From NCBI GenBank assembly GCA_017853275.1, contig JAFMJV010000008.1, positions 20,530 through 84,529 of the forward strand: DNA of 64,000 nucleotides, given 5' to 3'. Below the pieces are notes generated by a model, which saw nothing but the letters and a program-made list of their open reading frames with translations, was not told where the DNA came from and did not search any database. The DNA is from Chloroflexota bacterium (lineage in GTDB: Bacteria; Chloroflexota; Limnocylindria; Limnocylindrales; CSP1-4). Positions 1 through 64,000 of the stretch are shown here, piece after piece; positions within the stretch are counted from its first letter, which is position 1; every line of letters starts with the position of its first letter. A program made the translations under genes and the position numbers.

Positions 1-370
1 CCGTGGGCTCGTCCGGGATCGTGTAGCCCGGGCCGCCGAAGCCGGTCCCGTCGGGGTCGCCGCCCTGGATGACGAAGCCCGGCACGAGACGGTGGAAGCC
101 GACACCGTCGTAGAAGCCGGAGGTCGCAAGGTTGAGGAAGTTCTCCGATGCGACCGGCGCGGACTCGTTGAAGAGGCCGATGAGGATGTCGCCCGCCTCC
201 GTGACGAGCCGGACCCCGGTGCCGTCCCCGGCGGGGGCATCCGGCGGGACCGCCAGCGGCGTCGCCTGGGGCGGCGCGGGCGCGTCCTGGCCGGCGGCCG
301 GGAGCGCGGCAGGACCGAGGAGGGCGAGCGCGAGGCTCGCAGCCAGGAGAAGGGTCGGACGGCGGGTCAT
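1..370 (-). CDS. Peptidyl-prolyl cis-trans isomerase, cyclophilin type, with signal peptide (C-terminus off the window edge)
   Basis: Reverse-strand reading gives MTRRPTLLLAASLALALLGPAA...GFYDGVGFHRLVPGFVIQGGDPDGTGFGGPGYTIPDEP, with the cyclophilin FHRxxPGFxxQGGDPxGxGxGGPGY motif. SD-like gaggag lies before ATG. Confidence 0.9.
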   Translation of the reverse strand, partial: MTRRPTLLLAASLALALLGPAALPAAGQDAPAPPQATPLAVPPDAPAGDGTGVRLVTEAGDILIGLFNESAPVASENFLNLATSGFYDGVGFHRLVPGFVIQGGDPDGTGFGGPGYTIPDEPT

Positions 371-489
371 GCGGGTCGGCTCCTCTGCGGGGGGCCGGAG
401 CGTCGCCGGCCGCCGCGCCGAGGATACGCGAGGCGTGCGGTTCGGTCCCCGGGGGCCATCCGGCGGCGCACCGGGCGCGTACCGGCTGC

Positions 490-1455
490 ATGCGATCCCT
501 CCGGCGCAGCGTCGCCGTCCTCCTCGTCCTCGTCCCCGCGCTCCTCCTGGCGGCTCTCCCCCTCCGGGCCGCCTCTCCCTCTCCGGGGCCGGGCGGGCTC
601 CCGGACCTGCGCGCCCCGGGACCCTATGCGGCGGGCCTCCGGAACGTGGACGTGGTGACCCCGGACGGGGAGTTCGGCGCGCTCGTCCGCTACCCCGCGG
701 CGGCCCCCGGCGGGACGGACGCGCACCTCGCGGAGGGTGCGTGGCCGCTCGTCATCTTCGCGCACGGTCGCCTCGCACCCCCGGAGCTCTACGACGCGAC
801 GCTCGCGCATCTCGCCACCTGGGGCTACCTCGTCATCGCCCCGCGCACGGCGGGCGGGCCGGTCTCCCCGCACGACCTCTACGCGCGGGACCTCCTCGCC
901 ACGATCGACTGGGCAGAGACCGAGAGCACAGACCCGGCCTCCTGGCTCGCGGGTGCCGTCGCGCCCGGACCCGTGGCGCTCGCCGGTCATTCCATGGGCG
1001 GTGGCGCCTCCGTCCTCGCGGGCGCGGACCCCCGGATCGGCGCGCTCGTCCTCCTTGCCCCGGCGGAGACCCGGCCGAGCGCGACCGCGGCGGCGGCGGC
1101 GATCACCGCTCCCGTCCTCATCCTGGCCGGCGATCACGACGCGATCACCCCGCCCGCGATCCACGCGCTCCCGATCCGGGATGGGCTCACCGGGGCGATG
1201 AGCCAGCTCCGGATGCTCGCCGGCGGGAGCCACTGCGGCTTCACCGATCTGGACGGGGCGGGCCTTGCGGGCGAGCTTGCCCGGGCGGCCTGCGACAGCG
1301 GCCCGATGCCGGTGGCGGAGCAGCTGGCGCGCACGAACGCAGCCGCCGTCGCATGGCTCGGGCGCACCCTGCGCGGGGATCCCTCGCTCGCGCCCCTCGC
1401 GGAGGGTGCGGCCGGGGACGAGCAGGAGCGGATCGAGCTGCGGCTCCCCGGCTAG
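490..1455 (+). CDS. Secreted alpha/beta hydrolase (dienelactone hydrolase / PAF-acetylhydrolase-like)
   Basis: Signal peptide; WPLVIFAHG, GHSMGGG nucleophile elbow, GDHDAITPP and a late His (GGSHCGF). Confidence 0.85.
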   Translation: MRSLRRSVAVLLVLVPALLLAALPLRAASPSPGPGGLPDLRAPGPYAAGLRNVDVVTPDGEFGALVRYPAAAPGGTDAHLAEGAWPLVIFAHGRLAPPELYDATLAHLATWGYLVIAPRTAGGPVSPHDLYARDLLATIDWAETESTDPASWLAGAVAPGPVALAGHSMGGGASVLAGADPRIGALVLLAPAETRPSATAAAAAITAPVLILAGDHDAITPPAIHALPIRDGLTGAMSQLRMLAGGSHCGFTDLDGAGLAGELARAACDSGPMPVAEQLARTNAAAVAWLGRTLRGDPSLAPLAEGAAGDEQERIELRLPG

Positions 1456-1468
1456 GGGGCGTCCTCGG

Positions 1469-3916
1469 TCAGGCGGTCGTCTCCCGGAGCTCGATGGCCA
1501 GGAGCGCGGCCTCCGTGATGTGCGGGGTGTCGATCCCCATCGCGTCGTAGAGGTCCGGGATCGTCCCCGTCTGGCCGAAGGTATCCGAGCCGAGCGGGAC
1601 GACCGGCGCCCCGAAGGCCCCACCGAGGAAGGAGAGCGCGTGCGACGCGCCGTCCAGGACGGTGACGATCGGGGCGTGGCGGTGGGTCACGGGGAAGAGC
1701 TCGGAGAGGTGGTCGATGTGGGCGGAGGTGCCCGTCCGGACGGACGCAAGGCGGCGGCCGGCGATCTCCGCGTTCAGGCGGTCCGCGGAGGTGACGACGA
1801 CGAGGTTCGCGTCCACCTCCTCCGTGACGAGGTAGCGGACCGCGGCGATCGCCTCGGGGACGATCGCGCCCATCGCGGCGATCGTCACGCGCGGGGCATC
1901 CGCGGGCAGGGAGGGCTCGATCTCGCGGCCCCGGAGCATGAGGTAGCCGCCGAGGAGGGTCTGGCGCCGCCAGTCGTCCGGCCCGAGGCGGGCGAGGATC
2001 GGCTCGGCGAGCGACTGGTCCACCGCGCGGGTCGTGAGCCGGAGGTAGGTGGAGTAGCCCTGGCGCTCGCCGATGCAGCCGGCGATCCCCTCCTCCAGGC
2101 ACCACGCGACCTCGCGGGCGAAGGCGGGCTCGAAGCTGCGCAGGTTCGGCAGCTCGATCCCGAGCGAGGGGGTGATCGTGGACTGGTGCGCGCCGCCCTC
2201 CGGGGCGAGCGAGACACCGGACGGGGTGGCCACGAGGATGAAGCGCGCCTCGTTGTAGAGCGCGTAGACGAGCGCATCCAGACCGCGCGAGATGAAGGTG
2301 TCGTAGACCGTCCCGATCGGGACGAGCGGCTCCCCGAGGAGCTCCGCCGTCAGCCCCAGCTGGCTGAGCATCATGAAGAGGTTCATCTCGCTGATGCCCA
2401 GCTCCAGGTGGCGCCCGGACGGGTTCGGATGCCACTTCAGGAGGCGCGGGGAGTCGTCGAAGATCGGTCGCGGGTGCCGGTCGTAGACGCCGACCTTGTT
2501 GATCCAGCCACCGAGGTTCGTGGAGACCGCGACGTCCGCGGAGGTGGTGACGAGCCGCTCCGCGAGCTCGGGATGGCGGGCCGCCTCCGTGAGCACGTCG
2601 CCGAAGGCCATCTGGGTGCTCACCTTCGCCGGGATCCGCGGCTCGAGCCGGACCTCGGCGGGGAGCGCGCGCCGGAGGCGGGCACCGCGGTCCGAGGAGC
2701 GCTCGATCGGGCCGTCGCCGTAGAGCTCGATCCGGCGGGCCTCGGCGAGCCGGGCCTCCGCCGATCCCTCCGGGAAGGCCGCCCACGGGTCGTCCGCATC
2801 CGCCCCGAGGAGCGGCGCGAGCGCGGTCACCTGGTCCGCGTTCATCAGCGCGGAGTGGTTGGAGGCATCCCCGGCGAAGGGGAGCTTCCAGCCCTTGATC
2901 GTGTAGGCGAAGATCACGCTCGGGCGGTCCGGCTCCGCATCCGCCATCCGGAGGAGCCGGCCCAGATCCGCGTGGTCATGGCCGCCGAGGTCGGAGAGCA
3001 GGTCCGTCAGCGCGGTGTCGTCGATCTCCTCGGTCAGCCGCTGGAGCGGGTCCCGGTCCACGGCCGCCGCGCCGCCGATCAGCCGGTCGCGGGCCTCGGC
3101 GCCGGGGAGCCGGACCATCGCCTGGTACTCCTCGTTGGACATCTCGTCGATCCGGCGCCGGAGGACGTCCCCATCCTCGCGCGCGAACCACGCACGCAGC
3201 CGGCGGCCGTACTTCGCCTCCAGGACCTGCCAGCCCGCCGCCTCGAAGGTGGCTGCCGTCCGCCGCACGCGGATCCCCGGGATCACCCGGTCCAGGCTCT
3301 GGCGGTTGAGGTCCACGATCCAGGTGACGTGGCCGAGGCCGACGAGCGATTCCTCCTCCAGCGCCTCCCAGATATTCCCCTCGTCCAGCTCGGCGTCCCC
3401 GACCATCGCGACGAAGCGCCGCTCCGGGTGCTCGCGCGCCGCGCTGAAGTGGTTCCGCAGGTAGCCCTCGGCGGACGCGAGGAAGAGCGGCGAGACCGGC
3501 CCGAGACCCATCGACCCGAGCGAGTAGTCCGTGGGGTCGGGGTCCTTCGTGCGCGACAGGTAGGGCTGCAGCCCGCCCTTGCTCCGGAGGCGCGTGAGGT
3601 ACTCGGCGGGGAGGTTCCCCATCAGGTACTGGACGGCGTGGTAGGCGGGTCCGGCGTGGGGCTTGGGGGCGAAGATGTCGCCCTTGCGGAGCCAGCGGAG
3701 GAGGACCTCGGTGATGATCGAGACCGAGGAGGCCGACGAGGCCTGGTGCCCGCCGACCTTCAGCCCGTCCGGGCTCGGCCGCACGACGTTCGCCTCGTGG
3801 ATCATCCGGGTCGCGAGCCACAGGACCCGCCGGTCGATCGTCTCCAGGAGCTCGTCCGGGCCGAGCGCGTCGGGGGTGGGGCGCGGGCGCGGCGTGGATC
3901 GGGTCGAGCGGCTCAT
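1469..3916 (-). CDS. Transketolase / homodimeric pyruvate dehydrogenase E1 (AceE-like) ThDP enzyme
   Basis: RMIHEANVVRPSPDGLKVGGHQASSAS, KPHAGPAYHAVQYLMGNL, SRTKDPDPTDYSLGSMGLGPVSPLFLA, VGDAELDEGNIWEALEEE (ThDP motif). Confidence 0.88.
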   Translation of the reverse strand: MSRSTRSTPRPRPTPDALGPDELLETIDRRVLWLATRMIHEANVVRPSPDGLKVGGHQASSASSVSIITEVLLRWLRKGDIFAPKPHAGPAYHAVQYLMGNLPAEYLTRLRSKGGLQPYLSRTKDPDPTDYSLGSMGLGPVSPLFLASAEGYLRNHFSAAREHPERRFVAMVGDAELDEGNIWEALEEESLVGLGHVTWIVDLNRQSLDRVIPGIRVRRTAATFEAAGWQVLEAKYGRRLRAWFAREDGDVLRRRIDEMSNEEYQAMVRLPGAEARDRLIGGAAAVDRDPLQRLTEEIDDTALTDLLSDLGGHDHADLGRLLRMADAEPDRPSVIFAYTIKGWKLPFAGDASNHSALMNADQVTALAPLLGADADDPWAAFPEGSAEARLAEARRIELYGDGPIERSSDRGARLRRALPAEVRLEPRIPAKVSTQMAFGDVLTEAARHPELAERLVTTSADVAVSTNLGGWINKVGVYDRHPRPIFDDSPRLLKWHPNPSGRHLELGISEMNLFMMLSQLGLTAELLGEPLVPIGTVYDTFISRGLDALVYALYNEARFILVATPSGVSLAPEGGAHQSTITPSLGIELPNLRSFEPAFAREVAWCLEEGIAGCIGERQGYSTYLRLTTRAVDQSLAEPILARLGPDDWRRQTLLGGYLMLRGREIEPSLPADAPRVTIAAMGAIVPEAIAAVRYLVTEEVDANLVVVTSADRLNAEIAGRRLASVRTGTSAHIDHLSELFPVTHRHAPIVTVLDGASHALSFLGGAFGAPVVPLGSDTFGQTGTIPDLYDAMGIDTPHITEAALLAIELRETTA

Positions 3917-3951
3917 CGACCGAGGGTAGAAACGTTTGCGGGCCGTGTCAA
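3917..3951 (-). promoter_or_regulatory. Promoter of the transketolase-like gene with an AAACGTTT palindrome in the spacer
   Basis: Reverse strand reads TTGACA (3951-3946), 17 nt, TACCCT (3928-3923), 6 nt, ATG (3916). Palindrome AAACGTTT at 3930-3937. Confidence 0.7.
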
Positions 3952-3979
3952 ACCGATTCCCGCACGGATCGCGGGCCGG

Positions 3980-6010
3980 TCAGCCGGGGCTCCCCACGAC
4001 CCGCAGCAGGACGAGCGCATCGATCTCCACGAGCGGAAGCCCGGTGGCACCCTCCGCCGCGAGCGCCCGCAGCGTGACCGCATGGGTTCCGCCACCGGCA
4101 AGGGGGATGATCCCGACGACCGCGCGCGGCGTCCGGACCGGCGCTGCGAGGTCGATCGTGCGCACGATCCGGCCGTCCACGAAGACGCGGATCCGCCCCC
4201 GTCCCGGACCGGTGGGCGCGATGATCGCGAGCTCGCTCCCCTCCGCCGTGAACCGCAGCGCCGCCCCGCGGCGCTCCGCCCGGTGGAGGTGCCCGTCCAG
4301 CGCATCCGCGGCGCGGCGGCCGGACCAGCCGGCCCACGCGAGCGCGGGATCCCGGTCCTCGCGGAGGTCGAGGCGGACGGCGGCCCGGGCTTCCGGGGTG
4401 CTCGGGTTCCCTGCGCCGTCCGTGATCCGGATCGCGACCGAGCAGTCGCCGGCGGGCGCGCTCCCCGCCACCACGACCGGCCCGGACGCGAGCGGATCCA
4501 CCTCCGCGAAGCTCCCCGTGCCGCAGTCGGGCGTGATCGTGGCGCCCGCGATCCCGCTCCGCTCCTCGGTCATCCGGAAGCGCAGATCGAGCGGGATCCC
4601 TCCACCCGGGAGGACGCTCCCCGGCCCCAGGCGAAGGAGCGGCCGGGAGACGAGCGGGGCGACCGTGTCGAGGATGACGTCGTCGCTGAAGACGGGGCCG
4701 GTCGGGCCCTCCGGGTAGCGCAGCTGGACGCTCACCGTGCGGGTGCCATCGCCGGGGGTCATCGGATGGGTGACCGTCTCCGTGCGCGGGCGCCAGGTCG
4801 TCCAGTCCCCGAGATCGTCCTTCGTCCGGACCTCCTCGCCATCGTGGCTCGGCAGGTCGACCGGGATCTCGGTGGCGTTCGTCGCGGAGGCGCCGCCCGC
4901 GACGCTCATCGGTTGCGTCCGGAAGCGCGTGAGGGAGAGGTCGGTCCCCTTCCAGATGTTCCCGTCCAGCTTCTGGGTCATGCCATCGAAGGCATAGGGC
5001 CGGATCTGCCAGATCCGCCAACCGCTCCAGCCGGTGGGCAGGTACGGCGAGCTGCAGCGCCAGCAGGCGACCCAGAGGGGAAGATGACCGAAGCCCTCCG
5101 CGCTCCCCGTCACCTGCTCCCACATGTGGCGCGAGGTGTAGAGGAGCGGGACGCGCCCGGTGAGCGTGTAGATCCGGTTCACGAGGGCGCGCAGGCGGGG
5201 GACCGTCTCGGACCATTCCGCCCAGCCGAGGGAGGGGAGGCACTCCACGTCCACCGCGAGCGGGAGCGCGCCGTCGATCAGCCCGTGCTCCCGCGCGACG
5301 CTCACGAAGTGCTCGGCCTGGGGTGCGCCCGCGACCCGGTAGTCGAAGAAGTGATACGCGCCGAGCAGGAGACCCTGGCGGCGCGCCGCGCGGACGTGGT
5401 CGTCGACCAGGTCGTCCACGTGGGTCGTCCCCTGGGTCGCCTTCATGATCGCGAAGCGCATCCCGGCCTCGCGGATCGCGGTCCACGGGAGCCGGCCGTT
5501 CCAGTGGCTGACATCGATCCCGGGCGGCTTGTAGGGGGTCGGGGTCGGCTTCGGGGTGCGGGTGGGCGACGGCGTCGCGCTGGGGCCCGGCGTCGGGGAC
5601 GGCGTGGCCACGGCGACGACGACCGGAGCGGGGCTCTGCGTCGCGACGGCAGGAGCAGCGGCCGAGGGCGAAGCCGTCGGCGGCAGCGTGGGGGCAGGGG
5701 TCGTGCTGGGGCGCGGTGTCGGGGTGGCGGGCGGCCGGCAACCGCGCGTGGCGACCGCCGCAGCACGGGCACGCCGCGCCTCCCGGGGTGCGCCGGATCG
5801 GTCCGAGCGCACGACCGGGCCGCCCAGGGGGTCCACGCTCGCACCCGCGGGGATCGGCACGAGGGCGGCGGCCGCCGTCGCCAGGACGAGGACGATGCCG
5901 ATCGTGCTGCGGAGGCGTCCGGTGGAGCGGCGCGGTCGCGGGCCGGCGGAGAAGGCGCGCGGTCCACGCGTCTGCGGAAGGACCATCCACCGCAGGATGC
6001 CACAGACCAC
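3980..6010 (-). CDS. Secreted GH25 lysozyme-like protein with Pro/Thr linker, Ig-like region and C-terminal beta module
   Basis: [66 protein letters not shown]-terminal membrane segment. Exact start uncertain. Confidence 0.88.
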
Positions 6011-6084
6011 CCGATGAGCCCCAGCAGCGCGATGGTCCCGGTGACGGACGGGACGATGGGACCGGAGCGGGCTACCCTCGCAGG

Positions 6085-7092
6085 GTGACCGATCCCCGAC
6101 CGCAGGCCGCCCACCGCCCCCCGGTGATCGTCGTGGCGCTCGGCGGCAACGCCCTCCTCCGGCGCGGTGAGCCCCCGACGATCGCCCACCAGCGGCGGAA
6201 CGTCCAGGTCGCCGCGGACTCCCTCGCGGCGCTCGCTCATTCGGCGCGCCTCGTGGTCACCCACGGGAACGGCCCGCAGGTGGGCCTCCTCGCGCTCCAG
6301 GCGGCCGCCGGCGAGGGCGAGGGGATCCCGGGGTCCCCGCTCGACATCCTCGGCGCCGAGAGCGAGGGGATGATCGGCTACCTCCTGGAGCAGGAGCTCG
6401 GCAACCGGGTGCGGAAGGAGCAGCGGATCGCCACGCTCCTCACGCAGGTGGAGGTCGATCCGGCGGACCCGGCCTTCCGGGAGCCCACGAAGCCGATCGG
6501 GCCGGTCTACCCGCGGGAGGTCGCCGAGCGGCTCGCCGCCGCACGCGGCTGGTCGATCGCGCCGGACGGGACGGGGATGCGCCGGGTCGTCCCCTCACCC
6601 CGGCCGCTCCGGATCGTGGGGACGGAGGTGATCGGCATCCTTCTCGACCACGACGTCCTCGTCATCTGCGCGGGCGGCGGCGGGATCCCCACCGTCCGGC
6701 TGCCGGAGCCCGGACCGGCGGGTGGTGACGGGCTCCTGGCCGGGGTCGAGGCGGTCGTGGACAAGGACCGCGCCGCGGCCCTCCTCGCGATCACCGTCGG
6801 CGCGGATGCCTTCCTCATGCTCACGGACGTGGAGGCGGTGATGGACGGCTGGGGGACGCCGGATGCGCGACAGATCGCCCGCGCGACGCCGGACGCGCTC
6901 CTGGCGCTCGACCTGCCCGCGGGCTCGATGGGCCCCAAGGTGGAGGCTGCGGCGAGCTTCGTCCGGGCGACCGGACGACCGGCCGGGATCGGGGCGCTCG
7001 CGGACGCGGAGGCGATCCTCCGCGGCGAGCGCGGGACGCGCGTCTCGGGAGACGGCGCGGGGATCTCCTACCGGGAGCCGGCCGCACGCTGA
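6085..7092 (+). CDS. arcC: Carbamate kinase
   Basis: [74 protein letters not shown] start 6 nt after TACCCT. Confidence 0.93.
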
Positions 7093-7113
7093 CGCGACCG
7101 GCGGACCCGGCGC

Positions 7114-8367
7114 TCAGCCGACGCTGGGCGCGACCTCCTCGAGCGCGGCGCGGAAGCCGGCCGCGAGGCGCTCGATCTCCGCCTCCGTGATCACGTAGGG
7201 CGGCGAGACGTGGAGCGCCTTCCCGCGCAGGACGCGGGTGAGGATCCCGTGGCGGCGGGCCGCGAGGACGACCTTCTCCAGGACGGGCGGCGGCGCAGCG
7301 AGCTCCACCGCCCCCGTCAGCCCGACCGTCCGGACCTCGGAGACGAGCGGGGCGTCCACGAGCGCGCCGAGCGCACGGGCGAGGACCGGCTCGAGCGCCG
7401 CCACCCGGGCGATCAGCCCCTCCCGCTCGAGGATCTCCAGGTTCGCGATCGCCGCGGCGCACGCCCCCGCGTGACCCTGGTAGGTGTAGCCGTGGCGGAA
7501 GAGGTTCCCCGGCCGCTCCCAGAAGGGCTCCGAGACGCGCGGTCCCACGAGGATCCCGCCGAGCGGCTGGTAGCCCGAGGTCGCGCCCTTGGCGAAGATG
7601 AGGATGTCCGGCTCGAAGCCGTAGCGCTGGGCGCCCCAGGCGACCCCGGTCCGCCCGAACCCGGTGACGACCTCGTCCGCCACGAGGAGGATGTCGTGCT
7701 CGCGGCAGAGCGCCGCGATCGCCGGCCAGTAGCCGTCTGCGGCCGGATAGACGCCCCCCGCGCCGATCACCGGCTCCCCGAAGAAGGCGGCGATCCGGTC
7801 CCCCTCCCGGGCGAAGAGCTCGCGGACCGCCTCCACGTCCATCGCCGGGACGAAGGCGACGTGCTCCATCAGCGCCCCGCCGTAGCCCTCGCGATTCGGC
7901 TGGATCCCGGCGAGGCTCGTTCCGTAGGCGGCCATCCCGTGGTAGCTGAACTCGCGGCTGACGATCGTCCGCTTCTCCGGCCGGCCCATCACCTCCCAGT
8001 AGCGGCGGACGAGCTTCGCGGCCGTCTCCACGCCCTCGGAGCCGCCCGAGGCAAGGAAGACCTTCGCATCCGGCATCGGGGCGATCGCCGCCAGCCGGTC
8101 CGCGAGCTCCAGGGCGGGCTCCACGACATAGGACCCGAAGGAGGAGTAGGCGTGGATCCGCGCCATCTGGGCCGCGACCGCGGACCCGATCTCGCCGCGC
8201 CCGAACCCGACGTCCGCGAACCAGAGCCCGCCGGTGGCATCGAGGTAGCTGCGACCCGAGCGGTCGACGATCGTGGAGCCGCGTCCCTCCACGAGGACGA
8301 GCTCGTTGTCGCGGACCGCATGCATATCCGCGAAGCCGTGCCAGAAGCGGGTCCCGTCCATCACCAT
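7114..8367 (-). CDS. Class III PLP-dependent aminotransferase
   Basis: LLVADEVVTGFGRTG and FAKGATSGYQPLGGILV (PLP lysine), FRHGYTYQGHAGACAAAIANL. Confidence 0.92.
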   Translation of the reverse strand: MVMDGTRFWHGFADMHAVRDNELVLVEGRGSTIVDRSGRSYLDATGGLWFADVGFGRGEIGSAVAAQMARIHAYSSFGSYVVEPALELADRLAAIAPMPDAKVFLASGGSEGVETAAKLVRRYWEVMGRPEKRTIVSREFSYHGMAAYGTSLAGIQPNREGYGGALMEHVAFVPAMDVEAVRELFAREGDRIAAFFGEPVIGAGGVYPAADGYWPAIAALCREHDILLVADEVVTGFGRTGVAWGAQRYGFEPDILIFAKGATSGYQPLGGILVGPRVSEPFWERPGNLFRHGYTYQGHAGACAAAIANLEILEREGLIARVAALEPVLARALGALVDAPLVSEVRTVGLTGAVELAAPPPVLEKVVLAARRHGILTRVLRGKALHVSPPYVITEAEIERLAAGFRAALEEVAPSVG

Positions 8368-8484
8368 CCTCCGATCCGCGCCGATCCGCCCGCGGCAGGG
8401 AACCGGGCGGGCCCTCCGCGCGTCTCATCATCGCACCGGACGCCGACCCGGCGGTCCGTCGCTCGCATCCCAGGAGGCAGATCG

Positions 8485-9246
8485 ATGTCCAGCACGCTCA
8501 TCTCCGCCCGCCGCCGGAGCGGCTTCATCGCGGCCGGCGCCCTCGCCGCCGTCCTCGCGGCCACGATCGCCGGACCCGCCGGCTCCGTCGCGGCACAGTC
8601 GGACGACCCGGTGACGGACCGCCAGCCGGCCACCCTCTCCGTGGACGGCACGGGCCGCGTCAAGGTGACCCCGGACGTCGCGGACATCACGCTCGGCGTC
8701 CGGATCCAGAAGGAGCGCGCCGGTGCGGCTGCCGAGGCTGCGGCCGCCACGATGACGAAGGTCGTGGAGGCGCTCCTCGCCGCGGGCATCCCCGAGGAGA
8801 AGATCCAGACCGTCGCGCTCTCGCTCAACCCGGTCTATGACTACAACGGCACCCCGCCGAAGGTCGTGGGCTACGAGGCGGTGAACCTCGTCTCCGTCCG
8901 GATCGAGGACGTCGCCGGGGTCGGCGCCGTCGTGGATGCGGCGACCGAGGCGGGCGCCACGAGCGTGGACGGGATCTCCTTCGGCGTCGCCGACCCGACC
9001 GCCTTCGAGGCCGAGGCCCGCGCGGCGGCCGTCCTCGCGGCACGCGCCAAGGCGGACACCCTGGCGGGCGCCGCGGGCGTCGAGATCGTCGGCGTCCTCG
9101 CCCTCTCCGAGGCGGCGGGCTACATGCCGCAGCCGGTCTACTACGCCCGCGCCGAGATGGCGATGGATACGGCCGGCACCCCGGTCCTCGCCGGGACGAT
9201 GGAGATCGCGGTGACCGTCATGGTCACCTACGAGATCGCCGGCTGA
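8485..9246 (+). CDS. SIMPL (DUF541) domain secreted protein
   Basis: Signal peptide; LSVDGTGRVKVTPDVADITLGVRIQKE...KVVEALLAAGIPEEKIQTVALSLNPVYDY. SD aggagg at about 8472. Confidence 0.88.
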   Translation: MSSTLISARRRSGFIAAGALAAVLAATIAGPAGSVAAQSDDPVTDRQPATLSVDGTGRVKVTPDVADITLGVRIQKERAGAAAEAAAATMTKVVEALLAAGIPEEKIQTVALSLNPVYDYNGTPPKVVGYEAVNLVSVRIEDVAGVGAVVDAATEAGATSVDGISFGVADPTAFEAEARAAAVLAARAKADTLAGAAGVEIVGVLALSEAAGYMPQPVYYARAEMAMDTAGTPVLAGTMEIAVTVMVTYEIAG

Positions 9247-9256
9247 CCAGCGCAGC

Positions 9257-9295
9257 GAAGAACCCCCCGGGGCCCAGGGCCCCGGGGGGTTCTTC
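9257..9295. terminator. 39-nt near-perfect palindrome, bidirectional intrinsic-type terminator
   Basis: GAAGAACCCCCCGGGGCCC-A-GGGCCCCGGGGGGTTCTTC immediately after the SIMPL stop codon. Confidence 0.7.
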
Positions 9296-9333
9296 TTCGT
9301 CCCGGCGACCGCGAGGCGGGCCGGGAATCGGAC

Positions 9334-9361
9334 GGGGCCGGGAGCTTGCGCTCCCGGCCCC
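9334..9361 (-). terminator. 12-bp perfect stem with tetraloop downstream of the Flp pilin gene
   Basis: GGGGCCGGGAGC-TTGC-GCTCCCGGCCCC (GCAA tetraloop on the minus strand), 24 nt past the pilin stop. Confidence 0.55.
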
Positions 9362-9385
9362 GCTTCCGCTTGCGCGGATCCGCGA

Positions 9386-9559
9386 TCAGATCTGCGAGCC
9401 GACGCTCGAGAGGATCGAGGAGATCTGGGTGCCAAGGAAGATGAGGGCCGCGATCGCGATGACGGCGATGAGGGCGAGGATGAGGGCGTACTCGGCGAGG
9501 CCCTGGCCCTTCTCGTCGCGGTTCGTGAGGGCGGTGATCCAGCTGCTGATGAGCGCCAT
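9386..9559 (-). CDS. Flp family type IVb pilin (57 aa, absent from the ORF track)
   Basis: MALISSWITALTNRDEKGQGLAEYALILALIAVIAIAALIFLGTQISSILSSVGSQI; G-QGLAEYALILALIAVIAI is the Flp prepilin motif. SD ggagg upstream. Confidence 0.93.
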   Translation of the reverse strand: MALISSWITALTNRDEKGQGLAEYALILALIAVIAIAALIFLGTQISSILSSVGSQI

Positions 9560-9676
9560 GTCCGTGTTCCTCCAGATGATTGGGATGGATGAGAACTGAG
9601 CGCAGAATGCCTTCCCCGCTCAGGGGGGAGTATGGCCCGATGGTCCGGTGCGGTGGTAGGACTCTCGGCGAGCTCC

Positions 9677-10618
9677 TCAGGCCGGTCCGTCGAGGAGCGC
9701 GAGGACCGGGACGAGCCGCTCGATCCCGGCGGGCGTGATCGGGTCCATGACGAGCTGGACCTCCGCGATCCCCTCCCGGGCATACGCGCGCAACGTCTCC
9801 GCGATCGCCTCCGGGCTCCCGGTGAGCGGGCGCACCTGGTGCCGGTCCACATCGCGCGAGGTGTCGCCGCCGCCCTCCCAGCGGAGGAAGACCGCGACCG
9901 TGCGGACGACGGTCGCCGGGTCCCGGCCCACCTCCCGGCAGGCGTCGTCCACGAGCGCGCGCATCGCCGGGATCCCGTCCGGCGTGTTCCCGTAGTAGCC
10001 GGTCCAGGCGTTCCACGCGGCCACGTGCGGCATCGTGATCCGGAGCATCCGCGGTCCGATCGAGCCGACCATGAGCGGCGGGCCGCCGGGGCGCGGGCCG
10101 CGCGGGAGGAGCTCGCAGTCGCGCATCGTGTAGAAGCGTCCCGCGAAGTCGATGCGCCCCTCGGCGAGGAGCGTGCGCACGATCGTGAAGGCCTCCTCGA
10201 AGCGCGAGACGAGGTGGTCCACGGGGAGGTCGAGCGCCCGCAGCTCCGCCTCGTTCCAGCCTGCGCCGAGCCCGAGGATGAAGCGGCCGCCGGAGATCTC
10301 GTCGATCATCGTGGCCATCCGGGCGAGGATCCCCGGCCGGTGGAAGACGGTCGCCGCCACGAGCGGGCCGATCTCGATCCGCTCCGTCACGGCCGCGATC
10401 GCGGCGAGCTGCGTCCACGCGTCCCAGGGGCCGCGCGTCCCCGTCTCCGTGCGGTAGAGATGGTGGTCACCCACCCACAGCGAATCGAGACCGATCTCCT
10501 CCGCCAGGCGCGCCATCGTGCGCAGCTCCGCCCAGCGCGGCTCGTACTCCACCTCCGGGAGCTGGACCCCCACGCGCAGGGGCCGCAGGGCGGAGACCCG
10601 GCTTCGTCCGAACGTCAT
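9677..10618 (-). CDS. LLM-class F420-dependent oxidoreductase
   Basis: LAEEIGLDSLWVGDHHL, RIEIGPLVAATVFHRPGILARMATMIDEISGGRFILGLGAGWNEAE. Confidence 0.9.
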   Translation of the reverse strand: MTFGRSRVSALRPLRVGVQLPEVEYEPRWAELRTMARLAEEIGLDSLWVGDHHLYRTETGTRGPWDAWTQLAAIAAVTERIEIGPLVAATVFHRPGILARMATMIDEISGGRFILGLGAGWNEAELRALDLPVDHLVSRFEEAFTIVRTLLAEGRIDFAGRFYTMRDCELLPRGPRPGGPPLMVGSIGPRMLRITMPHVAAWNAWTGYYGNTPDGIPAMRALVDDACREVGRDPATVVRTVAVFLRWEGGGDTSRDVDRHQVRPLTGSPEAIAETLRAYAREGIAEVQLVMDPITPAGIERLVPVLALLDGPA

Positions 10619-10698
10619 CGTGCGTGCTCCCGCTCGCGTCCCGCGCGCCCGTGCGCCCGGTCACCACGCCGGAGCGTACATCGGGCAGGATTCGGCAG

Positions 10699-11280
10699 GT
10701 GACCCGCACCCCGCACCCCGAGGTCCTCGTCAGCGTGGACGTGGAGACCTCCGGCCCCACGCCCGGCACCGGGAGCCTGATCGCGCTCGGTGCCTGCCTC
10801 GTGGTGGCGCCCGGGGAGACCTTCTACCGCGAGATCCACCCCGTGGAGGGGATCCCCTGGGACCGGGCGACAGAGCGGATCCATCGCCTCACGCGGCCGA
10901 TCCTCGCGGAGCGCGGCGTCCCGCCGGCGGACGCGATGAGCGATCTCGTGGCGTGGCTCGGCCGGGTCGCCCCGGCGCCGGCGCGCCCGGTCTTCGTGGG
11001 CTTCAACGCGCCCTTCGACTGGATGTTCGTGGCGGACTACCTCCACCGCTTCACGGGCGACAACCCGTTCGGCTACGGCGCGCTCGACCTGAAGGCGGTC
11101 TACCTGGGGCGGCACGGGGTGACGCGCTGGTCCGAGACGACCCAGCAGCACGTGCGCCGGATCCACCCCATCGCGCAGCGGCATACGCACCACGCGCTGG
11201 AGGACGCCGTGGAGCAGGCGGAGCTGGCGCGGCGCCTGCTCGGGCTGCCGGAGCCGGAGCCGGGCGCGCCGGCCCCCTGA
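10699..11280 (+). CDS. 3'-5' exonuclease (DEDD superfamily)
   Basis: VLVSVDVETSGPTPGTGSLIALGACLV, FVGFNAPFDWMFVADYL, HHALEDAVEQAELA. Confidence 0.87.
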   Translation: MTRTPHPEVLVSVDVETSGPTPGTGSLIALGACLVVAPGETFYREIHPVEGIPWDRATERIHRLTRPILAERGVPPADAMSDLVAWLGRVAPAPARPVFVGFNAPFDWMFVADYLHRFTGDNPFGYGALDLKAVYLGRHGVTRWSETTQQHVRRIHPIAQRHTHHALEDAVEQAELARRLLGLPEPEPGAPAP

Positions 11281-11294
11281 GACGGGACGGGGGG

Positions 11295-12086
11295 TCAGCC
11301 CCCGAGCGCCTCGGCGTTCGGCACGCCGATGATGTTGTAGCCACCGTCCACGTAGATCACCTCGCCGGTCACGCCGGCGGAGAGATCCGAGCACAGGTAG
11401 CGGGCCGCGTTGCCGCAGTCCTCGATCGTCACCGGGCGGCGGGTGGGGGTGATCTCCTGGAACTTCCGGTGGAGCGTCTTGAAGCCGCTCACGCCGGAGG
11501 CCGCGAGGGTCCGGATCGGCCCGGCGGAGATCGCGTTCACGCGGATCCCCTCCGGCCCGAGGTCGACCGCGAGATAGCGGACGCAGGCCTCCAGGGTCGC
11601 CTTGGCGACACCCATCACGTTGTAGTTCGCGACGACCTTCTCCGCCCCGTAGTAGGTGAGGGTGAGGATCGAGCCGCCGTTCGTCATCAGCGGCCGCGCC
11701 TCGCGGGCGAGCGCCACGAGCGAGTAGGCCGAGATGTCGATCGCGAGCTGGAAGCCGTCCCGCGAGGTGTTCACGAACTGGCCCTCGAGGTCCGCGCGGT
11801 TCGCGAAGGCGACCGCGTGGACGAGGATGTCCAGCGTCCCGTGGCGGGCCTGCCAGGCCTGCATCACGCGCTTGATCTCCTCGTCGCTCTGGACGTCGCA
11901 GGGCTCCACGAAGTCCGAGCCGATGCTCTCGGCGAGCGGGCGGACCCGCTTGTCCAGGAGGAACTCCATCGAGCTGAACCCGACGGTCGCGCCCTCCTCG
12001 TGGAGCGCCTTCGCGATGCCCCACGCGATGGAATGATCGTTCGCGACGCCGAAGACGAGCGCCTTCTTCCCCTCGAGCAGACCCAT
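11295..12086 (-). CDS. fabI: Enoyl-[acyl-carrier-protein] reductase
   Basis: [75 protein letters not shown] ggaggg. Confidence 0.95.
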
Positions 12087-12151
12087 GGGAACCTCCCTCC
12101 TTGCAGGGCGATAGCATCGCATCACCGACGCGAAGATGGCAGGGAGGTCCG

Positions 12152-13645
12152 ATGAAGCTCCGGTTCCTGGGCGCGGCGACCACCGTGACCGGCTCCCAGT
12201 TCCTGCTCACCACGGAGCGGGCGCGGGTGATCATCGACTGCGGGATGTTCCAGGGCGCGCCCGCGGAATCCGCCCGGAACCGCCTCCCGCTCGCCTACGA
12301 CCCGCGGACGATCGACGCGATCGTCCTCACCCACGCGCACCTCGATCACTGCGGCTACCTGCCCGTCGTCGTGCGCGAGGGATACGCGGGGACCGTCTGG
12401 ACGACCCACCCTTCCGTGGAGCTCGTGCGGCTCGTCCTCGTCGATTCGGGGAAGGTCCAGGCGGAGCAGGCCAAGGTCCGGCGGCGGCGGGCGAAGCAGG
12501 CGCTCCGCAACGGGGGCCCGGGCGCGCCGCCGCCGCGGGTGGCGGAGGGGGATGACCACGAGCGCGCGATGCGCGGGCAGCCGCCGGTCCTCCAGACCGA
12601 ATCGCTCGAGCCGCTCTATGACGTGGACGATGCGGAGGCCGCCTGCCTTCTCCTGCGCGGCACGGAGTACGCGACCCCGATCGAGGTCGCCCCGGGCGTC
12701 ACCGCCACCTTCCACGATGCCGGGCACATCCTCGGCTCCGCGATCATCGTGCTGGACGTGGAGGAGGGCGGGACGACCCGGCGGATCGTCTTCTCCGGGG
12801 ACCTCGGCCGGCCCGGGACGCCGATCCTGCGCGACCCGGAATCGATCATGGGCGGCGCGGACGTCGTCGTGATGGAGACCACCTACGGCGGGCGCGAGCA
12901 CGAGGAGACGGATGAATCGGCGCGACTCCTCGCGGAGGCGGTGAACGCGGCAGCGTCCGGGCGGGGGGTCCTCCTCATCCCCGCCTTCGCGATCGGCCGG
13001 ACCCAGGAGATCGTCTGGGAGCTGGACCGGCTCGTGGCCGCCGGGGCGATCCCCCACGTCCCGCTCTACCTCGATTCGCCGATGGCGAGCTCGGCCTCCG
13101 ATATCTACCGCCGCTACCCGGGCTACTACGACGAGGAGACCTTCCGGCTCCTCCAGGCCGGGGAGACGCCGCTCGACTATCCGGGCCAGGTGGTCGTCAC
13201 GGACGGCGCCGAGTCGCGCGCGATCCGGAAGCGGCCGCGGCCGATGATCATCGTCGCCTCGAGCGGGATGCTCACCGGCGGCCGGGTCGTGGGCCACCTG
13301 CGCGACCTCATCGACGACCCGTCCGCGATCCTCCTCTTCGTGGGCTACCAGGGCGAGGGGACGCTCGGCGCCCACCTCCAGGCGGGCGCCCGGCAGGTCT
13401 GGCTGGACGGGGAGCAGCGTCCGGTCCGGTGCGCGATCCGGACGATCTCCGGCTTCTCCGCGCACGCGGACGAATCGGAGCTCCTCGACTGGCTCGGATC
13501 GCTGGCCCGCGCGACGCGGAAGCCGCAGCGCGTCTTCCTCGTCCACGGTGACCCGGACGCGGCGGAAGCGATCGAGCCCAAGGTCCAGGCGCTCGGGCTG
13601 GCGACCCACCGCCCGGCCTGGCGCGAGGAGGTCGAGCTCCCCTGA
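12152..13645 (+). CDS. MBL-fold beta-CASP RNA nuclease (YSH1/CPSF73-like)
   Basis: [72 protein letters not shown] gggagg. Confidence 0.93.
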
Positions 13646-13661
13646 GCGGCGCAGCGCCCCC

Positions 13662-15323
13662 TCAGTGGGGGTGGTCGTCCCCGTAGACGCCCGCCATCCC
13701 GGCCGCCGAGTCCGGCGCGATGTCCACGGGACGCACGCCGCGCAGGCCCGGGGCGTCCGCCGGCCAGGCAGCGAACCCGCCCCGGAGCTCCTGACCGGCG
13801 AGCGGGTCGCGCGGCAGCCCGTCCCTCCACACGACGACTCCGGGAAGCCCGAGGTCCGGGCGGATGATCCGGGCGATCCCGTCCCCGGGCGCCGCGGCGG
13901 GGAGGGCGGCACCGATCCGGATCGTCGCCTGGGCACGGACGCTCCCGCGGTCCGCGAGAGTGCGCTCGCCACGCATCCGGACGTCGAGGAGGACGGTCCA
14001 GTCACCGGGCGCGGGCGGGAGCGGAAGCCCCGTGAGGACGGCTTCCACGGCATCGCCCGGGGCGATCCCGTTCGGGAGCGGGACCTCTCCGAGGAGGAGG
14101 CCGCGCCCGGGGCGCGCGTAGTAGAGCGGTTCCGCAGGGACGATCCGTGCCTCCAGGACCCAGCCCGCGGAGGGGACCGTCCCCGTGTTCACGACCCGGG
14201 CCGAGAGGTCGGCGGTGGCGCCGGGCTCGGCCGTGGCCGGGGGATCGAGAAGCTCCATCCGGACGGCGAGACGGCGCTCGGAGAGGAAGCGGGCGATCCC
14301 CTCGAAGTAGGCCGCTGCGAGCGCCGTCCGGACCTCCGGACGACTGAGGACGCGCAGCTCCGCGGGGTCGTCCATGAAGAGCGACTCCACGAGGACCGAG
14401 GGCATGAGGGCGGGACGCGGCATGACCCGCCGGCTCCAGGGGCGGACCGATGCGAAGTCCCACGAGCGGACGCCCCGGTCCGTGGGCGACCAGCGCCGGT
14501 CCGCGAAGGGAGCGAGGTGGCGGAGGTGGGCCGCCTGGATCGCCCGGGCGAGATCCACCCCCTCCGGGCTCCAGGTCCGATGACGGTTCGTGTAGGTCTC
14601 CGTCCCACGCACACAGTGGCAACCGTAGGCGTTGTTCATGAGGGTGACGAAGAGGGCAGCCTGGGCACCGTTCGCGATGTCGTTGCGGATGACGAGCTCG
14701 TCCCCGTGATCCACGATCCCGTTCCCGCTCACGTCCCGGCGCGGGAGGTTCACCGCGCGGTCGGCGGTCCGCGTCATGACGACCTCGATCCCGCTCGCCT
14801 CGAGCATCGCCCGCAGCTGGAGGCCGATGTCCAGGTTCGCGTCCGATTCCCGCCTGCCGCCATAGACGGCTCCGGAGTCCGGTCCCCCGTGACCGGGATT
14901 GAGCGCCACGACGATCCGGCCGGGGGCGGGGGGATAGGGGACGAGGGCGGCCCTCGCCACGATCCGCTCGACCCGGACCGGCCCGTCGCCCCCGCCGGCG
15001 ACGAGCTCCACGCGCCACGGCCCCTCCGGGACGAGCGCCCCTGCGTCGTCCCGGCCATCCCAGCTGAAGAGGTGACTCCCCGCCGCGTGGGGAAGGTCGG
15101 CGGCGAGCGTGCGGACCGGCGTCCCATCCCAGCGGAGGATCCGGAGCCCGATCGTGGCCGGATCGCGGAGGGTCACCGTGAGGCGGATCGCATCGTGGGG
15201 GGCGGGCGCATCCGTCACGAGCGGCGAGCCGCTCGTGACGAGGCGGACGGGTGGCTCGCCGGCCACGGCCGGGGCTCCGCCGGCCACGAGGAGAAGGACG
15301 AGGGCGAGGAGGGCCGCGCGCAT
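13662..15323 (-). CDS. N-acetylmuramoyl-L-alanine amidase (amidase_3) with FlgD-Ig-like N-terminal domain
   Basis: IVVALNPGHGGPDSGAVYGG, VVMTRTADRAVNL, LFVTLMNNAYG, PSVLVESLFMDDPAELRVL; signal peptide MRAALLALVLLLVAGG. Confidence 0.87.
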   Translation of the reverse strand: MRAALLALVLLLVAGGAPAVAGEPPVRLVTSGSPLVTDAPAPHDAIRLTVTLRDPATIGLRILRWDGTPVRTLAADLPHAAGSHLFSWDGRDDAGALVPEGPWRVELVAGGGDGPVRVERIVARAALVPYPPAPGRIVVALNPGHGGPDSGAVYGGRRESDANLDIGLQLRAMLEASGIEVVMTRTADRAVNLPRRDVSGNGIVDHGDELVIRNDIANGAQAALFVTLMNNAYGCHCVRGTETYTNRHRTWSPEGVDLARAIQAAHLRHLAPFADRRWSPTDRGVRSWDFASVRPWSRRVMPRPALMPSVLVESLFMDDPAELRVLSRPEVRTALAAAYFEGIARFLSERRLAVRMELLDPPATAEPGATADLSARVVNTGTVPSAGWVLEARIVPAEPLYYARPGRGLLLGEVPLPNGIAPGDAVEAVLTGLPLPPAPGDWTVLLDVRMRGERTLADRGSVRAQATIRIGAALPAAAPGDGIARIIRPDLGLPGVVVWRDGLPRDPLAGQELRGGFAAWPADAPGLRGVRPVDIAPDSAAGMAGVYGDDHPH

Positions 15324-15430
15324 CGGCGCGAGGGTAGCACCGGGACCCGGCCCCGGACCTTCGGCGGATGGGGCCCCCGGCCGCGGTCCGCTAGAGTGGC
15401 CCACGGAAGGACCCGTACCCGCGAGGAACC

Positions 15431-17818
15431 GTGACCGATCGGCTGCGCCCCAGGAACCACCGGATCATCGCGCTGCTCGTCGCCGTCCTCCTCGTCGCGG
15501 GCCTCGCGCCGGCCGGCGTCGCAGGTGCCGGGAAGCAGCTCGGCGCCCCGGTCAGCCCGTGGGTCGTCCTCCTCGCGATGGACTCCGGTCTGACGCGCGG
15601 CGAGACCCGGCGGACGACCCGCGTGGAAGGCCTCGCGATCGCCACGGCGCGGGCTGCGGCGGCGGGCTCGGCGATCGACCGGCTCGAGGCGGCCCTCGGC
15701 TTCCGCGCGACCCAGCGCTACGGATGGGCGGTCGCGGGCTTCGGGGCACGCCTCACCGCACAGCAGGTGGCCGCGCTCCGGCGGATGCCGGAGGTCCGCT
15801 CCGTGGAGCGGGACCGGACCCTCCGGGTCACCGCACAGACGGTCCCCACGGGGATCCGGCGCGCCCGGGCGACCCCCTCCGGCCCGCCGCTCACGGTGGG
15901 CACGAACGTGGCGGTCGTGGATACCGGCATCTCCCTCTGGGAGACCGGGACCGGCTGGCTCCACGACGGGGAGCTGAACATCGCCGGCGGCATGAACGCG
16001 GTCACCCCGAGCGCGGTCCCCTGTGCCAGCCGGACCGGCACGCAGAGCAGCTACCAGGACGGGTACGGGCACGGGACCCACGTGGCGGGGACGATCGGCG
16101 CGGTGGATAACTCCACCGGCGTCGTGGGTGTGGCACCCGGCGCCCCGCTCTGGTCCGTGAAGGTCTTCGACGACCGCGGCTACGGCTCGAACGGATCGGT
16201 CCTGTGCGGCCTGGACTGGATCGCCGCCCGGAACGCGACCGTGGCGGCCGGGGACCGGATCCGGGTCGTGAACATGAGCCTCGCCGGGTCGGGCTTCGGC
16301 TCGGACGGATGTGGCAACCCGGATGCGGGCGCGATGGAAGCGGCGATCTGCGAGCTCTCGGACGAGGCGCTCGTCGTGGTCGCCGCGGGGAACAGCCGGG
16401 ACGACACGACGTGGTTCGCCCCTGCCGCCTTCGACGCCTCCTTCACCGTCTCCGCGCTCTCGGACTACGACGGCCTCCCGGGCGGGCTCGCGGAGCGGAC
16501 CTGCCTGGCGGGCGCCGAGGCGCCGGATGACACCTTCGCCGACTTCAGCAACTACGGGACCGCGGTCGACCTGATCGCCCCGGGCACCTGCATCGCATCC
16601 ACGGACATGAGCTTCCGTGGCGGGGTCGTCGTGATGAGCGGCACCTCGATGGCCACGCCCCATGTCGCGGGTGCGGCCGCGCGCTACTGGCAGATCCACC
16701 CCGGCGCGTCACCGGGAGAGGTCCGGACGCGCCTGGTCGCGTCGGCGAGCTACGACTGGGATGCCGATACGGATCCGGGCCTGACGGAGCTCGCGAACGA
16801 CGACCCGGACCGCCTGCTCGACCTCGCCGCCCTGCTCGCGGGGACGCCGGGGATCGAGATCGGGACGGTTCCCCGGACGATCGTCGCCCGGCCCGGCCAG
16901 ACGAACATCCCGGTCACGATCGGCATCGCCCGGAGCGGTGGGTATACGGGGGCAGTGACCCTCGGCCGCGGGAGCCTGCCGTCGGGGATCGCGAGCGCGA
17001 CCCTCGGCGCTGGTGGCTCGGTCCCGGCGGGCGAGACCGGCTCCGCGCTCATCTCATCCCTCATCCTCGGGGTGAGCGCGGGCGCCTCGGAGGGGGCGCG
17101 GACGCTCACCATCGAAGCGACGGGGAACGGCGTGAGCTCCGCCACCACGGAGCTGGAGATCGTCGTGGACGGGACCGGGCCGGTGGTGGGGGACCCCTGG
17201 CCGCAGATCCGGCTCGCGCGGGCGAAGAGCAAGTCGACCGCGCTCGCCGACCTGGCCTTCAGCGTCTCGGACCCGATCGCGGGCGTGGAGTCGATCGAGG
17301 TGGAGAGGCGCGTGAACGGGGGCACCTGGGCGGGGCTCGGGCGACTCGCGTCGCGCGCCGATTCGGCCGTGGTCCGGCTCACCCCGGGTGTCGTCACGGA
17401 GCTCCGGATCGCGGCCCGGGATCGTGCCGGGAACATCACCCGGACGGACCCCCTGGCGACCACCCTCCTCTTCCACGAGAGCGACCTCTCCCCGGTGGTC
17501 CGGTCCGCCGGCTGGGTCCGGCGCGGGGTGGGTACGGCGAGCGGTGGCGCCCGTCTCGTCACGCTCAAGGCGGGCCGGACGCTGACCCTCCCCGTCGAGG
17601 GCGGCAGCGTGGGGATCTCGGCGCTCGCCGGGGCGACCCAGGGCCGCTTCCGGGTCTTCGTGGACGGGACGCGGGTCGCCACCGTGGACCTCGCCGGTCC
17701 GGGCGGGAACGGGAACCGTGTCGTCTGGGTGGGGACGCTCACCCCCGGCCCCCACACGCTGCGGATCGCGACCGCGGGCGGCCGAGTGGAGATCGACTCG
17801 ATCCTCGTCCTCGAGTGA
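15431..17818 (+). CDS. Secreted subtilisin-like S8 peptidase with inhibitor I9-like prodomain and C-terminal beta module
   Basis: VAVVDTGI, YGHGTHVAGTIGA, VVAAGNSRDDT, MSGTSMATPHVAGAAARY. Confidence 0.95.
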   Translation: MTDRLRPRNHRIIALLVAVLLVAGLAPAGVAGAGKQLGAPVSPWVVLLAMDSGLTRGETRRTTRVEGLAIATARAAAAGSAIDRLEAALGFRATQRYGWAVAGFGARLTAQQVAALRRMPEVRSVERDRTLRVTAQTVPTGIRRARATPSGPPLTVGTNVAVVDTGISLWETGTGWLHDGELNIAGGMNAVTPSAVPCASRTGTQSSYQDGYGHGTHVAGTIGAVDNSTGVVGVAPGAPLWSVKVFDDRGYGSNGSVLCGLDWIAARNATVAAGDRIRVVNMSLAGSGFGSDGCGNPDAGAMEAAICELSDEALVVVAAGNSRDDTTWFAPAAFDASFTVSALSDYDGLPGGLAERTCLAGAEAPDDTFADFSNYGTAVDLIAPGTCIASTDMSFRGGVVVMSGTSMATPHVAGAAARYWQIHPGASPGEVRTRLVASASYDWDADTDPGLTELANDDPDRLLDLAALLAGTPGIEIGTVPRTIVARPGQTNIPVTIGIARSGGYTGAVTLGRGSLPSGIASATLGAGGSVPAGETGSALISSLILGVSAGASEGARTLTIEATGNGVSSATTELEIVVDGTGPVVGDPWPQIRLARAKSKSTALADLAFSVSDPIAGVESIEVERRVNGGTWAGLGRLASRADSAVVRLTPGVVTELRIAARDRAGNITRTDPLATTLLFHESDLSPVVRSAGWVRRGVGTASGGARLVTLKAGRTLTLPVEGGSVGISALAGATQGRFRVFVDGTRVATVDLAGPGGNGNRVVWVGTLTPGPHTLRIATAGGRVEIDSILVLE

Positions 17819-17843
17819 GCGCGGCGGCCCGCCCGGGGCCGCC

Positions 17844-19301
17844 TCAGCCGGCCGGGGAGGCGCCCCCGCGCAGCTCCGCTGCCCGCGCGTAGAGGCGCGC
17901 GTAGCGCTGGGCCGGACCGGCCCAGGAGGGGTCCGCGGTCATCCCGCGCCGCACGATCGCTGCGCGCCGGCCGGGGTCCGCGAGCGCCTCGATCGCGCGC
18001 CGGACGGCGTCGGCGAAGGCGGCCGGGTCCGCATCCGCGAAGACGAAGCCATTCCCGGTGGCAGGCTCGGCATCCGCGTCCCGGATCGTGTCCGCCAGAC
18101 CCCCGGTCCGGCGCACCACGGGGATCGTCCCGTAGCGCAGCGCGATCAGCTGGCCCTGCCCGGAGGGCTCGAAGCGCGACGGCATGAGGAAGAGGTCCGC
18201 GCCGGCGTAGATCCGGCGCGCCGCGTCGCGGTCGAAGCGGTCGAGGACGACGACCCGGCCGGGGTTCGCGCGGGCGAGCTCGTGGAGCCCCGCCACCAGG
18301 CGCTCGTCCCCCGTCCCGAGGACGACGAGCCGGGCCCCGGAGCGGACGAGCCCGGGCGCCGCGGCGGCGACGAGATCGAAGCCCTTCTGGGGATCGAGCC
18401 GGCCGACGAGGCCGAGGATCGGTCCGTTGGGATCGAGGCCGAGCCGCGCGCACAGGTCGGTGCGGCAGCGCTCCTTGCCCGCGGGATCCGCCGCGGAGTA
18501 GGGGGCGGCGAGGGCCGCGTCCTCCGCCGGGTCCCAGAGGGCGGTATCGATCCCGTTGAGGATCCCGCCGTAGCGATCGCCCCGCTCGCGCAGGAGGTCG
18601 TCCAGGCCGGCGCCGTACTCGGGGGTGAGCGACTCCCGGGCGTAGGTGGGGCTGACGGTGTTCACGAGATCGGCGTGGCGGACCGCCTCCCGGAGGAGGT
18701 CCACGCCGTGCCGGTCGCCGATGGCATCGGGGAGATCCATCACCCAGGCCCGGTCGCGGGGGACCCAGCCGTGGTAGGCGAGGTTGTGACAGGTGAGGAT
18801 CGAGGCGGTCCGGGCGAGGAGCGGGTCCACCCGGTAGCGCGTCTCGAGGGAGAGGATCGCCGGGGCCGCCTGCCAGTCGTGGCCGTGGAGGATGTCCACC
18901 GGGCGTGCCTCGGCGCGGATCGTCTCGAGCGCGGCGCGGCCGAGGATCGAGAAGCGCGCGGCGTTGTCCGGGAAGTCGCCCTCGGGACCGCCGTAGAACC
19001 CGTCGCGGTGGAAGGACGGGTCATGCTCCACGAAGCGGACCCGGTAGCCGTCCCCCTCCCCGCTGCGGATCGTCACCGGGACCCGCCGGACCCCGCTCCC
19101 CTCCTCCGTCCCGAGCGGGACCTGGACGGAGAGCGCGCTCAGCTCGGAGGGGAGATGCGCGATGCCGCGGTAGCGCGGCAGGTAGACGTCCACCCGGTGT
19201 CCGGCCCGGCCGAGGGCACGCGCGAGCGCGTCCACGACATCGGCGAGGCCGCCGGTCTTGGCATAGGGCTCGCACTCCGAGGTGACCATCGCGATGCGCA
19301 T
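17844..19301 (-). CDS. glgA: Glycogen/starch synthase (GT5)
   Basis: MRIAMVTSECEPYAKTGGLADVVDALARAL, HGHDWQAAPAIL, VGRLDPQKGFDL, MPSRFEPSGQGQLIALRYGTIPVVRRTGGL. Confidence 0.95.
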   Translation of the reverse strand: MRIAMVTSECEPYAKTGGLADVVDALARALGRAGHRVDVYLPRYRGIAHLPSELSALSVQVPLGTEEGSGVRRVPVTIRSGEGDGYRVRFVEHDPSFHRDGFYGGPEGDFPDNAARFSILGRAALETIRAEARPVDILHGHDWQAAPAILSLETRYRVDPLLARTASILTCHNLAYHGWVPRDRAWVMDLPDAIGDRHGVDLLREAVRHADLVNTVSPTYARESLTPEYGAGLDDLLRERGDRYGGILNGIDTALWDPAEDAALAAPYSAADPAGKERCRTDLCARLGLDPNGPILGLVGRLDPQKGFDLVAAAAPGLVRSGARLVVLGTGDERLVAGLHELARANPGRVVVLDRFDRDAARRIYAGADLFLMPSRFEPSGQGQLIALRYGTIPVVRRTGGLADTIRDADAEPATGNGFVFADADPAAFADAVRRAIEALADPGRRAAIVRRGMTADPSWAGPAQRYARLYARAAELRGGASPAG

Positions 19302-19370
19302 CGGCGCATCGTACGCGCTCGACCCGATGGGGATCCTCCGCCGGCCGGGCGCTTCCGCCCGGACCGCGCT

Positions 19371-19399
19371 AAACCGGTTTTCCCCGCCTCCGGTAGCAT
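19371..19399 (+). promoter_or_regulatory. glgP promoter region with palindrome AAACCGGTTT and TAGCAT -10
   Basis: AAACCGGTTT at 19371-19380 (perfect palindrome); TAGCAT at 19394-19399, 6 nt before GTG 19406. Confidence 0.55.
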
Positions 19400-19405
19400 C
19401 CCCGC

Positions 19406-21556
19406 GTGAGCCACCTGACGATCCCCACGATCCCCGCCCCGGGGCTCCGCCTCCCCCCGCCGCTGGCCGGTCTCGAGCGTCTCGCCACGAACCTCGCCTG
19501 GGCCTGGCACCCGGAGACCCGCGAGCTCTTCTCGCGCATCGACCGGGCCCTCTGGACGAAGCACCGCAACCCGGTGCGCGTCCTGCGCGTGGCCCGCGAC
19601 TGGTCCACGCTCCTGGACGATCCGGACTTCATGGTCCTCTACCGGACCGCGCTCGCCCGCTTCGATGCCTACATGGCGGCGGGTCACGACCACTGGTTCG
19701 AGCGGCACCACGGGAGCGACGTCAGCGGGCCGATCGCCTACTTCTGCGCCGAGTTCGGGCTCCACGAATCGCTCGGGATCTACTCCGGCGGCCTCGGGGT
19801 CCTCGCGGGCGACCACTGCAAGGCCGCCTCGGACATGGCGCTCCCGTTCGTGGGTGTCGGCCTCCTCTACCGACGCGGCTACTTCCGCCAGACGATCGAT
19901 GCGGACGGCCACCAGGAGCACGCCTACCCGGACCTGGACCCTGCGCGGCTGGGGATCCTGCGCGTCACCGGCGCGGATGGCGAGCCGCTCACGATCCCCC
20001 TGGAGCTCCCCGGCCGGACCCTCCACGTCGCGGTCTGGATGGTGAAGGTGGGACGGGTCCCGCTCCTCCTTCTCGATACGGACACCCCGCTGAACGAGGA
20101 CCGTGACCGGCCGATCACCCACATCCTCTACGTCCGCGGCCGCGAGATGCGGCTCCACCAGGAGCTCGTCCTCGGCGCGGGCGGCGTGCGTGCCCTGCGG
20201 GCGCTGGGGATCGCGCCCTCGGTCTGGCACCTCAACGAGGGCCACTCCGCGCTCATGCTCGTGGAGCGGGCGCGGGAGCACGTGGCGGCCGGGGCCACCC
20301 CGGAGGCGGCGCTCGCCCGGGTGAAGGCGGATGCCGTCTTCACGATCCATACCCCGGTCTCGGCGGGGAACGAGCGCTTCGACGCGGACCTCCTCCGCCG
20401 CGTGGCAGGACCGCTTCTGGCGGGGAGCGCGCTCCCCATCGAGCGGGTCCTGGAGCTCGGCCGCGGCGTGGACGGCGACCCCGCGCAGTTCGACATGACC
20501 GCCTTCTCGCTCCGGCTCAGCCATGGCGCGAACGCGGTGAGCCGGCTCCACGCGGAGACGGCGAACTCCACCTGGGGCGATCTGCCCGGCAAGCGGATCG
20601 GGGCCGTGACGAACGGCGTCCACGGCCCGACCTGGGTCGGCGCTCCGATGGCCGGGCTCCTCGCCGGGATCGGCGGGGACCTGGACCGGCTGGAGCACGA
20701 CGACCCCGCCGACCGCTTCTGGGAGCGCCTCGAGCGGATCTCGGACGAGAAGCTCTGGGAGCGCCACCTGGAGCAGAAGCTCCGCCTCGCGGAGCACGCC
20801 CGCCGCCGGCTGCGGAGCCAGCTCGCGCGTCACGGCGAGGCCCCGGACGAGCTCGGCCGGCTGGCGGAGGTCCTGGACCCCGGGATCCTCACGATCGGCT
20901 TCGCCCGGCGCTTCGCGACCTACAAGCGGGCGGGCCTCCTCTTCAGCGATGAGGAGCGCCTCGCGCGGATCCTGTGGAACGCGGAGCGGCCCGTCCAGAT
21001 CGTCTTCGCGGGGAAGGCGCACCCGGCGGACCGGCCGGGCCAGCGGGTGATCGAGGAGATCTTCGGGCGGACGCGCGCGGGCCGGCTGAAGGGCCGCGTC
21101 TTCATCCTCGAGGACTACGACATGCGCGAAGGCCGTTACCTCGTCCAGGGCGTGGATGTCTGGCTGAACAACCCGCGCCGGCCGCTCGAGGCCTCCGGGA
21201 CGAGCGGCATGAAGGCCGCCATGAACGGGGTGCCGAACTGCTCCGTCCTGGACGGCTGGTGGGACGAGGGCTGGCGCGGCGCGAACGGGTGGGCGATCGG
21301 CGGCCGCGAGCAGAACCCGGACGAGGGGGCCCAGGACTGGGCGGACGCCCAGTCGCTCTACCGGATCCTCGAGGAGGAGATCGTGCCGCGCTGGTACACG
21401 CGCGATGCGGACGGCCTGCCGCGCGCATGGATCGCCACGATGCGCGAGGCGATGCGCACCTCGCTCTGGGACTTCTCCACCACGCGGATGCTCGAGCAGT
21501 ACGTGGAGGAGCTCTACCTCCCGGCGGCCGCATCGGGAGCCGCAGCCGGCCGCTGA
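19406..21556 (+). CDS. glgP: Alpha-glucan (glycogen) phosphorylase, GT35, DUF3417-containing type
   Basis: PIAYFCAEFGLHESLGIYSGGLGVLAGDHCKAASDM, VWHLNEGHSA, FARRFATYKRA, EASGTSGMKAAMNGV. Confidence 0.95.
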   Translation: MSHLTIPTIPAPGLRLPPPLAGLERLATNLAWAWHPETRELFSRIDRALWTKHRNPVRVLRVARDWSTLLDDPDFMVLYRTALARFDAYMAAGHDHWFERHHGSDVSGPIAYFCAEFGLHESLGIYSGGLGVLAGDHCKAASDMALPFVGVGLLYRRGYFRQTIDADGHQEHAYPDLDPARLGILRVTGADGEPLTIPLELPGRTLHVAVWMVKVGRVPLLLLDTDTPLNEDRDRPITHILYVRGREMRLHQELVLGAGGVRALRALGIAPSVWHLNEGHSALMLVERAREHVAAGATPEAALARVKADAVFTIHTPVSAGNERFDADLLRRVAGPLLAGSALPIERVLELGRGVDGDPAQFDMTAFSLRLSHGANAVSRLHAETANSTWGDLPGKRIGAVTNGVHGPTWVGAPMAGLLAGIGGDLDRLEHDDPADRFWERLERISDEKLWERHLEQKLRLAEHARRRLRSQLARHGEAPDELGRLAEVLDPGILTIGFARRFATYKRAGLLFSDEERLARILWNAERPVQIVFAGKAHPADRPGQRVIEEIFGRTRAGRLKGRVFILEDYDMREGRYLVQGVDVWLNNPRRPLEASGTSGMKAAMNGVPNCSVLDGWWDEGWRGANGWAIGGREQNPDEGAQDWADAQSLYRILEEEIVPRWYTRDADGLPRAWIATMREAMRTSLWDFSTTRMLEQYVEELYLPAAASGAAAGR

Positions 21557-21572
21557 GGCCCGGCCGCGCCGG

Positions 21573-22439
21573 CTACTCCGGCGTCCCCAGGTAGCGCGCC
21601 CAGCCGAAGGCCTCCGCGAAGCCGAGCCGGGCGTAGGTCCGGCGGGCGGCCTCGTTCTCCTCCTCCACGGAGAGCCAGACGATCCGGTGTCCGGTCGCCA
21701 TCCCCGCGCGGGTGACGATCGTGGCAAGGAGCGTCCCGTAGCCCTGGCGCCGCCACGGCTCGCGCACGCCGAGCCCGTAGATCCCCGCGACCCCGGCGCC
21801 CGAGGAGAGGCGCGCGACCGCGATCGGCTCGTCGTGGAGCCGGACGACGAAGGCACGCAGGCCGCCCGCCGCGAGGGCCGCTGCGAGGGCCGCCCGGCGG
21901 GCCGGTGCCTCCACCTCCGGGAGGCCGAAGATCTCGCGCTCCACCGCCTCGTGGGTCTCCACGGAGCGGGGCTGGACGGCCTCGATGCGCATCGCCGGGT
22001 CGAGGTGGGGGATGACGGTCGCCCGGCCGACCCAGAGGACCGTCTCCCGATGGACGGCGCGCCAGCCGATCCGCTCCAGGGCGCTGCCGAGGCCGATCGG
22101 CCGGTCCAGGCGATCCGCCACGAGAAGGGTGGGCCAGGTCCCCCAGCGGCGGTAGAGCTGCACGACCTGGGCGAGCGACTGGCGCCACGCCTGCGGGGTC
22201 CAGCGGGGGAGCGCCGCGTAGTTCCCAGCCGGTCCGGCACCGTCGTGGCGGATGAGATGGACACCGAGCCGCGGGTCGTCCGTGATCGTCGCCCCGGCGT
22301 GGACCGGGAGGCTCGCCAGGTGGCGCAGGATCGCCACCAGCTCGTCCGGGGAGGGCGGGGCGACCTCCGGCTCCGCGTCCTCGCGTGGCCGGGCGGTCTC
22401 GGGGCGGCGCGCAGGGGTCTCGGGTCGGAGCTCGCTCAT
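21573..22439 (-). CDS. GNAT family N-acetyltransferase
   Basis: IYGLGVREPWRRQGYGTLLATIVTRAGMATGHRIVWLSVEEENEAARRTYARLGF. Confidence 0.88.
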   Translation of the reverse strand: MSELRPETPARRPETARPREDAEPEVAPPSPDELVAILRHLASLPVHAGATITDDPRLGVHLIRHDGAGPAGNYAALPRWTPQAWRQSLAQVVQLYRRWGTWPTLLVADRLDRPIGLGSALERIGWRAVHRETVLWVGRATVIPHLDPAMRIEAVQPRSVETHEAVEREIFGLPEVEAPARRAALAAALAAGGLRAFVVRLHDEPIAVARLSSGAGVAGIYGLGVREPWRRQGYGTLLATIVTRAGMATGHRIVWLSVEEENEAARRTYARLGFAEAFGWARYLGTPE

Positions 22440-22452
22440 CGGGACCGCGATG

Positions 22453-24948
22453 CTAGCAGGGAGCCGTGCGTGTCCCGGTCGTGGGCCCCGGGGCCGGGTC
22501 GAGCTCGATGAGCCGGACGGGCGCGGGGGCATCACGGCCATCGAGGACGAGGAAGCCGTCCCGCCCGTCTCCGTCCCGGTCCAGCGCGATGACCGAGTCG
22601 GCCCCCGCACCCGGCACCCCCGGGATCGCGATCGCCCGCGACCGAAGCCCGCACCCCCGGGAGAGGAAGAGGCGGTCCGGCGCATCACCGGACCCGCCGA
22701 CGATCGCGTAGAGATCGTCGGCGCCGTCCCCGTCCGCGTCTCCGGCCGCGAGCGCGATGGCATCCGGGACCCGGACCTGCCAGGCGAAGCGGAGACGCCC
22801 GTCCGCATCCGCGAGGGCGGTGCGCACGATGGCGCCGTCGGTCACGGCGAGGTCAGGCCGCCCGTCCCCGTCGAAGTCCCCGATCGCGGCCGAACGGGCG
22901 CGGAAGCCCCGGAAGGCGATCCCGGGGTCGGCCTCCACGAACCGGCCACCGGTGTTCATCGAGATCCGGATCCCCTGGTCGCCGGAGAAGAGGGAGTGCC
23001 GGCAGACCACGATGTCCGGCCGGCCGTCCCGGTCCAGGTCGGCGGTGAGGGCGCATCCCGCCCCCGTCCAGCCGTCCAGGCCGGCCCCCGGATCGCGCAC
23101 GAACCGCCCCGCGTCGTTGCGCAGGAAGCGCGAGAGGCTGGGGAGACCGTCGTAGCGGTCCCGCTCCGGGACGAGGTAGAGGTCGTCATCCCCGTCCCCG
23201 TCCGCGTCCAGCAGGAGCGCTCTCCGGCCGCGTGAGAGGGGATCGACGACCCCACGGGCGGCGGCCTCGTCCGTCACCGGGCCGGCTCCGAGGATGTCGG
23301 CCCACAGCTCGTCCGCACGGAGGCCGGTCCCCCGGAAGGCGCCCACGGTGCAGGCAAGGTCCAGGAGGGGATCCCCATCCACGTTCCCGGCCGCGCAGCC
23401 GTGGCGATCGGGCGCCGTGGTGGCAGCGTCGGCCGGCGCGGGGGCGAACCGCCCGCCCACGTTCCGGAAGACCCGGAGAGGCGCGGAATGGGTCCCGATC
23501 ACGAGGTCCGTCGCCCCATCGGAATCGAGGTCGGCCGCCACCGCTCCCCAGGTCCGGCTGACGACGTCCAGGCCCGCCTCCACCGCGCGATCGGCGAGGA
23601 TGCCGTGGCGCGTCCGCCAGGGCCCCCGGTCGAGCGGGTCGGCCGCCGGCGAGCCGGGGACGGGCGGGGCCTCGTCGTCCATCCCGCCCTCCGCCACCTC
23701 CGGCTCCGCGGCGCCCAGGGGGCGGCGGACCTCCTCCCGGGATCCGATCGGAGGGAAGGGGCGCCAGCCACCCGCTCCGCATCGGAGCCACGCCTGGAGC
23801 CCTCCAAAGGAGCGGCCGACGATCCAGGTCGTCCCGTCCGCGGCGGCCGCCCCCTGGGGGACGAAGGAGCGGGGGATCGCCTGGGGCGGGTGGAACCACG
23901 CCTCGCCGCGGCCGTCGGCGGTGAGCGTCACCCCGGCGAGGATGCCGCCCGCCTCCGGCGGGAGGACCGCACGGATGATCGTCGCGGCCCCGACCTCCCC
24001 CGGGTCGGACAGGGACGGCTCGCTCACGCGCTCCCCGGTGAGATCGAGGACGAGCGGAAGGTAGGCGTCGCCCCGGCGCACCATCCCGCCCGCCCGGAGC
24101 GCCCCGTCGTCGGCGCGTCCGATCGCAGCGAGGAGCGCCTCATCACCGAGATCGGGAAGGGTGAGACGGTGCCAGCCGGTGGGATCGCGCCGGACGATGA
24201 GCGGCCGGAGGATGCCGCCCTGATGCTCCCAGCCCACCGCGACCGGCCGGCCGACTGCGTCGCGGGCCAGCGCGAGCAACGCCCCGTCGCTCACCGGGAG
24301 CGGATAGCCGTCCGTACGGATCGTCTCGCGCACGAGCCCGGCGGGCGAGCCCCGCAGGAGGAGCGGCGCGTATCCCATGGCGGTCGTGATCGATCCGGCG
24401 ACGACGATCTCGTCACCTGCCACGGAGAGCGCGAGGGGGAGGACTCCGGCCGGGATCGACGGTGTCGCGATCGGCTCCCATCCATCGAGGAGGGTGAGCC
24501 GTCCGACCATCGCGACGATGCGGGCGCCGTTCCCCCACCCGGCGGTGATCGGGAGGCCATCCGGGCCGGCGGCGATCGCGGTCGTCATCCCGATCCCCCG
24601 GTCGGCCGCGCGATGGAGGTACCAGGCTCCGTCGCGGACCCGGGCGAGGACCGGGCGCAACAGGTTCCGGGTGACCCGGAAGCCGGTCAGATAGAGCGGG
24701 TCCCCGGGCAGGATCCCCATCGCGAGACCGGGGATCGCGATCGTGGGAGGGACCGGTCCGGCACAGGCCTCGGCGCTGCCGGCCGGGGCCGGCGAGGCGG
24801 CGGGGACGGCAGCACGCCCACCCACCCCGCCCACGAGCACGAGGAGAGCGAGGATCGCGAGCATCAGGCCGAGGGGAGCACGGGAGCGGGGCACGATGCG
24901 TGGAGGATGCCCGAACCGTCCGCAGCCCATCGGCGGCGGCCCCGCCAC
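22453..24948 (-). CDS. Secreted FG-GAP/VCBS repeat protein (paralog A)
   Basis: Repeated D-x-D-x-D-G motifs: VAADLDSDGATDLVIG, DADGDGDDDLYLV, TADLDRDGRPDIVVC, GDFDGDGRPDLAVT, GDADGDGADDLYAI. N-terminal TM segment. Confidence 0.87.
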   Translation of the reverse strand: MAGPPPMGCGRFGHPPRIVPRSRAPLGLMLAILALLVLVGGVGGRAAVPAASPAPAGSAEACAGPVPPTIAIPGLAMGILPGDPLYLTGFRVTRNLLRPVLARVRDGAWYLHRAADRGIGMTTAIAAGPDGLPITAGWGNGARIVAMVGRLTLLDGWEPIATPSIPAGVLPLALSVAGDEIVVAGSITTAMGYAPLLLRGSPAGLVRETIRTDGYPLPVSDGALLALARDAVGRPVAVGWEHQGGILRPLIVRRDPTGWHRLTLPDLGDEALLAAIGRADDGALRAGGMVRRGDAYLPLVLDLTGERVSEPSLSDPGEVGAATIIRAVLPPEAGGILAGVTLTADGRGEAWFHPPQAIPRSFVPQGAAAADGTTWIVGRSFGGLQAWLRCGAGGWRPFPPIGSREEVRRPLGAAEPEVAEGGMDDEAPPVPGSPAADPLDRGPWRTRHGILADRAVEAGLDVVSRTWGAVAADLDSDGATDLVIGTHSAPLRVFRNVGGRFAPAPADAATTAPDRHGCAAGNVDGDPLLDLACTVGAFRGTGLRADELWADILGAGPVTDEAAARGVVDPLSRGRRALLLDADGDGDDDLYLVPERDRYDGLPSLSRFLRNDAGRFVRDPGAGLDGWTGAGCALTADLDRDGRPDIVVCRHSLFSGDQGIRISMNTGGRFVEADPGIAFRGFRARSAAIGDFDGDGRPDLAVTDGAIVRTALADADGRLRFAWQVRVPDAIALAAGDADGDGADDLYAIVGGSGDAPDRLFLSRGCGLRSRAIAIPGVPGAGADSVIALDRDGDGRDGFLVLDGRDAPAPVRLIELDPAPGPTTGTRTAPC

Positions 24949-24960
24949 CGCCGGCGGTCC

Positions 24961-26184
24961 TCAGCCTGTCCCGCCGAGAAGACGCCGGATGAGGAGCGTG
25001 GCGGCGAGGCGGGGACGCAGATCCGCGTCGATCTCCGCGTGGCCGAGGAGGCGCGCGATCCGCTCCAGGCGATAGCCCACGGTCCGTGGGGCGACGCCGA
25101 GCGCCCGGGCGGTGGCCAGGATCGAGGACCCCGAGGCGAGCCAGGCATCGAGGGTCGCCACGAGCGCCTCCCCTCCACGGGACGCCGTGAGCAGCGGCCC
25201 GAGCCAGCGTTCCACCGCGGCGGCGGCAAGGATCGGGTCCGCCACGAGCGCCCGCTCCAGCGCCAGGTCCGCCACGGCGTGGATCTCGCCGGGTGGCCGC
25301 GCGCTCGGGAGGACCCGCGCGGCATCAAGCAGCGCGATCCATGCGTTGGGGAGCGCGTCGAGCGGCCCGGGGGGTGCGGCCACCGCCCACCACGCGCCGT
25401 CGGCGACGCCGAGCAGGGCAGCGGCGGCGGGTCCCGGCTCCCGCCACGGCCCCGCGATCACGAGGACCAGGTCCCCGTCCCGCACGCTGACCAGGTGCGG
25501 CCGGCGGGCGGGGTCGCGTGCGAGCCGCCGTCCGACCTCCTCTGCCTCCGGCCCCTCGTCCGCGAGCTCGCTCCGTCCACGCACCAGGACGAGGCCGTAG
25601 GGGAGGCGCGGGTCGAGCCCCACGAGCGTGGCGCGGCGCGCCCGTCGTGATTCCGCCACCGCTCCGGCAGCCGGGGCAAGGAGCTCGTCCAGGACCGCGC
25701 GTCGCGTCGCGCCGGCCCGCGCGGCGAGGGCGCGCTCCGCCCCGGTGTAGCCGTCCGCCAGCGCCGCGGCGACATCGTCCCCGACCCTCAGGAGGACCGA
25801 GCCGAGCTCGGCGAGGAGCTCGGGACCGGCGACCGGCGCGGCGCGCTTCGTCGCGCTCTCCGGTCCGGTGGCGTGCTCCCAGACGACCCAGGCGGTGGAG
25901 AGCCAGGCATCGAGCGGCTCCGCGAGCGGGCGCCCCGCGCGGGCTGCCGCGGCCCCGTCCGCGCGGAGGCGGAGCGCCTCGGCGGCCGGGACCCGTCCCC
26001 CGGGGCCGAGGATGCCGAGGAGCCGCGTCACCACCTCCCCGGGATCGAGGCCGGCCCCGGCCTCCCCGAGGTCGGCGGCCACCGCCCGGGCGATCTCCGG
26101 GATCCGGATCCGCAACGACGCGAGGAGCTCCTCCCATTCCTTGCCGATTTCCGGCAACGGATACACGTCCATCTCGTCCTCCAT
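24961..26184 (-). CDS. PucR/CdaR-type helix-turn-helix regulator
   Basis: C-terminal LGPLLTASRGGEALVATLDAWLASGSSILATARALGVAPRTVGYRLERIARLLG (PucR HTH_30). Confidence 0.85.
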   Translation of the reverse strand: MEDEMDVYPLPEIGKEWEELLASLRIRIPEIARAVAADLGEAGAGLDPGEVVTRLLGILGPGGRVPAAEALRLRADGAAAARAGRPLAEPLDAWLSTAWVVWEHATGPESATKRAAPVAGPELLAELGSVLLRVGDDVAAALADGYTGAERALAARAGATRRAVLDELLAPAAGAVAESRRARRATLVGLDPRLPYGLVLVRGRSELADEGPEAEEVGRRLARDPARRPHLVSVRDGDLVLVIAGPWREPGPAAAALLGVADGAWWAVAAPPGPLDALPNAWIALLDAARVLPSARPPGEIHAVADLALERALVADPILAAAAVERWLGPLLTASRGGEALVATLDAWLASGSSILATARALGVAPRTVGYRLERIARLLGHAEIDADLRPRLAATLLIRRLLGGTG

Positions 26185-26282
26185 CGGCGAACACCTGCCG
26201 TTCCCGTGAGGATACTCTGCCCCATGACGCCAGCGCGTCCCGGACGGCCGCCCGGCCCTCCGGCTCCGGACCTGATGGATCG

Positions 26283-27191
26283 ATGCACGGACTCGCCTTC
26301 GTCAACCAGCTGAAGACCTTCGTTCTTCTTGCGGCGCTCGGCGGTCTCCTCGTGGCGGTCGGCGGACTCGTCGGGGGCACCGGCGGGATGGTCCTCGCCC
26401 TCGGCTTCGCGATCGTCATGAACGTGGGCGTCTTCTGGTTCAGCGACCGCGTCGCCCTGCGGATGAACGGCGCCCGCCCCGTGGCTCCCGGCGAGCTCCC
26501 CGTCGTGGAGCGGATCGTCACCGAGCTCGCCCAGCGGGCCGCGATCCCGACGCCCACCCTCCACCTCATCGACCGTCCCGAGCCGAACGCCTTCGCCACC
26601 GGCCGCAGCCCGCGGCACGCGGCCGTCGCCGTCACCACCGGGATCCTCGGGGCGATGAGCGAGCGCGAGCTGCGCGGCGTCCTGGCCCACGAGATCTCGC
26701 ACATCACGAACCGGGACATGCTCGTGGGGACGGTGGCCGCCACGATCGGCGGCGCGATCTCCTTCCTCGGCAACATGGCGATGTGGTCCTCGTTCTTCGG
26801 CGGGGGGGACGACGAGGAGGGGGTGCCCGCGCCGGTCCTCCTCCTCGGTGCGATCCTCGCCCCGCTCGCGGCGACCCTCATCCAGCTCGCGGTCTCCCGC
26901 AGCCGCGAGTACGGCGCGGACCTCTCCGGCGCGCGCCTCACCGGCGACCCCGAGGGTCTCGCCTCGGCGCTCGAGCGCCTCGAGGCGGAGAGCGAGCGGC
27001 TCCGGGCCGAGCGGGGTGGCGGGCTCTTCGGGCGCCGGCGCCAGGAGCCCCAGCCGGTCCCGGCCGCGACCGCCCACCTCTACACGGTGAGCCCGCTCGC
27101 CGGCGGGGTCGGCACCCTCTTCTCCACTCACCCGCCGATCGCCGAGCGCGTGCGCCGGCTCCGGCTCCTTCGTTCCGGTCAGGAGGGCTGA
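26283..27191 (+). CDS. htpX: M48 zinc metalloprotease HtpX
   Basis: TM segments, LRGVLAHEISHITNRDMLVGTVAA (HExxH), SREYGADLSGARLTG. Confidence 0.94.
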   Translation: MHGLAFVNQLKTFVLLAALGGLLVAVGGLVGGTGGMVLALGFAIVMNVGVFWFSDRVALRMNGARPVAPGELPVVERIVTELAQRAAIPTPTLHLIDRPEPNAFATGRSPRHAAVAVTTGILGAMSERELRGVLAHEISHITNRDMLVGTVAATIGGAISFLGNMAMWSSFFGGGDDEEGVPAPVLLLGAILAPLAATLIQLAVSRSREYGADLSGARLTGDPEGLASALERLEAESERLRAERGGGLFGRRRQEPQPVPAATAHLYTVSPLAGGVGTLFSTHPPIAERVRRLRLLRSGQEG

Positions 27192-27225
27192 CCGGGAGCG
27201 ACCACCCCTCGCCTTCTCCCTCCCT

Positions 27226-27262
27226 GCGAGCGACCCCGGGATCCCGCCCCGGGGTCGCTCGC
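27226..27262. terminator. GC-rich inverted repeat between htpX and terC
   Basis: GCGAGCGACCCCGGG ... CCCCGGGGTCGCTCGC. Confidence 0.5.
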
Positions 27263-27308
27263 CACGCTCCTCTGCAGCGGGTAGCAAGGAGTCCCCACCA
27301 GGGCCACC

Positions 27309-28262
27309 ATGGACCTCATCTTCTGGGTCGGCTTCATCCTCTTCATCGGCGTCTTCCTCGCCCTCGACCTGGGCGTCTTCCATCGCAAGGCGCACATCGT
27401 GCCGCCCAAGGAGGCGCTCGCCTGGACGGTCGTCTGGGTGACGCTCGCGGTGATCTTCGGGATCGGCGTCCTCGCCTGGCGCGGGGCCGAGACGGGCATC
27501 GCCTGGTTCACCGGCTACGTCATCGAGTACTCCCTCTCCGTCGATAACGTCTTCGTCTTCGCGCTCGTCTTCGGTGCCTTCGCGGTCCCGCGCGAGCTCC
27601 AGCACCGGGTCCTCTTCTGGGGGGTCGTGGGCGCCCTCGTGCTGCGCTTCGTGATGATCCTCGCGGGCGCGGAGCTGATCGAGCGCTACCACTGGGTGAT
27701 CTACGCCTTCGGTGCCTTCCTCGTCTTCACCGGCGTGCGGATGGCCCTCTCGCGCGGCGGGCATGCCGAGCACCCGGAGGACAACATCCTCGTCCGGGTC
27801 GCGCGGAAGCGGCTGCGTGTCGTGCCCGAGTTCCACGGCCAGAAGTTCTTCATCCGGACGGCGGCCGGCCTCGCCGCCACGCCGCTCTTCCTCACGCTGA
27901 TCACCGTGGAGACGACGGACGTCATCTTCGCCGTCGATTCGATCCCCGCGATCTTCGCGGTGACGACCGATCCGTTCGTCGTCTTCACGAGCAACGCGTT
28001 CGCGATCCTCGGGCTGCGCTCCCTCTACTTCCTCCTGGCGGACGCGGCGGACCGCTTCCGCTACCTGAAGATGGGGCTCGCGGTCGTGCTCATCTTCGTG
28101 GGCGCGAAGATGCTCCTCAGCGACATCCTGAAGATCCCGCCGGTGATCTCGCTGGTGGTCATCATCGGGGTGCTCGCCGCATCCGTGGTCGCGTCCCTGA
28201 TGGCGGACCGGCGGGAGCGCGCCAACGGTGGGTTCGCCACGGAGGAGCTGGAGCAGGGCTGA
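27309..28262 (+). CDS. TerC family integral membrane protein
   Basis: Multiple TM helices; EYSLSVDNVFVFALVF, FVDSIPAIFAVT-like segment VIFAVDSIPAIFAVTTDPFVVFTSNAFAILGLRSLYFLLA. SD aaggag. Confidence 0.95.
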   Translation: MDLIFWVGFILFIGVFLALDLGVFHRKAHIVPPKEALAWTVVWVTLAVIFGIGVLAWRGAETGIAWFTGYVIEYSLSVDNVFVFALVFGAFAVPRELQHRVLFWGVVGALVLRFVMILAGAELIERYHWVIYAFGAFLVFTGVRMALSRGGHAEHPEDNILVRVARKRLRVVPEFHGQKFFIRTAAGLAATPLFLTLITVETTDVIFAVDSIPAIFAVTTDPFVVFTSNAFAILGLRSLYFLLADAADRFRYLKMGLAVVLIFVGAKMLLSDILKIPPVISLVVIIGVLAASVVASLMADRRERANGGFATEELEQG

Positions 28263-28263
28263 T

Positions 28264-28288
28264 CCGGCGGGGCGCTCGCCCCGTCCGG
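28264..28288. terminator. Short hairpin between convergent terC and the FG-GAP gene
   Basis: CCGGCGGGGCG-CTCG-CCCCGTCCGG-like stem in the intergenic gap. Confidence 0.4.
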
Positions 28289-28289
28289 C

Positions 28290-30860
28290 TCAGACGCGGC
28301 CGATCCGGATCAGCTGGATCGGCCCGGCGGCCTCGAGCCCCGTCCCGTTGAGGACGAGGAAGGCGTCCGTGCCGTCGTTGTCATGGTCGATGGCGACGAC
28401 GGCCTCGCCGTTCCCCTCGCTCACCGCGGGGATCCGGACCGGGGACCAGGAACGGCCGTTCCCGCCGTTGAGGAAGATGTAGTCCGGGAGATCGCGGCCG
28501 GTGGTGGCGCGGACGACGTAGAGGTCCTCGTCCCCGTCGCCGTCCGCGTCGCCCGTGGCGATCGCGGTCCCGCCCCGGAGGGGCAGGTCGAAGGCCGTGT
28601 AGAAGCGGCCGTCCGCGAGGCGGAGGCTGACCCGGAGCTGGGTGGTGGAGACCTGCGCCACATCCGGGCGTCCGTCCCCGTCCAGGTCGCGCACGGCTGC
28701 CCCCTCGGCACGGACGCCGCCCAGGCCGAGCGCATCCGTCGATTCCACGAAACGCCCCTTGCGGTTCAGGTAGACGCGCAGGAAGGCGTCCGCGTCCACG
28801 ATCACCCAGCCGCACAGGACGAGGTCGGTCCAGCCATCCCGGTCGAGATCGGCGGGGATGACGCAGCCGCCACCGATCGCGTCGTCCAGGCCCGCCCCGG
28901 GTGCGGCCACGAAGCGGCCGTCCACGTTGCGGTAGAAGCGGTTCGAGCTCGGCAGGGCGTCCAGCCGCCCGGGCTCGTTCGTGACGAGGAGGTCGTCGTC
29001 CCCGTCCCGGTCCGCGTCGAAGAGAACCGCGTTCCGGCCGCGGCCGAAGGGGTCCTGGAGGCCGCGCTCGTCCGCCTCGTTGACGAGCTCATCCTTCCCG
29101 AACGGGTCGATCCAGACCTCGTTCCGCTTGAAGCCGGTCCCGTGGTGGGCGCCGATCACGCACACGAGATCGAGCGGGCCCTCGCCGTTCACGCGCCCGG
29201 TCGCGCAGCCGTGCCGGTCGCCCCGGGGGAAGCTGCCGGTGAGCGCGGGGACGAAGCGTCCCTGGTCGTTGCGCAGGAGGAGCGGGGGGCGCCCGTGGCC
29301 GCCGATGATGAGGTCGATCCAGCCATCCCGGTCGAAGTCCGCGGCCCGGCCGCCGTAGGTGGTCGTGATGACCCCGAGACCGGTGGACGGGGCGAGGTCG
29401 CGCACGACCCAGCCGCCGGCACGGACCGCGGGAGCGGGTGAGGCGGAGGCGAGGGGCCGGGGCGTCCGGCGCGGCCCGGGCGAGGCCGATGCCGCGGCGC
29501 TCGGCGCCGGCGGGGAGGCCGGGGCTTCGGCAGGAAGGGTGACGGCAGCCGGGTCGCGCGCCTGCAGGGCGTTCTCGCGGCACGACCGGAGCGCAAGGAC
29601 GCTCTCGCCCACGCTCCCCACGACCCAGCGTGCGCCGCCCGCCCGGTCCGATCCGAGGAGCTCGGCGAGGATCGGGTCGCCGGGGACCGGCTCCTCCACC
29701 CAGATCCCGAGCCGCCAGTGCCCGAAGAGCGGGCCCGGACGAGCGCCGGGCGTCCAGCGGGCACCGCCCACGATGACGTCGTCATCCCCGATGAGGAGGG
29801 TGCGCACGAGGCCCACGCTCCCCGCCGGGCCCGGCAGTCCGAGGACCATGTAGTGCCAGCCGCTCCCATCGTTCTCCACGAGGAAGGGGAGCCAGCGGTC
29901 TCCCGCGTGGATCGTCCCGCCCGCGAGGATCCGGCCCGTCTCGTCCGTGGCGACCGCCGCGAGGATCGCCTCCTGGTCCGGGATCGCCGGGATCCGGACC
30001 TGGCGCCATGCGCCGCCGTCGCGCCGGAGAAGGATCGGCCGGACCCCTGCGTTCGTCCGGCGCCAGCCGGCGGCGACCGTCCGCCCGGAGGTGGGCGCGG
30101 TGACGGCGACGAGCGCGGCATCCCCGCGGACGGGGACCGGCTCCCGGCGCACCTCGCCGGGGAGCCAGCGGACGACGAGGGGGGACTGGCCGCGGCGCGA
30201 CTGGGAGAAGCCGACCGCGACCGCGTGGGTCGGGTCGGAGGCGGCCACGTCCGTGAGGAGGGCGCCGGTGGCGAGCTTCGGGACGGGGAGCCGGCGGCCG
30301 ACCTCGCCGACGCGCCGGAGGGCGATCGGGCGGATCCCGGCGGCCTGGCGCCCTCCCACCGACCACAGATCGCCCTGGCCGGAGGCATCCACCCCGGTGA
30401 GGATCCCGGAGCCGGGGAAGGGCGCGGGGAGGAGCTCCCAGAGCCCGTCCACAAGAGAGGCCCGGAACGGGGTCGCCCGCTTCCGGGAGTAGAACCCGAC
30501 GACCTCGGCACCGCTCTCCGTGACCACGGTGTCGAAGGCGATCCCCTCGATCCGCGGGATGGCGCTCCAGTCCTCGGTGCAGGGAGGGGCCGGGTCCGCG
30601 GGCGGGGTCGGTGACGGCTCGGCTGACGGGCTGCTCCCCGGGCTCGGCACGGGCGACCCTGAGGGGGCCGGGGATCCGGAGGGGGCCGGCTCGGCATCCG
30701 TGACGATCGCCGGCGCCGGCGCCGGGCCGGAGGGCGCGATCGGCGCTGCCGCCACCGGCGCCCCGGAACCGCCCGCCATCAGGGCGGCGGCGAGCGCCAC
30801 GAGCGGCAGCCGGCGCGGAGACCGCCGGGAAGGGGCGGAGCGCGGGTCCGTCAACGCCAC
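28290..30860 (-). CDS. Secreted FG-GAP/VCBS repeat protein (paralog B)
   Basis: RAADFDRDGWIDLIIGGHG, FDADRDGDDDLLVT, PADLDRDGWTDLVLC, RDLDGDGRPDVAQV, GDADGDGDEDLYVV; signal peptide and Pro/Ser linker. Confidence 0.88.
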   Translation of the reverse strand: MALTDPRSAPSRRSPRRLPLVALAAALMAGGSGAPVAAAPIAPSGPAPAPAIVTDAEPAPSGSPAPSGSPVPSPGSSPSAEPSPTPPADPAPPCTEDWSAIPRIEGIAFDTVVTESGAEVVGFYSRKRATPFRASLVDGLWELLPAPFPGSGILTGVDASGQGDLWSVGGRQAAGIRPIALRRVGEVGRRLPVPKLATGALLTDVAASDPTHAVAVGFSQSRRGQSPLVVRWLPGEVRREPVPVRGDAALVAVTAPTSGRTVAAGWRRTNAGVRPILLRRDGGAWRQVRIPAIPDQEAILAAVATDETGRILAGGTIHAGDRWLPFLVENDGSGWHYMVLGLPGPAGSVGLVRTLLIGDDDVIVGGARWTPGARPGPLFGHWRLGIWVEEPVPGDPILAELLGSDRAGGARWVVGSVGESVLALRSCRENALQARDPAAVTLPAEAPASPPAPSAAASASPGPRRTPRPLASASPAPAVRAGGWVVRDLAPSTGLGVITTTYGGRAADFDRDGWIDLIIGGHGRPPLLLRNDQGRFVPALTGSFPRGDRHGCATGRVNGEGPLDLVCVIGAHHGTGFKRNEVWIDPFGKDELVNEADERGLQDPFGRGRNAVLFDADRDGDDDLLVTNEPGRLDALPSSNRFYRNVDGRFVAAPGAGLDDAIGGGCVIPADLDRDGWTDLVLCGWVIVDADAFLRVYLNRKGRFVESTDALGLGGVRAEGAAVRDLDGDGRPDVAQVSTTQLRVSLRLADGRFYTAFDLPLRGGTAIATGDADGDGDEDLYVVRATTGRDLPDYIFLNGGNGRSWSPVRIPAVSEGNGEAVVAIDHDNDGTDAFLVLNGTGLEAAGPIQLIRIGRV

Positions 30861-31825
30861 CCCAACGACTCGCCGAGGTAGGCCTCGAGCGCGGCGTTGT
30901 GCGGCCGGAAGAAGGTCCGGACCTCCTCGATCACGGCCGGGTCGATCGTCGCCTTGTTCTTCCGGGCGTTGCGCTTCTCGTCCTGGGTGGGGACGTTCGG
31001 CAGCCCGAGGTGCTCCCAGAGCCGCGCCAGCGACGCCTCCGGGTCCGCGAAGTAGCGCTCGCTGATGAGGATGAGGAGCTGCTCGCGGGGAAAGACCGCG
31101 TGCCAGCGCTGGACCTGCTCGAGGTAGATCCCCCGGGCAAGGTAGGCCTGCCAGCGGCGGACGCGGGGCGTGGAGCCGACCCGGGCGTAGACGCCGCTCC
31201 GGCTCACGATCCCGCCGTCGTCATCCTCCCAGTCCTCGCCCTCGCGGAGGACACCGGGCGAGCCGCCGGGGGGCAGGTCGCGGAGGAGGGTGAGCTCCTC
31301 GCGGACCGCCTCCTCGAAGGAGCGGCTCTCGTGGCCCCGGTTCACGCGCCAGTTCCAGTGGGAGATCGCGCGCTCGGTCGGGTCGCGGAGGAGGGCGATG
31401 AGCCGCGCGTTGGGGATGCACGCCTGGAGCCGCTCGGGCGAGAAGGGATGGGCGAGGTAGTAGGGGGAGCTCTCGCCCACGAGCGCGGGGCCGCGCCCCG
31501 CCCGGATCGCCGCGGCACGTTCCCAGATGAAGGGGAAGTTCCGGCGGTAGTGGCCGAACCCCAGGCTCCACTGGATATCCACATCGAAGAAGTGGATCTC
31601 CCGGGTGGGGCAGGCGAGGAAGCCCGGGTGCTGGCGCATCCGCTCCTGGATCGAGGTGGTCCCGGAACGCGCCGCGCCGAGGATGACGGCGTCCGGCGCG
31701 AGGTGGAAGGGGCCGATGATCGAGTTGACCAGCCGCTGGGCGCGGATCCGGGGAGCGCGGCGCTTCGCGAGCGGGTCGCGCGCGCTCCGGATCTTCTGCG
31801 CGGGCTGGTCCGGGCTGGTCGTCAT
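30851..31825 (-). CDS. Sulfotransferase domain protein (heparan/carbohydrate-type)
   Basis: PDAVILGAARSGTTSIQERMRQHPGFLACPTREIHFFDV (5'-PSB loop), LIALLRDPTERAISHWNWRVNRGHE (3'-PB). Confidence 0.92.
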   Translation of the reverse strand: MTTSPDQPAQKIRSARDPLAKRRAPRIRAQRLVNSIIGPFHLAPDAVILGAARSGTTSIQERMRQHPGFLACPTREIHFFDVDIQWSLGFGHYRRNFPFIWERAAAIRAGRGPALVGESSPYYLAHPFSPERLQACIPNARLIALLRDPTERAISHWNWRVNRGHESRSFEEAVREELTLLRDLPPGGSPGVLREGEDWEDDDGGIVSRSGVYARVGSTPRVRRWQAYLARGIYLEQVQRWHAVFPREQLLILISERYFADPEASLARLWEHLGLPNVPTQDEKRNARKNKATIDPAVIEEVRTFFRPHNAALEAYLGESLGWR

Positions 31826-32529
31826 GCTGGGGAGGCTCCCTGGGGCAGCGGATCGAAGGTGTAGCCGTAGCGCTGGATCCGGTCCGCGAAGACGGTCTCG
31901 ACGATCTCCCGCGCGCGTGGCGTATAGAACTCCTGGTAGGGCCGCTTCTCGCGCGTCCCCGTGGGGTTGACCACCGGGATCGGGACGCCGCCCATCACGC
32001 CGAGGCGTGCGAAGAGGGCGTCCACATCCGACTGGAGGCGCTCGAAGCGGATGATCGCGTCCGCACCCTCGGTGAAGTCCGCCGGGCGGCGCGGGATCCG
32101 GCCGAGCATCCGGCTCCACGGCCGGCCCACGTACCGCCGGCGCAGCCAGGTCTCGAAGTCGATCGGCTTCAGGTCCGGCGGTGGGCGATCCCCCGCAAGC
32201 CGGCGGCGCGCGTCCGGATCGTCCCGGCGGGCGCGGTAGTCGCGCTCGCGCTGCTTGTAGTGGGAGACCTCTTCATCGAACGGGTTGCGGACCCCCGCGG
32301 CCACGATGAGCCCCGACCGCTGCTCCTTCGTGACGAGGCCTTCCGCGAGGAGCTGGGGGAGCCGGGTGTGCTTGCGCGGGATCCGGACGGTGCCGTCCGG
32401 CCGGAGGATGTCCTCCGCGGGGACCCAGCGGGCACCGAAGCGGTCGCGGAGGACCTCCCCGATCGCCGTGCAGCCGGTGTGCGGGGCCATGATGAAGAGG
32501 AGGTGGAGGTCGGGCACGATCAGCGCCAT
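31822..32529 (-). CDS. Sulfotransferase family 2-like protein
   Basis: LHLLFIMAPHTGCTAIGEVLRDRFG P-loop-like motif, VRNPFDEEVSHYKQR, DAIIRFERLQSDVDALFARLG; ATGA overlap with the next gene. Confidence 0.8.
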   Translation of the reverse strand: MALIVPDLHLLFIMAPHTGCTAIGEVLRDRFGARWVPAEDILRPDGTVRIPRKHTRLPQLLAEGLVTKEQRSGLIVAAGVRNPFDEEVSHYKQRERDYRARRDDPDARRRLAGDRPPPDLKPIDFETWLRRRYVGRPWSRMLGRIPRRPADFTEGADAIIRFERLQSDVDALFARLGVMGGVPIPVVNPTGTREKRPYQEFYTPRAREIVETVFADRIQRYGYTFDPLPQGASPA

Positions 32530-32608
32530 CGCGACCCCCGGGGGAGACCCTCGGACATGGCGGCGAGTCTAGCAGCGACCGGGGGCCGGGTCCCCCGGAG
32601 GGAGCAGG

Positions 32609-34438
32609 TCAGGACGCGGACCCCTCGAGGATCCGGCCGACCCAGCGGATCGGCGGCGTCCCGTGGGAGATGACCGCCTCCAGGTGCTCGCGGACGCGGA
32701 AGCCGGGCGTGTCGCCCGGTCCCGGTCCGATCCGGCGGGCAGGGACGGCCTCCGGGTCGGCGCCCGCGGCACGCGCCGCACGGCGGCGGGCGGCGTCCTC
32801 GAGGTCGAGCATCTCGAGCGCGCCCACGTAGTAGGTGGAGAGCTGCGTGGAGGTGAGCCGGGCGCGGAGCCACTTGGCGCGCGCCTCGTCCTCCTCCTGG
32901 AAGCCGAGCCGGACCATGAGGTCGAGCGCGCCGGCCTCGTCCAGGCTCCCCGCGTGGGTCTCCACGTCCAGGATCGCGTTCGTGATCGCCCGCAGGTAGA
33001 ACTTCCAGTGGGTGAGCATGAGGGCGGGGTCATCCGCCCCGTAGCCGAGGTCGAGGAGGACCTGCTCCACGTAGACGGCCCAGCCCTCCGCGAACATCCC
33101 GTTCGAGAAGACGGTCCGGACCAGGCTCGGCGAGCGGTTCGACCAGGCGAGCTGGAGGTAGTGCCCGGGGACCCCCTCGTGGATGCACAGGAGGCGGAGC
33201 ATCCGGTCGTTGTCCTCCCGGAGGTAGGACTCCACCGCCTCCGGGCCCGCGCTCTCGTCCGGCGGGGTGATGAAGAAGTGGCTCGGCTCGCCGCGGTCGA
33301 GCGGCCCCGGCGCATCCAGGAAGGCGCGGCCGTAGGCGCGCAGGAAGAGCGGGGTCCAGACGATCCGGAGCGGCTCGTCCGCGAGCCCGATGACGTCCCG
33401 CTCACGGCAGAACGCCTCGATCCGGGCGACCTCGTCCTGGCAGAAGCCGATCAGCTCCTCCGGCCGGCGGTGCTCGGCGGCGATCGCGTCCAGGACCCGG
33501 GCGATGACCGCGCTCTCCGCGGCCGCGTCGCCGGGCGTGGCGGCCGGGAGCGGCTCGGCGGGGATCCAGCGCGACCAGATCCCGCGGGCGATCCGGAGCA
33601 TCTCCGCGCGGACAGCGGCGTGGTCCGCCCGGGCGCGCGCGAGAAGCGCCTCCGGCGTGATCTCCGAGCCCAGGGTGTGGCGCAGCTTCTCCGCGAAGAG
33701 GGCCGGCCCGAGGCGCCCGTCCCCGGCGGCACGGGGCCGGATCTCCCGATCGAGGGCATCGCGGAAGGCATCGAGCGCCGCAAGCGCGGCCGGGCCTGCG
33801 GCGGCGAGCGCGGCGGCGACCTCCGGCGCCTCACCGGCGGCGGCGCGGCGGTCGGCCTCCTCGCGGCCCTCGGCGATCAGCTCCCCGATCCCCGGCAGCT
33901 GGCGGATCGCGGTCTCGAGGTGCACGAGGGAGACGGGCCGGTCCGGGAGTCCGGTGAGCGCACCGCGCGCGGCGTCCAGGTAGGCGGGGATCCCCGCGAC
34001 GCGGGCCACGAAGGCGCCCCCGCGATGCGACCACGGCGCGTACTCGCGGGCGAGGAGCCCGAAGAGCCCGCTGCCGAGGACGGCGATCGTCGCGAGCGGG
34101 TCCCACGCCTCCTCGCGCAGGACCGCGTCCGCGAAGACGAGCTGGTCGATCTGCTCGAGGAGGATCCCCCGGTCGGTCGCCTCGCCGGGTGCGAGCTCCG
34201 TCGCGGGGAGCGCCGCGATCGCCGCGCGGTGACGGGCGTAGAGCGCGAGGCGGGCCTCCCGGCCGGCCTCGGACGGGTCGCTCCAGCGATCGTCGACGGC
34301 GTGGAACCCCGCGGCTCCCGCGAGGATCGGCTGGACCGCGAAGAGGTCACGGAGGAAGGCGTCCAGCACGCGCGCGAAGGGGGTCAGCGCGGGCGGCAGC
34401 GAGTCCGGCTGCCAGGAGACGTTCGCCGGGTCGGTCAT
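32609..34438 (-). CDS. DUF885 family protein (putative metallopeptidase-like)
   Basis: IHEGVPGHYLQLAWSNRSPSLVRTVFSNGMFAEGWAVYVEQVLLDLGY (HEGxPGH ... EGWA), typical of DUF885. Confidence 0.9.
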   Translation of the reverse strand: MTDPANVSWQPDSLPPALTPFARVLDAFLRDLFAVQPILAGAAGFHAVDDRWSDPSEAGREARLALYARHRAAIAALPATELAPGEATDRGILLEQIDQLVFADAVLREEAWDPLATIAVLGSGLFGLLAREYAPWSHRGGAFVARVAGIPAYLDAARGALTGLPDRPVSLVHLETAIRQLPGIGELIAEGREEADRRAAAGEAPEVAAALAAAGPAALAALDAFRDALDREIRPRAAGDGRLGPALFAEKLRHTLGSEITPEALLARARADHAAVRAEMLRIARGIWSRWIPAEPLPAATPGDAAAESAVIARVLDAIAAEHRRPEELIGFCQDEVARIEAFCRERDVIGLADEPLRIVWTPLFLRAYGRAFLDAPGPLDRGEPSHFFITPPDESAGPEAVESYLREDNDRMLRLLCIHEGVPGHYLQLAWSNRSPSLVRTVFSNGMFAEGWAVYVEQVLLDLGYGADDPALMLTHWKFYLRAITNAILDVETHAGSLDEAGALDLMVRLGFQEEDEARAKWLRARLTSTQLSTYYVGALEMLDLEDAARRRAARAAGADPEAVPARRIGPGPGDTPGFRVREHLEAVISHGTPPIRWVGRILEGSAS

Positions 34439-34508
34439 CGGTCCCTCCGGAACGGTGCGGGTGGCACGGGGTCGGTCCGGCCGCGCGCATCGTACGATGC
34501 TCGGCGAC

Positions 34509-35759
34509 GTGACCCCATCGCTCGCGGATGCCGCCCGCCGGGCCGCCCGGCGCACCGGGACCCCGCTCCTGCTCACCGATCTCCCCCGCCTCGCCGCGGA
34601 CGCGGCGGCGGTCCGGGCCGCCTTCCCCGACCCGTGGCTCCGGCTCTACGCCCTGAAGGCGAACGGGCTCCCGGCGCTCACCGCCCGGCTCCCGGCGCTC
34701 GGGTTCGGTGCCACGGCGGTCTCGGCGGGTGAGCTCGCGCTCGCCGCCCGGGCCGGCTTCCCGCCCGGGCAGGTGGCCCTGGAGGGGATCGGCAAGGGGG
34801 AGGCCGAGCTGCGGGCCGTGGTCCGGGCAGCACGCATGGGGAGCCCGCTTCTCTGGACGAGCCTGGAGTCGGCGGAGGAGGCCGCCGCGCTGGCGCGCGT
34901 CGCGGAGCGGGCCGGCGTGCGCTGCGACGTCCTCGTCCGGGTCAACCCCGAGGTCGCCCCGGAGACCCATCGGGGGCTCGCCGTGGGAGCGGTCGCGAGC
35001 AAGTTCGGGATCCCGGCGGAGGAGCTGCCGGCGGTGGTGGAGGCGGGCGGCGGACCGGACGGGCCGCTCCGCTGGCGCGGGATCCACCTCCACGTGGGGT
35101 CCCAGCTGGGCGCGGTGGATGCGTGGCGGTCGGCCTTCCGCCTCGGGCTCCGGCTCCTCGCGCTGCGGCGCGCGGGCCTGCCCGACTTCGACACCCTGGA
35201 CGCAGGGTCCGGCTTCCCGGTGGCCTACGGCGAGCCCGGCTCGGTCCCGCCGCTCTCGGCCTTCGCGGCGGTCGCCGCGGAAGAGCTGGCGGGGATCGCG
35301 CCGGACGCGCGCCCGCGGCGCCTCGCGATCGAGCCGGGCCGCGCCGTCGTGGCGGCGAGCGGATGGCTCGTGGGGCGCGTCCTCCACGTGCGCGAGCGCG
35401 ACCCCCGGCTCGTGGTCATCGATGCCGGGATGACCGAGCTCATCCGTCCCGCGCTCTACGGAGCGGAGCATCCGATCGTGGCCCTCACGAGCCGGGGCGC
35501 ACCCGTGCCCGAAGGGGGCGGGGGCGAGCAGGTGCGGACCCGGGTGGACGGTCCGGTCTGCGAATCGACGGACCGGCTCGGTGAGGCGCTCCTGCCGCCC
35601 CTCGTCCGCGGCGACCTGGTCGCCATCGGGGTCGCGGGCGCCTACGGGACCGCGATGGCGAGCACCTACAACGGGCGTCCGCGACCGCCCGAGGTGGGCT
35701 GGGACGGATCCGGCCTCCACCTCCTGCGCGCCCGCGGACGCCGGTCGGCCCTCCCCTGA
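34509..35759 (+). CDS. lysA: Diaminopimelate decarboxylase
   Basis: LYALKANGLPAL, GIHLHVGSQLG, LDAGSGFPVAYGEPG, GPVCESTDRLGE, GAYGTAMASTYNGRPRPPEV. ATG 34497 is an alternative start but overlaps a TACGAT -10. Confidence 0.93.
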   Translation: MTPSLADAARRAARRTGTPLLLTDLPRLAADAAAVRAAFPDPWLRLYALKANGLPALTARLPALGFGATAVSAGELALAARAGFPPGQVALEGIGKGEAELRAVVRAARMGSPLLWTSLESAEEAAALARVAERAGVRCDVLVRVNPEVAPETHRGLAVGAVASKFGIPAEELPAVVEAGGGPDGPLRWRGIHLHVGSQLGAVDAWRSAFRLGLRLLALRRAGLPDFDTLDAGSGFPVAYGEPGSVPPLSAFAAVAAEELAGIAPDARPRRLAIEPGRAVVAASGWLVGRVLHVRERDPRLVVIDAGMTELIRPALYGAEHPIVALTSRGAPVPEGGGGEQVRTRVDGPVCESTDRLGEALLPPLVRGDLVAIGVAGAYGTAMASTYNGRPRPPEVGWDGSGLHLLRARGRRSALP

Positions 35760-35806
35760 GGGAGCGCGCCGGCGCATCGCCGTCCCCCGTGCGCTACCCT
35801 GCGGAC

Positions 35807-38101
35807 GTGATGGCGACCCGCGCGCGACGATCGCGCTCCGGACCCGTGCTGCGCCTCCTCGGGGTGTGGCTCGTCCTCCTGATGACCACGCTCGGCCAGG
35901 CCGCGCTGGCGGCCGGCCCGCCCTTCCCGGACCGGGAGGTCGGTTCCGGTGCGCATGTCGTGGACGAGGCGGAGGTCCTCCCCAGGGCGGCGCGCAGCGC
36001 GCTCGATGAGGGGCTGCGCGCGCTCCTCGAGAAGTCGGGGGTCGATCTCGTCGTCTTCCTCCAGGTGAAGCCCTCGGCGAAGGGGATCGAGGACGCCACC
36101 GAGGATGCCCGCGCGCTCCTCGACCAGTGGGGCGTGGGAGGCGAGGATGGCAACGGCGCCGTCCTCCTGCTGGACTTCGACAAGCGGAAGCAGGCCGCCT
36201 GGTCGGGCATCGCGGGTGGGACCGCGCTCGTGGACCGGGTGGGGCAGCAGTCGCTCGAGACGACGGTCGCGGATACGGTGGACCCGTCGCTCGCGGTGGG
36301 GGCCTGGCAGACGGCGGTCACCCAGGGTGTCGTGGCGTTGACCGCGCTCGCCACCGGCGGGCCGATCGTGGGCCCCGAAGAGCCGGGAGCGACCCCCGCC
36401 CCCGGGGCGACCGCCCGCCCGCGGACGACCCCCGTGCCGGGCACGACCCCCCTCCCCCTCGGGCCGAGCGACAAGGACCCCGTCCCGCCGCCGGGCCCCC
36501 CGTTCCCGGACCCGGTCCCCGGCGTCACCGTGCACGACTATGCGCACGTCCTGGACAAGGAGACGGAGACCTTCCTCGCCGAGATCGCCTGGGGGATCGA
36601 GGAGCGCACGGGCGCGGAGGTCGCGATCGTCACCCAGCTGAAGCCCTCCGCGGACACACCCGCGGAGGCGGAGGCGGACGCGATCGCGCTCATGGACCAG
36701 TGGGGCGTCGGCCGCGCGGGCTTCGATGACGGCCTCGTCATCCTCCTCGACCTGGACGAGAGCCGGTGCCACGGCCAGGTCCAGCTCTACGCCGGGCCCG
36801 GCTTCCGCGAGACCTTCCTCACGAACGAGGACCGGGATGCCCTCTACCGCGAGGTGATGTTCCCCTCCCTCGCCGCCTGTGACCTGCGCACCGCGCTCAT
36901 CGATGCGATGACCCGGATCGACCTCGCCGCGACCCCCGAGCGCGCCCGCACCCTCCAGGTGACGCGCCAGGTGGATGCGGTGACCGGTCTCGTCCTCACG
37001 CCGCTCCTCGTGCTCGGCCTCATCGGCTGGGCCGCCTGGAGCTGGCTCCGCTACGGCCGCGACCCGGAGGTGGCGGACGACCCGTCCGTCCTCATGGCCG
37101 CCCCGCCGCCCGGCCTCTCACCCGCAGCCGCCACGGTGATCGCCGCCGGGCGCGCCGTCCCCGCCGGGATGACGAGCGCGATCGTCGACCTCGCCGCGCG
37201 GGGCGAGCTGCGCATCGACGTCCCCGAGGGCTCCACGGAGGCCGCCCTCGAGCTCCTGGCACCGGATGGCCGGGATCCGCGCGTGGTGCGCAGCCGGCGC
37301 ATCCCGCTCGGGCCGGCCGAGAGTTGGCTCCTGGAGCGGATCCGGGAGATCGCCGGACCGGGTGGACGCCTGGAAGGAAGCGGCCTCAAGCGGCTTGGCG
37401 CGGAGCGTGAGGGCTTCGATGACCGGCTCGAGCATCACGTGGCGAGCGAGGGCTGGTTCGCCGAGCCGCCGGAGCTCGCGGTCGAGCGCTGGCAGCGGCG
37501 CGGTGGGGCCGTCGTGCTCCTCGGCGTCGCCGCGATCATCCTCGCCGACCACCTGCCGAGCACCGGGGTGCTGATGGCCGGCTGGGGCGGCATCGTGAGC
37601 GGGATCGCGCTCATCGCGATCGGCCGGGCGATGCCCCAGCGCACGCTCCAGGGTGCGCGCACGAACGCCTGGCTCGCGGCCTACCGCCGGACGCTCCGCC
37701 TGACGATGGAGCAGTCCCGGACGATGGACCAGGTGATCGCCTCGCACGCGGTCCCGTGGCTGGAGACACCGGACCAGGCCGCGGTCTGGGCGCACGCGCT
37801 CGGGCTCCAGGACGAGCTGGACGCGATCCTCGAGCGGAGCGTCGCGCTCGCCCGGGATCAGCGGTCGGGGACCGGGATCTGGTTCCCGGACTGGTACGGG
37901 GCCGCGGGCGCCGCCGCCGGGATCACGGGCTCCGGGACGGGGAGCAGCCCGACGATCGGCTCCTTCCCGAGCTTCGCCGCGATGGGCGCCGTCCTGGCGA
38001 CCGTGGGGAGCGCGGTGGGCGGATCGGGGGGCGGCGCCTCGGGCGGCTTCTCCGGCGGGTCCAGCGGTGGCGGTGGCGGTGGCGCGGGCGGTGGCTTCTA
38101 G
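35807..38101 (+). CDS. Membrane protein with two tandem TPM domains plus DUF2207-like region and Gly-rich tail
   Basis: TPM unit 1 VVDEAEVLPRAARSALDEGLRALLEKSGVDLVVFLQVKPS; unit 2 VHDYAHVLDKETETFLAEIAWGIEERTGAEVAIVTQLKPS; tail GGASGGFSGGSSGGGGGGAGGGF. Alternative start 35789. Confidence 0.87.
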   Translation: MMATRARRSRSGPVLRLLGVWLVLLMTTLGQAALAAGPPFPDREVGSGAHVVDEAEVLPRAARSALDEGLRALLEKSGVDLVVFLQVKPSAKGIEDATEDARALLDQWGVGGEDGNGAVLLLDFDKRKQAAWSGIAGGTALVDRVGQQSLETTVADTVDPSLAVGAWQTAVTQGVVALTALATGGPIVGPEEPGATPAPGATARPRTTPVPGTTPLPLGPSDKDPVPPPGPPFPDPVPGVTVHDYAHVLDKETETFLAEIAWGIEERTGAEVAIVTQLKPSADTPAEAEADAIALMDQWGVGRAGFDDGLVILLDLDESRCHGQVQLYAGPGFRETFLTNEDRDALYREVMFPSLAACDLRTALIDAMTRIDLAATPERARTLQVTRQVDAVTGLVLTPLLVLGLIGWAAWSWLRYGRDPEVADDPSVLMAAPPPGLSPAAATVIAAGRAVPAGMTSAIVDLAARGELRIDVPEGSTEAALELLAPDGRDPRVVRSRRIPLGPAESWLLERIREIAGPGGRLEGSGLKRLGAEREGFDDRLEHHVASEGWFAEPPELAVERWQRRGGAVVLLGVAAIILADHLPSTGVLMAGWGGIVSGIALIAIGRAMPQRTLQGARTNAWLAAYRRTLRLTMEQSRTMDQVIASHAVPWLETPDQAAVWAHALGLQDELDAILERSVALARDQRSGTGIWFPDWYGAAGAAAGITGSGTGSSPTIGSFPSFAAMGAVLATVGSAVGGSGGGASGGFSGGSSGGGGGGAGGGF

Positions 38102-38171
38102 CGCCACGGGCGGGATCGCGCAGCGGACCCCGGCGAGGACGACTTCCGGCCCCCTCGCCTAGACTGACGGC

Positions 38172-38504
38172 ATGGGTGCTGCCGAGACGATGGAAGACTT
38201 CTTCATGCGCCTCAACGCGGGCGACCGGAGCGGAGCCGTGCGGCTCCTCGCGGAGACCGCGGAGATGCGTGTCCACGTCCAGGGGAGCAGCCGGCTCCTC
38301 AAGGGATCGGAGCAGGTGGGAGGCTGGTTCCTCCGCGCGGACGCCGGCCTGCGGATGATCCCGGGCGAGGTCCGCGAGACGGGGAACACGTACGAGGCGG
38401 ATCTCGTCGTCGTCCGCCCGGGTGCTCCCTCCCAGCATCTCGATGCGCTCTTCCGCATCGAGGCCGGGAAGATCGTCGCGATCAACCTCACGCCGCGGCG
38501 CTGA
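38172..38504 (+). CDS. NTF2/SnoaL-like small protein
   Basis: MEDFFMRLNAGDRSGAVRLLAETAEMRV...LDALFRIEAGKIVAINL. Confidence 0.75.
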   Translation: MGAAETMEDFFMRLNAGDRSGAVRLLAETAEMRVHVQGSSRLLKGSEQVGGWFLRADAGLRMIPGEVRETGNTYEADLVVVRPGAPSQHLDALFRIEAGKIVAINLTPRR

Positions 38505-38534
38505 GGACGGGGCGCGCGCGGCCCCCCGGCGCGA

Positions 38535-39929
38535 CTACCCGTCGCTTCCGCGGGCGGGCTTGCGGCAGACGTAGTCCGCGGGCGGGATCGTGATCACCGT
38601 CCCGTACATCAGGTAGTCCGGGTTCCGGCGCAGCTCCGGGTTGATGCAGATGAGGAGCTGGAGCTCCACCCCGTAGAGCCGCGCGATATCCAGGAGCGTG
38701 TCGCCCCGCTTCACCCGGTAGGTCTGGAGCTCCTCCCCCGGATCGAGGCTGGGTACCGCCGTGGGCGCGGCCGTGGCCGCGGCATCCGCGGAGGGGACGG
38801 GGCTCGGGGATGCGACGACCGGCGTCGCCCCACCCCCGGCGAGGAAGCCCGGGAGGAGGAAGAGGAGGACCGCGGCGAGGAGGAGGATCGCGGCGCCGAT
38901 GGCCACGGGGGGCACGATCGGCGGCAGGGCATCCATCCGCCCGGGGCGGGGGACGGCCGCCGCGTGGGGGCGGTTCCACTCTCCCGATCCGGCCGAGCGG
39001 CCGGGCCCGCGCGCGGGAGCACGGAGCGAGATCGGGTTGCGGATCTCGAAGGGGAGGCGGCCGCGGCCGTTCCCGCGGCTCGCGAGCTCGGCGGCCAGAT
39101 CCGGCGGCAGCGACGGGCCGGCAGGGGCCGGGACCGGTGCGGGCGCCATGCGGGGAGCGCGGCCCGCGGGCGACCGGTCCGGCTCCGTGCTGAGCTCCGC
39201 GTCCGCGGGCAGGTCGTCCTCCGCCAGACCGCCGATCGTCCCGGCGCCGGTCTCGAGCTCGTCCGCGTCGACGGCCGTGGGCGCATCGGGCGGCTCCGGC
39301 CGCTCGCGGCTGAGGAGCGTAGCGAACCAGCCCGGCGCAGGGACCGGGACGTCGTCCTCCGCGTCCGCCGGACGGCGCTGCGGCCGGGGGGCGACGGGGG
39401 GCGCGATCGGCTCCGCGGGACGGCGGCCGGCGAAGGTGCCGGGGAGCGGCTCGCTCCGCTCGCCCGGCGGGCTCCAGGGCAGGTCGGCCGGACGGGACGG
39501 CCGGGTCTCGGTGGCCGGCGCCGTCGCCGGGAGATCGGCGGCAGGGACGTCCGCCGTGGAGCGCAGCTCGGGACGATCGACCCAGGGAGGCGGGGCGGCC
39601 CAGTCGTAGGGGGTCTCGGTGGCAGGCCCGGCGCCCGCGGCAGCCTCGTCCGCAGGCCGGTCGAACCCGTCATCGATCGGGGGGAGCGCCTCGGGGACGG
39701 GCGGTGCGGCAGCGCGCGCCGCCCAGGCGAGGAAGACGGAGCAGGTGGCGAAGGTCGGCCCGAGGCACCACGTGGTCTGCCACGAGAGCGAGGGCGGGAG
39801 CGGCTGCTCCTGCGCATAGCAACGGTGGCGCGGGTCCGGCGCGGTCTGACGCCGGTCGCGGTCCACGTCCAGCGCGAGGAAGGGACACGCTCCGGCGGCC
39901 GCCCCGGCGGTGGGGGCCCGATCGCTCAT
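38535..39929 (-). CDS. Single-pass membrane protein: N-terminal 4-Cys region, Pro/Ala linker, TM helix, C-terminal LysM
   Basis: LysM: YRVKRGDTLLDIARLYGVELQLLICINPELRRNPDYLMYGTVITIP; TM: VAIGAAILLLAAVLLFLLPGFL; N-terminal CPFLALDVDRDRRQTAPDPRHRCYA...CLGPTFATCSVF. Confidence 0.85.
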   Translation of the reverse strand: MSDRAPTAGAAAGACPFLALDVDRDRRQTAPDPRHRCYAQEQPLPPSLSWQTTWCLGPTFATCSVFLAWAARAAAPPVPEALPPIDDGFDRPADEAAAGAGPATETPYDWAAPPPWVDRPELRSTADVPAADLPATAPATETRPSRPADLPWSPPGERSEPLPGTFAGRRPAEPIAPPVAPRPQRRPADAEDDVPVPAPGWFATLLSRERPEPPDAPTAVDADELETGAGTIGGLAEDDLPADAELSTEPDRSPAGRAPRMAPAPVPAPAGPSLPPDLAAELASRGNGRGRLPFEIRNPISLRAPARGPGRSAGSGEWNRPHAAAVPRPGRMDALPPIVPPVAIGAAILLLAAVLLFLLPGFLAGGGATPVVASPSPVPSADAAATAAPTAVPSLDPGEELQTYRVKRGDTLLDIARLYGVELQLLICINPELRRNPDYLMYGTVITIPPADYVCRKPARGSDG

Positions 39930-39950
39930 CGGGCGATGATAGGCCGGGGG

Positions 39951-39979
39951 GGCCGGGGACGCCGGTGGGCGCCCCGGCC
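39951..39979 (-). terminator. Hairpin downstream of cysN
   Basis: GGCCGGGGACGCCGGTGGGCGCCCCGGCC inverted repeat just past the cysN stop; no obvious U tract. Confidence 0.4.
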
Positions 39980-39993
39980 GGTCCGGGTGCGGC

Positions 39994-41280
39994 TCAGAGA
40001 GCGGCGCCGTCCGGGTCGATCTGCTGCTCGGGGCCCGGCTGGAAGATCATCCCGGCCGCGACCGTGTCCGAGGTGGCCTCATCGATGAGGATGAAGCCGC
40101 CGGTTGTCCGGCTGTCCCGGTACTCGTCCAGCATGAGCGGGGAGCTGACGCGGATCCGGACCCGGCCGATCTCGTTGAGCGCGAGCTCGGAGACGCCCTC
40201 CTGGCGGTGGAGCGTGTTCACGTCGATCCGGTAGCGCAGGTCCTCGACGATCGCCTTGACGGTCTTCGTGGTGTGCTTCAGCCAGTAGCGGGCGCCCGGC
40301 TTCATCGGCTGGTCGTTCATCCAGCAGACCATCGCGCCCAGCTCCTGGGCCACGGTGGGCTGGTTGTGCGGCCGGCAGAGCATGTCGCCACGGCCGATGT
40401 CGATGTCATCCTCGAGCTCGATCGTGACGGACATCGGGGGGGCGGCCGCATCCACCGGGCCATCCAGGGTGGAGATCCGGGAGATCCGGGAGCGCTTGCC
40501 GGACGGGAGGGCGACGATGTCATCCCCCGTCTTGAAGACGCCCGCCGCGACCTGGCCCGCGTAGCCGCGGAAGTCGTGGTGCGCGTCCGACTGCGGCCGG
40601 ATCACCCACTGGACGGGGAAGCGGGCGTCGATGAGGTTCCGGTCCCCGCCGATGTAGACGTGCTCCAGGTGGTAGAGGAGCGACGGCCCCTGGTACCAGG
40701 GCATGGAGATCGAGCGCTGGACGACGTTGTCCCCGTGGAGCGCGGAGATCGGGATGAACTGGATGTCGTGGACGGCGAGCTTCTCGGCCCAGGCGGAGAA
40801 CTCGTCCTGGATCCGCTCGAAGACGGCCTCGTCATAGCCCACGAGATCCATCTTGTTCACGGCCACCACGAGGTGCGGGATGCCGAGAAGGCTGGCGATG
40901 AAGGCGTGGCGGCGCGACTGCTCGAGGACGCCGTTCCGGGCGTCGATGAGGATGATCGCGAGGTCCGAGGTGCTCGCCCCGGTGACCATGTTCCGCGTGT
41001 ACTGGATGTGGCCGGGGGTGTCCGCGATGATGAACTTGCGGCGCGGCGTCGCGAAGTAGCGGTAGGCGACGTCGATCGTGATCCCCTGCTCCCGCTCGGC
41101 GCGCAGGCCGTCCGTGAGGAGCGCGAGGTCCACCTGGTTGTAGCCGCGCCGGCGGCTCGTCTGCTCGATCGCGGCGAGCTGGTCCTCGAAGATCCCCTTG
41201 GAATCGTAGAGAAGCCGCCCGATCAGGGTGCTCTTGCCGTCATCGACGGAGCCGGCCGTGGAGAAGCGGAGAAGGTCCAT
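39994..41280 (-). CDS. cysN: Sulfate adenylyltransferase subunit 1 (GTPase)
   Basis: FSTAGSVDDGKSTLIGRLLYDSK, REQGITIDVAYRYF, ADTPGHIQYTRNMVTGAS, AVNKMDL. No C-terminal APS kinase domain. Confidence 0.96.
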   Translation of the reverse strand: MDLLRFSTAGSVDDGKSTLIGRLLYDSKGIFEDQLAAIEQTSRRRGYNQVDLALLTDGLRAEREQGITIDVAYRYFATPRRKFIIADTPGHIQYTRNMVTGASTSDLAIILIDARNGVLEQSRRHAFIASLLGIPHLVVAVNKMDLVGYDEAVFERIQDEFSAWAEKLAVHDIQFIPISALHGDNVVQRSISMPWYQGPSLLYHLEHVYIGGDRNLIDARFPVQWVIRPQSDAHHDFRGYAGQVAAGVFKTGDDIVALPSGKRSRISRISTLDGPVDAAAPPMSVTIELEDDIDIGRGDMLCRPHNQPTVAQELGAMVCWMNDQPMKPGARYWLKHTTKTVKAIVEDLRYRIDVNTLHRQEGVSELALNEIGRVRIRVSSPLMLDEYRDSRTTGGFILIDEATSDTVAAGMIFQPGPEQQIDPDGAAL

Positions 41281-41282
41281 GC

Positions 41283-42218
41283 CTAGAAGTACCCCTCGCG
41301 CTTCCGGTCTTCCATCGAGGTCTCGCTGAAGGCGTCATCCGCCCGCGTGGCGCCGCGCTCCGTGATCCGGGCCGCGGCGACCTCCGCGATGATGTCTGCC
41401 ACGTTGGCGGCGGGCGAGGCGACCGCGCCGGTGCAGGTCATGTCACCGACCGTCCGGTAGCGCACGACCATCTGCTTGGCCTCCTCGTTCTCGGCGCGCT
41501 CGAGGAAGGGGTTCGTGGCGAGCCACATCCCACCGCGGCGGAAGACCTCGCGCTCGTGGGCGTAGTAGATCGAGGGGACCTCGATCCGCTCGCGCTCGAT
41601 GTACTGCCAGACGTCCATCTCCGTCCAGTTCGAGATGGGGAAGACGCGCATGTGCTGGCCGCGCCGGATCCGGCCGTTGTAGAGGCTCCACAGCTCGGGA
41701 CGCTGGGCGCGCGGCTCCCACTGGCCGAACTCGTCCCGGAGGGAGAAGACGCGCTCCTTGGCGCGGGCCTTCTCCTCGTCCCGGCGGGCGCCGCCGAAGA
41801 CGGCATCGAAGCCGTTCTCCTGGATCGCATCGAGGAGAGTGGTGGTCTGGAGGCGGTTGCGGGAGGGGTTCCCGGGCTCCTCGCGGACGCGGCCCTTGTC
41901 GATCGATTCCTGGACGGAGGCGACGATCAGCCGCTCACCGAGCTCCGCGACGCGCCGGTCCCGGTAGTCCAGGACCTCCGGGAAGTTGTGCCCGGTATCC
42001 ACGTGCATGAGCGGGAACGGGAAGCGCGCGGGACGGAAGGCCTTCTCCGCGATCCGGAGCATGACGATCGAATCCTTGCCGCCGGAGAAGAGGAGGACGG
42101 GCCGCTCGAACTCCGCGGCGACCTCGCGCATGATGAAGACCGATTCGGCCTCCAGCGCATCGAGGTGGGAGAGGCGGCGCCGAAGCGAGCTCGCGGTGAC
42201 CTGGGTGGCGTCGAGCAT
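41283..42218 (-). CDS. cysD: Sulfate adenylyltransferase subunit 2
   Basis: LSHLDALEAESVFIMREVAAEFERPVLLFSGGKDSIVMLRIAEKAF, PFPLMHVDTGHNFPEVLDYRD, RRDEEKARAKERVFSLRD. Confidence 0.96.
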   Translation of the reverse strand: MLDATQVTASSLRRRLSHLDALEAESVFIMREVAAEFERPVLLFSGGKDSIVMLRIAEKAFRPARFPFPLMHVDTGHNFPEVLDYRDRRVAELGERLIVASVQESIDKGRVREEPGNPSRNRLQTTTLLDAIQENGFDAVFGGARRDEEKARAKERVFSLRDEFGQWEPRAQRPELWSLYNGRIRRGQHMRVFPISNWTEMDVWQYIERERIEVPSIYYAHEREVFRRGGMWLATNPFLERAENEEAKQMVVRYRTVGDMTCTGAVASPAANVADIIAEVAAARITERGATRADDAFSETSMEDRKREGYF

Positions 42219-42276
42219 GCGGTCTGCGGAGTCCTCGTGGAGCCGGCCGTCGGGCCGGCCTCGGGCTTTGGCGCGG

Positions 42277-42299
42277 GTATTTCCCATCGTCGCGATAGG
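42277..42299 (-). promoter_or_regulatory. Predicted sulfur-regulon operator upstream of cysD
   Basis: Minus-strand CCTATCGCGACGATGGGAAATAC; matches sites at 44285-44307 and 48174-48196. Confidence 0.65.
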
Positions 42300-42449
42300 A
42301 GATATCGGAGCGCCTCTGTCCGGCGTAGTATACCGGCCGTGCCGGTCCGGCCACGCCACGGAGGTCCACGCTTGACCCACGATGGGATCACCGGGCAGGA
42401 GCCGGAAGGGCGCCGCCGGAATGGCAGGGTCGCCACGTGGCGGGCCGCG

Positions 42450-43325
42450 ATGGGGATGTCGCCGCGTGCCTTCGCGGCATCCGTCGCCCTGCCGATCGTG
42501 TGCGCGTTCGTGATCGCAGCGACCCTCGTCACGGCACCGGTGGACGAGCGGACGACGATCGTCTGGGCGACCCTCATCGCGGTCGCCTCCGGTCTCTCGG
42601 CGACCGCCATCGGCGTCTACGGAGGCGTCCTCGTCCCCGGCCTCCTCCTGCTCGGCATCGACCCGCGCTTCGCGGCCGCCGCCTCGCTCTTCCTCCAGGT
42701 CCTCGTCATCCCGCTCGGCGCGAGCGCGCACTACCGCCTGGGGAACGTGACCCGCCACGTGGCCCTGCCGCTCGTCATCGGCGGGATGATCGGCGCGTTC
42801 ATCGGGCCCTTCTTCGCCGCGACCCTCCCGAAGGACGTCATCGCACGGCTCGTGGCGGGCGTGATCGTCCTCGTGGGCGTCCTCGTCCTTGCCACGCTGC
42901 GGTGGGGCGGCCTGAAGAGCGTCCTGCCCACGGAAGAGGTCTCGCAGGCGCGGATCGGCGGGGTCGGGCTCTTCGCGGGCTTCGCCTCCGGCATCTCGGG
43001 CGCCGGCTGGGGCCCGATCGGGGTGAAGCTCCTCATCCTCCTCCGCCTCGAGCCGCGCCAGGCGATCGGCTCATCGCTCGTGGGCCGGGTCTTCATGGCC
43101 GCCGCCGCGGTCGCCGGCTTCATCGTCGCCGTCGCCGTCGGGTCGTCGCGCGCCGCGGATATCGAGGTCGACCTGTGGCTGATCGTCCCGATGCTGGCAG
43201 GCTCGGTGGCGGTGATGGTCCCCGGCGCCTTCCTCGTGAGCCGCCTCGACCGGGGGAAGGCCACGATCGCGATCACGCTGCTTTCGATCGCGCTCGCCCT
43301 GCCCACCCTCGTCTGGGGGCACTAG
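42450..43325 (+). CDS. TSUP/TauE-SafE family sulfite/sulfur-compound transporter (1)
   Basis: Multiple TM helices; GGMIGAFIGPFFAATLPKDVIARLVAGVIVLVG, FASGISGAGWGPIGVKLLIL. Confidence 0.87.
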   Translation: MGMSPRAFAASVALPIVCAFVIAATLVTAPVDERTTIVWATLIAVASGLSATAIGVYGGVLVPGLLLLGIDPRFAAAASLFLQVLVIPLGASAHYRLGNVTRHVALPLVIGGMIGAFIGPFFAATLPKDVIARLVAGVIVLVGVLVLATLRWGGLKSVLPTEEVSQARIGGVGLFAGFASGISGAGWGPIGVKLLILLRLEPRQAIGSSLVGRVFMAAAAVAGFIVAVAVGSSRAADIEVDLWLIVPMLAGSVAVMVPGAFLVSRLDRGKATIAITLLSIALALPTLVWGH

Positions 43326-43337
43326 GAGCGCGAGGTC

Positions 43338-44258
43338 TCAGCCTCCCTCGGGACCGGGGGGCGTCCCCAGCGAGCGTCCCGCCGCGATGAAGCGCGCCGA
43401 GTCGCGGCGCTTCCGGATCCAGAGCCCGGCCGCGAGACCGACGGTCAGGACGATCGTCACGATCCGCACCGCGAGCGCGACGTCCGGCCCGACGCCGGCG
43501 AGCGCGAGGACGCGCTCGGAGTTCGTGACGATGATCATCCCGGCGATGACCGCACCAAGGATCTGGTGGTCGATCCGCCGCACGAGCCACGCGGCGATCG
43601 GTGCCGCGATGATCCCACCGACGAGCAGGACGGCGACCGCATCCCAGGCGATCTCCTCGAGACCGAGCCCGATGAGGAAGCCGACGCTCGCGCCGGCGGC
43701 GACGAGGAACTCCGAGGCGCTCACGGTGCCGATCACCTTGCGCGGCTGCATCCGGTTCGCGGCCATCAGCGTGGAGGTGGAGACGGGTCCCCATCCACCG
43801 CCGCCCGCCGCGTCGATGAAGCCGGCCACGATCCCGAGCGGGCCGAGGGTGTACCAGCGGATCGGGACCTGGGGAAGGCGTGCCGATCGGCCCGCCACGG
43901 CGCGGTAGAGGATGAGGACGGCGAGGAGGAGCAGGACGAGCGAGACCCACGGTCGCGCGGCGGTCGCGTCCACGGAGGAGAGGACGTAGGCGCCGAGGAA
44001 GGCGCCGATCCCGCCGGGGATCGCGAGCCGGGAGACGACCTTCCAGTTCACGTTCCCGAAGCGCCAGTGGGCGGCCCCGGAGGCGAGCGTCGTGCCGAGC
44101 TCCGCGAAGTGGACGGAGGCCGAGGCGACCGCGGGGGTGAGCCCGGCGGTGAGGAGGATCGTCGTGGCGGTCACGCCGTAGCCCATGCCGAGGGCGCCGT
44201 CGATGAGCTGGGCGATGAAGCCCGCGACCGCGACGAGGACGAGGTTGCTACCGAGCAT
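43338..44258 (-). CDS. TSUP/TauE-SafE family transporter (2)
   Basis: FIAQLIDGALGMGYGVTATTILLTAGLTPAVASASVHFAELGTTLASGAAHW, GFIDAAGGGGWGPVSTSTLM. Confidence 0.92.
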   Translation of the reverse strand: MLGSNLVLVAVAGFIAQLIDGALGMGYGVTATTILLTAGLTPAVASASVHFAELGTTLASGAAHWRFGNVNWKVVSRLAIPGGIGAFLGAYVLSSVDATAARPWVSLVLLLLAVLILYRAVAGRSARLPQVPIRWYTLGPLGIVAGFIDAAGGGGWGPVSTSTLMAANRMQPRKVIGTVSASEFLVAAGASVGFLIGLGLEEIAWDAVAVLLVGGIIAAPIAAWLVRRIDHQILGAVIAGMIIVTNSERVLALAGVGPDVALAVRIVTIVLTVGLAAGLWIRKRRDSARFIAAGRSLGTPPGPEGG

Positions 44259-44284
44259 CGTCTCCCCTGACCCCCATCGGTCCT

Positions 44285-44307
44285 GTATCTCCTATCGAGG
44301 CGATAGG
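44285..44307 (-). promoter_or_regulatory. Predicted sulfur-regulon operator upstream of TSUP gene 2
   Basis: Core CCTATCGAGGCGATAGG (44291-44307) is a perfect 7-bp-arm palindrome; minus strand continues GATAGGAGATAC. Confidence 0.7.
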
Positions 44308-44364
44308 GAATGAGGATGATGGGAGACGATCCGCCATCCGTCAAACGGGGCGGTGAGCCGCGGA

Positions 44365-45354
44365 TCAGCCGGTGGGCACCTCCCGCCCGCCGGCCTGCGC
44401 ATCCGCGAAGGTGCGGGGGTGGCGTGCGCGCGCCCAGACGATCCGGCCGGCGGTGACCTCCAGGGCCTCCGCCTCGTCCCGCGTCAGCTGGGCCCAGGTC
44501 CGGTGCCCGTCGCCGTGCACAAGCTCCGCGCGCACCTCGAAGCCGAGGTGGACGACGCGCTCCACGAGGACCTCCACGGCACCGTCCTCGGGGTCCGGGA
44601 GAAGGTCGATGTCGTGGGGCCGGACAAGAGCGCCGTCGACGGTCGTCACCGGCCCGATGAAGGTCATCACGAAGGCGTTCGCGGGACGATCGTAGAGATC
44701 GCGCGGCGTCCCTTCCTGCTCGATCCGGCCGTGGTCCATGACCACGATATGGTCGGCGACATCCATCGCCTCCTCCTGGTCGTGGGTCACGAAGACGGTC
44801 GTCACGTGGGTCTCGTCATGGAGGCGGCGGAGCCACTGGCGGAGCTCCTTCCGGACGCGGGCATCGAGCGCGCCGAACGGCTCGTCGAGGAGGAGCATCC
44901 GGGGCTCGACGGCGAGCGCGCGCGCGAGGGCCATCCGCTGACGCTGGCCACCGGAGAGCTGGCTGGGGTAGCGGTCGGCGAGGTGCGCGATCTGGACGAG
45001 CTCAAGGAGCTCGCGGACGCGGCGCTCGATCTCCGCCCGTGGCCGCTTGCGGATCGTGAGGCCGAAGGCGACGTTGTCATGGACGGTCATGTGCCGGAAA
45101 GGCGCGTAGTGCTGGAAGACGAAGCCGATCCCCCGTGCCTGGGGCGGCATCCGGGTGACGTCGCGCCCGTCGAGGATGACCGCGCCCGCATCCGGCTCCT
45201 CGAGACCGCCGATGATCCGGAGGAGCGTCGTCTTGCCGCTCCCGGATGGCCCGAGGAGCGCCGTGAGGGATCCGTCCCGGATCTCGAGATCGACCCGGTC
45301 GAGGGCGACGAAGTCACCGAACCGCTTGGTCAGCTGCCTGACGACGATCGCCAC
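44365..45354 (-). CDS. cysA: Sulfate ABC transporter ATP-binding protein
   Basis: [83 protein letters not shown] start. Confidence 0.94.
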
Positions 45355-46201
45355 GCGAGAACCTCCGCTGGATGACGCCGGACTGCAGGACGGACATCCC
45401 GAGCAGGACGGCGAGGGCCATGAGCGCCAGGACGACGGATGCGGCGTATGCGCCGACCGGGTCGAACGACTGGAACCGCTCCTCGACATGAAGGGTCAGC
45501 GTCTCCGTCTTGCCGGAGAGCTTTCCCGAGACGATGCTCACCGCGCCGAACTCCCCGAGGGAGCGGGCGGTCGTGAGGATCACGCCGTAGATCACGCCCC
45601 AGCGGATCGCCGGCAGGGTGATCCGCCGGAAGGTCCGCCAGCTGCCGGATCCCAGCGTGGCCGCGGCCTCCTCCTGGTCCGTTCCCACCTCCCGGAGGAG
45701 GGGCATCACCTCGCGGACGACGAACGGGAGCGAGACGAGGATCGTGGCGAGGACGATCCCCGGGACCGCGAAGATCACCTGGAACCCGCGCGCCTCGAGC
45801 TCCGGTCCGATCACCCCGAACTTCCCGTAGACGAGGATGAGCGCCAGCCCGATGACGACCGGCGAGAGCGCGAACGGGAGGTCGATCAGGGCGTTCAGGA
45901 ACGCGCCGCCGCGCGGCCGGTGGCGGACGAGGGTGATCGCGGCGATGACCCCGAAGATCGCGTTGAAGGGGACGGCGATGACGGTGACGATGATCGTCAG
46001 GCGGAACGCCGCGAGGAACGCGGGGCGCGAGAGGGCCTCGATGACCGGCTCGATCCCGCGCTCGAAGGTGCGCACGAAGACGAGGAGGACCGGCAGGACG
46101 AGGAGGAGCGCGAGGTAGGTGAGCGCGATCCCGCGGACGAGGAGCGCGACACGCGATCGACGGCGCCGCGGGGCGCGGGCGGGGGCTCGGTCGCTGCTCA
46201 T
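45314..46201 (-). CDS. cysW: Sulfate ABC transporter permease CysW
   Basis: [83 protein letters not shown]. Confidence 0.93.
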
Positions 46202-47061
46202 GCCACCGCCTCGTGCCGGCTGCCACGCCGGCGGAGGAGCTCGAGAGAGGAGAGGGTGAGGAGCGCACCCGCGAGAAGGACGACGGAGATCGCCGCGGCT
46301 CCGCCGGGGTCGTCGTTCTCGAGCTGGATGAAGATGTTCACGGCGGCGACCTCCGTCCGGTACGGGATGTTCCCGGAGATGAGGACGACCGACCCGAACT
46401 CGCCGATGGCACGCGCGAAGGCGAGCGCGCAACCCGTGAGGATCGCGGGGGCGAGGTTCGGGAGGATGATCCGGCGCAGCACGGTCAGCGGGCTCGCACC
46501 GAGCGAAGCCGCCGCCTCCTCCATCTCCCGGTCGAGCTCGATGAGGACCGGCTGGACCGCGCGCACCACGAAGGGGAGCGTGACGAAGAGGAGCGCCAGG
46601 AGGATCCCCGCCTGGGTGTAGGCAAGGTTCAGCCCGAAGGGGCTCTTCGGGCCGTAGAGCGTGAGGAGCGTGAGCCCCGCGACGATCGTCGGGAGCGCGA
46701 ATGGCAGGTCGATGAGGGCGTTGACGATCCGCTTGCCGGGGAACTCATCCCGGACGAGGACCCACGCGATGAGCGTGCCCATGACGGCATCGATGAGGAC
46801 GACGATCGCCGACAGGAGGAAGGTGAGCTGGAGCGCCGCGATGGACTGCGGGCTGGTGATCGCCCGGAGGAACGACTCCGGACCTTCCACGACCGCGCGG
46901 CCCGCCACCGCGGCCACCGGCAGAAGGACGATGAGGCCCAGCCATGCAGCGGTCAGCCCCGCACCGATCGCCGGCAGGCGATCGGTGCGGGGTCCGCCAC
47001 GGGGGCGGCCGGGGAGGGACGGCCGCAGGAGGAGCGGCCGTCCCCGGAGGCCGCCGGTCAG
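46198..47061 (-). CDS. cysT: Sulfate ABC transporter permease CysT (start uncertain; GTG 46917 or CTG 47061)
   Basis: [77 protein letters not shown]. First TM (GAGLTAAWLGLIVLLPVAAVAG) lies upstream of the track start. Confidence 0.88.
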   Translation of the reverse strand: MTGGLRGRPLLLRPSLPGRPRGGPRTDRLPAIGAGLTAAWLGLIVLLPVAAVAGRAVVEGPESFLRAITSPQSIAALQLTFLLSAIVVLIDAVMGTLIAWVLVRDEFPGKRIVNALIDLPFALPTIVAGLTLLTLYGPKSPFGLNLAYTQAGILLALLFVTLPFVVRAVQPVLIELDREMEEAAASLGASPLTVLRRIILPNLAPAILTGCALAFARAIGEFGSVVLISGNIPYRTEVAAVNIFIQLENDDPGGAAAISVVLLAGALLTLSSLELLRRRGSRHEAVA

Positions 47062-48095
47062 GGCTCGATCCCCATCCCGGCGAGGATGGCGGTCACGATC
47101 CCGGCCTCCTTGTCGAAGAACTTCGGCCGGAACTCGCCCCAGCCACCGAAGTCGGCGACGGTGAAGAGCTGTGCGGGGACCGCGTAGTCGAACTCCGCGA
47201 GGACCTCCGGCACGCGCGGGCGGAAGCCCTTCTCCCCGAAGACGCGCTGCGCCTCCGGCGAGTACAGGAACTCGAGGAAGGCGGCGGCCTGCTCCGGCGC
47301 GTCCCCGTTCAGCGTGAGGGCGATCGGGTTCTCGATGAGGACGGTCGCGTCCGGGATGATGTAATCGAAGGCCTCGCCCTTCTGCTGGGCGATGATCGCC
47401 TCGTTCTCGTAGGAGATGAGGACATCGCCCTGCCCGGCGACGAAGGTCTGGAGAGACTCACGGGCGCTCTTGTCCAGGACGGCGACGTGCGCGAAGAGCT
47501 CGGCCAGCCAGGCGACCGCCTCCTCCTCCGTCTTGCCCGCGGCGATCTGTGCGCCATAGGCGGCGAGGACGTTCCACTGGGCGCCGCCCGAGGTGAAGGG
47601 ATTCGGCGTGATGACCGTGACGTCATCCCGGACGAGGTCCTCCCAGCCGGTGATCCCCTTGGGGTTCCCGGAGCGGACGACAAGGACGACGACGCTGTCG
47701 TGGATCATCCCCGCGGCCTCGTTCGCCGCCCAGTCCGGGGCGATGATGCCGGGCTCCACGAGACGGTCCACATCCGGGGCGAGCGAGAGCGCGACGAGGT
47801 CCGCCGGGAGGCCGGCCTCGACCGCGCGGCTCTGGTCCCCGGAGGCGCCGAACGAGGTCTCGAAGGCGACGTTCGCGCCGGCCTCGGTCGCATTGAAGAG
47901 CGGGATCAGCTCCTCGTACGCCTCGCGCGGGGTGGAGTAGGCGACGAGGGTGACGGCGCCGGGTGTCGATTCGAAGGGGGTCGGGGTGGGGGCCGCGGTC
48001 GGGGCGGGCGACTGGCCGACGGCGGCCACCGCCAGGGCGGCGGTCATCCCGATCGCGATCGTCGCCGCGTGAAGCGGTCTTCGGGCTCGGTCCAT
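47058..48095 (-). CDS. Periplasmic sulfate-binding protein
   Basis: VTLVAYSTPREAYEELIPLFNA, FETSFGASGDQSRAVEAGLPADLVALSLAPDVDRLVE, VRSGNPKGITGWEDLVRDDVTVITPNPFTSGGAQWNVLAAYG. Confidence 0.95.
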   Translation of the reverse strand: MDRARRPLHAATIAIGMTAALAVAAVGQSPAPTAAPTPTPFESTPGAVTLVAYSTPREAYEELIPLFNATEAGANVAFETSFGASGDQSRAVEAGLPADLVALSLAPDVDRLVEPGIIAPDWAANEAAGMIHDSVVVLVVRSGNPKGITGWEDLVRDDVTVITPNPFTSGGAQWNVLAAYGAQIAAGKTEEEAVAWLAELFAHVAVLDKSARESLQTFVAGQGDVLISYENEAIIAQQKGEAFDYIIPDATVLIENPIALTLNGDAPEQAAAFLEFLYSPEAQRVFGEKGFRPRVPEVLAEFDYAVPAQLFTVADFGGWGEFRPKFFDKEAGIVTAILAGMGIEP

Positions 48096-48173
48096 GGTCT
48101 CGGTCTCCTGTCGGTCTGGTGATCGATCCGTGCACGACCGCCGGCGGACCGGCGGCGGGCCGAAAGGTATCAG

Positions 48174-48196
48174 GTATTCCCTATCGGGTCAATGGG
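48174..48196 (-). promoter_or_regulatory. Predicted sulfur-regulon operator overlapping the sbp promoter
   Basis: Minus-strand CCCATTGACCCGATAGGGAATAC overlaps TTGACC-N17-TACCTT. Confidence 0.65.
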
Positions 48197-48338
48197 GTTT
48201 ATCGGAATAGTGGGTGACGCCGTCGACGTGGTCGCCCACTCCCCTCCTCCGCGCCGTCGTGCGACAATCGCGCTGCCGCCGGGCACGGGACGCGGCCCGG
48301 CGGTGAACCCCACACCGAAGCTGAGGAGCGAACCCCGG

Positions 48339-48758
48339 ATGGATCTGCGCCGCGCCCTTGCGCCCTCTCGGACCGCCCACGCCCACTGCGATATCCCGTG
48401 CGGCATCTACGACCCGGCCCAGGCCCGGATCGAGGCGGAGAGCTGCTACCGGATGATCGAGAAGTACCACGCGTCCTCGGACGAGGTCTTCCGCGCCCGC
48501 TGCCTCTCCGTCAAGGAGGCCCGCGCGGAGGAGACGAAGCACCACATCGACGTGATGTGGCACGACTACTTCAAGCCCGAGCACCTGGAGAAGTACCCGG
48601 ACCTCCACGACGTCTGCTGGAAGGCGGCCAAGCAGGCCTCCCTCGTGAAGCGGACGGTCGATCTCGAGGAGGCGAAGAAGCTCCTCGCCCTCATCGACCG
48701 GATCGACGAGATGTGGAAGGGGACGAACGGGCCCGCGGCCACCCGGATGCCGGCCTGA
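48339..48758 (+). CDS. sodN: Nickel superoxide dismutase precursor
   Basis: HCDIPCGIYDP nickel hook, then EAESCYRMIEKYH...ETKHHIDVMWHDYFKPEHLEKYPDLHDVCWKAAKQAS. SD aggag. Confidence 0.96.
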   Translation: MDLRRALAPSRTAHAHCDIPCGIYDPAQARIEAESCYRMIEKYHASSDEVFRARCLSVKEARAEETKHHIDVMWHDYFKPEHLEKYPDLHDVCWKAAKQASLVKRTVDLEEAKKLLALIDRIDEMWKGTNGPAATRMPA

Positions 48759-48816
48759 TCCCACGGATCCACGACGGGCGGCGTCTCCGGACGCCGCCCG
48801 TTTCCATTTCCCGCCG

Positions 48817-49227
48817 ATGCGCAGGCTCCCGCTTCTCCTCGTCGCGATCGTCCTGGTCGCCGCGGCGGCGCTCGCCCGCCCGGTCCGCCGCCTCGTCCGC
48901 TCGTGGGAGGCACGGGTCGCCGTGGCGGGCGGGAGCATGGCGCCCGGGATCCAGGACGGCGACTGGCTCCTCGTGGACCCGGACGCGTGGCGCACGGACG
49001 CGCCGGTGCCGGGTGACCTCGTCCTCCTCGCGGACCCGCGCCTTCCCGAGCGGCTCCTCGTGAAGCGCGTCCATGCGCGCCTGCCGGACGGCACGCTGGA
49101 CGTCCGTGGAGACGCCCCGGACGCCTCCACGGATTCCCGGACCTTCGGGCCGGTGGAGCCCGGCAGCCTCCTCGGCCGCCCCTGGCTCCGCGTCGTTCCC
49201 CTCCGGCGTGCCGGCCGCGTCCGCTAG
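48817..49227 (+). CDS. sodX: Nickel-type superoxide dismutase maturation protease (S26/SodX-like)
   Basis: GGSMAPGIQDGDWLLVDPDAW...GDLVLLADPRLPERLLVKRVHARLPDGTLDVRGDAPDASTDSRTFGPV; directly after sodN. Confidence 0.9.
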   Translation: MRRLPLLLVAIVLVAAAALARPVRRLVRSWEARVAVAGGSMAPGIQDGDWLLVDPDAWRTDAPVPGDLVLLADPRLPERLLVKRVHARLPDGTLDVRGDAPDASTDSRTFGPVEPGSLLGRPWLRVVPLRRAGRVR

Positions 49228-49248
49228 GACCGGCGCGGCCGTCGTCTC

Positions 49249-50187
49249 CTAGCCGAGGAAGATCTCGGCCATCACCCGGACGTGGTCGATGTCGAAGGGG
49301 AGGAAGGTCTGGAGCATGACCCGCTCGATCCCCGCCTCCTCGAGCGCCGCCACGCGGTCGCGGGCCTCCGCGCCGGTCCCCATCACCCAGCGCTCCGCGC
49401 GGGCGGCGAGCCACTCATCCGCGCCCGCGCCCTCCTGGCCCGCGGCCGCGAGCTGCGCCTTCGTGCGCCGGGCGACCTCGGAGGCCGTGCGGCCCACGAG
49501 GACGCCGGTCATCGCGGAGCGGGTGAGCGTCTGCGGGTCGCGGCCCACCTTCTCGCAGGCGGCGTCCAGGAGCGCGTTCACCTCGCGGGCGTGCGCGGGC
49601 GTGGCCGAGCTGAGGTTGTGCTCGTCCGCGAAGGTCGCCGCGAGGCGCACGGAGCGCGGCCGGCCGGTGCCGCCCACGATGATCGGGGGGCGCCGGTCGC
49701 GCGGACGGAAGTGCGTGCCCCCCACCCGGATGTGCTCGCCCTCCATCGTCCAGCCGTCCGGCTCACCCCACAGGCCGTGGAAGAGACGGAGCTCCTCCTC
49801 GAGCATGTCGACGCGGACCTTGTCCGACGGATAGGGGATCCCGAGCTCGTGGTGCTCGAGCTCGTTCCACCCGGCACCCACGCCGAGCTCGATCCGGCCC
49901 CCGCTCATCTCGTCCACCGTGGCCGCGGTCTTCGCGAAGGCGCCGGGGACGCGGAAGGTGACCGGCGAGACGAGCGAGCCGAGCCGGATCCGGGAGGTCT
50001 CGCGCGCGAGCCCCGCGAGCGTCGCCCAGCAGTCCGTGGTCCGGAGGCCGTGGGGCCCCGGAAAGCTCGTGTAGTGGTCCGAGCGGAAGAAGGCCTCGAA
50101 GCCCTCCTCCTCCGCGGTCTGCGCGATCGCAAGGAGATCGGCGTAGCCCATCCCCTGCTGGGGCTCGACCATCAGCGCGAACCGCAT
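49249..50187 (-). CDS. LLM-class F420-dependent oxidoreductase (2)
   Basis: MRFALMVEPQQGMGYADLLAIAQTAEEEGFEAFFRSDHY, TVDEMSGGRIELGVGAGWNELEH. Confidence 0.9.
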   Translation of the reverse strand: MRFALMVEPQQGMGYADLLAIAQTAEEEGFEAFFRSDHYTSFPGPHGLRTTDCWATLAGLARETSRIRLGSLVSPVTFRVPGAFAKTAATVDEMSGGRIELGVGAGWNELEHHELGIPYPSDKVRVDMLEEELRLFHGLWGEPDGWTMEGEHIRVGGTHFRPRDRRPPIIVGGTGRPRSVRLAATFADEHNLSSATPAHAREVNALLDAACEKVGRDPQTLTRSAMTGVLVGRTASEVARRTKAQLAAAGQEGAGADEWLAARAERWVMGTGAEARDRVAALEEAGIERVMLQTFLPFDIDHVRVMAEIFLG

Positions 50188-50221
50188 CCCTGGACTCCTC
50201 CTCGCCGTGGCGGCGAAACAC

Positions 50222-50275
50222 TTCGGGTTGACGATATCGTTCGGGTGACGATAATCCTTCAGGTGAGCAGAAGCA
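50222..50275. repeat. Three imperfect 18-bp tandem repeats in the LLM/marR intergenic region
   Basis: TTCGGGT at 50222, TTCGGGT at 50240 and TTCAGGT at 50258; overlaps TTGACG-N16-GATAAT. Confidence 0.7.
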
Positions 50276-50745
50276 TCTCGCCTTCCGGAGACGACGCGAC
50301 GATCGAACGCATCCTCGCAGAGTACGAGCCGCTCGTGGCCCGCACCCGGCGCGTCATGGCCGGGGTCTGGCAGGACCGCCGGATGAGCCGCTCCTCGATG
50401 CAGGTCCTCGTCCTCCTCGAGCTCCACGGTCCGCTCCGGATGAGCCGGCTCGCCCGGCTCCTGGATGTCTCCCTCCCGAACGCGACCGGGATCGTCACGC
50501 GCATGGAGGAGCTCGGCGTCGTGGAGCGGGGACGGGACGATGCGGACCGGCGGGCGGTCGTCGTCCGGCCCACCGCCGCCGGCCGGGCGCTCATCGACGA
50601 GATGGACGCACTCCGGCGCGATCACTTCCGCCGGATCCTCGCCTCGCTGGACCCCGAGGAGCAGGCGGTCTGCCTGCGTGCCTTCACCGCGATGCGCCGG
50701 GCAGCCGAGCGGATCGACGGCGACGAGCCGGAGACCACCCCCTGA
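50263..50745 (+). CDS. MarR family transcriptional regulator
   Basis: SRSSMQVLVLLELHGPLRMSRLARLLDVSLPNATGIVTRMEELGVVERGRDDADRRAVVVRPTAAG. Upstream GTG 50245 also in frame. Confidence 0.92.
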   Translation: MSRSISPSGDDATIERILAEYEPLVARTRRVMAGVWQDRRMSRSSMQVLVLLELHGPLRMSRLARLLDVSLPNATGIVTRMEELGVVERGRDDADRRAVVVRPTAAGRALIDEMDALRRDHFRRILASLDPEEQAVCLRAFTAMRRAAERIDGDEPETTP

Positions 50746-50812
50746 GCGCGAACCCCCGATCCCGGACCGGCGCGGGAGCCGGACCGGTCATCCCGGCACA
50801 GGAGAGACCCTG

Positions 50813-52558
50813 ATGGAGAACGCGAACCCCGGAGCGACACCGGAACCCGGCAGCGCACCCTCGGCACCCCCCGCGGGCGGACCGCCGGCCGCGGCCTACC
50901 TCTCGGCGGGGGCCTCGCTCTCGCCGCGGCGGAAGAAGGAGATCCTCGTCGCGATCCTCCTCGGGCTCTTCCTCTCCGCCCTGGACCAGACGATCGTGGG
51001 GACGGCGCTGCCGCGGATCGTGGGCGATCTGAAGGGGAGCAACGAGCTCTACACCTGGGTCATCACGATCTACCTGCTCACGAGCACGATCACGGGCGTC
51101 TTCTACGGGAAGCTCTCCGACCTCTACGGCCGGCGGCCGATGCTCATGATCGGCATCTCCCTCTTCCTCCTCGGATCCGCGCTCTCCGGTCTCTCGTGGA
51201 GCATGGAATCGCTGATCCTCTTCCGGGGGATCCAGGGCCTCGGCGCAGGCGCGATCTTCCCCGTCTCCCTCGCGGTCATCGGCGACCTCTTCACGCCCGC
51301 GGAGCGGGGCAAGTACCAGGGGCTCTTCGGGGCCGTCTTCGGCGTGGCAGCGGTCGTGGGCCCCTTCCTCGGCGGCTGGCTGACGGACACCGTGGGCTGG
51401 CACTGGATCTTCTACGTCAACCTGCCGGTCGGCGCGGTCGCGCTTGCCATCATCTGGAAGTACCTGCCCGCGATCAAGCGGAGCGGCGTGCGCTACGACC
51501 TGGACTACCTCGGGGCGGTCGTCTTCACCGTGGCGATCAGCTTCCTCCTCATCGGCCTGACGAACAAGCAGAGCGGCGAGTGGGGTGACCTGGACGTCGG
51601 CGGCTTCGTCCTCATCGGTCTCGTCGTGGGGCTCGTCTTCCTCCTCGTGGAGGCCCGCGCCAAGGAGCCGATCGTCCCGCTGACCCTCTTCCGGAACCGG
51701 GTCTACGCGGTCTCGATCGGTGCCGTCTTCCTCTCCGCGTTCGGCTTCTTCGCCGCGGTCGTCTTCCTTCCCCGCTGGTTCCAGTTCGTGCGCGGCGCAA
51801 GCCCCACCGAATCGGGCCTCCAGACGATCGCCCTCCTCGCGGGCGTCATCCTCAGCTCGATCGTCTCGGGCGGGCTGATCAGCCGCAGCGGCCGCTACAA
51901 GCGGCTGATCGTGGGCTCGCTCGCGATGGTCTCCGTCGGGCTCTTCCTCCTCAGCAACATCTCCGCATCGATCCCCGTGCCCGCCCTGTGGGCGATGATG
52001 TTCTTCACCGGCCTCGGGCTCGGACCCACCCTGAGCGCCTTCACGATCGTCGTCCAGAGCGCCGTGCCGATCCATCAGCTCGGCGTGGCCACGGGGAACC
52101 TCACCTTCTTCCGCCAGGTCGGCGGCTCGGTCGGGCTCGCGGTCATCGGGACGATCTTCGGCCAGGCCCTCGCGGACGGGGTCGTCCCGGCGCTGGAGCG
52201 CCAGGGGATCCCCGCGGAGCTCGCCGGGAAGCTCGCCGCCTTCGCGGGCGGGGGCGGCGGTGGCGAGGTCGGCGGCGTCGGATCGGACCTCCCCACGCTC
52301 CTCGCGGCCGCTCTGCCGCCGGAGCTCCAGACCTATATCGACGGGATCGTGGCGGGTGTCTACGACGCCTTCAGCCTCGCCGTCGGGGCGTGCTTCTTCG
52401 CCGGGTTCGTGTGCGCGGTCGGCGCGCTCCTCGTCAGCCTCCTCCTCCCGGAGGTCCAGCTGCGCGGCATCGGCGCCCACCACCGCGGTGGCGCGCCGGG
52501 GGGGCCGCAGCCGGATGGCGAGCAGGGTGCCGGCGGGATGGCGCTCGCCGGCCACTGA
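50813..52558 (+). CDS. DHA2-family MFS drug transporter (EmrB/QacA type)
   Basis: LFLSALDQTIVGTALPRIVGDLKG, GKLSDLYGRRPMLMIGISLFLLGS, GIQGLGAGAIFPVSLAVIGDLFTPAERGKYQGLFGAVFG, PFLGGWLTD. Confidence 0.95.
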   Translation: MENANPGATPEPGSAPSAPPAGGPPAAAYLSAGASLSPRRKKEILVAILLGLFLSALDQTIVGTALPRIVGDLKGSNELYTWVITIYLLTSTITGVFYGKLSDLYGRRPMLMIGISLFLLGSALSGLSWSMESLILFRGIQGLGAGAIFPVSLAVIGDLFTPAERGKYQGLFGAVFGVAAVVGPFLGGWLTDTVGWHWIFYVNLPVGAVALAIIWKYLPAIKRSGVRYDLDYLGAVVFTVAISFLLIGLTNKQSGEWGDLDVGGFVLIGLVVGLVFLLVEARAKEPIVPLTLFRNRVYAVSIGAVFLSAFGFFAAVVFLPRWFQFVRGASPTESGLQTIALLAGVILSSIVSGGLISRSGRYKRLIVGSLAMVSVGLFLLSNISASIPVPALWAMMFFTGLGLGPTLSAFTIVVQSAVPIHQLGVATGNLTFFRQVGGSVGLAVIGTIFGQALADGVVPALERQGIPAELAGKLAAFAGGGGGGEVGGVGSDLPTLLAAALPPELQTYIDGIVAGVYDAFSLAVGACFFAGFVCAVGALLVSLLLPEVQLRGIGAHHRGGAPGGPQPDGEQGAGGMALAGH

Positions 52559-52593
52559 GGACGGATCCCACGGCGCGGCGATACGATCGGTCG

Positions 52594-53073
52594 ATGGATC
52601 CCCGAACGCTCCCCTTCCCCGCTCACCTCCGGGCCGCCGGGACCGCCGGCGCCCCGTGGGATGCGGTCGCCTCCGTGGCGGACCTGCCACCCGGCGCGCT
52701 CCTCCGGGTGAGCCGCGGGGACCTCGACCTCCTTATCGCCCATACGGCGGACGGGATCGCCGTCGTGGAGGACCGCTGCCCACACATGGCCGCGCCGCTC
52801 TCGATCGGGAGCCTGGACGGCTGCATCGTCGCCTGCCCGCTCCATCGTGGCCGCTTCGACCTGGCGAGCGGTGAGGTGGACGTCTTCCCCACGACGGGCG
52901 GGCTGGACGCGGACGGCACCTACCACCCCACGTGGGCCCCGCCGGGGAGCGAGCCCAAGCCGGAGCCGGCGGATGCCAAGGCGCGCGCCCGGGCGCTCAC
53001 CCGCGTCCGGCGCTTCCGCTACTACCCCGTGCGGATCGTGGAGGGACGGATCGAGGTCGCGATCCCGGGGTGA
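52594..53073 (+). CDS. Rieske [2Fe-2S] domain protein
   Basis: VVEDRCPHMAAPLSIGSLDGCIVACPLHRGRFDLASGEV (C-x-H ... C-x2-H). Confidence 0.92.
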   Translation: MDPRTLPFPAHLRAAGTAGAPWDAVASVADLPPGALLRVSRGDLDLLIAHTADGIAVVEDRCPHMAAPLSIGSLDGCIVACPLHRGRFDLASGEVDVFPTTGGLDADGTYHPTWAPPGSEPKPEPADAKARARALTRVRRFRYYPVRIVEGRIEVAIPG

Positions 53074-53492
53074 GCCGGGCACGGATCGTCGCGGTCGTCC
53101 GCGCGTGGGGGCCACCCCTCGCCTGGTTCCTCTGGATCTCGCTCCTCTCGGCACAGCCGGGGCTCCGGGTCTCGGACGATGCGGCCGTGGACCTGCCCCT
53201 CCGCCGCCTCGCGCACATCGCCGTCTTCGGGATCCTCGCGCTCCTCCTTCTGCGCGCGCTGGGCGGGGCGGGCGGGCCGGGCACCGGGCGCCGCGCCGCC
53301 GCTGCGCTCCTGCTCACGGCGCTCCTCGGGGGCGTGGACGAGCTGCATCAGTCGTTCGTCCCGGATCGGAGCGGCCGTCCCGTGGACGTGGCGATCGACA
53401 CGCTCGGGGCTGCGCTCGCGCTCGGTGCGGCGCTCGCCGCGGTCGCGCTCCGGGGACGGATCAGGCGCGGGAGCCGACCCCCAGGGAGATGA
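53070..53492 (+). CDS. VanZ family membrane protein
   Basis: PPLAWFLWISLLSAQPGLR, RRLAHIAVFGILALLLLRAL, GGVDELHQSFVPDRSGRPVDVAIDTLGAALAL. Confidence 0.9.
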   Translation: MSRARIVAVVRAWGPPLAWFLWISLLSAQPGLRVSDDAAVDLPLRRLAHIAVFGILALLLLRALGGAGGPGTGRRAAAALLLTALLGGVDELHQSFVPDRSGRPVDVAIDTLGAALALGAALAAVALRGRIRRGSRPPGR

Positions 53493-54771
53493 CCCGGAAG
53501 CCGGCCGCGCCGGCGACCGCGCGGTCCACCACGTGGCGGCCGTCCACGATCGTCCGTCCGGGCATCACCCGGGCGACCTCGCTCCAGTCGACCTGGCGGA
53601 GCTCCGGCCATTCGGTCGCCACGACCGCGGCATCCGCACCGGTGCAGGCGTCGCCGACGGAGCCCGCGGAGCGGACCGCTGCGCCCGTCCCGGCGAGAAG
53701 CGCGCTGCCGCGCTCCGTGGCGACCGGGTCCCAGGCCGCGATCCGTGCCCCCCGCCGGGCGAGGATCCCACCGACCCGGAGCGCGGGCGATTCGCGGAGG
53801 TCATCCGTGCCGGCCTTGAAGGTGAGGCCGAGGAGGGCGATCGTCCGCCCGCGCAGGTCGCCCACGGCCGCCCCGAGGAGGTCGATCAGCCACTCCGCCT
53901 GGTGATCGTTGGAGGGATCGATCGCGGCCATGAGCGGGGTGCGGACAGCGAGCCGGTCCGCGAGCGCCGGAAGGGCCCGGACCTGGGACGGGAAGCACGA
54001 TCCGCCATAGCCGGGACCGGGCGAGAGGAAGGAGCGTCCGATCCGCGCGTCCAGGCCGATCCCGTCCACGACCGCCTGGACATCCGCGCCCGTTGCCGCA
54101 CAGAGGCGGGCGAGCTCGTTTGCGAAGGTGACCTTCCCTGCGAGATAGACGTTGGCCGCGATCTTGATCATCTCCGCGCTCACGAGGTCGGTCACGACGA
54201 CCGGGGCCTCGAGCGGGGCGTAGAGACGATGGAGGTCCTCGAGGATCGGCCCGGGCGCCGCAGGATCCGCGACGCCGAGGACGACGCGATCGGGTGCGAG
54301 GAAGTCGGCGACCGCATGCGCCTCACGGGTGAACTCGGGATTGAAGGCGATCGCGACGGTGGGGTCGATCGCCCGCGCCATCCGGTCGATCTCGGCCGCC
54401 GTCCCGGGGAGGAGCGTGCTGCGGATGACGATGGCACGCGGGACCCGCGGATCCCGGACGAGCTCACCGACCGCGCGCGTGACGAGCCCGCCGAACCACT
54501 CACCGTCCGCGTCCAGGGTCCCGACCGCGACGATGACGAGGCGGCATCCTGCGGCCGCGGCGTTCTCCGTCGCGAAGGTCAGGCGTCCGGAGGCGGACCC
54601 CTCCACGACGAGCTCTTCCAGGCCGGGCTCGCGGATCGGGAGGATCCCCTTCCGGAGACCCTCGATCCGTGCGGTCTCCCGGTCGATGCACACGACCTCG
54701 TTGCCGAGCGAGGCGAGGCAGGCGGCGGTGACGAGCCCGACGTAGCCGGCCCCGAGGATCGCGATGCGCAT
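53461..54771 (-). CDS. UDP-glucose/nucleotide-sugar 6-dehydrogenase
   Basis: MRIAILGAGYVGLVTAACLASLGNEVVCID, EFTREAHAVADFLAPDRVVLG, GYGGSCFPSQVRAL, LLGLTFKAGTDDLRESPALRV. Confidence 0.95.
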   Translation of the reverse strand: MRIAILGAGYVGLVTAACLASLGNEVVCIDRETARIEGLRKGILPIREPGLEELVVEGSASGRLTFATENAAAAGCRLVIVAVGTLDADGEWFGGLVTRAVGELVRDPRVPRAIVIRSTLLPGTAAEIDRMARAIDPTVAIAFNPEFTREAHAVADFLAPDRVVLGVADPAAPGPILEDLHRLYAPLEAPVVVTDLVSAEMIKIAANVYLAGKVTFANELARLCAATGADVQAVVDGIGLDARIGRSFLSPGPGYGGSCFPSQVRALPALADRLAVRTPLMAAIDPSNDHQAEWLIDLLGAAVGDLRGRTIALLGLTFKAGTDDLRESPALRVGGILARRGARIAAWDPVATERGSALLAGTGAAVRSAGSVGDACTGADAAVVATEWPELRQVDWSEVARVMPGRTIVDGRHVVDRAVAGAAGFRVISLGVGSRA

Positions 54772-54808
54772 CGGTGAAGCCTAGCCGGGGACGCAGGTGG
54801 CGTCGCGG

Positions 54809-55174
54809 TCAGGCAGGCCGGAAGGTCTTCCAGGCAGCCTCGTCCACCCCGGCGGCGAAGGCATTGCCGAAGCGGATGAGCGGGAGGCGGAGGAGGCGCG
54901 GGTCCGCGAGGAGCCGCTCGAGCAGCTCCGCATCATCCATCCGCAGGTAGCCGAGCCCCTGGTCCCGCCAGAGACGCGACCCGGTGTCCGCGAGAGCCGC
55001 CGCGCCGAGCCGCTCGGCGAAGCGGCGGAGCTCCGTGGGCGCGGGCGGCTTGCGGGTGATGTCCACGAAGCTCACCGCGATCCGGCGCTCCCGGAAGAAG
55101 CGGAGCGCCTTCCGGGTCTCCTGGGAATCCTCCCGGCCGAAGACCTGGATGACCGGTCCGGCGGGCGGGGCCAT
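54809..55174 (-). CDS. ArsC/Spx-like protein (thioredoxin fold)
   Basis: IQVFGREDSQETRKALRFFRERRIAVSFVDITRKPPAPTELRRFAERLG...LLADPRLLRLPLIRFGNAFAAG; catalytic Cys position appears to be Ser (EDSQET). Confidence 0.75.
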   Translation of the reverse strand: MAPPAGPVIQVFGREDSQETRKALRFFRERRIAVSFVDITRKPPAPTELRRFAERLGAAALADTGSRLWRDQGLGYLRMDDAELLERLLADPRLLRLPLIRFGNAFAAGVDEAAWKTFRPA

Positions 55175-55192
55175 GGGCCCGGGTCCCGTCCC

Positions 55193-55507
55193 CTACTGGG
55201 CGGCGCTCTTCCGCCCGCGGCGGGAGCGACGCTCGGGCGTCATGAGGCCGACGTAGAAGCCCTTCTCCGACTTGCGGATCGCGATCTCCACGCCCGCGGC
55301 ACGCGCGGCGCGGATGACCTGCTGGCGGACCGTGAGCGGCTTCTCGCCGGGCTCGAGGATCACCTCGTAGACCACGCTCTCATCCGTGATCGTCTTCATC
55401 CGGGCGATGAGGGCCTGCTGCTCCGGGCTGACACGGCGGCCACGCGGGGCGGCGGGCTTGGGCTGGGGGAGCATCACGGAGGGGTCCACCTTCCGGTACT
55501 TCGTCAT
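55193..55507 (-). CDS. Conserved-looking small hypothetical protein (104 aa)
   Basis: MTKYRKVDPSVMLPQPKPAAPRGRRVSPEQQALIARMKTITDESVVYEVILEPGEKPLTVRQQVIRAARAAGVEIAIRKSEKGFYVGLMTPE. Confidence 0.7.
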   Translation of the reverse strand: MTKYRKVDPSVMLPQPKPAAPRGRRVSPEQQALIARMKTITDESVVYEVILEPGEKPLTVRQQVIRAARAAGVEIAIRKSEKGFYVGLMTPERRSRRGRKSAAQ

Positions 55508-55665
55508 TCGATCTCCTCATGGGGGCCGTCCGTTTCCGGCGTCCCCCCCGGACGCTCGTGGCGTGCTGCGTGATGGGAAGGATAGGCGAGCAGCCGCCGG
55601 ATGTCATCTTCCTGATGCGCCAGACGGCCGATTTCGGTACGGATGTCCGTAAATTCCCGTGCCAT
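55504..55665 (-). CDS. Candidate 53-aa small protein, ATGA-coupled to the 104-aa gene
   Basis: MAREFTDIRTEIGRLAHQEDDIRRLLAYPSHHAARHERPGGTPETDGPHEEIE; stop overlaps the next ATG. Confidence 0.45.
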   Translation of the reverse strand: MAREFTDIRTEIGRLAHQEDDIRRLLAYPSHHAARHERPGGTPETDGPHEEIE

Positions 55666-55748
55666 CGGAATGGGCTCCCTGCAGGGGGTCCCCGCGCCCG
55701 CGGGGCGGGCCGCTCCCCGTGCTCCGGCAGGGCTGCTAGAGTCGTGCG

Positions 55749-57428
55749 GTGACGACGCTGCGCGGCACCCTCTCCGGACCGCGGCGATCGGCCCCCGGGT
55801 GGGCCGTCATCGCGCTCTTCATCATCGCTGCCGTCCTGCTCGCGGCGGTCATCGGCTGGCCGGTCCGCGCGACCGCGGGCGTGGAGTCCACGGAGCCCGC
55901 GGACGGGGCGATCCTGACGGCAGCGCCGACCGCGATCGCGATGCGCTTCACGGAGCCGCTCGACCCGCTCTGGAGCGCGATCATCCTGAAGAGCGGCGGG
56001 GCCGTGATCGCCGAGGGCGGCGTGGTGGACGGACAGCCACGTCGGATGCGCATCGATCTTCCCTCCGGCCTGCCGGCCGGCACCTATGTCATCCGCTGGA
56101 CCGCCGTGAGCGCGGTGGATGGCACCACGGAACAGGGAAGCTCGGGCTTCACCGTGGAGGCGCCCGTCCCGAGCATCGTCCCTTCGCTCTCCCCATGGCC
56201 CTCGGCCTCGCCGGAGCCGGTCCTCGTGGTCGCCCGGCCGGGACCGGACGAGATCCTGGACGCGGCCGTGCTGGAGATCTTCACCCGCTGGGCCTGGACG
56301 CTCGATCCCGAGCGGAGCCGGCTCGTCCTCCGGCTCGCCCCGGTCCCGTCCGCGGAGCCGGTCCCGCCCCTCGCGGAGGCGGGCGTCGACCTCACCGATG
56401 AGCGCGGCCGGCGGATGGTCATCCTCCTCGCCTCCCCGCTCCCGGTGGGCATCTACGAGGTCCGCTGGACGATCGCGCAGGTGACGGACGCGGAGGTCAC
56501 CCGCGGGAGCTACCTCTTCACGGTCGCATCGATCCCCTCGCCCTCCCCGTCGCTCCCACCGTCGCCCTCTCCGTCCCCTTCGCCGAGCCCGACCCCGGAG
56601 CCCACCCTCGCGCCGACCCCGGAGCCGACCGTGGCGCCCACGCCGACCCCGGTGCCGACGGCCGAGCCGACCCTCGCGCCCACCCCGGCGCCGACGGCCG
56701 AGCCCACGCTCGCGCCAACGCCGGAACCCACGGTCGCGCCCACGCCCAGGCCGAGCCCGACACCGAGCCCCAGCCCGACGCCACAGCCCACGCCGGAGCC
56801 GACGCCGGAGCCGACGCCCACACCGAGCCCGACGCCCGAGCCGACGCCCACTCCGTCGCCGACGCCCAGCCCGACGCCGGAGCCGACACCGATCCCGACG
56901 CCCACACCGAGCCCGACGCCCGAGCCGACGCCCACTCCGTCGCCGACGCCGGAGCCGACGCCGACGCCGACGCCATCGCCCACCCCGTCGCCCGAGCCGA
57001 CATCCGCTCCTTCTCCGACACCCTCGCCGAGCCCCAGCCCAACGCCGGAGCCGACGCCCACCCCGTCGCCGTCGCCGATCCCCACGCCCGAGGCCACACC
57101 GACGCCGTCGCCGACGCCCGAGCCTTCGCCGACGCCCGCCCCGACGCCCGAGCCGACACCTCCCCCCGCTCCGACGCCGCCGCCGACCGTTCCCCCGCTC
57201 CCGACGCGGCCTCCGCTCCCCACGCCACCGAACGCGGGGACGCCCCAGCCGATCGAGCTCCCGACCGCGCCGCCGGGCGCCTCACCTGATGCCTCTCCGG
57301 GCGTGACGCCCCGACCCGGCCCCGAGGGGAGCACGCTCGAGGACCTCCTCCCGCTCGGGATCGCCATCCTCGTGGCAGCCGGGATCGGCGGCGCGCTCCT
57401 CTACCGGCGGCGGCCCACCGAGCCGTGA
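55749..57428 (+). CDS. Secreted/membrane-anchored protein with CopC-like domain(s), long Pro/Thr/Ser tract and C-terminal TM
   Basis: [49 protein letters not shown]...[27 protein letters not shown]-terminal [23 protein letters not shown]. Confidence 0.83.
56533..57235 (+). repeat. Low-complexity degenerate repeat encoding ([13 protein letters not shown])n
   Basis: Direct reading of repeated gagccgacgcccacaccgagcccgacgcc units. Confidence 0.9.
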
Positions 57429-58801
57429 TCGGGCGCGTCTCACGGCGGGCCGGCGCGCTCGCGGCGTTCGCGATCCTCCTCCCGGCGGCCGCCTCCGCGC
57501 ACTCGCTGAGCGGCCGCGTGGAGACCCCGATCCCCTTCCCCGCCTTCCTCGTGGGTGCGGCGCTCGCGGTGGCCGCCTCCTTCCTCCTCGTCATCGTGGG
57601 TGACCCGCGCGGCCCCCGGGAGCGACCGGCGGCACCGCCCCGGACCGTGCCGGGCCCGGTGCGCGTGGCGCTCCGGGGGATCGGCCTCCTCGCGTGGACG
57701 TGGATCGTCGCGCAGACGCTGATCGGTGGCTCGAGCGACGCGGAGGTCTCCTCGCTCTTCCTCTGGACCTATGGCTGGGTCGGGCTGGCGATCGTGAGCG
57801 CGCTGATCGGGCCGGTCTGGTCCTGGCTCGACCCCTTCACGACCCTCCATGACCTGGGCGCGGCCCTCCTGCGGCGCCTCGGGATCCGCGGCCTCGCCGC
57901 AGCTCCCTGGCCCGCGCGGCTGGGGGCGTGGGCGGCGGTCGCGGGCTTCCTCGTCTTCGTCTGGATCGAGCTCGTCCTGCGGCTGGCAGGAGGCCGGCTC
58001 CTCGGCGTCGTCCTCATCGCCTACACGGGGATCGTCCTCGTGGGCATGGCGCAGTACGGGCGCGATGCCTGGCGCTCCCGCGCCGAGGTCTTCTCCGTCT
58101 GGTTCGGCGTCCTCGGGCGGATGGCGCGCTGGGCGCCTGCCGGCGACCCGGAGAGCGGCCTCGTCCGCCGCCAGGGGATGGTGGAAGGGCTCGTGGCCTC
58201 GCCGTGGACCACGACCCTCGTCGTCCTCGTCACGGTGGGGATGGGGTCCGTCATCTACGACGGGTTGTCCCAGACCCAGCTCTATCGGGATGTCGTCGGG
58301 CTCACCGACCCGGTCACCGGCACCCTCTCCCTCGCCGCCCTCCTCGGGCTCCTCGTCCTCGCGGTCCTCGGGACGGCCCGCCTCACCGGGCTCGCCGCGA
58401 TGGGCGCGGGGCTCGTCCCCGTGGCGCTCGGCTACCTGGTGGCCCACTACCTCACGGCGCTCCTCATGGACGGCCAGAGGATCCTCATCGCGATCTCCGA
58501 CCCGTTCCAGCTCGGCTGGGACCTCTTCGGCACGGCCTTCCACGAGCCGTCCCTGAACGCCGTCCCGACCGGGCTCTTCTGGACGCTCCAGGTGGGCGCG
58601 GTCGTGGCCGGCCACGCCACGGGCGCCTGGGCGGGCCACGTGGCAGCGCGCCGCGAGCATCCGGGCGAGGAGCGGCGGAGCGCGCAGCTCGCCCTCGCCG
58701 TCCTGATGGTCGCGCTCACGACCCTCACCCTCTGGTCGCTCGGCCAGAACCTCGTCTTCGAGGACGGGGCGGTGGCCGCGCTCGGGATCGGCGCGCTCTA
58801 G
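57425..58801 (+). CDS. Polytopic membrane protein of unknown function, GTGA-coupled to the CopC-like gene
   Basis: At least ten hydrophobic segments; [34 protein letters not shown]...[15 protein letters not shown]. Confidence 0.82.
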
Positions 58802-58808
58802 CCGGCGC

Positions 58809-59582
58809 TCAGGCGCGCGGCTCCCAGGAGAAGGTCCGCAGCGCGATCACGAGGCCCGCGATCCCCCACGCGGCCACGAAGGCGAGGTCGGCGATCTCGA
58901 CGGGGCCCGCGCGGCCCGGGTCCCAGAGCGCCTGGAGCAGGTCGGAGAAGGGGCGGATCGGGAAGAGCCCGCCCACGCTCACGAGGATCCCGTCCTCGAT
59001 CCGGACGAAGGTGTTCGAGATGAAGAGGAGCGGGAGCGCGATCGCGTTGACGACGGCCGGGGCGGCGGCCGCGCTCGGGATCAGCCCGGAGACCGCGAGC
59101 CCGAGCGCACAGAAGGAGGCCGCACCCACGAGGAGCGAGAGGACGAGGAGCGGGAGGCGCTCGAGCGGGAGCGGAACGCCGAAGGCGAGGGCGCCGAAGA
59201 GGGCGACGATCCCGGCGAGGAGGAGCCCGAGGAGGGAGGAATGGACGACGCGCGCGACGAGGTAGACGAGCGGCGGGAGGGGGGTCCCGCGGACGCGCTT
59301 CAGGATCCCCTCGTCACGGGCGATCGTGATGCTCATCGCGAGGGTGGTGAAGCCCGCGTTCACGATCGCGAAGGCGACGAGCGCGGGCGTGTAGAAGCGG
59401 AGCGCCCCCGGGACATCGATGAAGACGAGGTTGAGGATGACCATGAAGACGAGCGGGAAGGCGAAGGTGAAGAAGGCGGCGGCGGGGTTCCGCCAGAAGG
59501 CACGGTTCTCGGCAGCGAGCTGACGGACGAGGAGCCGGCCGAGCCCCACCGCCCCGCGGCGCGACCCGGCGCTCGCGCTCAT
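58809..59582 (-). CDS. ABC-2 type transporter permease
   Basis: LLVRQLAAENRAFWRNPAAAFFTFAFPLVFMVILNLVF...DEGILKRVRGTPLPPLVYL; 4-nt overlap with the ATPase gene. Confidence 0.9.
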   Translation of the reverse strand: MSASAGSRRGAVGLGRLLVRQLAAENRAFWRNPAAAFFTFAFPLVFMVILNLVFIDVPGALRFYTPALVAFAIVNAGFTTLAMSITIARDEGILKRVRGTPLPPLVYLVARVVHSSLLGLLLAGIVALFGALAFGVPLPLERLPLLVLSLLVGAASFCALGLAVSGLIPSAAAAPAVVNAIALPLLFISNTFVRIEDGILVSVGGLFPIRPFSDLLQALWDPGRAGPVEIADLAFVAAWGIAGLVIALRTFSWEPRA

Positions 59583-60541
59583 CGCCGTCCGCGCCGGCGC
59601 CGGCCGATCCCCGGGTCCGGGGCGGCCTCCGCCTCCGGCGCATGGCCGGTGAGGGAGAGGTAGGTCTCCTCGAGCGTGGGCCGGGTGACGCTCAGCTCGT
59701 CCAGGGCGAGACCGGCGCCCACGGCCCAGGTCGTGATCCGGTGGAGGAGCGGAGTCGGCTCCTCCGTCCGCGCGAGGAACCGGCCGGGGCGCTCCGGGTC
59801 CGCGTCCACGGAGAGATCCGCGGGCGGGACCGCCCCATCCGGGAGGCGGAAGGCGATCGTCGTGGGTGCCGGGACGCGCGCCACCACCTCCGCGGGCGTC
59901 CCCTCCGCCACGATCCGGCCGTCCACGATGACCGCGAGGCGGTCCGCGAGGACCTGGGCCTCGTCCATGAAGTGGGTCGTGAGGAGGACGGTCGTCCCGT
60001 CATCCGCGAGCCGCCGGATCAGCCCCCAGGCATCCCGGCGGGCCGAGGGGTCGAAGCCGGTCGTGGGCTCGTCCAGGAAGACGATCTCCGGGCTGCCGGC
60101 GAGCGCGATCGCCAGGTCCAGGCGGCGCCGTTGCCCGCCGGAGAGACGGCCGACCCGGACATCCGCCGACCCGCCGAGGCCGACGAGCTCGAGGAGCTCG
60201 GCCGCCGGGCGGGGGCGCGCGTAGTAGCCCGCATAGAGCGCGACCGCCTCCGCTGCGGTCAGGTGGCGCTCCACGCCGGTGGACTGGAGGACGATCCCGA
60301 TCCGGTCGCGGAAGGCAGGGTCCCCGTCCGCCGGGTCATGGCCGAGGACGCGCACCTCGCCCGCGCTCCGGCCGCGGTAGCCCTCGAGGATCTCGACCGT
60401 CGTCGTCTTCCCCGCCCCGTTCGGGCCGAGGAGGCCGAAGATCTCGCCCGGCCGGACGTCCAGGTCCACGCCCCGGACGGCCTCCGTGGCGCCGTACGCC
60501 TTGCGGAGGCCACGGACGCTGATGACGGGTGCCGCGGTCAC
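59579..60541 (-). CDS. ABC transporter ATP-binding protein
   Basis: LLGPNGAGKTTTVEILEGY, GRLSGGQRRRLDLAIALAGSPEIVFLDEPTTGFDPSARRDAW, LLTTHFMDEAQVLADRLAVI. Confidence 0.95.
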   Translation of the reverse strand: MTAAPVISVRGLRKAYGATEAVRGVDLDVRPGEIFGLLGPNGAGKTTTVEILEGYRGRSAGEVRVLGHDPADGDPAFRDRIGIVLQSTGVERHLTAAEAVALYAGYYARPRPAAELLELVGLGGSADVRVGRLSGGQRRRLDLAIALAGSPEIVFLDEPTTGFDPSARRDAWGLIRRLADDGTTVLLTTHFMDEAQVLADRLAVIVDGRIVAEGTPAEVVARVPAPTTIAFRLPDGAVPPADLSVDADPERPGRFLARTEEPTPLLHRITTWAVGAGLALDELSVTRPTLEETYLSLTGHAPEAEAAPDPGIGRRRRGRR

Positions 60542-60581
60542 CCCCGGAGCCTAGCAGCCGGAGCCGAGCGGCCCCGGCGCC

Positions 60582-61043
60582 TCAGCGGGCGAGACGGGTG
60601 AAGAGCCCCGGCAGGTACCAGCGGAGGAAGTAGAGCCGGCAGCCGAGGCAGTAGCCCGTGGTGGCGAGGAGGACCTGGAGCGCGGCGACCGCCCCGGTGA
60701 GGACCCAGCCGAGGAGCGTGAGGCCGAGGAGGAAGGCGATCGTGGCGAGGGCGAGCATCGTGAAGCCCATCGCCTGGGCGAAGCGAGGCGGGAACTCCGA
60801 CTCGAGCTCCGCGGGCGGGCCGATGCGGAAGACGCGGCGGATGATCGGCCACGGCCGACCGAGGAGGGAGTAGCGGGTCCCGAACCAGGCGCTGATCCCG
60901 AGCGCGAGCCCCACGAAGGCGACGATCACCGGCGCCTGGAGAAGGAAGGCGAGCGCAAGGAGGACGATCGAGAAGGCGGCGCCGAAGCGGTGGCCGCGCG
61001 GATCGATGAGACGCGGGCCGGTGGCGGAGGAAGGAGCGGACAT
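60582..61043 (-). CDS. DUF4395 family membrane protein
   Basis: IDPRGHRFGAAFSIVLLALAFLLQAPVIVAFVGLALGISAWFGTRYSLLGRPWPIIRR...TGYCLGCRLYFLRW. Confidence 0.87.
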   Translation of the reverse strand: MSAPSSATGPRLIDPRGHRFGAAFSIVLLALAFLLQAPVIVAFVGLALGISAWFGTRYSLLGRPWPIIRRVFRIGPPAELESEFPPRFAQAMGFTMLALATIAFLLGLTLLGWVLTGAVAALQVLLATTGYCLGCRLYFLRWYLPGLFTRLAR

Positions 61044-61326
61044 CGAGATCACCCCGTGACAGGAAGTGGAGGGACGGGGCGCGCTGCGGATCCGGGACCG
61101 GTCGCACGCGCCGGGGGCGCTGCGAGCGTCGGTCGGGAGGTCCGGGCTGCTACCGCTCCGTGACGGGAGCGATCGGGCACGCCCGGCCGACCGGCGCTCG
61201 CCGGCGACAGGGGCGACACGAGGAGCAGAGGCTCCGGATCGGCTCGGTCACGATGTCGGGAACGATGCCACACCCGGGGGGTGGCGTCCAGCCCCCGAGG
61301 GTCGGTCGGTCACGCAGGGCCCGCGG

Positions 61327-61590
61327 TCAGGCTCCCGGGGTCTCCTCCCGCTCCCCGAAGGCGAGCTCGCCCATCGTGCGCGCCCAGACCTCGAGCCGGC
61401 GTGCGGCGGCGTCATAGGCGGGACGGGCGGCCTCACCCTCGCGGATCAGGCGGTCCCGCGCGGCGGCGAAGCGGTGGTAGCGCTCGAGGGTCGCGAGCCG
61501 GACCTGGCCGGCAAGGAGCCGCGCGAGCTCGTCCGGGTCGCCCGTCGCGATCGCCTGCTCCACCACGGGGGTGATCGGCGTGTGCGTCAT
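61327..61590 (-). CDS. Small hypothetical protein (87 aa)
   Basis: MTHTPITPVVEQAIATGDPDELARLLAGQVRLATLERYHRFAAARDRLIREGEAARPAYDAAARRLEVWARTMGELAFGEREETPGA; SD-like ggaggg upstream. Confidence 0.6.
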   Translation of the reverse strand: MTHTPITPVVEQAIATGDPDELARLLAGQVRLATLERYHRFAAARDRLIREGEAARPAYDAAARRLEVWARTMGELAFGEREETPGA

Positions 61591-61642
61591 CTCGGTTCCC
61601 TCCACCCTGCTGGTGCGGGACAAGGGTCCTTCGCCCCGCGCG

Positions 61643-63673
61643 CTACGGGCGAGGGCCGGAGGTCGCGCCGCGGACGGCCGGATGGACCCCGCCCTGGATC
61701 CCCGCGCTGTCCAGCCGCCCATGCGCGCGGACGACCGGGGAGGCGAAGACCCCCGACGCGTGGGGGCCCGGCGCGGCACCGGACCCGGAAGGGGTGGGCG
61801 TCCCGGAGAAGCGCCCGGCGAGCCGCTCGATCTCCGCGAGCGCCGGCTCCCCGATCTCCCCGAGCAGGCCGCGATCGCCGGTGAGGTCGTAGACGGCCGG
61901 GATCGCGCTGGCGACCACGAGATCGTGGACGAGCTGGTCGGCGAGCGGCGGGGCGATCCGGTGGGCCCCGAGCTCGACACCCGCCGTCTCGATCGCCGTG
62001 AGCGAAGCGAGCCGGGCCCGGATGAGGGCCTCCCGCAGCGGCTCCGTGGCGCTCCGCGCGGCCGGCGCGGCCTCCCCGTCACGCGCCGATGCGAGGACCC
62101 CGTCCGCATAGGCCCGCAGCGCGCGCGCCTGGGTGGCGAGCCGCTCGCCGAGCAGGTCCGGCATCCGCGGCCGCCACGCCAGGATCGAGAGCAGGACGAG
62201 GCCCGCGGCGGCGACGGTCAGCCCGAACCGGAGGACGGCGGTCTCGATGACCGGATCGCCGGCCGCCACGAAGACCGCGAAGATGATCGCGGTCACCCCC
62301 GCGGTGCAGATCGCGTAGTTCGCGGCGATGAAGGCGCAGGCGAGGAAGGTGGCGAGGAAGAGGAGGAGACCCGTGGCGACGGGGCTCTCCGTGAGGGCGA
62401 GGACCGCGAGACAGGCGGCGATCCCCGCGATCGTCCCCACGACCCGGTTGACGAGGCGGGTCGTGGTGGCGCCGAAGCCGGGCTTCATCAGCCACGCGAC
62501 CGTCATCGGGAGCCAGTAGGCGTGGGGCAGGTCGAGGAGGATGGCGGCGACGGTGGCGGCGGCGAAGGTGACCATCAGCCGCAGCGCATGGCGCCGGAAG
62601 ACGCCGGTCGGGTCGAAGGGCCGGGGCAGGACCGGGTGCGGCACGACCCCGCGCAGCCGCCCGAGACCGGTCGCACCGCGTGGCCACGGCCCCGTGGCAT
62701 GCGTGACGGCGTCGGCGAGGGCGGTGCGGAGGAGGGTGGCGACCGGAAGGAGGCTCCCCGGCAGGATCGCCTCGGCCGCCTGTGCCTCGGCCACGAAGCG
62801 CTCCATCGCGCGCCGGAGCCGCCGGTGGGTGAAGGGGAGGACGAGCGAATCGGCGACCCGCGTCGCGACATCGCCGCCCGCGTGGAGGAGGCGGACGACG
62901 GCCGCCTTCCCCACCGGGTCGAGGAGATCGTCCGCGGCGGCGAGCGCGATCGCCGCGATCCGTGCCCGTTCCGCGTCGCCCACGAGCGTCTCCAGCCAGG
63001 CGCGCGCCGCGCCACTCTCGCCGCTCGCGGCGACCCGCTCGCGTGCCGCGCTGACGTGCGCCGTCGCGTCCGCGCCGAAGGGACCGTGGTGCGGATCGCG
63101 GAGGGCGATCCCCAGGCCATGCCAGGCGAGGAAGAGGTCCGTGCGGATCGCCTCCATCCGGCCGAGGATCTCGGGGAGGAGCGCGGCGGCGAGCTGGACG
63201 ATGCCACCCAGGGCGATCCACGAGGTGGACTCGAGGACGACCCCGAGCGGCTCCGGCGCGCCGGCGAGGACCGCGAAGGTGACGAGCCCGACGAGCCCCG
63301 CCGTCCCGGCCCGTGGACCGGCGGCGCCCAGGACGCCGTAGAGGGCTGCGAAGAGGGCGGCGACCAGGACGTGGAGCGCGGGGATGGAGGAGACGGCCGA
63401 CCCGGCCGCGGCGGCGATCGTGACGGTGATGAGCGCGAGCCCGATCCCCCGCACGCGGAGCGGGAGCGATCCGGACGGATCGGTCACCCCGACGAGAAGG
63501 GCGCCGATGACGAGGGGGATCGCGACCTTCGTGTCGCTCGCCGTGGCGAGGTAGAGGAGGGTCGTGACGACCGCGATCCGCAGCGGTGGGATCCACGCCA
63601 CCCCGCCACGGTCGATGCGCAACCAGGAGAGGAGCGTCCGCCGGAGCGGCGACGGCGCGGGGGGCGTGGCCAC
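61643..63673 (-). CDS. FUSC family membrane protein
   Basis: Two TM clusters (VVTTLLYLATAS..., LPHAYWLPMTVAWLMKPGFGATTTRLVNRVVGTIAGIAACLAVLAL). Confidence 0.9.
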   Translation of the reverse strand: MATPPAPSPLRRTLLSWLRIDRGGVAWIPPLRIAVVTTLLYLATASDTKVAIPLVIGALLVGVTDPSGSLPLRVRGIGLALITVTIAAAAGSAVSSIPALHVLVAALFAALYGVLGAAGPRAGTAGLVGLVTFAVLAGAPEPLGVVLESTSWIALGGIVQLAAALLPEILGRMEAIRTDLFLAWHGLGIALRDPHHGPFGADATAHVSAARERVAASGESGAARAWLETLVGDAERARIAAIALAAADDLLDPVGKAAVVRLLHAGGDVATRVADSLVLPFTHRRLRRAMERFVAEAQAAEAILPGSLLPVATLLRTALADAVTHATGPWPRGATGLGRLRGVVPHPVLPRPFDPTGVFRRHALRLMVTFAAATVAAILLDLPHAYWLPMTVAWLMKPGFGATTTRLVNRVVGTIAGIAACLAVLALTESPVATGLLLFLATFLACAFIAANYAICTAGVTAIIFAVFVAAGDPVIETAVLRFGLTVAAAGLVLLSILAWRPRMPDLLGERLATQARALRAYADGVLASARDGEAAPAARSATEPLREALIRARLASLTAIETAGVELGAHRIAPPLADQLVHDLVVASAIPAVYDLTGDRGLLGEIGEPALAEIERLAGRFSGTPTPSGSGAAPGPHASGVFASPVVRAHGRLDSAGIQGGVHPAVRGATSGPRP

Positions 63674-63679
63674 GTTCGG

Positions 63680-64000
63680 TCAGCGCGCCCCGGCGAGCCG
63701 CCGCAGACCGGCCTGGATCGCGGCGACCGCCGGTCCCGGACGGCCATCACCGACCGGCCGGCCGTCCAGCTCCACGATCGGCATCAGCTCCCGGAGCGAG
63801 GAGGACATCCAGGCCTCGTCCGCCGCCGCGATCGCGGCGAGCGGAAAGCGCCCCTCCTCCACCGTGTATCCCGCGGCGCGGCCGAGCGCGGCCACCTGGG
63901 TCCGGGTCACCCCCGCGAGGACCCCCAGGTCCAGGGAGGGGGTCCGGAGGACGGAGCCGCTCCGCCACCAGACGTTGCTCGTGGGCCCTTCCAGGATCGT
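63680..64000 (-). CDS. Class IV PLP aminotransferase / aminodeoxychorismate lyase-like (N-terminus off the window)
   Basis: ILEGPTSNVWWRSGSVLRTPSLDLGVLAGVTRTQVAALGRAAGYTVEEGRFPLAAIAAADEAWMSSSLRELMPIVELDGRPVGDGRPG. Confidence 0.88.
   Translation of the reverse strand, partial: TILEGPTSNVWWRSGSVLRTPSLDLGVLAGVTRTQVAALGRAAGYTVEEGRFPLAAIAAADEAWMSSSLRELMPIVELDGRPVGDGRPGPAVAAIQAGLRRLAGAR

Follow-up and report, generated by a model that had tools for sequence, protein, structure and literature searches.

A two-domain C-terminal cassette with a predicted CBM-like jelly roll in a GH25 lysozyme and an S8 subtilisin of a Chloroflexota bacterium

Among described domains, the closest to the module studied here are CE2_N (PF17996) and the families CBM35, CBM6 and CBM36. 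CE2_N, an accessory jelly roll, sits N-terminal of the SGNH/CE2 esterase and, to our knowledge, has no known role in binding. The CBM families occupy a terminal accessory position on exported hydrolases, and the CBM35 of CsxA, according to PMC11002231 citing Montanier 2009, has as its ligand a surface polysaccharide of the Amycolatopsis orientalis cell wall. We analyzed a 64,000-nucleotide stretch of a Chloroflexota genome (the window) in which two hydrolases, a GH25 lysozyme and an S8 subtilisin, carry a module of this kind, placed, unlike CE2_N, at the C-terminus behind an Fn3 domain. No description of such an Fn3 plus jelly-roll cassette was found in the literature searched, the coverage of which was incomplete.

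Two exported hydrolases with homologous tails

The assignment of the first protein to GH25 combines the profile match with the catalytic motifs DVSHW and DVE, read in the sequence as GIDVSHW and VDVE. Its N-terminus is of the export type, with a hydrophobic signal segment at about residues 35–55, and the protein also contains a P/T-rich linker; the stop codon occupies positions 3980–3982 and the tail lies where the earlier note had placed it. The second protein joins the Peptidase S8 profile match to the D/H/S motifs (VVDTG, HGTHVAG and GTSMA), and a signal segment can be read in its sequence as well. The origin of the GH25 protein as a phage endolysin was considered and rejected: endolysin PHROGs match the catalytic domain and not the tail, and the signal segment and the linker speak against it too. 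The Pfam scan of the two proteins gave no match above cut-off in either tail, and neither window copy of the module falls under a curated Pfam or NCBIfam model.

The C-terminal segments of about 120 aa align with 39% identity, and in a genome-wide search each tail recovered the other (E 6.8e-8 and 3.4e-9). The Smith–Waterman score of the two tails was 138, 15 sd above that of shuffled sequences (mean 35.5, sd 6.6, maximum 77, n = 2,000). A module profile of 26 rows, built from relatives with both window sequences left out, was compared with all six frames of the window and matched the GH25 and subtilisin reading frames only (Table 1). We conclude from the alignments and profiles that the two tails are homologous, as the earlier note had proposed for these otherwise non-homologous enzymes. 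Its description of a preceding Ig-like segment with a D-x-AGN motif was borne out likewise: the motif reads DGAGN at residues 531–535 of the GH25 protein and DRAGN at residues 676–680 of the subtilisin frame, and a second profile, built from the approximately 110 aa preceding the module in relatives and again excluding the window, matched only these two proteins. As delimited by the two profiles, the common unit is a two-domain cassette of an Fn3/Ig-like domain (about 105 aa) and a jelly roll, and is thus larger than the earlier note had said.

Table 1. Positions in the window of the two proteins and their domains, with the basis of each assignment
Feature	Position	Strand	Basis
GH25 lysozyme-like exported protein	3980..6010	minus	676 aa in reading frame, start codon uncertain; Pfam Glyco_hydro_25 E 5.8e-35
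GH25 catalytic domain	5006..5518	minus	Pfam match, residues 165–335
Extra segment of Ig-like appearance, after the catalytic domain and before the cassette, GH25	4670..4906	minus	Sequence reading only; without Pfam match
Fn3/Ig-like domain of cassette, GH25	4352..4669	minus	Residues 448–553, DGAGN; window-excluded profile E 2.9e-15; beta strands in model
C-terminal CBM-like jelly roll (predicted), GH25	3983..4351	minus	Residues 554–676; window-excluded profile E 1.8e-25; AlphaFold; Foldseek CBM35/CE2
S8 subtilisin-like exported protease	15431..17818	plus	795 aa; Pfam Peptidase_S8 E 2.6e-42; Inhibitor_I9 prodomain E 8.4e-7
S8 catalytic domain	15899..16762	plus	Pfam match, residues 169–456
Fn3/Ig-like domain of cassette, subtilisin	17168..17479	plus	DRAGN; window-excluded profile E 1.4e-17; model
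C-terminal CBM-like jelly roll (predicted), subtilisin	17480..17815	plus	Window-excluded profile E 1e-22; AlphaFold; Foldseek CBM35/CBM6/CE2; sub-threshold Pfam CE2_N E 2.4e-4

Neighboring genes include a transketolase/pyruvate dehydrogenase E1-like gene (1469–3916, minus strand), a luciferase-like monooxygenase (9677–10618, minus) and a starch/glycogen synthase-like glycosyltransferase (17844–19301, minus), none of which has an evident connection in function with either hydrolase. In a genome of the same genus (G001), the GH25 gene has been kept together with an SDR-type dehydrogenase (11298–12206, minus, in the window). There, a different module-bearing protein, consisting of cadherin-like repeats, Fn3 and the module, is found at about 15 kb from the GH25 gene; the window equivalent of this position is taken by the subtilisin, about 9–12 kb from the GH25 gene.

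Partners, distribution and domain shuffling

To describe the context of the module, we examined 116 different modules from loci gathered with queries from the source family, and the following counts describe that set rather than all distant relatives. The module ends within 10 aa of the stop codon in 105 of the 116 cases (about 90%) and is preceded by an Fn3-like domain in 100; ten modules are internal, and three reading frames carry two. Among 52 full reading frames, the partners were S8 (7), RCC1 repeats (7), GH25 (5), bacterial SH3 (5), GH18 (3), amidase_2 (3), NAGPA (2) and metallophosphoesterase (2), along with Ig/Fn3 domains, and scans of individual proteins added SLT transglycosylase and SpoIID. 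The peptidoglycan-lytic partners thus are of four kinds (GH25, Amidase_2, SLT and SpoIID). At two loci (L029 and L030), the module-bearing protein lacks the Fn3 domain and has a P/T-rich linker and what is probably one membrane segment; it is possibly a membrane-anchored version.

In the source genome (2.89 Mb, 94% complete), the profile search found no module copies beyond those in the GH25 protein and the subtilisin. Weak matches on contigs C114 and C55 (E 0.05–0.1) were out of frame or of low complexity, were not recovered by the profile and were discarded. In the family of the source genome, the module was present in 74 of 107 genomes (E 1e-5) with 1–35 copies each, the largest number occurring in genome G070. 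A sample of the phylum had it in 104 of 301 genomes, and in some of these, proteins of 1,300–3,800 aa contain tandem copies; in one member (G196, contig C8, 76339–88827), tandem copies occur in several adjacent large proteins. Outside Chloroflexota, the module was found in records of Rubrobacter, Actinoallomurus, a Coriobacteriales MAG and Paenibacillus. The module protein of a "Frankiaceae" MAG agrees in length and N-terminus with that of a MAG titled Chloroflexi that belongs to the same site series (L090 and L092), making the Frankiaceae taxonomy doubtful and the contig probably mis-binned. The idea that the module is absent from all other exported proteins therefore holds within the source genome but fails among its relatives, where many others do. 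These results delimit a module that had no annotation and that most of the genomes sampled from one uncultured family of Chloroflexota carry.

The earlier note had described the module as mobile. For mobility as a domain, the support is moderate: the partners are many and unrelated, and there are also GH25 and S8 homologues that lack the module, the source genome included. In a tree of 39 modules, the AU test rejected both the placement of all S8-linked modules in one clade (p 0.022) and that of all GH25-linked modules (p 0.034); the window GH25 and subtilisin copies as sisters, as a local duplication of the tail would predict, were neither supported nor rejected (p 0.395). With about 120 alignment columns and mostly weak forks, the module tree provides only moderate evidence for shuffling. 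The tree of GH25 catalytic domains divides the module carriers into two groups, one formed by the window protein and two close relatives, the other by the remaining carriers, and the best tree needs two module changes; a single clade of carriers was not rejected (p 0.16–0.20). With moderate confidence, we consider that within this family the cassette repeatedly became fused to different exported proteins. As far as the phage and plasmid sequences searched show, the module does not travel on mobile elements, the former giving no module match and the latter one.

Predicted fold and proposed role

We predicted structures with AlphaFold for the Fn3 domain and module of each tail, using alignments of 48 rows. 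The models had mean pLDDT of 88.7 and 90.2 and pTM of 0.86 and 0.83, although the two alignments consist of the same sequences in different order and the predictions are thus not fully independent; in the jelly-roll half of the GH25 model, pLDDT was mostly 93–98. Foldseek searches of the PDB with both models returned MiXBM (7ehg), a CBM6-type structure (8j3x), CBM36 (1w0n), CBM35 (2w1w and 2w3j) and the CE2 esterase 2waa, and for the GH25 tail also the CEX esterase 6hfz, with E of about 1e-6 to 1e-3 and TM-scores of about 0.55–0.7 on single-module targets. In a viral library, the best match was a phage protein with a CE2_N domain, with tail proteins among the others. Sequence searches for solved structures gave partial and uninformative profile matches at best (E 0.001–0.004). 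From the models and their Foldseek matches, the tail is confidently predicted to be a beta-sandwich jelly roll of the CBM35/CBM6/CBM36 type, in agreement with the galactose-binding-like fold suggested earlier.

From the models and the partners, we infer that the cassette is probably a CBM-like docking module: the jelly roll would bind a glycan of the cell envelope or the surrounding matrix, the Fn3 domain would act as a spacer, and the secreted hydrolase would in this way be kept where it acts, a role for which the CBM35 of CsxA is a precedent. Given the fold and the partners, binding of a glycan or targeting to the surface is plausible, and the module may then predict which secreted proteins of the family stay at the cell surface. 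We counted against docking that many of the partners, such as those with RCC1 repeats, have no known glycan substrate, that several aromatics are missing in the window copies, and that CE2_N is not known to us to bind a ligand. A wider version, in which the cassette would be a lineage-wide C-terminal tag of CSP1-4-type Chloroflexota that recognizes one envelope polysaccharide specific to them and holds on the cell any exported protein acquiring it, seems unlikely.

We also consider it unlikely that the jelly roll serves its enzyme only structurally, as an accessory that stabilizes or regulates it like the N-terminal domain of the CE2 esterase, and has no ligand of its own. The nearest Pfam family is indeed CE2_N, and several aromatics frequent in the module family are missing in both window copies (W to I at 596/741, Y to A at 622/767 and W to L at 637/782), such that binding may be altered or lost in these. 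A stabilizing domain would, however, be expected to keep one partner, and the many unrelated catalytic partners therefore count against this explanation, as do the Fn3 spacer usually separating the jelly roll from the catalytic domain and the existence of tandem copies.

The extreme C-terminal position of most modules and the very different partner proteins would also suit a sorting or secretion domain, by analogy with the type 9 secretion CTD, with a dedicated machine delivering or anchoring the protein and glycan binding not being the domain's job. We regard this as improbable: modules also occur internally, in pairs and in tandem inside very large proteins, two clients in the source genome and one or none in many others would be odd for a dedicated machine, and the predicted fold is that of CBMs. 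Finally, an origin of the likeness in the composition of the two GC-rich, biased tails (rich in G, V, A and R) rather than in homology can practically be dismissed, considering the distance of 15 sd from shuffled sequences, the window-excluded profile matching both tails at E 1e-22 or better and nothing else in the six frames, and the overlap of the two predicted folds.

Comparison with known families

CE2_N is the Pfam family that the module matches best and most often and, through 2waa, a structural match of both models. It was touched by 22 of 28 module members, and some members matched CBM_6 and CBM_35_2, mostly below the curated cut-offs; the best CE2_N score among the 28 relatives (E 8.7e-9) indicates that some may pass. 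For the window copies, the CE2_N cut-off of 27.9 bits compares with 21.6 bits for the subtilisin tail and the CBM_35_2 cut-off of 23 bits with 13.7 bits (E 0.065), the GH25 tail being unmatched in both. BiPBP_C (PF06832), which likewise lies at the C-terminus of a cell-wall enzyme, weakly matched the subtilisin tail (E 0.004), but far below its cut-off, and matched neither the GH25 copy nor the other members scanned.

With CBM35, CBM6 and CBM36, the module has in common the predicted beta-sandwich (2w1w, 7ehg, 8j3x and 1w0n) and the terminal accessory position on exported hydrolases. It differs from the solved structures in sequence, with identities of about 10–23%, the Pfam matches to CBM_6 and CBM_35_2 are weak, and ligand residues are putative at most. 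A ligand, if found, would inform on an envelope hardly studied so far. The module is a family without a curated model but of a well-known kind; it adds no new kind of mechanism, and we see in it a real but fairly ordinary module, probably for docking and useful for annotation.
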